Source: an uncultured Candidatus Poseidoniales archaeon
GTDB taxonomy: Archaea; Thermoplasmatota; Poseidoniia; Poseidoniales; Thalassarchaeaceae
Length of the DNA stretch: 40,280 nt
NCBI GenBank assembly: GCA_902573115.1
Contig: CACGIM010000006.1
Span: 1 to 40,280, forward strand
Reading direction: 5' to 3'
This document shows, piece after piece, positions 1 through 40,280 of the stretch. The notes under the pieces are model-generated. The model saw nothing but the letters and a program-made list of their open reading frames with translations, made no database searches and had not been told where the DNA came from. Positions within the stretch are counted from its first letter, which is position 1. Each line of letters starts with the position of its first letter. The position numbers were made by a program, and so were the translations under genes.

Positions 1-1
1 C

Positions 2-1051
2 GATTCAGCGATCTTCGGTAATGTTTCTTTGGAGCTTCTCTGGGGGGAATCTCCTCTGCCGATTACATCCGGGCCTTGGGACAATCCAAACACGATGAAC
101 TTCCAAATTAGGGCCAAGGCCCAGGAGTACATGAATCCAGGAGAGAATACTGTGACAATATTGGCGCAGGCAGATCAGGGCAGATTCCTTAATGGTGCCT
201 CAAAGGATGTAGAAATTATGGTCATGGTCGAAGTAGATTTTGTTCTTTCTGATATAGATCTGTTAGATGGACAAAGGGTAATCAGAGGGACAGTAAATAT
301 CACCGCTAAAGATACTGGTGAACCATTGGAGGGAGTATCCATGACTGCAGTACTTCTCAACGGTAGTACTTCTCACTTCTCATTATCGAAGCTTACTGGG
401 GCAGACGGAGTATTCGACTATGAATTCAAGTCTCTTGCTCCGCTGCCCCCTCTCTCAGACATCTCATCATGGGGTAGGCTTAGTGTGATGATCGGATCTG
501 ACTCGGAATTCATTCCATCAAGTAGCCTCGCCCTACTCCCGTCGGGTGGTGTTGTAGTTCAATACGAGGATCAAGCACCCGAGTCATTACTCGGATCGCT
601 CGGTTATGTTGCGGTTGTGGTAATTGGCATAATTATGGGGGTGGCTCTGGGGGCAATTTTCCTAAACAATAGAAAGAAGACGGCAATAAAGGAGCTATCC
701 AACATCTTCAACCAGACCGCAGAGATGCTTGCTTCAGGTGATGAGTACAGGAAAGCGATCTTCCAATGCTACCAGAACCTATGCTCTGTGTTGATGAAAA
801 GAGGATTCCTAAGGAGAAATTTCGAAACAGTTAGGGAGTTCGAATCTGCAATTAGGCAGGCACTTCCAATTAGCGAAGCTTCCCTAGTTTCATTGGATAG
901 AATCTTTGAAGAGGCGAGGTACTCAAGCCATGTTCTTGGCGATTCCCATAGGGACAATTCACAGCTTGCCCTCTCCCAAGTAATTCAGGAAATTGAGGGA
1001 ATAGAGGAAATACCCGTTAGAGGCCCTATTCAGTTTGAGCCCGAGGAGTGA
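2..1051 (+). CDS. Membrane protein with C-terminal DUF4129-like domain (5' partial)
   Basis: The reading frame is open to the left edge, so this is the C-terminal part of a longer protein; a TTG at 29 is in frame but I do not regard it as the true start. The visible part has an extracytoplasmic beta-rich region with a carboxypeptidase-regulatory-like stretch (around nt 270-440, with GEPLEGVSM and GVFDYEF), then one transmembrane helix (about nt 600-660, ending in the basic NNRKK) and a cytoplasmic helical tail. The tail reads YRKAIFQCYQNLCSVLMKRG, then TVREF and FEEARYS, which resembles the DUF4129 domain found at the end of transglutaminase-like membrane proteins that often sit with MoxR ATPase and DUF58 genes. 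Those neighbours would lie outside this window. Its stop codon directly abuts the stop of the opposite-strand gene, with no space between. The DUF4129 assignment is from pattern recognition only. Confidence 0.75.
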   Translation, partial: DSAIFGNVSLELLWGESPLPITSGPWDNPNTMNFQIRAKAQEYMNPGENTVTILAQADQGRFLNGASKDVEIMVMVEVDFVLSDIDLLDGQRVIRGTVNITAKDTGEPLEGVSMTAVLLNGSTSHFSLSKLTGADGVFDYEFKSLAPLPPLSDISSWGRLSVMIGSDSEFIPSSSLALLPSGGVVVQYEDQAPESLLGSLGYVAVVVIGIIMGVALGAIFLNNRKKTAIKELSNIFNQTAEMLASGDEYRKAIFQCYQNLCSVLMKRGFLRRNFETVREFESAIRQALPISEASLVSLDRIFEEARYSSHVLGDSHRDNSQLALSQVIQEIEGIEEIPVRGPIQFEPEE

Positions 1052-1465
1052 TTAGCCCAATCTAAGTAAAAGGCACTCATCTTCCCAAACTGCGCTAACC
1101 AAGCTCTTCCCATCGGGAACCCTAAAAGTTCGCAACATGCCCCCAAACCTTTCTGGAGAAATTATACGTATTAATTCGGCAGACTCTTCTCTTCCGATTT
1201 CCAAAACTACCCCTTCCCTATCGGCCAATGAAAGTGGTACTCTGATCAGAGGATCAGACCACTCCCCCCCGAATTCTGATAAGAAGTCCCCCAAGGTGGA
1301 TACAGTTTTTCTCAGTTCCCTTGATTCTAAGTTAGATAGCATCTGATTATGGCTGTTCTTAATCTCCTCAAGTTGAGGCACGGCCTTCAGAAAATTCTGG
1401 TGCATAGACTCGGCATCGGTATCTAGCCCTATTTTCAAGTCATCAAATCCATAAATCGACTCCAC
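1052..1465 (-). CDS. Probable detached distal part of the XPD-like helicase (137 codons)
   Basis: This frame overlaps the end of the upstream helicase ORF by 31 bases and lies in a different frame. It opens at a GTG (1465) with no convincing ribosome binding site; an in-frame ATG occurs at 1405. The content looks like what should follow the helicase N-terminal half: a helical stretch, then LGDFLSEFGGEW and LIRVPL, the kind of sequence found between the Arch domain and motif III in XPD/DinG helicases. It ends in SAVWEDECLLLRLG without motifs III-VI. A single-base insertion or two-base deletion near 1440-1450 would fuse it smoothly to the upstream frame. I therefore think it is a frame-broken continuation of the helicase rather than an independent gene, but an independently translated small protein cannot be excluded. 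Confidence 0.5.
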   Translation of the reverse strand: MESIYGFDDLKIGLDTDAESMHQNFLKAVPQLEEIKNSHNQMLSNLESRELRKTVSTLGDFLSEFGGEWSDPLIRVPLSLADREGVVLEIGREESAELIRIISPERFGGMLRTFRVPDGKSLVSAVWEDECLLLRLG

Positions 1466-2466
1466 AGAGATTTCATCTGATCGTCACTATTTTCATCAAA
1501 AACCCCTTCTAAACCATCGGAAATCACATCAAGGAAATTTTGGGTATCTACCTTAAGATCGTCTCCTTTAGTGCCATTGTTCTCATTATGTTTTTCTTCG
1601 AACCAATTTCTCAGACCATTGCCGTCCCTTAATGCTCTAATTTGCAATTCGAGAATCTTTGCTTCCTTGAGCTGGTTCGACTCTGGAATTTCAAGCTCAG
1701 CTTCCTTCTTTTGTAGGTCTTCTTTGTATTCTTCCGCTTCAGCTAAAGCTCTTTGTAAAACACGTTCCGTAATTCTTCTCTCCAGTCCACTTCTAATCCT
1801 GTCCGGAAGATTGTGGGCTTCGTCAATAATTAGGATTGTATTCTCCAAATCCACTCCCATTACCGGGAGAGAGGCCTCCCTTACCCCTTCAACGAAAACA
1901 TGGTTGTAGTCACAAACAACAATATCTGTTGTTTTTGCAGCCTCTCTAGCAGTAGACCAAGCGCAAATATCTTCATTCTTTACCCTTCTAAGAACTTGGT
2001 CCACATGTCTAGGTTCAGAGTGTATGAATTCCTCAAGTCCCGACCTTAGAAATCTCTTCTCAGACTCAGTTAGGCCTTCCTCACAATTACATTTTCCTGT
2101 TGATCTGTCGATGTTTTCACACATCCCTTCTCTCCCGATAATGTCGACTAATCTTACCCTAGAAAATCCGGGAGGGATCTTCTTGTTCACCTCTTTGATA
2201 GTATCAACAACTATCCTATGCTGAGATTGCCTACCGGTCAAGAACATAATTTTCAGGCGCTCTTCCCCCGCATTATACAGAAATGCTGCTCTAAGAGCTG
2301 ATGCTATGGAAGCAGCCGTTTTTCCTATTCCAGTAGGGGCTGCCGCTAGAAGAAAACCCCCATTTAATAGCGAATATAACCCGTCAGAAATCATGCTAAT
2401 TTGTGACTCTCTAGGGGTTTCGTGAGCGAAAAAAAGGCTTGCCCCGCTCTCAAGATCCTCCGACAT
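1435..2466 (-). CDS. XPD/Rad3-type Fe-S DNA helicase, N-terminal half only
   Basis: Superfamily 2 helicase of the XPD/DinG family, which unwinds DNA 5'-3' using ATP and an Fe-S cluster. Visible elements in order: Q-motif-like FFAHETPRESQ (residues 12-22); Walker A PTGIGKT with Lys49; an Fe-S region with Cys116, Cys126, Cys128 and Cys168, the last in the family-typical CAWSTAREA; motif II DEAH at 215-218; then the beginning of an Arch-like, Glu/Lys-rich helical region. The ORF ends at residue 343, whereas family members usually exceed 550 residues. Motifs III-VI and the second motor domain are absent here and in the following frame. Start is ATG 2466, 40 bases downstream of the receiver/ATP-grasp gene, so probably co-transcribed. 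As encoded it should not be a processive helicase; it may be decaying, frameshifted, or working through another partner. Confidence 0.8.
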   Translation of the reverse strand: MSEDLESGASLFFAHETPRESQISMISDGLYSLLNGGFLLAAAPTGIGKTAASIASALRAAFLYNAGEERLKIMFLTGRQSQHRIVVDTIKEVNKKIPPGFSRVRLVDIIGREGMCENIDRSTGKCNCEEGLTESEKRFLRSGLEEFIHSEPRHVDQVLRRVKNEDICAWSTAREAAKTTDIVVCDYNHVFVEGVREASLPVMGVDLENTILIIDEAHNLPDRIRSGLERRITERVLQRALAEAEEYKEDLQKKEAELEIPESNQLKEAKILELQIRALRDGNGLRNWFEEKHNENNGTKGDDLKVDTQNFLDVISDGLEGVFDENSDDQMKSLWSRFMDLMT

Positions 2467-2506
2467 GCGGATGTATGTGAAAATAGAACGACCAAGAAGA
2501 TTGGCC

Positions 2507-5434
2507 CTACCTTACTACGATTGCTTCAGAATCTCTGCTGTCCAAGACTATTTTTAGAGGAGAATTAAGTTTAATATGCCTTAATCCCTTTTCATCTAAT
2601 CTGGCTTCGTGTGAATCTAGCCAGTCCCAGTCGATCATGTCACCCTCCACAATTGTAAGGTACCCTATATTGAAAGTCACTATATTCTGGAAGAAATGAG
2701 TTCCTTGGGAAGGGTCTACGTGTATATCGGACATCGGGGCCTCTACTATCGTCTTAGCCCCCATAATCTGGTTCCATTGAGTTGGAATTCCCAGTGATGG
2801 GTCCGATGTCCCCCATCTTCCAGGACCAATGAGCAAGTATGGCCTGTCCCGGCTTCTCAGGTAAGCATCAACCTCTTCAATTAGAGGTACTATATCCATT
2901 GTCCTCATACGATCGATTCTAGCAGGGTGAACGTAGACCACGTCCTCTACCCCCTCGATGACCCCATTACCCAGCGACTTACTGCTAATACAAACCGCCC
3001 TTTCCGTATCAACTTCCTCCAAATCAATATCGATATCTACTGATTCGTCCAAAAGCTGTCTGACTTGCAGTATTGCGAATTTCTTAACGCCGCTCCCTCT
3101 ATCTACGTTTATTGCAAACTCCATTTCAACCGGTGAGACAAGAAATTCCTCAAAAGTCTTCAGAACATGATCCAGAATCTGAGCAAGAGGGAATTTATCA
3201 CGTTTCAGGACTGGGGCAAAGGTGACTAACCTCGATCCACCCTCGGGCCCGATGGAATCCACTATTCTGTCATCCGATGGTATGTAAGTAGAACCGACTA
3301 GGGACAACCGACCATCTTCTTCAGCATCATCAAGGCCCAGGTGAAGTAGATTATCCTGCTCAGAGTGGTGGACTTCTCCACTCTCTTTGGACATTGGAAT
3401 TGCGAAGAATCTACTCTGAGATGTGTCGATAATTGAATTTGTGCTATAGAACTGATGGACTCTCCTTGGCTGAGCAGGGCTGAACCTCAAGCACTTGCCC
3501 CCGGATGAGACCTGCCTCCCTAGGCCAATGCAGACAGCCGCTAATCCATCTTCCATCTTTAGGGGCTCCACAGGGTAGTGATTCCGGCTCCTGGCGGCAC
3601 CAGAAATATCTGGATAGAATCTTCCCATGGTTTCTCTGCCAACAACTTCCTGAATGACAACTGCCATTCGCTCATCTTCGATTTTACTTGCGGTTGCCGT
3701 GATGTAGTCTTTGGCATTCTTGTGGAAAATTGATGCATAGACTAATTTTATCGCTTGTAATAGGCGACTAAGTCTAACATCATGGTCAGGATGATCATTG
3801 GCTAGCATGTAAGTCGCATAAACACCAGCAAATGGTTGGTGACTGGAATCCTCCAACAGACTTGACGATCTTACAGCGACAGGCCAAGGATTGCTATCTA
3901 GCATTTTCTTTATTTCCCCTACTTCGTCACCAAACTCGCCAGACAAGAAAGCACGATTTATTTCCTGGTTGGAGTAATCCCCATAGGCGAATCTGGAAAG
4001 ATCGTTCCTAGCAATGAAATCCCCAAAAACCCCGGTTGCAATGACTGCAGATCTAGGAACGACGAATTCGATTTCTGGATATGAAGCCCCCAAACCTAGC
4101 TTGTCCATTCTAGTGTAGAAGAATGCAAGACCTCTGCCCTTTCCACCAAGGCTACCTTTTCCTATTCTCATGAAACCTCCAGACTCTAATCTTGAAACAT
4201 GATCAGTTATCGTTCGTTTACTCACCCTCCTAACATGGTCCTTGATCGTCTGAGAGATATGCCTCCTCACGTCTTCTGAGTCCTCAAAGTCATCCAAAGT
4301 CATCGGCCTCAGGGAGGCCGCTAGTGAGAACTCAGTCCTTCCCCTTAGCCAGTGTGAGAATTCATTCCTCTTTGCATGAAACTCTATTGTTTCGATTGGC
4401 ATCTCATCAATCATTTCTGCCAGTTCCTCCAGATTTGAAGCCCTTCCGATTTCCAATCCCACAGGTTTCCTAAAAACAAAGTCACCAAAGCTCATTTTCT
4501 CTTTCATGAAATCCTCGATTCTTTGGTACAACATTGGGTCTTCCTTGTGCAGGAAGGGCACTCCCAGCTTCTCCGCTTCGCCTTTTAGTTCGATATTCTT
4601 AGATTGAAGAAGGATTGGCAAATATCTATGGCCGCTCTCGGCGTATTTCACTAATTCTAAGCCCGCCTTATCTCTGTCGCCCCCTTTGTTGGGAAATCGA
4701 CCATCGGTGAATACTCCGATAATGTTCCTTGAGTACAAGTCAATTATTTCCTTTGCCTCATTCATATTCGTGGCAAGCAGTATCTTCGCTCTTGCCCTAA
4801 GTCTGAGTAGGTTCTCGTGAAGGTTCCCCCCCTCTCCAGTAAGCCTGCTGGTCTGGTTCACGAGTTGGGTGTAAAGTAAGGGCAGATAAGCAGAATAAAA
4901 TCTCCTGCTGTCTTCTACCAGCAAGATAACCTGAACATCCCCCTCTCTAACGTCATTCTCGACGTTTTTCTCGTCCTCTATTAGCTTGCAAATTGATAGT
5001 AATATCCTGCTGTCTCCACTCCATACGAAAATTCTGTCAATACCTTCTCCAGTATTCAAGGTCGCTAATTCTCTAGTATTTTGACTTAACATAACCACTG
5101 GAAGATCCGAGACTATCCCCTTCAATTTCCTTGCAAGTTCAAAAACATCCATTTTCCCGACTTTGGACATTGTTATTACAAGATCGAACTTTCTTGCAGA
5201 AACAAGCTCAATTGCATCATCGGCGTCTGGGCTATGGATGATCCGAGGCGCTTGTGACATATTCAATACAGAGTACTCCTCTTGAAGAATTTCTGCCAAA
5301 TGGCCCGACTCTTCAAGCAAATATCTGTCGAATTGACTTGCAATTAGTAGTACTTCCCTCACTCTGAAAGGAGTTAGCCTTTCGAATTTGTTCCAATCCT
5401 CTATGCTCCCATCCATTTGATTTGCTCGGTCCAT
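2507..5434 (-). CDS. Tandem receiver-like domains fused to PEP-synthase-type ATP-grasp domain
   Basis: A 975-residue cytoplasmic protein. Residues about 25-155 look like a degenerate response-regulator fold (FDLVITMSKVGKMDVFELA, then PVVMLS). Residues about 165-315 form a second one (VILLVEDSRRFYSAYLPLLY, IIGVFTDGRFP, YLPILLQS). From about 420 the protein resembles the N-terminal ATP-binding domain of PEP synthase/pyruvate phosphate dikinase: GSLGGKGRGLAFF, then PWPVAVRSSSLLEDS near 515, and VEMEFAINVD. The C-terminus holds GPGRWGTSDPSLGIP near 873, characteristic of an uncharacterised receiver-PPDK family I know mainly from Bacteroidetes. The phosphohistidine swivel domain and the PEP/pyruvate barrel are missing, so it should not make PEP by itself. 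A signalling phosphotransfer or ATP-dependent regulatory role is inference. It follows the RHH regulator and precedes the helicase on the same strand. Confidence 0.85.
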   Translation of the reverse strand: MDRANQMDGSIEDWNKFERLTPFRVREVLLIASQFDRYLLEESGHLAEILQEEYSVLNMSQAPRIIHSPDADDAIELVSARKFDLVITMSKVGKMDVFELARKLKGIVSDLPVVMLSQNTRELATLNTGEGIDRIFVWSGDSRILLSICKLIEDEKNVENDVREGDVQVILLVEDSRRFYSAYLPLLYTQLVNQTSRLTGEGGNLHENLLRLRARAKILLATNMNEAKEIIDLYSRNIIGVFTDGRFPNKGGDRDKAGLELVKYAESGHRYLPILLQSKNIELKGEAEKLGVPFLHKEDPMLYQRIEDFMKEKMSFGDFVFRKPVGLEIGRASNLEELAEMIDEMPIETIEFHAKRNEFSHWLRGRTEFSLAASLRPMTLDDFEDSEDVRRHISQTIKDHVRRVSKRTITDHVSRLESGGFMRIGKGSLGGKGRGLAFFYTRMDKLGLGASYPEIEFVVPRSAVIATGVFGDFIARNDLSRFAYGDYSNQEINRAFLSGEFGDEVGEIKKMLDSNPWPVAVRSSSLLEDSSHQPFAGVYATYMLANDHPDHDVRLSRLLQAIKLVYASIFHKNAKDYITATASKIEDERMAVVIQEVVGRETMGRFYPDISGAARSRNHYPVEPLKMEDGLAAVCIGLGRQVSSGGKCLRFSPAQPRRVHQFYSTNSIIDTSQSRFFAIPMSKESGEVHHSEQDNLLHLGLDDAEEDGRLSLVGSTYIPSDDRIVDSIGPEGGSRLVTFAPVLKRDKFPLAQILDHVLKTFEEFLVSPVEMEFAINVDRGSGVKKFAILQVRQLLDESVDIDIDLEEVDTERAVCISSKSLGNGVIEGVEDVVYVHPARIDRMRTMDIVPLIEEVDAYLRSRDRPYLLIGPGRWGTSDPSLGIPTQWNQIMGAKTIVEAPMSDIHVDPSQGTHFFQNIVTFNIGYLTIVEGDMIDWDWLDSHEARLDEKGLRHIKLNSPLKIVLDSRDSEAIVVR

Positions 5435-5465
5435 GCCATAGCATATCAGGAGAACGGAAGGTTGC

Positions 5466-5482
5466 CCCGCACTCAGTGCGGG
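5466..5482 (-). promoter_or_regulatory. Perfect GC-rich hairpin in the leader of the receiver/ATP-grasp gene
   Basis: CCCGCAC-TCA-GTGCGGG forms a perfect 7-bp stem with a 3-base loop, 32 bases upstream of the ATG at 5434. No T-run follows on the minus strand, so it does not look like a classical intrinsic terminator. It may be a leader structure, a processing site or a protein-binding inverted repeat. Function is inference. Confidence 0.4.
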
Positions 5483-5500
5483 ACGGTGTGTGTTTGAGAT

Positions 5501-5620
5501 CTACTTATTTTCGGCCTTTCTGGGGGTTCTTGGAGCCTCACTTGCATCATAGCCAACTGCATTACTGAGGTTTTTTGCTCTTCCTCGCAAACTGCTAAGT
5601 CCATTCCCGTATTTTTCCAT
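5501..5620 (-). CDS. Doubtful 39-residue basic ORF
   Basis: A short ATG-initiated frame between two hairpins, on the same strand as its neighbours and lying between the RHH gene and the receiver/ATP-grasp gene. The product would be small and basic (SSLRGRAKNLSNAVGYDASE, then PRTPRKAENK) with no recognisable domain. The same frame stays open further upstream into the RHH gene, but that extension runs through a poly-G hairpin and is unlikely to be translated. No clear ribosome binding site precedes the ATG. It is listed because it is the only ORF in this 270-base gap; it may be chance. Confidence 0.2.
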   Translation of the reverse strand: MEKYGNGLSSLRGRAKNLSNAVGYDASEAPRTPRKAENK

Positions 5621-5638
5621 TCTCGAAGAATTTTGGTT

Positions 5639-5663
5639 GGGGGAGCGGCCTTGCCGCCCCCCC
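5639..5663 (-). promoter_or_regulatory. Strong G/C-run hairpin downstream of the RHH gene
   Basis: On the minus strand an 11-base G-rich arm (5663-5653) pairs with a C-rich arm (5649-5639) across a 3-base AAG loop; the only non-Watson-Crick position is a G-U wobble in RNA. On the plus strand the same position would be an A-C mismatch, so the structure is better formed in the minus-strand transcript, the direction of the operon. It begins about 45 bases after the RHH stop codon. It is followed by AACCAAAATTC rather than a U-tract. It could attenuate or stabilise the mRNA downstream of the regulator gene. Confidence 0.45.
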
Positions 5664-5708
5664 CGGGTTGTGTGCGTGCATCCCAACATCGCCCATATCT
5701 CTCTCACC

Positions 5709-6113
5709 TCAAGCGTTTGAATCTTCATCGTATCTGGAGCGCAGCTCCTCCATGCGTTTCGACAGTAATTGGACTACCGAAGCGTCTTCGATAATCTCCT
5801 TACGAATCATCTCTCTGGCTGATTGCCTGAGAACAACATCGGCAGACTCCCCGACAACCTTACAGTAATCCCTCATTTTTACCGTTAGGTCTGGGCCAAG
5901 GTCAACCTCTATTCTGTCGCCCTTTCCAGTCATTTGGGAAGCAAGCATTCTCCTTACAGCTTCTCGAACTACGTCGGATCTATTTCTCATACCGTCAAAT
6001 CCCACTAATCTGTCCAATTCCATTAGATGATCCTCAGGAATTCTGAGGGACACCATCGGACTACTGCCTGCCACTACTTGCTCCTCCTGAGCCCTCAGAG
6101 CCGTGGATGGCAT
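5709..6113 (-). CDS. Ribbon-helix-helix (CopG/NikR-like) transcriptional regulator
   Basis: Product of 134 residues from ATG 6113; a TTG at 6128 is in frame but would lie inside the candidate operator. The N-terminal part is a clear RHH DNA-binding domain: beta strand MVSLRIP at about 20-26, helix DHLMELDRLVG, turn MRNRSD, then helix VVREAVRRML. RHH proteins bind as dimers, with the paired strands reading the major groove of short inverted or direct repeats. The C-terminal half (from VDLGPDLTVKM) is helical and charged, lacks the His/Cys nickel ligands expected of NikR, and probably mediates oligomerisation. It is divergent from the HD-phosphohydrolase gene and first of a likely operon with the receiver/ATP-grasp and helicase genes. 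Two repeats directly in front of its start suggest autoregulation. Confidence 0.85.
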   Translation of the reverse strand: MPSTALRAQEEQVVAGSSPMVSLRIPEDHLMELDRLVGFDGMRNRSDVVREAVRRMLASQMTGKGDRIEVDLGPDLTVKMRDYCKVVGESADVVLRQSAREMIRKEIIEDASVVQLLSKRMEELRSRYDEDSNA

Positions 6114-6115
6114 AT

Positions 6116-6151
6116 AATTGTATTGCAAATGAAGTACAATTGTATTACAAT
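6116..6151. promoter_or_regulatory. Candidate RHH operator: two direct repeats in a divergent promoter
   Basis: AATTGTATTGCAAAT begins at 6116 and AATTGTATTACAAT at 6138, that is 22 bases apart, about two helical turns, so both present the same face of the DNA. The second copy contains the palindrome ACAATTGT. They lie immediately upstream of the RHH start codon (6113) and about 75-110 bases before the HD-phosphohydrolase ATG (6224), in the only AT-rich stretch between the two divergent genes. This placement suits autoregulation by the adjacent RHH protein and possibly control of both directions. Binding is inference. Confidence 0.55.
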
Positions 6152-6223
6152 GCTGGAGGCATTTCGAAAACTATCAGTCGAGCGATTCAAAGTGGATGCC
6201 CACTCAGCTGCATTCGGATTCAA

Positions 6224-7540
6224 ATGAAAGTCATCAATGATGCAATACACGGCCAGTTCAAATTGGATGGAGTCACTGAGGATTTACTTTCTACTCCCGA
6301 GTTAAACAAGCTCAGTCACATCAAGCAACTGGGATTGGCACACCTTGTTTTTCCCGGGGCCCATCATACTAGGTTTGAGCACTCTCTTGGTGCGTCACAC
6401 CTTGCTGGAAAAATGGCAGATTCCCTAAGCATGGATCATTTCGAAAAAACCTCTCTACAAGTTGCTGCAATGTTGCATGACGTCGGCCATGGTCCATATT
6501 CTCACACTTTAGAACATATTTTGGAGGAAAGAGGAGGCTCGGATCACATGACAGTAACTCAAGGAATAATATTGGGGGATTATGATGTGCTTGGGGATGG
6601 CGAAACCAAATCGATAAGCCAAAGGGTATCGATACCCGAAGTTCTTGAAAATCATGGATTAGACCCAAAGAAGGTTGCTTCTTTGATAAGGGGTCCAGAC
6701 GCCTCTGGAACCGAGAGATCATTGCTTAGTTGGACCGAGGGCAGGGAAGATTTCAGTAAAGATGACCAAACAATGGCGAAGCTAATTCACGGGCCAATCG
6801 ACTGTGACCAACTAGATTACCTTCTGAGGGATTCTCACTTCACCGGGGTCAAGCATGGAGTGGTGGACCATAGAAGGCTAGTGGGATCACTCAGAAGAGA
6901 AGCAGGCGATGTTGCGGTAGAGCAAGGGGGTTTGTCTGCCTTGGAAGGGATGTTAGTTGCAAGGGGCCTAATGTATAGCGCAGTATATTTCCATAAGGTA
7001 ACCAGAATCACCGAGGTCATGCTTTCTAGAGCCGTAGAGAGAACAAGTGAAGGAATTCCTGATTCAATTGACCTACAAAGAATGGTAGATGCGGAAATCT
7101 GGGGGGCCCTTGAATCAGCTGGGGGATTCGCTAAAGATATGGTTACCAGGCTGAAATACAGGAATCTCCTCAAGGTATGCATGAGCCTAAGGAAGGAAGA
7201 TCTGAGTACGAATCAAATACACTCTCTCTTGAAAATCGCAAAAAACTCCCAGCTGAGAAGAGAGTTGGAGGACGACATAGCATACAGATCAGGATTGGAA
7301 CCCGGTTATGTCGCAATCGATGTACCCAGCGTCAAACTTCTCCTATCAGAGCCAAGGATGACCCAGGTAGATGTGAAGGTGATCGGGAAGGATGGGAAGA
7401 CTAGATGGCTAAGGGAGATGACACCCATGGCGGAAGCACTTAGGAAGAGGCAGGTAAGTCAAGACGCAGTTTATGTTATGACATTGCCCGGAAAAGAACC
7501 AAAGGTATGCGAAATCGCCCAGCGCAGACTTTTTTCTTAA
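6224..7540 (+). CDS. HD-domain phosphohydrolase, COG1078/SAMHD1-like
   Basis: The 438-residue product belongs to the HD superfamily group that includes dNTP triphosphohydrolases related to SAMHD1. The metal-binding signature is complete: HHTRFEHSLG with His53, LHDVGHGPYSH with His85-Asp86, and GPIDCDQLDYLLRDS carrying the distal Asp. The N-terminal KVINDAIHGQFKLDG and STPELNKLSHIKQLGLAHLVFPGA are also typical of COG1078. Expected activity is Mg/Mn-dependent hydrolysis of dNTPs or related phosphoesters in the cytoplasm; the exact substrate cannot be told. I chose ATG 6224 because the family begins at this motif. The frame is open upstream to about 6107, but that part overlaps the divergent gene and its operator. 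It transcribes away from the RHH regulator and may share its control region. Confidence 0.88.
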   Translation: MKVINDAIHGQFKLDGVTEDLLSTPELNKLSHIKQLGLAHLVFPGAHHTRFEHSLGASHLAGKMADSLSMDHFEKTSLQVAAMLHDVGHGPYSHTLEHILEERGGSDHMTVTQGIILGDYDVLGDGETKSISQRVSIPEVLENHGLDPKKVASLIRGPDASGTERSLLSWTEGREDFSKDDQTMAKLIHGPIDCDQLDYLLRDSHFTGVKHGVVDHRRLVGSLRREAGDVAVEQGGLSALEGMLVARGLMYSAVYFHKVTRITEVMLSRAVERTSEGIPDSIDLQRMVDAEIWGALESAGGFAKDMVTRLKYRNLLKVCMSLRKEDLSTNQIHSLLKIAKNSQLRRELEDDIAYRSGLEPGYVAIDVPSVKLLLSEPRMTQVDVKVIGKDGKTRWLREMTPMAEALRKRQVSQDAVYVMTLPGKEPKVCEIAQRRLFS

Positions 7541-7575
7541 TGCATAAATCCCAGTCTTTTCACTTGGAACATTGA

Positions 7576-11004
<3,429 letters not shown>

Positions 11005-11115
11005 CGGGTCCGGTAGAAAGGAAATGAACCTCACCCCTAAATGGCCAGATATTTTTTCGAAATAACCCTATGGATGGGGCGAAGGTTCATCCTCCAGATT
11101 TTTTTGGGAGTGCTC

Positions 11116-11799
11116 ATGTCTACCGAAGCGACACCTTGGGGCGACCCATTTATGGCCCCTTTGTTGGTTCTATGGCTATATCTTCCAGGGTACCTTTCCA
11201 ACACAGCTGCAATGTTGGGTGGTAAATGGATTCCAGACATCACGGGAATAAGCGTTTACAGAATTGATGGCGGTAAGGAATTGGGTGACGGACACAGAAT
11301 TCTTGGTGATGGGAAGACCTGGAATGGCCTTATTGGAGGTACAATAGGGGGTGGAATAATTTGTATGCTGACCCACTCTTTATCGAGAGATAATCCAATT
11401 TCATCTGCCCCATTTGTCGACCCACTAACCACATATGAGGTAGGCAATGTAGGAATTTCCGACGCTTGGTTTTACCTTGGTAGTGAAATCTCCACGGCCT
11501 TCTTTATCGGGTGTATCCTAGGATTTGGATGTATGGTCGGGGACTCCATCGGATCTTTTGTCAAACGCCGATTGGGACACAAAAGGGAAGGCAATGAAAG
11601 CTCTCAAGCGCCGTTATTGGACACTCTCCCCTTCGCAATTTTTGCCTTCTTTTCCGGTCAGCTTTTCTTAGATCCCATCCTGATAGGTAGCTCAGAACTT
11701 ATTATGGGTATGATTATCCTTCTCATGGTCACCCCAATAATGCATCGAGCATTCAACATAATTGGGTATAAATTAGGGCTCAAATCAGTCCCCTATTAA
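11116..11799 (+). CDS. carS: CDP-archaeol synthase
   Basis: Transfers CTP to the unsaturated archaeol phosphate (digeranylgeranylglyceryl phosphate) to make CDP-archaeol, the activated lipid for polar headgroup attachment in archaeal membranes. Recognised by WLYLPGYLSNTAAMLGGKWI, then GHRILGDGKTWNGLIGGTIGG, GDSIGSFVKRRLGHKREG and PLLDTLPF, which are the conserved loops of the family, separated by several membrane helices. I chose ATG 11116: it follows GGGAG at a suitable spacing and gives a protein that begins just before the conserved first helix. An in-frame ATG at 11041 would add 25 hydrophobic residues and leave almost no promoter space from the divergent hydrolase gene. A sugar-rich loop of about 50 residues between conserved helices is longer than usual. 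It is followed by purD on the same strand. Confidence 0.93.
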   Translation: MSTEATPWGDPFMAPLLVLWLYLPGYLSNTAAMLGGKWIPDITGISVYRIDGGKELGDGHRILGDGKTWNGLIGGTIGGGIICMLTHSLSRDNPISSAPFVDPLTTYEVGNVGISDAWFYLGSEISTAFFIGCILGFGCMVGDSIGSFVKRRLGHKREGNESSQAPLLDTLPFAIFAFFSGQLFLDPILIGSSELIMGMIILLMVTPIMHRAFNIIGYKLGLKSVPY

Positions 11800-11841
11800 A
11801 TTAGAAAAGTTTACTGAATGTAGAAGACGGATGGGGTGTGT

Positions 11842-13110
11842 ATGAATCAATTAGAAGTTTTAGTCGTTGGCAATGGGGGCAGAGAACATGCAATGGTATT
11901 AGGTCTGTCCGGAAGTCACTCCGTCTCTGCCCTACATTGTACGCCCGGAAATGCAGGAACTAACGATTTAGCAACGAATCATAACGTTTCAGCATCAGAT
12001 ATTGAGGGCATTGTCTCCTTATCCAAACAATTAGATGTTTCAATTGTGGTAGTAGGGCCAGAATTACCCCTCGTTGACGGTCTCGCCGATAGGCTTAGAC
12101 TGGAAGGTATTCCTTGCTTTGGCCCCCACTCTGAAGGAGCTATGCTTGAGGGGTCAAAACTTCACGCAAAACAGATCATGGAACAACTAGGCATTCCAAC
12201 GGGCAAATTCAAAGTTATACGCGACCCATCATCGATCAATGACTCGCTAGACGAATTTGACCCTCCCTGGGTAATAAAGCGTGACGTCCTAGCTGGTGGA
12301 AAGGGAGTAACTGTTTCATCCTCCCGAAAAGAAGCTCGGGATGCAATAAAGCACGGAATTGAATTGGACAACTTTGTGCTTTTGGAGGAGTACCTCGAGG
12401 GCGAGGAGGCTTCAATACTGGTCATGATGGACGAGTCGGGATATGTTATGCTGCCCCCTAGTCAAGATCACAAAAGAGCATTGGATGGCGACCTCGGCCC
12501 CAACACAGGCGGAATGGGTGCTTACGCGCCGGCACCTGTTGCCAGTCCATCTGTAATTGCTAGGACAAGAAAAGAAATTGTTGAACCCATGCATCACCAT
12601 TTGAGGAATTCTTCTACGCCTTACAGGGGCTGCTTGTATGTCGGGCTAATGATTGACCAAGACGGCTCTCCCAGAGTAGTGGAATTCAATGTTAGGTTGG
12701 GTGACCCCGAAGCTCAAGTGACAATACCGCTGTTTCGCTCTGATTTCGGTGAGGCTCTCATGGCGACAGCTTCGGGAAAGTTGGAGTCCATCGACGTAGA
12801 GTTCAGCAATAAGCATGCCTCCACTGTTGTGTTAGCATCAGAAGGCTATCCGGGAGAGGTGATATCTGGAAGATATGTGAGTGGTTGGGAAACCAAAATT
12901 GAGGAGGGAGAAATACTAGGTCTGTGCCATATTGCAGGAGCGGTAATTAGTGATGACGGGCGACTCATATCCACAGGGGGGAGAGTCTTGTCCGCCACCG
13001 GGGTAGCACCAAGCCTGGCAGAGGCCTTAGAGGCTTCATACCAGATTGTTGAGGGCATTGATCTGCAGGGTTCCCACTACAGAAAGGACATAGGTTCTGG
13101 CGGTCTTTAG
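11842..13110 (+). CDS. purD: Phosphoribosylamine--glycine ligase (GAR synthetase)
   Basis: Second step of de novo purine synthesis: phosphoribosylamine + glycine + ATP to glycinamide ribonucleotide. The 422-residue length is usual for the monofunctional enzyme. Motifs: VVGNGGREHA at the N-terminus, VVVGPELPLVDGLAD, ATP-grasp segments KRDVLAGGKGVTV and LLEEYLEGEEASILVMMD, then PSQDHKRALDGDLGPNTGGM and VVEFNVRLGDPEAQV. In the last one Leu replaces the common Phe (NVRFGDPE), a mild change. ATG 11842 is preferred over the in-frame GTG 11836 six bases upstream. The gene follows carS by 42 bases on the same strand and probably shares its transcript. Confidence 0.96.
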   Translation: MNQLEVLVVGNGGREHAMVLGLSGSHSVSALHCTPGNAGTNDLATNHNVSASDIEGIVSLSKQLDVSIVVVGPELPLVDGLADRLRLEGIPCFGPHSEGAMLEGSKLHAKQIMEQLGIPTGKFKVIRDPSSINDSLDEFDPPWVIKRDVLAGGKGVTVSSSRKEARDAIKHGIELDNFVLLEEYLEGEEASILVMMDESGYVMLPPSQDHKRALDGDLGPNTGGMGAYAPAPVASPSVIARTRKEIVEPMHHHLRNSSTPYRGCLYVGLMIDQDGSPRVVEFNVRLGDPEAQVTIPLFRSDFGEALMATASGKLESIDVEFSNKHASTVVLASEGYPGEVISGRYVSGWETKIEEGEILGLCHIAGAVISDDGRLISTGGRVLSATGVAPSLAEALEASYQIVEGIDLQGSHYRKDIGSGGL

Positions 13111-13130
13111 AAATCGAAAAACTAGTAGAT

Positions 13131-13166
13131 TTTACGATCGTAAATTCCGACCGTTCTACGAACGGT
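13131..13166. promoter_or_regulatory. Two adjacent perfect palindromes upstream of the oligosaccharyltransferase gene
   Basis: TTTACGATCGTAAA (13131-13144) is a perfect 14-base palindrome. Five bases later ACCGTTC-TAC-GAACGGT (13150-13166) is a perfect 7-bp inverted repeat. A TATA-like GGTTAAAAC follows (about 13164-13172), around 50 bases before the GTG/ATG starts at 13219/13228. Possible readings are a double operator for the surface-protein block, or a stem-loop ending the carS-purD transcript. The symmetric, closely spaced layout favours protein binding, but this is inference. Confidence 0.45.
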
Positions 13167-13218
13167 TAAAACAAGCGTTTGGGTCGCGGCGCTGCTAGGT
13201 AGAAGGAAACTAGGTCCG

Positions 13219-16200
13219 GTGGATGGGATGGAGACGGATATTGGGAGTGCCAAAGAAGGTCAGAGATTCCCTATTTTTGTAGCCCCAGTAGCTATCTCAC
13301 TCTCGCTTCTTTTGCTAGTAATTGCGGTTTCTTCTTTAGATGGGAGGGAAATTTCTGGAGAATACATATCTGCGGCGGTTGTCATCTCATTATCTGCATT
13401 TTTGCCTGCCTATGCCGGCCGATCCAGCACTCTAATTCCATTTGGGTCCGGTAATCTGAGAATTATATCCCTCTCCGTTGGTCTTCTGATCCTTTCACTG
13501 GTCGCCAATTGGATTGACGATTCATACTTCAGCAACATGTTTGTTGCTACATTCCTCCTTCTGGGCATAGGTACAGCAGTTCTAAATGAATACGGCAGAT
13601 TGGAGGAATCCTCTGTACTGCTCTCAATTGTACTTGGAATGAGACTCGCAGCGTTATATGCATCAGAACTTGGAATCGCCCAATCGACTTCCGCCGCATT
13701 GATTGACATACAACGGGCCTCAATTGGTAGTGCATTCTTCTCCTTTTGGTTTGCAGCAATTTCCCTCGGGTTCTTGGTAATGATTTCTATTAGGGGCACG
13801 TTTGAATCTCGTGGTAGTGGTACTCTATTCTCCGGGATTCCCTACTTTGGTGAGAACAAAGAGGTCGTGGTCTATCCCTCTATGATATTCGCAGGCTTCT
13901 TAATTCCACTTCTATGGTTGGGCAATCTAACTGATCTTGCGGATTATTCCGAAGGTAGACACCTAGGAGTAGTTTGGGCAATTTTCTCAGCACTAATAGT
14001 CCTTATTTTCTCCTTCTTCAGATCCGAGGGATGGCACGTTCTAAGCTCTATGTTGGCCGTAAATTGGCTCTTATACACATTAGGCCACCTTCACGAGATA
14101 GGAAACGAGCTTCCATCATTGTTTTCAGAGGATGGGTTCATCGGAACATTCACGTGGTTCTTCTTAGGTTTCTGGATGAATTTTTTTGCTATCTTTTTTG
14201 CTTCCAGGGGGGCATTTGGAGATATAGCCCCCAGAAGGGACAACAGCGGATACAGAATTTGGTGGGCCAATAACTCGTATGCCGTCATGATTGCATTGGC
14301 ATTTTTAATTGCACTAGTAGTAAGGGTGGCGTGGAACGTAATCCCTGCAATGAATGCTTCAGGAACCGGACTATGGGATATGACGGGCGGTTCAGACCCG
14401 TGGTACATGAAAAGAGTCGTTGACTTCGTAATAGCTGAAAGGAGCCACTTAATTTACGATCATGACAGGGCATACCCATCAGGAGGAATCAATCCAAGGC
14501 CACCTCTTTTCTCATGGTCCTTGGCGTTAGGTGCTATTTTCATTACATGGATATTGGAGATGCCGGTTAGTGAATCCGTATGGTGGTCAATGTCAGCCCT
14601 ACCAGCAGTTTACGGGGCTCTGATTGTCTTCCCCATCGCTGGAATAGCCAGTAGGGCACACACTAAGAGATCCGGAATCTTTGCGGCTTGGCTCATCGCT
14701 CTAATGCCGGGGCACATGAGTAGGTCTACCTTCGCTATGTCCGACCACGATTCTTTCGCAATGCTGTTTCTTGCAATTGCTTTCTACTTTTGGATACGTG
14801 CTCTCGAGCACCTAGAAAACAGGAAGGTCTTCGATCAAACCAGCACCAATCCGCTGTACGTCCTCGCGGGCATTAGAGACACTTGGCAGAAAAACCCTGC
14901 ATTGATGGCCAACGCGACAATGTCAGGGATTGCGTTCTCAGTAATGGCATTAGGTTGGAAGGGGTTCGTATACGGTCCAGGCATCTTATTCCTGGCCTAC
15001 TCGTTTCAAGTTGCTATCAATATCTTCGGAAGAAAGGATAGTCTACAATTCACTTCAGCAGCATTGCAAATGATGTTCACGTCTATCCTTATCCCCTTCG
15101 CATTCTATGCTTGGCCAGGAATGAACCTATTGTTTGCCCCCAGCGGAATGCAGCCAATGTTCTACATAATTGGGTTTACATTCGCGGTAGGATGGGTTTC
15201 AAGCTCGTTCAGGGACAAGCCATGGTTGCTGGTTGTGCTGGGGGGGACAGTACTCTTTGGTACGATACTCGCGCTTCTTTGGATCCTACAGGAAGCAGAA
15301 CTCTACAATGGGTGGGACATACTTTTCACTGGAGGATTCTACTTCTCTAAGAACAAAATATTCGGCACAATTGGAGAGGCCCAAGCTCCGGATAGGGGTG
15401 TCCTGTTTGCTTCATACGGGCCAATAGTTGCATTAATCGCAATAGGTTGCTCTTTCATACTACTCTGGAGGGGTAGCAGAAAAAGCAAGTCGGGACTCAC
15501 CCTATTAGGTCTCTGGACAATAATTGCCACTTACATGGCATGGACTGCTGGAAGATTCATCATCAATGCCACTCCACCTATTGCAGTTGCAGGAGGCATC
15601 GGAATCTCCATGCTTTGGGGGAGTGCAAATTTCTCCTCTTTCACAAAATCATGGCGTAATTCTGGAATTGGGACGCCAGGAACGCGATTCAGGTCACTTT
15701 GGCCAGCTACAAAGACAAGACCAGGAGTTCCTGCGATGATCATTGTCATCTTGCTAATTACCTCTCAACATGCAACATACGGGGTTGATTCAGGAATTCC
15801 AAGGGGAGAGCAATCAGCTTACGAAATTGACGAGACTATTTACGAAATCGCACCAGATATTTTCAGGTACGATTTCTTCAATCTGTTCTCATTACTGAAA
15901 AGCAAGCCATACAACCCCCAAGAATCAGGACTGTGGTATATGGGGACATTCGGCCCCAGTTTCAATTCCCAAGGTTGGAATGAGGCCTACCATTGGCTAT
16001 CTGAGCAAGATAACACAACACCGTTCAGTGAACGGCCAGCTTTCGTTTCCTGGTGGGACTATGGGTTCCAGGCACTTTCCTCTGGACAGCACCCCACAGT
16101 AGCAGACAACTTCCAGTCTGGAATCCCTAATAGCGGGGCAATGCTTCTTTCCGCAGGACAAGAAGACACGCTTTCATTGTTCATTGCAACTCTAGCATTA

Positions 16201-19200
16201 GGTGACAGAAGTGTCAATGGGGGGCAGATGAGCGAGGAATTCCGTGCAGTTCTTGACTCACACATGAACGAAGATCAAGTTTCGGAGTTTTCTGCAATAA
16301 TTTCGAACGGCGATTGCAACCCAGGATGCAGAAATTTTGTAATGGATAGATCGATGTCAGTGATAGCAGAATACGGGACAACTGAGCTACTTCATGGCCA
16401 TATTCTGGATGATATGGGTCTGCCGATCGAAGAAGAATTTTGGTTGGTTTTGAAGGAAGGTGAGCATTACGGGGAGCCAACCTCAAATGAGTCAGAAGGC
16501 CTGTCTTTGTTCGATCAAGCTAGAGGCTCATCTTCCTCCTACGAAATAAAGGAACAACCCGATCACTACGACTTAGGGGGATATAGATATACCAAAGATC
16601 TCTATGACGACTTCTATGACGTTTCGACCGGGTTGCATAGGGCTAATGCGAAATTTGGAATGATGAGAGCATTCTTGACCTCTGCCTTCCAATTAAATGA
16701 GCTCGTCTCCATTTATGACGGAATCACCTCAATCGACACGTACGAAGTCACAGACTACGATGGGGGGACCACTACTAGGAATCACGAGATTCGGTATTTC
16801 GCAGTAGACAACAGACTGTACCCGCTTGGAGGAAAATACAACGCAGATTATTCCAGCTACCACAGGGGCCAGACAACTGGGATCTTCCACGCGCCTACAC
16901 ACCTGTCAGGACTCGATATAGACACTTACATCACCACGACATATGAGACAAATCAAGGCATGATGGACTCGCAGGAGTACTCGGATAGATACATGGAGGA
17001 CATTAGATCTCAAGCATCTGGAGCCACTACAGCAGATGAGATGATTGCAATAAATGATATCGATTATCAGCACAATGAACAATTCTTCGAGACTATGGTC
17101 GCAAGGACCTATGTGGGATATGGTTCCTCAACTCTCGGGCTCGACTCACCCGGTGGCCTATCGGGTCAGGCAGACTCTCCATCTTCGTGGATCGCTCCTT
17201 CAGCCCTATCCGGCTCTCCGGGGAGCTATCTTGAGGGGGCTATGGCGTTGCCGGGAGCGATGATGAACCACTTTGTAATCTCTAATTGGTATGATCCGAC
17301 CGATGGAGCAAGCTGCGAAACTAACGATACTGGCGTTAAGATTGACCAATACTGTGGGACTGTTTACGACTCCAACAGATTCGTCAAGATTCTAAAGTAC
17401 TACAGCGGTGCAACATTGGAGGGAACAGTCACCCTTGATGGTGTTGGACCAGTTCCAAACGCGCGTATTTTGATAGAAAGAGACGCATTTAGCGGTGAGG
17501 AAGAAGAGGATGAAAATGGCAAAGTAATTGATAGAGATTCAAGGACTTTCTGGATACCAATAGGGACCACCCAAGCAGATGATAATGGAGACTTCTCATT
17601 CGTAGCCCCATCGGGAAAAATCAGAGTGACAGCATTCACCGGGGAAGCGGATTTGGATAGTGGAAGATCTACAATTATGTCTGGAATGGGCTACGCGATG
17701 AGCGAGCTTTTCACAGAGGACCCACAAAACAGAAACGTAAACCCAGTCACTGGTATCCTCGGCGAAGTCTACGGTTCGACATGGCTAAAACACACCATCG
17801 TTAATGTCTCTGGATCTGATGGCCATAGCAATGGCGAACAAGTAATTGATGCATCAATTACAGTAGAACCCTCAATGGCCTCGGGAATACTCACTTGGTC
17901 AGGCCAGCTAGATTTTGATGGTCAACCAGTCACATCCGCCGAAGTCGTGCTCGCACCTGTTTCGGGTGAGGTCAATATAGAACCTTACAGAAGTCAGACC
18001 TCCAACGGTTCAGTCATCGGCCAGTCACTAAAGTTCACTGGAGAGGGGGAGGTCACATTTTCAGGAAACGGCTCAGTAATTTCGCAAGGAACAGTCTCCG
18101 TTAGTGAGTTTACAGGTACACAGGCGCAGACAATATTTGACAACCATAGTGTCACAGGAGAGGGTGAATTCTCCGGGAAGGGGACATTAGAGGGCGTCAT
18201 TGGTGGAGAAATTCCAGTTTGTACAGGGGGCGACGTTCCATCCGAAACTGAAGCATGTCTAGTAAGTGAGGGTTTGTATCTTGTTAACGGTACTGTGAAC
18301 GCTTCTGGCCGGTTCACATCGCAGGGAATTAGCCAGTACACTAGGTCCCTTGTACAAGCCTCCCTTGTTGGGTCTGGAACCTTCACAACCGATACTTCAC
18401 AAACCCTTTCGGGATACGGGACTATTAACGGTACAGGAACATTCTCCGGAGATGGTGAATTTAGCGGACCAATGGTCAGTGCGGGCTCATTCCACATTGT
18501 AGACGCTCTACCTGGAGATTACACAATCTCGGTTGATTTTGGAGATGGAAATCAAATAGAATTGGGGGAGACTTTCCAGATTCCATTGAATCCATCAGAT
18601 TCCCAAACTCCCGTCACTATATTTGGTGGCGCCATTAAGGGAGAAGTATCCCTTCACTCTGGGGAGCCTCTATCAAGCGAAATTGCTATTCTTCAGCCAA
18701 ATGAAACATACGATTCTTCGATCGAGGGGTGTGAAGCGATAGTCCAGCCACCGTGCACAATAATGCCGGAAAACGATGGATCATTCGAAATAGGCCCAAT
18801 CATACCAGGATCTTATTCTGTACAGGTAGATGTCGATGATGATGGATTCCCAGAAATATCTGAGAGCTACATTTTCAGATCGGATGAAGACTCACTCTCC
18901 ACATTTCCATCAGTTGTCCCGGATACAACCGATATCAGCTTCACGGTTAGGGATGGGGACATTATTGTCGAAAATCTGAGTCTTATATTCAGATCCGTAA
19001 ATCAATCGGTAGCTGATGTGATTTCAATTTATGATGCTGAAACGGGAATTTACAATTCAGAACTAACCCAAGGTGAATGGCTTCTGAATTACACTATTGA
19101 AGGTGATAAGCAACTCTGGCAAAGAATCATTATTGGTGCCGAAGATATATCAGGAGCAGATTATGAGTTTGTTGAGAGTCAAACGGTGAGTGGCGTTATT

Positions 19201-22200
19201 ACCGATGGCTCTGGTAAAGATAACCCGGATTCACCCCCTGGACTTCCGGTTTCTTATCAGGAAGTGCTTTTCCAGTGGGATGGGTTCTCAATTACCTCGA
19301 TCACTGATCAAAATGGAAACTTTAGCGTTAACCTACCAGTTGGGGCTTGGATAGATCTAACCGTCGAACGTACAATTGGGGCAGGAGGCTTCCTTTCAAA
19401 CGGGACTCGATTCCAAGTCAGTGAAGGAATGCCTGACATTTCGATAGATCTTAGGCCTGCAATGATGGTTATGGGTGCTGCAAGCCTAAGCAGGGAAGGA
19501 AATACCTACAATCAAGGATTCCCCGGATGGGTCCCTGTTTTTGCCCTAGCAAACAACCTGGACGGATTTAGTCAAGCAGTTTGGAGGTCCGAGGTTGATG
19601 AGCTAGGAAGGTTCGATGTACTACTGCCTGTAGGCAACTGGTCCTTGACCCTAGATGCTGGGGAGATGGGATCATCATCAGAAACGATAGAGGTAAACGC
19701 TACATCAGACTCCGTCGAGCTGCTAATTTTGCCCGAGGACAATAGCACTGTTTCAATCGATTTCTTTATTGATCGACAAGGAGACAATAACCAATCTAAC
19801 GGAACGCCAGTGCCAAATACCTTCCCGTTCGAAATAGTTCCTTTGACATCCAACGGACTAGGAGTTACAGTGAGTTCTGTTGGATCTGAGTGGATATCCG
19901 ATGGAACCGCACAAGTTTCACTTGAGCCCGGCAAGTACAGAATAGTCGTTGAAAGGGCAAATTCATCTGCTAGTGAGATATTCGACACTCTCTATGACAC
20001 AAACAAGGTTTTCGATGTTTATCTGGAACCATCCGAGATTACAAGATCTGTCGGTTTCGAACCTCTTTGGCTTGTCAATATAACACTGACAAACCAAAGT
20101 AAAGACCCGTTGGGTGAACACATTGTCAAGTTGCAGAATTCAGAGAACGGCTGGATCCAGAACTTTGTGACAAACGAGTCCGGTAAGATTCTAGAATATG
20201 TCGAAGAAGGGGATTGGGTACTAATCGTAGACGAATTTGAAAGTAGCTCTGGAGTCTTTGAGGGTCTAAGGGAATTAATTTCGGTCTCAGAAAATACAGC
20301 AGGAGTGGCGTATGACTTAGAGACTTCCCAGCTGGCTAATATTGCAATAAATCTAACATCCGAACCCTCTGGAGTTGACCTAGGAGAAATGGAAGTCACG
20401 TTGACCTCACAGGAGGGCCTAGGCTCATTCTCAATATCTCACCCGGGGTTCGGACAGACTTTGGAGATGAGACTAACACCAGGCCTATGGAACATAGAAA
20501 TGAATGAAACGGAAGGAGGGGTCCGACTTCTCCTAGAAAACACATCGTTGTCCGAGTCTGGCATCACTGTAGGGGAAGTCAATGAGGTCTCTTTAACGGT
20601 ACAGAGGCTAGCTCAGCTTGCTGGAATGGTTTTCTGGGACCTCGATGAAAACGACTCTCCCGGTTTCTTTGAAGGCCTTTCCAACGCTTCATTAACGATC
20701 TCCCCAAACATTCCAGAATCTGAACTCCCCACATACGAAATATTCTCCGGAGATAACGGGGCATGGTCAGTATACCTACCCGCTCAGACCTCTTGGGATA
20801 TCGAGGTCACGAAGGATGGATTTGAAAATGTGGAATTAAGCATAGGGCTTGGGTTAGAATCTATGTCCGAAGACATAGAAATAACAGCTGGAGAAGTAGA
20901 AGTCTCAGGAATCGTCTCATATCCGGATAACTCATGTGTATCCAACGAGGATTGGAATCTAGTCCTGATACCCTCTCACGGAATATCCCGAGAACGTGTC
21001 ACTGCTACCAAAGTATCAAACCCAAGTGGGTGGACTGGAGAATGGTCAGCATCTGTTCAACCGGGCGATTGGGTGGCCTACGTATCGTTAGATACTCAGA
21101 ATCAAAATTGCCAAGGTCTTGTATCAATCAAATCGATGGAAGTAGGGGTTGAAGGGGGTTCGCTTGATTCAGAATTGGCAATCGGTGGCATTCTCAACCT
21201 CAACACCCGATGGCTAGACTTCGATGGAGGAGTGCGTGACCTTTCCGAGGTACCTGACTACGACTTGAAATTTGAGATTGGGGCTATATCATGGTCCGAA
21301 ACATTGGAGGAAGACGGAACGATATCCATTCTAACAATTCCAGGCACCATTCAAGTATCGAGCGAATTTGAGATTTCAGAAGGCAACAGGAACGTATCTT
21401 ATTCCGGAGGCCAAGGAATTTCGATAAGAGCGGGGCAGGACTCACCGCTGAAGACTCTGAATGTTGAGAGAGAATCCAACCAGGACATCTCTGCAACTGC
21501 CGTCGGCGAACCCAGGAAAACCGTAAGTGAAGTTGACCAATCATGCACAAATGACAGCGATGGGGATGGATACATCGATGGAGAAGACGTATTCCCGGAT
21601 GACCCCTCAGAGTGGAGAGACTTGGATGGAGATGGCATGGGCGACAATGAAGACACCGACGATGACAATGATGGTGATCTAGATTCGATCGATGAAGTAA
21701 ACATCTATGCCGGTGGGGACAATTCTCCCCCAGGATGTTCCTACACTAATGCCGAATTCAGCCTAACTGTCACCTATGAGGGGCACAACTCTCTAGACCA
21801 GTTCTCGGTAGTTGGAACAGTACCCGGTGCCGATGGGACCCTGTGGGATGTAAAATTTGAGAATTCTACCTCCTCTGGAGATTGGCTAGACTCTCTTACC
21901 TTTGAGATGGGCTTGAACAACTCAGACATATCGGAGGAACTGAATGTCAGAGTGATACCAGCCAAAGTTGGAGAGGCCCACCACTTCTCTGGAGGTCACA
22001 GAGTTCTGCTAAAGTTCTCAACCCAGCAAGGATATACCATGGAGATGGAGCTAATTGTTGATGTCCCTAAGTCACCAGGATTCAGGATGGAAATTACCGA
22101 GGAGTATGATGAAATCACATACTTCCCACCAGATGAGCAAACGATATCTATCGAAATTCCTTTCAGGAACTCAGGAAACTCCGACGAGACATTCACATTC

Positions 22201-22908
22201 GAGTTCGAAGAATCCAACAATTGGGAGGTTGCTGGACCTATGATGCAACCAGTTTCCCCTTTCTCTGACGGTCTTGCTACCTTCACCTTAATTCCAACAT
22301 TTACGGGCAATCTAGCTCCTGATTACGAAGAGACAATAGATATCTTAGTGACTGATAGTTCGAATAACTCATACACATTCCAAAATAGACTAAAATTGGA
22401 CTCCCCGAAGCTATCTGTTGTTGGCGATTCTGCTACTCTCCTTGGAAATAGGTTCCCAACCTTTGGGGAAATTGAGAGATACTCCCTGAACGTATCAAAC
22501 TCTGGAAACGTTCTTGCCGATGACGTCACAATAACTGCGACGTTGTGTTCAGAGATTACATGCGAAGATGATCAGAGACTAAACATAACGAGCAGCGCTA
22601 CTGGCTCTGTCTCTTCTGCGGACGAATCCACGTTCTACTTTGATATGGATTTCACACAATTCGATTCGGCACAGAAGTACTACATCGTTTTCGAAATTAC
22701 AGGGGAGGATTTGAGCGAGAGGGCTCAATCTTGCGACAGCTCTAATTCGATAGGCAAGCCATCTTGCGTCATTGAAGCGCAATTATGGACAGGTTCGGAG
22801 GAAAACGAGAACCTGAAATACATGGCATACGTATTTGTAATTCTGCTGATCTCTGCATTAGTTTACTTCACTAGAAGGCCAGGAAGAAGAGTTAGTGCTC
22901 CTTTCTGA
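13219..22908 (+). CDS. aglB: AglB/STT3 oligosaccharyltransferase fused to a giant extracytoplasmic region
   Basis: The catalytic core transfers a lipid-linked glycan to Asn in N-X-S/T sequons outside the membrane. All family motifs are visible: first catalytic acid in GGSDPWYMKR (Asp393), second in MSDHDSF (Asp509/Asp511), TIXE-type GTIGEAQ (Glu720), WWDYG (945-949), and a DxxM-type VMDRSMSVI near 1043. The core is preceded by about 340 extra residues with many membrane helices, whereas AglB normally starts close to its first acid. From about 1395 to the end it carries about 1800 extra residues: carboxypeptidase-regulatory-like beta domains, a Gly/Ser/Thr-rich repeat stretch (about 1600-1760), an acidic DSDGDGYIDGED-type calcium-binding segment (about 2779-2820), and a final membrane helix (about 3200-3222) with a basic tail. 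Starts are GTG 13219 or ATG 13228. The usual family length is below 1100. The fused region contains many sequons, so it could be its own substrate. Confidence 0.88.
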   Translation: MDGMETDIGSAKEGQRFPIFVAPVAISLSLLLLVIAVSSLDGREISGEYISAAVVISLSAFLPAYAGRSSTLIPFGSGNLRIISLSVGLLILSLVANWIDDSYFSNMFVATFLLLGIGTAVLNEYGRLEESSVLLSIVLGMRLAALYASELGIAQSTSAALIDIQRASIGSAFFSFWFAAISLGFLVMISIRGTFESRGSGTLFSGIPYFGENKEVVVYPSMIFAGFLIPLLWLGNLTDLADYSEGRHLGVVWAIFSALIVLIFSFFRSEGWHVLSSMLAVNWLLYTLGHLHEIGNELPSLFSEDGFIGTFTWFFLGFWMNFFAIFFASRGAFGDIAPRRDNSGYRIWWANNSYAVMIALAFLIALVVRVAWNVIPAMNASGTGLWDMTGGSDPWYMKRVVDFVIAERSHLIYDHDRAYPSGGINPRPPLFSWSLALGAIFITWILEMPVSESVWWSMSALPAVYGALIVFPIAGIASRAHTKRSGIFAAWLIALMPGHMSRSTFAMSDHDSFAMLFLAIAFYFWIRALEHLENRKVFDQTSTNPLYVLAGIRDTWQKNPALMANATMSGIAFSVMALGWKGFVYGPGILFLAYSFQVAINIFGRKDSLQFTSAALQMMFTSILIPFAFYAWPGMNLLFAPSGMQPMFYIIGFTFAVGWVSSSFRDKPWLLVVLGGTVLFGTILALLWILQEAELYNGWDILFTGGFYFSKNKIFGTIGEAQAPDRGVLFASYGPIVALIAIGCSFILLWRGSRKSKSGLTLLGLWTIIATYMAWTAGRFIINATPPIAVAGGIGISMLWGSANFSSFTKSWRNSGIGTPGTRFRSLWPATKTRPGVPAMIIVILLITSQHATYGVDSGIPRGEQSAYEIDETIYEIAPDIFRYDFFNLFSLLKSKPYNPQESGLWYMGTFGPSFNSQGWNEAYHWLSEQDNTTPFSERPAFVSWWDYGFQALSSGQHPTVADNFQSGIPNSGAMLLSAGQEDTLSLFIATLALGDRSVNGGQMSEEFRAVLDSHMNEDQVSEFSAIISNGDCNPGCRNFVMDRSMSVIAEYGTTELLHGHILDDMGLPIEEEFWLVLKEGEHYGEPTSNESEGLSLFDQARGSSSSYEIKEQPDHYDLGGYRYTKDLYDDFYDVSTGLHRANAKFGMMRAFLTSAFQLNELVSIYDGITSIDTYEVTDYDGGTTTRNHEIRYFAVDNRLYPLGGKYNADYSSYHRGQTTGIFHAPTHLSGLDIDTYITTTYETNQGMMDSQEYSDRYMEDIRSQASGATTADEMIAINDIDYQHNEQFFETMVARTYVGYGSSTLGLDSPGGLSGQADSPSSWIAPSALSGSPGSYLEGAMALPGAMMNHFVISNWYDPTDGASCETNDTGVKIDQYCGTVYDSNRFVKILKYYSGATLEGTVTLDGVGPVPNARILIERDAFSGEEEEDENGKVIDRDSRTFWIPIGTTQADDNGDFSFVAPSGKIRVTAFTGEADLDSGRSTIMSGMGYAMSELFTEDPQNRNVNPVTGILGEVYGSTWLKHTIVNVSGSDGHSNGEQVIDASITVEPSMASGILTWSGQLDFDGQPVTSAEVVLAPVSGEVNIEPYRSQTSNGSVIGQSLKFTGEGEVTFSGNGSVISQGTVSVSEFTGTQAQTIFDNHSVTGEGEFSGKGTLEGVIGGEIPVCTGGDVPSETEACLVSEGLYLVNGTVNASGRFTSQGISQYTRSLVQASLVGSGTFTTDTSQTLSGYGTINGTGTFSGDGEFSGPMVSAGSFHIVDALPGDYTISVDFGDGNQIELGETFQIPLNPSDSQTPVTIFGGAIKGEVSLHSGEPLSSEIAILQPNETYDSSIEGCEAIVQPPCTIMPENDGSFEIGPIIPGSYSVQVDVDDDGFPEISESYIFRSDEDSLSTFPSVVPDTTDISFTVRDGDIIVENLSLIFRSVNQSVADVISIYDAETGIYNSELTQGEWLLNYTIEGDKQLWQRIIIGAEDISGADYEFVESQTVSGVITDGSGKDNPDSPPGLPVSYQEVLFQWDGFSITSITDQNGNFSVNLPVGAWIDLTVERTIGAGGFLSNGTRFQVSEGMPDISIDLRPAMMVMGAASLSREGNTYNQGFPGWVPVFALANNLDGFSQAVWRSEVDELGRFDVLLPVGNWSLTLDAGEMGSSSETIEVNATSDSVELLILPEDNSTVSIDFFIDRQGDNNQSNGTPVPNTFPFEIVPLTSNGLGVTVSSVGSEWISDGTAQVSLEPGKYRIVVERANSSASEIFDTLYDTNKVFDVYLEPSEITRSVGFEPLWLVNITLTNQSKDPLGEHIVKLQNSENGWIQNFVTNESGKILEYVEEGDWVLIVDEFESSSGVFEGLRELISVSENTAGVAYDLETSQLANIAINLTSEPSGVDLGEMEVTLTSQEGLGSFSISHPGFGQTLEMRLTPGLWNIEMNETEGGVRLLLENTSLSESGITVGEVNEVSLTVQRLAQLAGMVFWDLDENDSPGFFEGLSNASLTISPNIPESELPTYEIFSGDNGAWSVYLPAQTSWDIEVTKDGFENVELSIGLGLESMSEDIEITAGEVEVSGIVSYPDNSCVSNEDWNLVLIPSHGISRERVTATKVSNPSGWTGEWSASVQPGDWVAYVSLDTQNQNCQGLVSIKSMEVGVEGGSLDSELAIGGILNLNTRWLDFDGGVRDLSEVPDYDLKFEIGAISWSETLEEDGTISILTIPGTIQVSSEFEISEGNRNVSYSGGQGISIRAGQDSPLKTLNVERESNQDISATAVGEPRKTVSEVDQSCTNDSDGDGYIDGEDVFPDDPSEWRDLDGDGMGDNEDTDDDNDGDLDSIDEVNIYAGGDNSPPGCSYTNAEFSLTVTYEGHNSLDQFSVVGTVPGADGTLWDVKFENSTSSGDWLDSLTFEMGLNNSDISEELNVRVIPAKVGEAHHFSGGHRVLLKFSTQQGYTMEMELIVDVPKSPGFRMEITEEYDEITYFPPDEQTISIEIPFRNSGNSDETFTFEFEESNNWEVAGPMMQPVSPFSDGLATFTLIPTFTGNLAPDYEETIDILVTDSSNNSYTFQNRLKLDSPKLSVVGDSATLLGNRFPTFGEIERYSLNVSNSGNVLADDVTITATLCSEITCEDDQRLNITSSATGSVSSADESTFYFDMDFTQFDSAQKYYIVFEITGEDLSERAQSCDSSNSIGKPSCVIEAQLWTGSEENENLKYMAYVFVILLISALVYFTRRPGRRVSAPF

Positions 22909-22950
22909 TACTCGCCTTCTAATACTCATACCAGAAGCGGCATAGGATAC

Positions 22951-24183
22951 ATGAGAGATTTCAGTCACCTAGAGTTGATGCCAGAGCCAGAAGATCCTAG
23001 TTTGCTAACTGCGGTTGATAGTGATGCTCCTGGTTACCCTGGGAAGGCGTACGGGATAACGGACCAAGAAGCAAGAGAGCTCAGGTGGCCCGTTGGACCT
23101 ATTATGAGGTTCCTTTGGCCTTGGGGTGCCCTTGGCTTTTCCGCGGTTATTACTTCGTTCATACTTTTTTACCCTTCAATCGCTCCTCTGATACAGGAGG
23201 TATTGCCTGATTCAGAATGGGCATATGAGGATACAGGAATACGAGATCTTCAGTCTTCTGGTACGCTCGGCGAGGGAGTCAAGGTCTGTATTGTCGATAC
23301 AGGTATAGATGCCAATCACCCCGATTTATCAAAAATTAACCTAGTGGGATTCAGAGATTTCTACCAAACGGATAATGAAGAAGTAAAGGACATTGGATAT
23401 GACAGCCATGGTACTCTCATGTCCGGGCTCCTGGTTGCAGATGGTAACTTCCTGGGGGCAGCCCCGGGGGTATCTTTGTCCGTGGCCATAGGTCTGGGTC
23501 CAGATGGCAAGTCGGCGAATGAAAGAATGGTCTCTCAGGCTATTCGATGGTGCAGAATCTCCCAGGATGCTGACATAATATCCCTTAGCTTGGGGAGTGC
23601 ACAGGGCTCTGAGGTGACTCCCTCATCGGAAACTGTCCTAGCAGTACAAGAGGCACTTGACAATGGCATTTTTGTTGTAGCAGCAGCAGGTAATTTGGAC
23701 ATAGATTCCAATGATTCCGACGTGTCATCTCCAGCTAGCTTGTCTGGAGTCATAGCAGTAGGGGCGCATGACAAGAGTGGCGACCCATGGGCAGATAGCG
23801 CCTCGGGCTCCGAAATAGACCCCCAAACAGGTGAAGTCAGGTCCTTCCCCAATCAGAAACCAGAGATTATTGCCCCAGGCGTATTGCTTTGGTCTTGCTC
23901 CTCAAACGATTCGGAACCCCCTTATGCCTACTCAACTGGAACTAGCGACTCCACAGTAATAGTCACGGGCGCTCTAGCCCTGATTTTATCCATACATGGG
24001 GGTGACCTTTCAGGTGATGATGGTAAAATAGGTCAGGATGGTATGAATTTAGTTAAGGTAGCTCTAGCTAAATCTGCTAAACCTGCCCCCAATCAAGACT
24101 CGACGCACAACCTTAAATCCGGTTATGGCCTTCTTGACGCCTCCGAGTGGTCAAAACAACTAGCCATTGAGTTGGGGGCTTAG
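22951..24183 (+). CDS. Membrane-anchored subtilisin-like (S8) serine protease
   Basis: The 410-residue protein has a cytoplasmic N-terminal segment of about 50 residues, one membrane helix (about 55-75) and an outward-facing subtilase domain. The triad is complete: Asp116 in VCIVDTGID, His153 in YDSHGTLMSG, Ser332 in STGTSDSTVIVTG; the oxyanion Asn248 is in AAAGN. The serine motif departs from the usual GTSMAxP: Asp replaces Met, and the Pro is missing. There is no evident propeptide domain between the helix and the catalytic domain beyond about 30 residues, so maturation may be absent or unusual. It lies 42 bases after the oligosaccharyltransferase fusion on the same strand and is probably co-expressed. 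Roles could be processing of the giant surface proteins or degradation of external protein. Confidence 0.9.
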   Translation: MRDFSHLELMPEPEDPSLLTAVDSDAPGYPGKAYGITDQEARELRWPVGPIMRFLWPWGALGFSAVITSFILFYPSIAPLIQEVLPDSEWAYEDTGIRDLQSSGTLGEGVKVCIVDTGIDANHPDLSKINLVGFRDFYQTDNEEVKDIGYDSHGTLMSGLLVADGNFLGAAPGVSLSVAIGLGPDGKSANERMVSQAIRWCRISQDADIISLSLGSAQGSEVTPSSETVLAVQEALDNGIFVVAAAGNLDIDSNDSDVSSPASLSGVIAVGAHDKSGDPWADSASGSEIDPQTGEVRSFPNQKPEIIAPGVLLWSCSSNDSEPPYAYSTGTSDSTVIVTGALALILSIHGGDLSGDDGKIGQDGMNLVKVALAKSAKPAPNQDSTHNLKSGYGLLDASEWSKQLAIELGA

Positions 24184-24243
24184 TCCCGCCAAATTACCCG
24201 GTAATACTCAGTGACTTCTACCAGTTCCATTGATACCCTATGG

Positions 24244-24250
24244 TTAAATT
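24244..24250 (+). promoter_or_regulatory. TATA-like element for a possibly leaderless transcript
   Basis: TTAAATT lies 23-29 bases before the ATG at 24273. Archaeal transcription usually starts about 25 bases downstream of the TATA element, so this would give a transcript that begins at or very near the start codon. No ribosome binding site is seen before this ATG, which agrees with a leaderless message. Confidence 0.45.
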
Positions 24251-24272
24251 GGCCTCATGACGCCCAAGGTAT

Positions 24273-27200
24273 ATGGCGGCAGATGGCAAGGCCAGTTCAG
24301 TTTCCTTGACTGGGTTGTTTTTGATGAGCATCCTACTCGCCATGGCACTTCCTGCGGGCACTGCAATGGCCTCAAACGAAACATCCCAAGGCACGATAAC
24401 TGGAACTGAGACTTGGATGGGGATACATCAGGTTTCTGGAGACGTAACAGTAGCGCCTGGTGCTAAATTAATCATAAATCCAGGAGCAACAGTGGTTTTC
24501 CAGAATGGCACTCATCTAGATGTTAGGGGAAGCCTCTGCGCTGGTGCATTGTCCTGTGGGGCGCCTTCCGACGCAAATCCGGCGATGGAAATTACACTCA
24601 TCTGGGAGGCCCCGTCAAACGGAAGCGCCAGAGGTGAGTGCTATGGAATGAGCAATGGCAATCAAGAAATCTACATAGAGGATCCCTCTTGTAACGAAGG
24701 TGTCCTAATGAGAAGTTCAATCGACCTTTCTCAGACACAACTTAGGCATGTTTCATTTCAAGGAGCATGGGGTATGCCGTATTACATCCAAAGCGTAGGG
24801 GAGTTTCGTTATGCAGCCCTGGTTCTAGATGGTGCTAGTCCTACCCTTACAGAGCTATCATTCAGCCAAATAAATACATCCAGCGTTATGACCACGAACC
24901 TAGCTCAACCCATATTCAATGGTGGTGATTTCGCCGTAGGAGTGGGCGAAGATGGCGGGAGAGTTGGGTCCGCCCTCCAGATTTATTCATCGGGATCATC
25001 GGTCAGCCCATTCCAGATTTCAGATATCAGCCTGACGGCAACAAACAATGGTTGCCAACAGAACGCAGGAGGTAGGTCTGCTATCTGGGCGGAAGACTCA
25101 TTCATTGAGATCGAAAACGCCGAAATTACAGGAGATTACGGACTATATCTCAGAACCTCAGCAGGAACTGTATCGAATTCCGTACTGAATGTAAATTGCA
25201 ATGGAATTGACCTTTGGGGCAAGAAGGCAGTCGGCTCTACATCATTTGGATTTGAAATATCAGACAACGATATCACCACCATTGAAGGCAATGGGGTATA
25301 TGGGGCCGGCTCATCCTTGTTCACTTTAACAAACAACGACATCGAGGGAGCCGCGAGTGCATCTGGTATTGTCGTATACAATAGTGAAGCTCAGATCCAC
25401 AATAACGACATAGGCCCAATAAACGGTTTCTTTGGATTACAACTCGGTGGAACTTATGACGTGGTTGCAGAGAATAATACTATTTTTGACACTAGTTTTT
25501 CTCCCGTTGCCGCTGGACAATATTGGGGAGGGGGCATCAGATCTGCCTCAAGAGTTCTTCTAGCCAATAACACCATCTCATACGCTGGTGCCGCTACTTG
25601 CTCTAGCGACGTAAATTGGGATGGTCAATTCCCATGCCCAGTTGTTCATGCCTATGTTACAGGAGTGACAATGTACGACAATATAATTACATCTACAGGT
25701 GAAGCTGATGCCATCCGTGCAGTAGGATCCTTACTAGACATCCAAAGGAATTCATTCGATGTAGCAAAAACAGGGGCAGTTATCAAAAACTACGACAGCG
25801 GGTATGCAAACAATGACCAATATGGGTCACTTGCGTACTTCTCAGAAAATGACTGGAACCAAGTAGAATCAACCTATAACATCACGAAGAGCTCGGTCAC
25901 ATCTCAATCTGAGTACATCCCATCTCCCCCTACTGGTGAGTTTCCTGTTCGGCTTTCTTGGCCAGATCAAGAGGCCTGGCCGGAAAACGGATTCCAAGGA
26001 AAAATTATCCCAACTCCTGTGAAGGAATGCAGTACCTGCAAGAACATGACTCCGAGAAATTTCCCACTTGGAGTTAGCATGGACAACAATTCAACTGTCT
26101 TTACCTTCGCCGATCTAACAAATCTTGACTTATCCAAGGTCAAAATCGCATCCCAACCCACTCATTTCGCTGTCCAAGTAAGTAGGGCCGAGCTAGTCAG
26201 GTTTCAAACTCTCATTAACGGTGAAAAGGTCAGTGACGCGTTGGTAATTGTTGAGGACGCACTTGGAAACGACCTCTATAGAATTAACACCGCAGGAGAT
26301 GGCTTCACACCTTGGGTGGCCCTTCCATCGAACTTCCATCTGGATTTTCGAGGCTTGGGGGGCGGAGATAACCCAGATGGATTCGCGGACGATGAATACG
26401 AAGATTCTTGCTCGGACGGAATAGATAATGATGGCGACTTGGTAGTTGACACAAATGATCCAAGCTGTGATTACTCCAATAACTCCAGAGAAATGTCACT
26501 TTACAGGTACACGGCTTACAAGTTTGGATACGGATATTTCTCCGGAGAGTTTACCCTTCAGGAAGCATCCCTGGAAGAAACTGCACAACTAGAAAATTCC
26601 GGGCCCACGGTGATGGTCACTCAGAACGACGGACATTCTTTCAGGAGGATCGTAAACATAACTGGTAGCGCCCATGATGGGCAATTAGCTAACAGCTATT
26701 CTTCAGACGAACTTGCACAGTGGGACCAAGGCGGATATGTCCACTCGGTGCAGGTGAAAAATCCTTTCACAAGCTCATGGGAGGATGCTGGAGAAGCAAT
26801 AGACACCAGTGGAGCAAACCAGGGCGAGGTCACAAGGTTCAATCGTCCATTCAGCTCTTGGTATTACGAAATCGATCTAAGCGCTCTAGCAGGAGAAGGA
26901 GACTATACCTTTGAGTTCAGATCTTTTGATGGTATTGATTACAGTCCTGTAGTATCGAGGACAATCAAACTAAACACTCAACCCCCAACATTAGTCGTCA
27001 ACACACCAAGTACATTTTCATCACATGATGACGGCAAGGTATTCTTCGAAGGTTATGCTCAGGATCCTTATGGATGTCCCAACGAATGCAACAAAGATAT
27101 CGGACTAATTCACATTAGGGTAGAAGGCCCATACGATTCCTACACAACCAAGGTCTCTGCAAGCGAGGATGGTACTTGGAATTACACTTGGGATTTTCCA

Positions 27201-28553
27201 ATCGTCCAAGAAGTGATGATGTACGAGTTCGAGATTTGGGCCTCTGACTCCGATTTTTGTAATGATGAATTGGATGAGTGCCAGTCAGTCACTCTTGATC
27301 TGACTATAGATAATCGGAATAGCCTGCCTACAATAAGTGTGAACCAACCTATTACCGGAAATAGGATCTCATCATCATCGGAGGCAATTCTACAAGGGGT
27401 TGCAAGGGATTTCGACGGCCAGATTACCAGAGTAGATATAGAAATCCAGGACATATCAAATGATTTCGTTATGGTATTCGATACGAGTGTAACCGAGCTC
27501 TCCCAGGAAGGGGAATGGGAATTGAAGCTAGATACAGGTTTCCTCAGTCAACTTCGACATGACGGGGAGTATCTACTCCGCTTCAGGTCATATGATGGTA
27601 CGGATTACAGCGGTTGGTCAGAAGTTACAATAATTATCGATAACCCAAAAAATGCTGGAAACAATCAACCTACATTCGACTCGTCAGGATGGGCGACAGA
27701 GATTACATTGTATTGCGATCTTGAATCCAACTCTATCGACAAGTGCACCACGGCAGGGATCGATCTTAGGCAATATTTTTCTGATTTGGATGGTAACTCG
27801 GATATCAAATTCTTCTCCGTCTACAACGACACTTCCTTAGACGATGATGATAGGTATCCACTTGTCATAGGGATTGGAACCGACGGTATTGCGAGGTACG
27901 ACCCTGCTGACATGCAATTTTATGATGACAATATGGAGGCATGGACCTTGAATGACGTCATCTTCATAGCTACGGATTCCTGGGATTCCAGGGCGAATTC
28001 AGATCCTGTATCTTTCAAAGTGGTCCCATTACAATTCTCAATACAAGAACCCGACAAGTCATGGTTCGATGGAGAAGAGGTTGCAGTATACACCGGAATA
28101 GGTTTGCCTGGAAAACAGGTTTCAGTATCAATCGATGGCATACCCGTTGCTACGGCATTGGTATCGGAAAATGGAACTTGGGAATTACAGATCCCCGCTT
28201 CTAGACTGGATGAAGTCTCATCAACCCCGGAATTCAGATATGGCGGTCAGACCACAGAAGCTTCTCCGATATCAAAAGGAGAGCAAACTGGTAGCTCCTC
28301 AGGATTTATGGTTACTATTGTCATAGCATTATCTGGACTAGTCGCTCTATTGTCGCTGGCTTACTTCGGAGGATTCATCGGTATTGAGATAGAGGACGAA
28401 TTTGACTACAATAAAACTCCGGTACAAATCCCCGAAGAAAACGATGTAGGGCCAGGTAACATTCCCAATCTCGAAAAGTACGACGACCATCCGGGTTGGC
28501 TATGGGATAATGAATCGGAAAAATGGGTCCCGGATCCTGATTTTGCGGAATAA
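24273..28553 (+). CDS. Large surface protein: parallel beta-helix plus Ig-like domains, C-terminal anchor
   Basis: The 1426-residue product starts with a signal peptide (LTGLFLMSILLAMALPAGTA). Residues about 35-520 show the short repeated turns of a right-handed beta-helix (for example VFQNGTHLDVRGSL, VSNSVLNVNCNGIDLWG, LTNNDIEGAASASGIVVYNS and IHNNDIG), as in NosD/pectate-lyase-like proteins. About 713-735 is a DGIDNDGDLVVDTNDPSC segment, an acidic calcium-type or cell-surface motif. About 780-1330 are Ig-like/PKD-type beta modules. A membrane helix at about 1342-1370 is followed by a cytoplasmic tail ending HPGWLWDNESEKWVPDPDF, a compact Trp-rich motif. No catalytic residues are recognised. 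Likely an adhesin or polysaccharide-binding protein; many N-X-S/T sequons make it a plausible target of the neighbouring oligosaccharyltransferase. Confidence 0.82.
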   Translation: MAADGKASSVSLTGLFLMSILLAMALPAGTAMASNETSQGTITGTETWMGIHQVSGDVTVAPGAKLIINPGATVVFQNGTHLDVRGSLCAGALSCGAPSDANPAMEITLIWEAPSNGSARGECYGMSNGNQEIYIEDPSCNEGVLMRSSIDLSQTQLRHVSFQGAWGMPYYIQSVGEFRYAALVLDGASPTLTELSFSQINTSSVMTTNLAQPIFNGGDFAVGVGEDGGRVGSALQIYSSGSSVSPFQISDISLTATNNGCQQNAGGRSAIWAEDSFIEIENAEITGDYGLYLRTSAGTVSNSVLNVNCNGIDLWGKKAVGSTSFGFEISDNDITTIEGNGVYGAGSSLFTLTNNDIEGAASASGIVVYNSEAQIHNNDIGPINGFFGLQLGGTYDVVAENNTIFDTSFSPVAAGQYWGGGIRSASRVLLANNTISYAGAATCSSDVNWDGQFPCPVVHAYVTGVTMYDNIITSTGEADAIRAVGSLLDIQRNSFDVAKTGAVIKNYDSGYANNDQYGSLAYFSENDWNQVESTYNITKSSVTSQSEYIPSPPTGEFPVRLSWPDQEAWPENGFQGKIIPTPVKECSTCKNMTPRNFPLGVSMDNNSTVFTFADLTNLDLSKVKIASQPTHFAVQVSRAELVRFQTLINGEKVSDALVIVEDALGNDLYRINTAGDGFTPWVALPSNFHLDFRGLGGGDNPDGFADDEYEDSCSDGIDNDGDLVVDTNDPSCDYSNNSREMSLYRYTAYKFGYGYFSGEFTLQEASLEETAQLENSGPTVMVTQNDGHSFRRIVNITGSAHDGQLANSYSSDELAQWDQGGYVHSVQVKNPFTSSWEDAGEAIDTSGANQGEVTRFNRPFSSWYYEIDLSALAGEGDYTFEFRSFDGIDYSPVVSRTIKLNTQPPTLVVNTPSTFSSHDDGKVFFEGYAQDPYGCPNECNKDIGLIHIRVEGPYDSYTTKVSASEDGTWNYTWDFPIVQEVMMYEFEIWASDSDFCNDELDECQSVTLDLTIDNRNSLPTISVNQPITGNRISSSSEAILQGVARDFDGQITRVDIEIQDISNDFVMVFDTSVTELSQEGEWELKLDTGFLSQLRHDGEYLLRFRSYDGTDYSGWSEVTIIIDNPKNAGNNQPTFDSSGWATEITLYCDLESNSIDKCTTAGIDLRQYFSDLDGNSDIKFFSVYNDTSLDDDDRYPLVIGIGTDGIARYDPADMQFYDDNMEAWTLNDVIFIATDSWDSRANSDPVSFKVVPLQFSIQEPDKSWFDGEEVAVYTGIGLPGKQVSVSIDGIPVATALVSENGTWELQIPASRLDEVSSTPEFRYGGQTTEASPISKGEQTGSSSGFMVTIVIALSGLVALLSLAYFGGFIGIEIEDEFDYNKTPVQIPEENDVGPGNIPNLEKYDDHPGWLWDNESEKWVPDPDFAE

Positions 28554-28608
28554 TTGTCCAACCACTTCCTACTAACATTATTGAAGTGTGGGTGACGGTA
28601 ATTCTAGT

Positions 28609-31137
28609 ATGGCAAGCGTCGCGGCCTCCAGACCAGGTGTCCAAGAGAGGATATTTCTGCACCTAAGCGACTTTGTCGACCATAGCGAAAAGGTGGAAGT
28701 TCCTTTCGCTTTATCCCAAATGGGCATAGCCAATGCAGTTTCAATAGCCAGATCAAATGTCCCACGGGCAATATCTGGGATGAAGGAAGTGGGCCACCTT
28801 ATTGAAAGGCAGGTTCACGTTACCGGAGTATCCAGAAAAAGAAAGGCATATTTCCTTACGGATGAAGGTGCAAAGGTAGCTGACGAGATATGGGATAAAG
28901 TCTCAGAGGCCACAGTTCGAGTTGTGCATCCAGATGGCCGATCAGAAAATTGTTCCCTAGCAGAAGCATTGGAGAGAGTCGAATTACCATTGCGGCACGT
29001 TGACATGTTGAGATACATGGATGATTCTGGTACCATTGATCTCTCCGGACTAACCTCGGAGCTTGTGGAGCGAGACCTCTCCAAACACATCGAGAAGCAA
29101 CTTGTCTCGTACTTGAATGACCTCCCTAGGACCAGGAGATTTTTCGGAAGGGAAGAAGAACTACAAGTCATGGCAAACCTCCTGGAAGCAAAATCTGCAT
29201 CAATTCTCGTGCCAGGGATTGCAGGAATTGGAAAAACCTCACTATCAACCAAGATTCTCGATAGGTTCACCCACAGAAGAAACTTACTCTACCACAGGTG
29301 CCAAGACTGGGAGGGATCAAGAGCATTCTTGGAGGCATGTGCTGAATGGCTATCTTCTATTGGCCAGAACGACCTATCTGATTATCTGGCCTCCACAGCA
29401 GTTCCACAAACTAGCATGGCTGTTAATTTGATTGAGCAGGGGCTCTCAGATTCACCATCTTTGATTGTTATCGATGATCTACACAAGGTTGGAGATGATA
29501 CTCTCTATTCTATCCTAAAAGAGCTAACCTTGAGAATACATAAACTCAAAGAAGTTGGACTGGTAATGTTTTCCAGATCATTTAGAATGGTTGTTCCCGA
29601 GTCCGACCAGTCAGGCAACATAGTCACACTTGTTATGCCATTGCAGGGATTAGACGAGGAATCAAGCAAGCAGATTTTGACAGCCATGCCACAAATGAAC
29701 TCTGATCAGTTCACTCATATTTACTCTCTTTCTCGGGGCCATCCATTGATCCTAGAACTCATTAACAGGGGAAACGTTGCTGAAACATTCCACGCGACAC
29801 TCGAAGCGTTCGTTGAAAAAGAGATTTTCAGTAGACTCTCTGGTTCAGAAAAGAGACTACTTGGAGCGATAGCAGTTTTTCGTGAGCCCATTCCCATTCA
29901 GGCAATTCATCAAGTTGAAGGTGGAATTGACCTTCTCGACGACCTGGTCGAGAAAGGGCTAGCACGTCAATCAGATGCAGAAAATTATGACGTTCACGAT
30001 TTGGTCAGGGAATTCCTTATGAGGTCAATGGATGAAGAGATGAAGACGGATCTTCACTCATCAGCTGTGAATTGGTATCGCAACCGGAAAAATAGCGCAA
30101 CTGATAGGATCGAATTTATTCATCATCTGAGGTATACCGGAGACGAAGATGGCCTGGCAGAAGTATTACTCACTGAGGGACGTGGACTAATTAGCTCCGG
30201 TCACACAGAATTGCTTTCAATACTAAACTCACTTGAAAGTGATGATTTCGATCCAAAGAGCTGGGGATTAATCAGAGAACTCAGAGGGGATATACTGACT
30301 ATCCAAGGAAGGTGGGACGAGGCAGAGATAGAATATGATGCCGCAACAAAAAGAATTGAAGGATCGGAACCAAGCAGAGAGCTCGCACGTCTTCTTTCTG
30401 CAAGAGCGGATATTGCAGTTAAGCGTGGAGCTATGGATGACGCTTTGGAACTCCATAGAAACGCTCTGAAGATACAAGTCGACATTAGAGACGCATTAGG
30501 TGCGGCCAAAAGTTACAACAATATGGGCAGCATATTCCGTAGGAGGAAGGACTTGAGGAGAGCATTGGAGGTATATGGCAATGTGGAAGACCTGCTCGAG
30601 AAGGAAAAGGATCCAGAACTTAATGAGGAAAGAATCGGTCTTGCATCTGCTTTCATCGAGATGGGGGAATATGATAGAGCCAGACAACACGCACTTTTCG
30701 CATATGAGGATACTAAAGACTCCGGGCAAGATTTCCTGCATGCCAGGTCAAGAGCAGTTTTAGGCAGATATTACGCCAAGACATCCGACAACGAATTGGC
30801 ATTGATCCATTACTCCGGAGCATTAGAAACCCTTTCCCACCTAAATGATCCGCAAAGTACGGTTGAGGTTGAAATGCTCCTGGGGCAGGTCCTAATTGAT
30901 GCTGGCAGAAAGGAAGAGGCCGCAGAACACTACTTGAATGGGTTAGCAGTAGCCGAATCTAACGATTACAGGATGCTACAAGGTGAGCTACTAGCGAGAC
31001 TTGGAGAAATTGAAACAGATCGTTCCCAAAGGATGAGCTATCTCCAGAGGTCTCTATCCTTATTCAGGGATCTCGGTGCCGTAGGTAGGATGAGGGAAGT
31101 TCAAAATTCTGTTCACAGGGCCGTAATGGGAAAGTAA
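28609..31137 (+). CDS. Winged-helix / STAND ATPase / TPR signal protein (MalT-like layout)
   Basis: The product is about 842 residues. Residues 10-95 resemble a MarR-like winged helix (ANAVSIARSNVPRAISGMKE, then the wing RKRKAYFLTDEG). From about 180 there is an NB-ARC/STAND-type ATPase: FFGREEELQVM entry motif, Walker A PGIAGIGKTS with Lys209, Walker B SLIVIDDLHKV near 286, and a sensor-like MFSRSFR. After a winged-helix-like linker (YDVHDLVREFLMRSM) the C-terminal third is a run of tetratricopeptide repeats (WDEAEIEYDAATKR, MDDALELHRNALKI, EEAAEHYLNGLAVAE). Such proteins bind a ligand or partner through the TPRs and use ATP-driven oligomerisation to switch DNA binding. The frame opens at GTG 28588; ATG 28609 is preferred. 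No membrane segment. The regulated genes are unknown; the flanking surface-protein genes are candidates. Confidence 0.85.
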   Translation: MASVAASRPGVQERIFLHLSDFVDHSEKVEVPFALSQMGIANAVSIARSNVPRAISGMKEVGHLIERQVHVTGVSRKRKAYFLTDEGAKVADEIWDKVSEATVRVVHPDGRSENCSLAEALERVELPLRHVDMLRYMDDSGTIDLSGLTSELVERDLSKHIEKQLVSYLNDLPRTRRFFGREEELQVMANLLEAKSASILVPGIAGIGKTSLSTKILDRFTHRRNLLYHRCQDWEGSRAFLEACAEWLSSIGQNDLSDYLASTAVPQTSMAVNLIEQGLSDSPSLIVIDDLHKVGDDTLYSILKELTLRIHKLKEVGLVMFSRSFRMVVPESDQSGNIVTLVMPLQGLDEESSKQILTAMPQMNSDQFTHIYSLSRGHPLILELINRGNVAETFHATLEAFVEKEIFSRLSGSEKRLLGAIAVFREPIPIQAIHQVEGGIDLLDDLVEKGLARQSDAENYDVHDLVREFLMRSMDEEMKTDLHSSAVNWYRNRKNSATDRIEFIHHLRYTGDEDGLAEVLLTEGRGLISSGHTELLSILNSLESDDFDPKSWGLIRELRGDILTIQGRWDEAEIEYDAATKRIEGSEPSRELARLLSARADIAVKRGAMDDALELHRNALKIQVDIRDALGAAKSYNNMGSIFRRRKDLRRALEVYGNVEDLLEKEKDPELNEERIGLASAFIEMGEYDRARQHALFAYEDTKDSGQDFLHARSRAVLGRYYAKTSDNELALIHYSGALETLSHLNDPQSTVEVEMLLGQVLIDAGRKEEAAEHYLNGLAVAESNDYRMLQGELLARLGEIETDRSQRMSYLQRSLSLFRDLGAVGRMREVQNSVHRAVMGK

Positions 31138-31944
31138 TCACACGGTTGCCAATTTGCTAGGCTCTTCAATACCAGTCCAATGAGTAAACTCAGGGCCCTT
31201 CTGTTTGGAGATCGAAACGCTTCCCCCAAATTCATCCCCCATGGCAAGAAGAACTTCACTTTCTGCAATATGGGGGGCGTTATTTCTTTCAGAAAGATGA
31301 CAAAGCACCACGCTCTGAAGATTCTCATTACTCACCTCTTGTAGAATTTGACCTGTTTGGAAATTTGAAAGATGACCCCCTCTGCCGGAAATTCTTCTCT
31401 TTAGTGAGTCAGGATAAGGTCCGCGAACAAGTCTTAAATGATCATAATTTGACTCTATTGAAATATGGTTGCAACCCGACAATTGTTTGACCAGATCTCT
31501 TGTGGCTTCACCTAAATCAGTCACTATTCCAGCCCTGCTACCTCTTCCGTCACTTGCAATTATTCCTACATTATCGGAGTCATCATGGGGGACTGGGATG
31601 GTCAGCATACTCATGCCATCTGGGAAATCAAGCCTTTCCAAATTGCCGAATGTAGTACACTCCTCGATGGGCCTCCAACCCATCCTGATAGCGGTCCCCA
31701 TATTGCAGTGTAGCGAAGCCCCCCATTTTTTCGATGCCCTCAGAGCCGAGCCCGAATGGTCTTTGTGATGATGTGTCACAACAACTGCATCGATAGAGTC
31801 AGGGTCAACATCTGCGATCGCCAGCCGGCTCTCTGTCTGTTTTAGACTGAATCCACAATCTACCAGAACATTGGAATTCTCAGTGCTGATCAGAGTGGCA
31901 TTTCCCCTGCTACCTGATCCCAAATGAGTAATTCCTAAACCCAT
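31138..31944 (-). CDS. Metallo-beta-lactamase-fold hydrolase, WalJ/YycJ-like
   Basis: The product is 268 residues from ATG 31944 (the frame extends to 31992, but the family starts at ITHLGSGSRGN). Metal ligands of the di-zinc fold are in place: THHHKDH at 57-63, PHDD with His120, VTDLGEAT with Asp143, and His in GGHLSN. The LGSGSRGNATLI start and SIESNYDH-LRLVRGPYP segment are typical of the YycJ/WalJ group, which in bacteria is linked to DNA-end processing and repair (5'-3' exonuclease activity). Cytoplasmic. The natural role in archaea is not established. Its stop codon directly abuts that of the convergent STAND gene. Confidence 0.88.
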   Translation of the reverse strand: MGLGITHLGSGSRGNATLISTENSNVLVDCGFSLKQTESRLAIADVDPDSIDAVVVTHHHKDHSGSALRASKKWGASLHCNMGTAIRMGWRPIEECTTFGNLERLDFPDGMSMLTIPVPHDDSDNVGIIASDGRGSRAGIVTDLGEATRDLVKQLSGCNHISIESNYDHLRLVRGPYPDSLKRRISGRGGHLSNFQTGQILQEVSNENLQSVVLCHLSERNNAPHIAESEVLLAMGDEFGGSVSISKQKGPEFTHWTGIEEPSKLATV

Positions 31945-32114
31945 AATGTAGCCAGCCATACAACGGCCTTTGAACCAATCCATAATCTTCACCGGGCAAA
32001 GCTAAATTTTCAGTCCCACATGGTATGCCAGACTCGATAACAAATTTGTGTACGAACTACGCTCCATCAGCATGATAAATCCAATATTGCCACCAAATTA
32101 TACCGGGTGGGCGA

Positions 32115-35100
32115 ATGCGTCGCAAACAGACAGCATTACTGATATCTCTGTTGGTACTCTCTAGCTTGGCATTCATCTCACAAACAAGACCACAGTCGCC
32201 AGTTTCATCAACGGATCCAAATTTGGCTGAAGGAACGGAATCGCCTGTGACTGATCAGGATGGCGACCTGATTCCAGATATTTACGAAGTTATTTTTGGA
32301 GAGGATTTCACTCTAGAATCAGAAAATTACCAGACATCGATAAAAGGCCTCAATCCCTCAGATTCTACAGATAATTCCACCGATAACGACAGAGATGGAT
32401 TAACCGCCCTTCAGGAATATTGCTGGCCTTATACTCTAGATAACTGCTTCGAGAACAGAGATGGCTTGACTGGTAAGCCGCCCGAAGAAACTGCGTCGGG
32501 ACTTAGAGAATATCTAGATCCCAGAGTTTCTGATACAGATGGAGACGGAATTCCAGATGGCTATGAGGTATACATGTGCACCGAAGGGGGACTTTACAAG
32601 AGCGACCCAAATGATCCACTAAATCCGAATAATTTCTGGGAATGCAGATATTTTGACCCACTCGACCCAAGCGACAAAATGGCAGATTTCGATAGATGCG
32701 AAGCAGATTTTAGCTGGGGGTGCGGGGATGGTTTTGATTTCAATGGAGATGGGTCAATAGATGAAGGAGAATTGTTCACTAGCACCGAGGAATATGAGTT
32801 CGGAATTCCCGATGATTGGGTAACCGAAAGAGATGGCCTATGGTGTTGGGGGACAATTCAGGGATTGGAGGAAAAATCCTGTCAGACTTCCCACGAGAGA
32901 CCCACAGGGGAATCTGGTTGGATGGGTACTGACCCTAGGTTCAGCGACTCTGATTACTTTTTTTGGGACGAAATACAACCCTCACAGTTAGAAATACTGG
33001 GGGATGGGATTCCCGACGGGTGGGAATCCCACCATGGCTTGGATCCGTTAAACGCAAGCGATGCGATACTAGATAGCGATTCAGACGGTTGGGACCAAAA
33101 TAGGGACGGAATCATTACCCAAGACGTCACTACTGGTACATCACAATGGGGGGAATCGTTCAGTAACTTCGAAGAATATCTTGTAGACTTTGATGATTCT
33201 AGTCACGTAACCCCGGGACTAAGAGCCACGAAGCTCTATTCCCCGGGCGAGCAATTGATTTTCGATCATTCCACTGCTGTCAGGCTTGGAGATCCTGCAG
33301 TTCACTCAATAGTGCCCGATCAAGCGAGGGAGAGGCTATTGGTCGGGACAAAATATGGAATTACGGCTATCGATCCATTTAGAGGCTACACTTCGGATTT
33401 TTACTTCTCGCCAGGTATTGAAGTAAACACAATGATGTATCATGAAATCGGGGACTCTGATACTTTAGTTGTGGCCACTAATGTTGGGATTCACACGATA
33501 CCACTGGAGAATGGACTACCATTAATGGAAGCCATGGAAACAAGAGAAATAGGAAGTGTTTCTGTTATTATGCCATTAAACTCCGAATCCTCTGAAACCG
33601 ACTTTCTGCTTATGGGCGGTGAGAATGTTTGGAAGGCACGATTAGCTCAAGATACCTCTTTGGAGAATTCCGAGATAACATTCCTCGAAACCCTCTCGTC
33701 AATGCTCTATGAGTCAAATGCAACTGTACTTTCTGCGGGTCATGCTAATGTATTCGGAAGGACCCCATTGTTATTGGTAGGGACCGATTTTGGACTAATT
33801 GGATGGAACACTACTGACGGTCAAGAAGACACATCAAGTCCTTGGTGGATCTTCGATAGGATAACTGCAGAGGATTATGTGACAGAGAATATTCTAGATT
33901 CTAGGAAGACCTCTATGGTTAACACAATATTTGTTGAGGAAACAAACCAAGGCTCCGATGTTGTTTGGTTGGGGACTGGGGGTGGCTTACATCAAGTAAT
34001 CATGGACCTCATTATTTCCCAACCAAAGGAATCCTTCAACAATGATAGGATGCTAAACATGGAAGGTTTAATTTCTGGTGAAAATGAAATTCACTCAATA
34101 TTGCCACAAGAGGGGATGATGGTCATCGGCTCTCAGAACGGTACTTGGTGCTTGGAGGGAGGCGCGGATGGAATTCTCGGACCTAATAGAAATCAAACAA
34201 CAATACCCGGACTCGTCACATCACTGGCAAAACTTGAGAGGGACGGAGAGGAGTGGATTTTCGCAGGTATTTCTCCAGGGCGATTCATGAATATTGCCCC
34301 CATGGATCCTTATTCCCATGACTCAGATTTGGACGGGATGCCCGATGGTTGGGAATTTGCTTATGGTCTGGATCCAACAGATCCATTTGACGCTTCAAGG
34401 GATGCAGATAATGATGGTGTTTCCATTGGTGATGAAGCTGCTTTCGGTTTCGATCGTCTTTGGAGTAATCTAGACGAATACAGGTTTTCCGGGTCCTCAT
34501 TTTTGGGCCTGAACGGAACCGATCCAAGAGTTTCTGATACAGATGGGGATGGTTTGACGGATGGAGAGGAATACTGGGGTTGGTTCATAGATCCTTCAAA
34601 TTTCGATTGCCATTATCTAAACGAGGAATATCTCTGCAGTTCTGAAATCGGTCAATCAGCGGAGGAGGTTCACATGGGGGGCTGGCTTGGCGGGGGCGCC
34701 AGCGGCGGTTCAGACCGGCCTACAGATCCTACAAATCCAGATACTGATGGGGACGGAATGCCTGATGGGTGGGAGATCAAACACAGAAGATGGGTTGGGG
34801 ACATATACACTGGTGGTAATGAGTGGACTCTAGACCCTAACGACCCATACGATGCCACGGAGGATGCGGATGGGGACGGACTTTCCAACATTTGTGAATA
34901 TGAATGGGAACGACTTCGAGAAAACTCAATTTCGAGTGGTATAAATTCGCATGGGGAATCTCCCAGATACATAGAAAATTGGACAGCCACAGATCCAAAC
35001 AATAAGGACTCCGATTCGGACTCTTTGCCCGATGGATGGGAGGCAAGGTATTCCTGTAATTGGCCTTCATCTGCCTCCGGAATAAATCCAATGAATGGTT

Positions 35101-37820
35101 CAGACTCATTAAATAACCCTGATGGCGATGGTTTCGATCTCAATAGGAATGGGGTACTAGAATTAGAGGAGTCTTTCGTAAATTGGCTAGAGTATCACAT
35201 AAAGTCTGAGATAATTTTACCCAACTCAACCTTCACTGGGCAGAATTACCCACAAAACATGACAACTATACTGGCACACAATACTTGGGAAGGACTCGCA
35301 CAAAATCCGTTCGGCAGTATGACTGGAGCAAACTACCTATCCCTATGGGAAGGCCTCCCCACCGAAGACATTGGATCCGCGGACCCACTAAATACTGACT
35401 CAGATAATGATGGCATGCCCGATGGGTGGGAGGTGTTTCACTCAAGATGGAATCTTTTCGATGCAGATTGGACGCTTAATCCAGTAAATGGGGGGGATGG
35501 ATTGGGTGATCCAGATCTTGATGGGATGTCAAATTGGGCCGAATATAACGCAATAGACAGCTCTTCTAGCGAGACCGATCCTACCATATCGTCTCCACAA
35601 TTCTACTTAACGGCAGCCGCAGGAGCACTTATTCAGACTCCATGGATAGGGGCTGAATCCGCTCTGTCTTTCGGACACTTTGTATCTCCTGAGCAGTTCG
35701 AAATTACTGGTAATTCCGGAGATCCAAATAATCCGGATACTGATGGTGATGGATTATTGGATGGTGTCGAGCTAATTTTCACAGCATGGAATTCCACGGA
35801 TGGGGTTTGGACAATGAATCCCCTAGTCCCAAATGATGGGATTTATGATTCAGATGGCGATGGAATAAGGGACATCACAGAATTGAATCTGACATCAAAT
35901 CTTCCAATTAATGGGGAGTCCTTTCCCCTGGGTGCTCCAACTTTCGGCGACGAATCCCAACAAATTAATCAAATAGCATTTGAAAACAGAATATACAGAA
36001 TTTTGTTCAACAAAGAGGGAAGGGCTGAAATCGCCATGAACCAATATTTGGAATGGAAATCAGGTTTCCCGCCCAAGCCTATGCTACAGGCCATTTTTGG
36101 TATCACCGACCCTAATAATCCCGATACTGATAGAGACGGTATGAGTGATGGGTACGAATACTGGTTTTCTGAATGGGACCTAGAAGAAAACAGCTGGACC
36201 ATGAATCCTCTATCGGACACCGATGTGGGTGTCGACTCTGACGAGGACTCATTTGATTGCAACGGAGACGGGGAAATAAGTGACTCAGAGTCATTTGATA
36301 ATTTGGCAGAATATGATTCAAAATGGTTCGGGAAGAGACTGGAGATAGGTAATTTTCCAAATGGTACAGAACCGGTTTCATATGGCCAAGATGCAGTTAA
36401 TGCTCAAATGGAAGAGTCCGGCTCGACTGAGGAAGCCGCTTGGGGGCAACTTTACCAAATATTCTCCACTAAAAGTCTAGAGTCTTCCGACAAGGTAGGT
36501 TTAGTAAACCAATTCGACCCTGATAACTTCAACAAGTCATTAATCGGAATTAGTGATCCAACTGATGATGATTCGGATGGGGATGGGATGCCCGATGGAT
36601 GGGAATACTGCTTCTCTGTCTATGGCGAAATTTTGCCCGTCAATTCGTTTAGGTGGTCTCTTAATCCTGTAAATCCTCTGGATATCAACTATGATCCAGA
36701 TGGCGATGGATGGTTAGAAAGGGATATACTTGATACCCCTGCTACCCAAGGGAAATGGAACAACAGGATCTTTACTAGTTATCCAGAAAACCAACAGATC
36801 ACTAACGGAGCAAGCTCCCTTTACTTCACCAACATCATGGAATTTGAAAACGGCACACTCCCACTAGAAGCAGATTCAGACTCGGACTCAATTGTAATGA
36901 CTCCTGTTTTCCAAGCGGGGGTTATTGTGGAATACTTGCAAGATATGAGCCTTACAGACGGGAGAGAGCTATTCAAATATGGGACAAACCCATTGGATAA
37001 TGACACTGATGGCGATATGATGCCAGATTTTTATGAATATTACAGAGGTTGGAATGAAACCAATGACAATTGGTCCTCCTATCTCAAGATTCAAGTACAA
37101 TGGTTCGAGGTAACCCCGGGAAATTGGAAACCTATTGATTTCTCTGATGGAATCATTACCAGGCCATCACTAGATTGGACTTGGTTTACTCATGATCCTA
37201 CAGACCCCAATGATGCAATACTAGATGCAGATATGGATGGGGAGTGGGATTGCTCTGACACCGAATGTGAATACATAGCCTACAATAACTTCCAGGAATA
37301 CTATGCCGTAGTTAATACGACTCTTTCTTCCCCCTCAAATGTCAGGGCATCCTCTCTTTATGATTGCTCAGGTTTTGATGTAGAGGAGTGGTGGCAACTT
37401 AGAGAAACACTTTTGGGAACTTGTTCTGGGACCAACTCGATTCTCTCTAACTATCTTAAAATAAACAAAATAAACGATCAAGACACCTTGTTCGCATTGG
37501 TGGTGGATGATAACGACCTTAGCTACGAGGGCGTGAATTCAAGCAATGACGTTATCCACCTTAATGGGGGCTGGACAGATGAATACAACCGAGTTGCTGG
37601 CGACCAATTCCACATTCCCAATCAAGGCCTAGGAGAGTACGCCTTCGGTTGGTGGATTCTAGACATAGACGGAGATTTAATTGCTGACGGGACTGATCCT
37701 ACAAAGTGGGATACAGATGGGGATTGGCTAAACGATTTCTTTGAAATTAACGATGACCTTCTTGATGGGGTGAGGGGTAACAGTGGTTCGCCCATTAGGT
37801 ACGACGATAGGACAACATGA
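32115..37820 (+). CDS. Giant secreted thrombospondin-3-like repeat protein with beta-propeller-like insert
   Basis: The 1901-residue product has an N-terminal signal peptide (MRRKQTALLISLLVLSSLAFI). The body is built of at least ten acidic blocks of the form DTDGDGMPDGWE (near residues 140, 735, 808, 875, 964, 1094, 1207, 1336, 1484, 1629 and 1865), usually followed by a loop containing LDPNDP or NPLDP. These are thrombospondin type 3-like calcium-binding repeats, spaced here by about 70-240 residues instead of being packed. Between about 366 and 730 the acidic blocks disappear and a beta-propeller-like region occurs (LLVGTKYGITAIDP, LVVATNVGIHTIPLENG, LLVGTDFGLIGW, VVWLGTGGGLHQV). There is no C-terminal membrane helix or recognisable sorting signal, so it is probably released or bound non-covalently. 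Probable calcium-dependent surface or adhesion protein; no enzymatic motif is seen. Confidence 0.85.
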   Translation: MRRKQTALLISLLVLSSLAFISQTRPQSPVSSTDPNLAEGTESPVTDQDGDLIPDIYEVIFGEDFTLESENYQTSIKGLNPSDSTDNSTDNDRDGLTALQEYCWPYTLDNCFENRDGLTGKPPEETASGLREYLDPRVSDTDGDGIPDGYEVYMCTEGGLYKSDPNDPLNPNNFWECRYFDPLDPSDKMADFDRCEADFSWGCGDGFDFNGDGSIDEGELFTSTEEYEFGIPDDWVTERDGLWCWGTIQGLEEKSCQTSHERPTGESGWMGTDPRFSDSDYFFWDEIQPSQLEILGDGIPDGWESHHGLDPLNASDAILDSDSDGWDQNRDGIITQDVTTGTSQWGESFSNFEEYLVDFDDSSHVTPGLRATKLYSPGEQLIFDHSTAVRLGDPAVHSIVPDQARERLLVGTKYGITAIDPFRGYTSDFYFSPGIEVNTMMYHEIGDSDTLVVATNVGIHTIPLENGLPLMEAMETREIGSVSVIMPLNSESSETDFLLMGGENVWKARLAQDTSLENSEITFLETLSSMLYESNATVLSAGHANVFGRTPLLLVGTDFGLIGWNTTDGQEDTSSPWWIFDRITAEDYVTENILDSRKTSMVNTIFVEETNQGSDVVWLGTGGGLHQVIMDLIISQPKESFNNDRMLNMEGLISGENEIHSILPQEGMMVIGSQNGTWCLEGGADGILGPNRNQTTIPGLVTSLAKLERDGEEWIFAGISPGRFMNIAPMDPYSHDSDLDGMPDGWEFAYGLDPTDPFDASRDADNDGVSIGDEAAFGFDRLWSNLDEYRFSGSSFLGLNGTDPRVSDTDGDGLTDGEEYWGWFIDPSNFDCHYLNEEYLCSSEIGQSAEEVHMGGWLGGGASGGSDRPTDPTNPDTDGDGMPDGWEIKHRRWVGDIYTGGNEWTLDPNDPYDATEDADGDGLSNICEYEWERLRENSISSGINSHGESPRYIENWTATDPNNKDSDSDSLPDGWEARYSCNWPSSASGINPMNGSDSLNNPDGDGFDLNRNGVLELEESFVNWLEYHIKSEIILPNSTFTGQNYPQNMTTILAHNTWEGLAQNPFGSMTGANYLSLWEGLPTEDIGSADPLNTDSDNDGMPDGWEVFHSRWNLFDADWTLNPVNGGDGLGDPDLDGMSNWAEYNAIDSSSSETDPTISSPQFYLTAAAGALIQTPWIGAESALSFGHFVSPEQFEITGNSGDPNNPDTDGDGLLDGVELIFTAWNSTDGVWTMNPLVPNDGIYDSDGDGIRDITELNLTSNLPINGESFPLGAPTFGDESQQINQIAFENRIYRILFNKEGRAEIAMNQYLEWKSGFPPKPMLQAIFGITDPNNPDTDRDGMSDGYEYWFSEWDLEENSWTMNPLSDTDVGVDSDEDSFDCNGDGEISDSESFDNLAEYDSKWFGKRLEIGNFPNGTEPVSYGQDAVNAQMEESGSTEEAAWGQLYQIFSTKSLESSDKVGLVNQFDPDNFNKSLIGISDPTDDDSDGDGMPDGWEYCFSVYGEILPVNSFRWSLNPVNPLDINYDPDGDGWLERDILDTPATQGKWNNRIFTSYPENQQITNGASSLYFTNIMEFENGTLPLEADSDSDSIVMTPVFQAGVIVEYLQDMSLTDGRELFKYGTNPLDNDTDGDMMPDFYEYYRGWNETNDNWSSYLKIQVQWFEVTPGNWKPIDFSDGIITRPSLDWTWFTHDPTDPNDAILDADMDGEWDCSDTECEYIAYNNFQEYYAVVNTTLSSPSNVRASSLYDCSGFDVEEWWQLRETLLGTCSGTNSILSNYLKINKINDQDTLFALVVDDNDLSYEGVNSSNDVIHLNGGWTDEYNRVAGDQFHIPNQGLGEYAFGWWILDIDGDLIADGTDPTKWDTDGDWLNDFFEINDDLLDGVRGNSGSPIRYDDRTT

Positions 37821-37859
37821 GCTCAATCATTTCATTTGTCACCTCCATCTGTCAGGGGC

Positions 37860-38345
37860 ATGGAGGACGAATCGCGGAGCATCCCAAAACCAGACTCGGA
37901 GGCAAATGAGAAACTTCTCTTTCTCAGGGAAAACATGGTACACCTCACTGGACAATTAAGTATGCCAGTAATTGAAGTGGCCTTGGTAGTGTCCAAGTTT
38001 ATCAGGATAGTCTCGGACTCTCTCAGTGAAGCTGCTAATTCCACTGGAGAAAATATCCCGCTGAGCATCCTTTCTCCAATCCCTATTGAATCACCGGATA
38101 TTGAGGCAAATGATGACTTGGGAATTCAATCATTTCCTTTGGATAATCTAATCGAAATGGTCGATCAAGACAGGATGGATATTCTTGACACATTAATTCG
38201 GAATGTGGTGAATGAGAGCGAGCTAGAGTTCATCCACACATTACAAGAACTTAGACAATGGGAATTTCAGATTAGAACTCAGCTTTCAAGGGTCTCAGGC
38301 CCAGGTGGGTTGTTCAGCCCAGTGGATCTTCCAGAGGATTTCTAA
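37860..38345 (+). CDS. Unknown helical cytoplasmic protein (161 residues)
   Basis: ATG 37860 is chosen; an in-frame TTG lies at 37836. The product is acidic and mostly helical with no membrane helix or signal peptide; examples are EKLLFLRENMVHLTGQLSMP and QDRMDILDTLIRNVVNE. I recognise no family. It follows the thrombospondin-3-like gene by about 40 bases on the same strand, suggesting co-transcription, and its stop overlaps that of the convergent small membrane protein by 4 bases. It could be a regulatory or scaffold protein, but nothing in the sequence decides this. Confidence 0.6.
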   Translation: MEDESRSIPKPDSEANEKLLFLRENMVHLTGQLSMPVIEVALVVSKFIRIVSDSLSEAANSTGENIPLSILSPIPIESPDIEANDDLGIQSFPLDNLIEMVDQDRMDILDTLIRNVVNESELEFIHTLQELRQWEFQIRTQLSRVSGPGGLFSPVDLPEDF

Positions 38346-38683
38346 TCATACTCAGATTGTGAAGAAGCGACTATTCCGCTAGATACCCACCATGCGTCAG
38401 CAATTGACCAAACGTAAAGTACAGGCCAAAGAACTAGCGAGAGAATCAGCGGAAATTGAATAAGAAACCAGTCAAACGCCTTTCTGTGCTGGCCATTGAA
38501 GTGTTGCCCTAGAAAAACACCCGGAACTAGTGCCAGAGCAACCGCAAAAAGGGGCCTTATTGTCCCCCACGGGCCTATTCCTCCGCTGATTTCGTACCAA
38601 ATAGCCGATATGACCCCTGAAGTGCTCGAAGAAAGGGTTTCTTCCCCCTCTGCTTCAACGACATACTCTTCCGTCACGACCAA
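38342..38683 (-). CDS. Small two-helix membrane protein of unknown function
   Basis: A product of about 113 residues with an acidic N-terminus, then two hydrophobic helices (about 42-60, PLFAVALALVPGVFLGQ, and about 72-95, FLIQFPLILSLVLWPVLYVW) joined by a short polar loop HFNGQHRKAFD. Both ends should be on the same side of the membrane. No ATG is available: the start is TTG 38683 or GTG 38677, which makes the exact N-terminus uncertain. The organisation recalls small TM2-like proteins, but the match is too weak to name. An AT-rich stretch just upstream (about 38700-38750) is the likely promoter. Confidence 0.55.
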   Translation of the reverse strand: MVVTEEYVVEAEGEETLSSSTSGVISAIWYEISGGIGPWGTIRPLFAVALALVPGVFLGQHFNGQHRKAFDWFLIQFPLILSLVLWPVLYVWSIADAWWVSSGIVASSQSEYD

Positions 38684-38827
38684 TGCAGAGAAGGTGGACA
38701 GAAGAATATGACGTAAGATATGGAATAGAAAATAAGAAAATGATTATTTCATCTCACAACCATCACATTAAGCAAACCACCTACCGGCTTCCTACAGATA
38801 TCCCTTACTGAACAGTATGCCAGTCGC

Positions 38828-39343
38828 CTAATCCTCTAAGCCCATGGTTCTTCGGCCCTTACCGTCAAACCATTCAGCAGGCGAACCCTCTTTTCCCATT
38901 GCGATATCATCACCTATGCTTCTGGGAATTGTACTCCGTCCGCCATGCCAAGTCTGTTGTTCCAGCCACAACCCTACATCTGCTCCCTCTAGCGAAACTT
39001 CGATAGTACCTCCAAGCGGTCTTTCCCCTAGCGTGAATGAGATTTTTCCTATCGATGCCGATTGCCGAGATATTGAGAAAGATGCCAGATTATCCGAAGA
39101 GTACATAGCCATTGAATCCAATGCCGTATCAAGAGTCCTATTTTCTCTGACTATTGAAAGTAGAACGTCAAGAGAATTCGCAGCCCCAGATATCAAAACG
39201 GGTTCCCTAGTCGATGGAAACTCAGTTTGTTCAATAATCGGATTTGGGTCCCAGCATGGAAAAATCTCCTTTATCGATCTAACAACCTTGCCGGGGTCTT
39301 CATAAGTCTCCACGATCGAAGATACAGTGATTTTTGGCTCCAC
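38828..39343 (-). CDS. UPF0201 family protein (COG1931)
   Basis: The 171-residue product matches the archaea-specific UPF0201 pattern: ITVSSIVETYEDPGKVVRSI followed by KEIFP, then LLSIVRENRTLDTALDSM, FSISRQSASIGKISF and ERPLGGTIEV. In other members these correspond to the TEDPEKV, RQRILDTARS, NKQAAFVGKV and PLGPI segments. Function is unknown; the fold is related to that of RNA-binding archaeal proteins, so an RNA-linked role is a guess. Start is GTG 39343. A TATA-like element 16-26 bases upstream suggests a near-leaderless message. It is divergent from the zinc-ribbon gene and appears to share its AT-rich promoter element. Confidence 0.85.
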   Translation of the reverse strand: MEPKITVSSIVETYEDPGKVVRSIKEIFPCWDPNPIIEQTEFPSTREPVLISGAANSLDVLLSIVRENRTLDTALDSMAMYSSDNLASFSISRQSASIGKISFTLGERPLGGTIEVSLEGADVGLWLEQQTWHGGRSTIPRSIGDDIAMGKEGSPAEWFDGKGRRTMGLED

Positions 39344-39357
39344 AACTCCCCTAACGG

Positions 39358-39370
39358 AATTAAATTAATA
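39358..39370. promoter_or_regulatory. Shared bidirectional TATA-like element
   Basis: AATTAAATTAATA reads as a TATA-like box in both directions because it is nearly symmetric. Leftward it sits about 20 bases from the GTG of the UPF0201 gene (39343). Rightward it would start transcription near 39391, about 43 bases before the zinc-ribbon ATG at 39434, which carries its own ribosome binding site. It is the only strongly AT-rich core between the two divergent genes. Confidence 0.45.
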
Positions 39371-39433
39371 GTGGTATTCTTTATGATTCAATTGTCGCAA
39401 CAATTCAAACCAAATTTTGGAAGGGAGGCCTAT

Positions 39434-40174
39434 ATGGCAGAGCGTTCAGAGGCAATCACCGCTGCTCTAATAGTTCTCCCTAATATGTTTATAATCTCAT
39501 TTAGAATTGCCTCTTCTGAACTAAATGAAGCCCTTTCAAATGATTTATTTTCTGAGTTAATGACCCATTCATTTGCATTCCTTATTGGAATCTTAATGGC
39601 CTGGAGGTATCGTTTTATTGATGATCACGAATACAGGAGGACAAAGGCAATCAAGGGCCTTTCCAAGACATACAAACTTGAGGACAAAGGCCTATGGGAT
39701 AAGGGAGATTCAGCGATACAAAAGCTGGAAGCTAGAGCCTATGCGGATTATAAGGGAAGAAGGGGGAAATCAGCTATTCAGAAGATGCAGAGCAGTATTG
39801 GGGCAATAAATCGTGAGGAAATAGAAATGGAGGATTCTCCAGATACTCAGTCCTATCAAATCAACATCGAGGGAATGGAAGACGAATCAGATCAGTCAGA
39901 GCAGACCGAGAAATGGACTCTATTTTCTGGAATAGCTGGATTCTTTGCAAGGGCCGTGGAAAGGTCTGCATCACGAAGACTGGATCGTCAGATAGAGAAT
40001 GAAACCTCAACAAAAAAAGATGAATACGAATATCCGGAAATAGACAATAATTCTGATTGGGCCATTCCAAAAGAGGCCATTAACAGGCAGAAAGCCAAGC
40101 TATGTTTGCAGTGCTCAACGTACAATGATGCCGATACTAGCTACTGCTACTCCTGCGGTTCTTACATCTCTTGA
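39434..40174 (+). CDS. Membrane protein with C-terminal zinc ribbon
   Basis: ATG 39434 is chosen because GGGAGG precedes it by six bases; frames starting at 39227 or 39383 overlap the divergent gene or its promoter. The 246-residue product has two hydrophobic helices near the N-terminus (about 7-26 and 40-56), a long charged cytoplasmic region with helical segments, and a C-terminal zinc ribbon with two CxxC knuckles (CLQC and CYSC, within CLQCSTYNDADTSYCYSCG). Such ribbons in membrane proteins usually mediate protein contacts. No catalytic motif. It is upstream of dnaJ on the same strand, with about 50 bases between. Confidence 0.75.
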   Translation: MAERSEAITAALIVLPNMFIISFRIASSELNEALSNDLFSELMTHSFAFLIGILMAWRYRFIDDHEYRRTKAIKGLSKTYKLEDKGLWDKGDSAIQKLEARAYADYKGRRGKSAIQKMQSSIGAINREEIEMEDSPDTQSYQINIEGMEDESDQSEQTEKWTLFSGIAGFFARAVERSASRRLDRQIENETSTKKDEYEYPEIDNNSDWAIPKEAINRQKAKLCLQCSTYNDADTSYCYSCGSYIS

Positions 40175-40224
40175 TCGGGGAACGGTTGATAGGACCCCGT
40201 TATGGGCATAATACAGGTGAGGGT

Positions 40225-40280
40225 GTGGCCGATAAGCGAGATTACTACGAGGTTCTTGGCGTGGAAAGGGGTGCATCAGA
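40225..40280 (+). CDS. dnaJ: Chaperone DnaJ (3' partial, first 18 codons)
   Basis: GTG 40225 opens the frame ADKRDYYEVLGVERGAS, the standard J-domain start of DnaJ, the co-chaperone that stimulates DnaK ATPase. The HPD motif and the rest lie beyond the window. GGTGAGG just upstream is a good ribosome binding site, and a TATA-like GTTATGGGCATAATAC lies about 15-25 bases further upstream. Confidence 0.85.
   Translation, partial: MADKRDYYEVLGVERGAS

Follow-up and report, generated by a model that had tools for sequence, protein, structure and literature searches.

Introduction

The window analysed here, one whole contig of 40,280 nt from a 979,519-base assembly that is 63% complete, carries the gene of an XPD-like helicase that stops at half length, and next to it a second reading frame that overlaps the first (positions 1435–1483). 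The locus therefore raises the question of whether a helicase may be assembled from these two frames, or whether the gene has simply been broken. A preliminary description of this DNA took the second frame for a continuation of the helicase, and it considered a decaying gene, an assembly error, programmed frameshifting with a motor-1-only protein, and a second half encoded elsewhere as possible explanations. Here, we report that the locus is an ordinary truncated gene or an artefact of one genome rather than a new kind of helicase, because the relatives are without the lesion and the supposed continuation is the neighbouring gene. We consider it very likely that an XPD/Rad3-type helicase gene has been broken by one 1,088-bp deletion, a judgement that covers a real deletion and an artefact alike.

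The window comes from a marine archaeon of the Candidatus Poseidoniales (Marine Group II, Thalassarchaeaceae-like), and the gene belongs to a DNA-repair helicase family. The named relatives that carry the gene belong to Marine Group II/Candidatus Poseidoniales, and many of them are labelled Thalassarchaeaceae. The closest is UBA462, with 91% DNA identity to the window across 40 kb. The comparison set comprised 80 named loci, four of which are cut by contig ends, leaving 76 that are comparable over the full length of the gene. An XPD-family helicase gene is present in 55 of the 60 Poseidoniales relatives examined, the remainder being mostly incomplete assemblies. The features of the locus are collected in Table 1.

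Table 1. Features at the broken helicase locus (positions in the window)
Feature	Position	Strand	Basis
Convergent neighbour, DUF4129, cut by contig start	2..1051	+	Pfam; blastn, collinear and 92% identical with UBA462
Downstream-gene remains, family of about 150 aa; start codon and first nine codons lost	1052..1478	-	UBA462 ORF; MEWTR start of relatives
Deletion junction, 1,088 bp of UBA462 missing	1479..1481	.	blastn against UBA462 contig; junction alignment; chance estimate
Truncated XPD/Rad3-type helicase gene	1435..2466	-	Pfam DEAD_2; NCBIfam rad3; alignment with UBA462 and 11 close relatives
Intact upstream neighbour, response-regulator-like/PPDK_N	2507..5434	-	Pfam; syntenic in UBA462

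The first motor domain and the missing second half

The helicase frame encodes 343 residues and matches DEAD_2 with an E-value of 4e-16 (Pfam). Alignment with UBA462 and the relatives showed that residues 1–328 are native helicase, consisting of motor domain 1 with its Fe–S region, whereas residues 330–343 form a 14-residue out-of-frame tail that derives from the joined downstream sequence and ends at the stop. The early stop at residue 343 was confirmed, as was the intactness of the Walker A motif, the four-cysteine Fe–S region and the DEAH motif, all of which were located and found to be conserved across the 80 relatives. The Walker A sequence GIGKTAA begins at residue 46, and its Lys49 is conserved in 80/80 relatives; DEAH begins at residue 215, with Asp215 retained in 80/80 and Glu216 in 79/80. 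The predicted cluster ligands Cys116, Cys126, Cys128 and Cys168 are each conserved in 79–80 of the 80 loci. Among the hallmarks of XPD/Rad3-type SF2 helicases, the motor 1 motifs and the four cysteines are thus present, but the second motor (PF13307) is missing.

What has been lost is evident from the full-length helicase of UBA462 (667 aa), which contains DEAD_2 (PF06733), HBB (PF06777) and Helicase_C_2 (PF13307, residues 476–644). Residues 1–328 of the remnant are orthologous to this protein (85% identity) and lie at the same locus, but the window copy is without half of the protein, including HBB and Helicase_C_2. The XPD of Thermoplasma acidophilum (Ta0057; PDB entries 4a15 and 5h8w), which is one of the closest structurally characterized relatives of the UBA462 protein in its intact form, has both motors, whereas the remnant has one. 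As motifs III–VI are gone, no helicase activity would be expected from the product.

The absence of a second-motor domain from every other frame of the window agrees with the preliminary description. Its proposal that the second half is encoded elsewhere found no support: the search for an orphan second-motor domain gave no PF13307 match above the cut-off in the window or in the rest of the 63%-complete assembly (best E-value 0.23), using a profile that was detected in 13 of 14 control genomes, and the missing 1.1 kb of DNA returned only chance-level matches elsewhere in that assembly (best E-value 0.5). These searches suggest that the missing half is absent from the rest of the genome, with the completeness of 63% leaving room for an intact second copy.

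The deletion junction

Comparison with the UBA462 contig by blastn provides a simple account of the loss. The window aligns to it as two pieces (1–1481 and 1475–40280; 91–92% identity) that are offset by 1,088 bp. This gap is the only large difference from UBA462 in the 40-kb comparison, the other gaps being one of six bases and four of one base. It has removed residues from about 328/329 to 667 of the helicase (UBA462 numbering), the helicase stop, and the start and first nine codons of the next gene. The bases GAT are common to both sides of the joint, and they lie inside a seven-base near-match, ATC(T/C)GAT. In a simulation on the same contig, at least three exact shared bases occurred in 5.8% of random 1,088-bp deletions, and at least seven shared bases with one mismatch in 1.0%.

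Wherever no contig end interrupts the gene, namely in 76 relatives, the helicase frame runs to full length. A comparison of the locus in relatives, as the preliminary description had proposed, accordingly found the gene intact and complete, both in UBA462 and in the other comparable genomes. The single lesion, set against intact orthologues at the corresponding locus of relatives, is what a pseudogene formed by deletion would show. The likeness to a pseudogene made by short-homology deletion lies in the one clean gap, the 3–7 shared bases and the damage to two adjacent genes; it differs in that the remnant, as assembled, is so far without visible decay. No match to the same junction was found in a species-representative genome collection, which may omit the window's own record, or in viral contigs.

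The single deletion of 1,088 bp joins codon ~328 of the helicase, out of frame, to codon ~10 of its downstream neighbour. In the mechanism that we propose, the event would be recent and inactivating, and microhomology-mediated loss in the cell or cells that were sequenced would be its probable origin; an error of amplification or assembly is less likely. The earlier suspicion of a decaying gene or an assembly error was thus of the right kind, but the lesion is this long deletion rather than a short indel at 1435–1465.

The second frame is the downstream gene

The frame at 1052–1465 (minus strand) encodes 137 aa, has no significant family match in Pfam or NCBIfam and contains no helicase motif. 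Its product is 91% identical to that of a separate gene 3' of the UBA462 helicase, where the helicase and the downstream gene are two intact genes. A homologue of the downstream gene is detectable after the helicase in 70 of the 76 comparable relatives; in 69 of these 70 loci, the position matching window position 1465 lies 67–94 nt past the helicase stop. Furthermore, the gene of close relatives opens with a conserved MEWTR, a start that is missing in the window. On the basis of this homology, the position past the helicase stop and the conserved start, the 137-aa ORF is the neighbouring gene, and not a continuation of the helicase in another frame.

This identification decides against programmed frameshifting, in which the two frames would be fused into one helicase. 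The overlap of the frames speaks for such a reading, but the second frame carries no helicase motif and is homologous to a different gene, which has a start of its own in relatives; this homology refutes the reading and leaves it a practically negligible chance.

The downstream family of about 150 aa, which has no Pfam or NCBIfam match above the cut-off, adjoins the XPD-like helicase in 70/76 loci; it is possibly a conserved partner of XPD.

Age of the lesion and selection on the remnant

Synonymous divergence from UBA462 (dS) is about 0.33–0.35 for the remnants of the helicase and of the downstream gene, and equally for the two genes that flank them. The corresponding dN/dS ratios are 0.19 for the helicase remnant, 0.13 for the downstream remnant, 0.04–0.07 for the two flanking genes and 0.04–0.12 for three other genes, the pairwise value of the remnant mostly reflecting the time before the deletion. 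When amino-acid changes in the helicase remnant were polarized with 11 outgroups, five fell on the window branch and 12 on the UBA462 branch; the window branch therefore has no surplus of changes that would account for the higher dN/dS of the remnant. The remnant also keeps 141 of the 143 residues that are invariant in relatives. From these sequence comparisons, the lesion would seem to be either very young or an artefact, and an absence of decay would likewise be expected if the remnant had kept a function.

Such a function would imply that the short protein is a working motor-1-only (ATP-binding, Fe–S) protein, selected after loss of the second motor. The intact motor-1 motifs and Fe–S cysteines, the ratio of 0.19 and the lack of excess changes on the window branch are compatible with this, but a ratio that was largely set before the deletion says little for selection after it; moreover, the motor-1-only form occurs in no relative, the short protein ends in an out-of-frame tail, and the same deletion beheads the neighbouring gene. 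We regard the reading as highly improbable; neither the motor-1-only protein entertained in the preliminary description nor the frameshift is supported. Just as improbable is a role for the truncated Fe–S-bearing protein as a regulator or competitor that does not unwind DNA and that this lineage would express and retain, having lost the full-length enzyme.

Real deletion or artefact

Within the preferred explanation of a gene broken by one deletion, the joint may still have been made in the laboratory or in the computer, by an amplification chimera, a library chimera or an assembly mis-join, with the true gene intact. No other genome shows the event, and both sides of the joint are undecayed, as an artefact would have it. 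In addition, the group appears to include single-cell amplified genomes, judging from titles of relatives such as AG-457-A01 and AH-287-M04, which we take to denote single-cell genomes. The 3–7 shared bases bear on the matter in two ways: they are probably too short for a k-mer mis-join, but the joints of amplification chimeras usually carry short homology (PMC1855051). Nevertheless, amplification chimeras are mostly inverted, and direct-orientation joints of less than 10 kb were rare in one single-cell study (11/475; PMC1855051). Nor do genes of recognized family show any frameshift across the 40 kb that were compared. Widespread chimerism of the genome was considered and rejected, as 515 kb of it are collinear with UBA462, with zero inverted joints and only collinear gaps. 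From the type of joint and the collinearity, our reading leans towards a real deletion, and an artefact is a substantial but lesser possibility.

In annotation, the label that fits the locus is a deletion-broken XPD-family helicase (or a suspect joint) rather than a split or frameshifted one; beyond annotation, it has little importance. If the deletion is real, it would represent one natural loss of an XPD-family helicase in Poseidoniales.

Other observations on the assembly and the window

A few other collinear gaps, of about 250–315 bp, were seen relative to UBA462 in contigs C1–C9 of the assembly, and the DNA identity to UBA462 in these contigs is patchy, ranging from about 87% to 99% by stretch. 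Recombination or mosaic ancestry is a possible source of both. The upstream neighbour of the helicase encodes a product of 975 aa with response-regulator-like, DUF5752-like and PPDK_N (phosphoenolpyruvate synthase ATP-binding) regions. Further along the window (13219–22908, plus strand), a 3,229-aa protein is encoded that has an STT3 oligosaccharyltransferase domain near its N-terminus and CarboxypepD_reg-like repeats further on.
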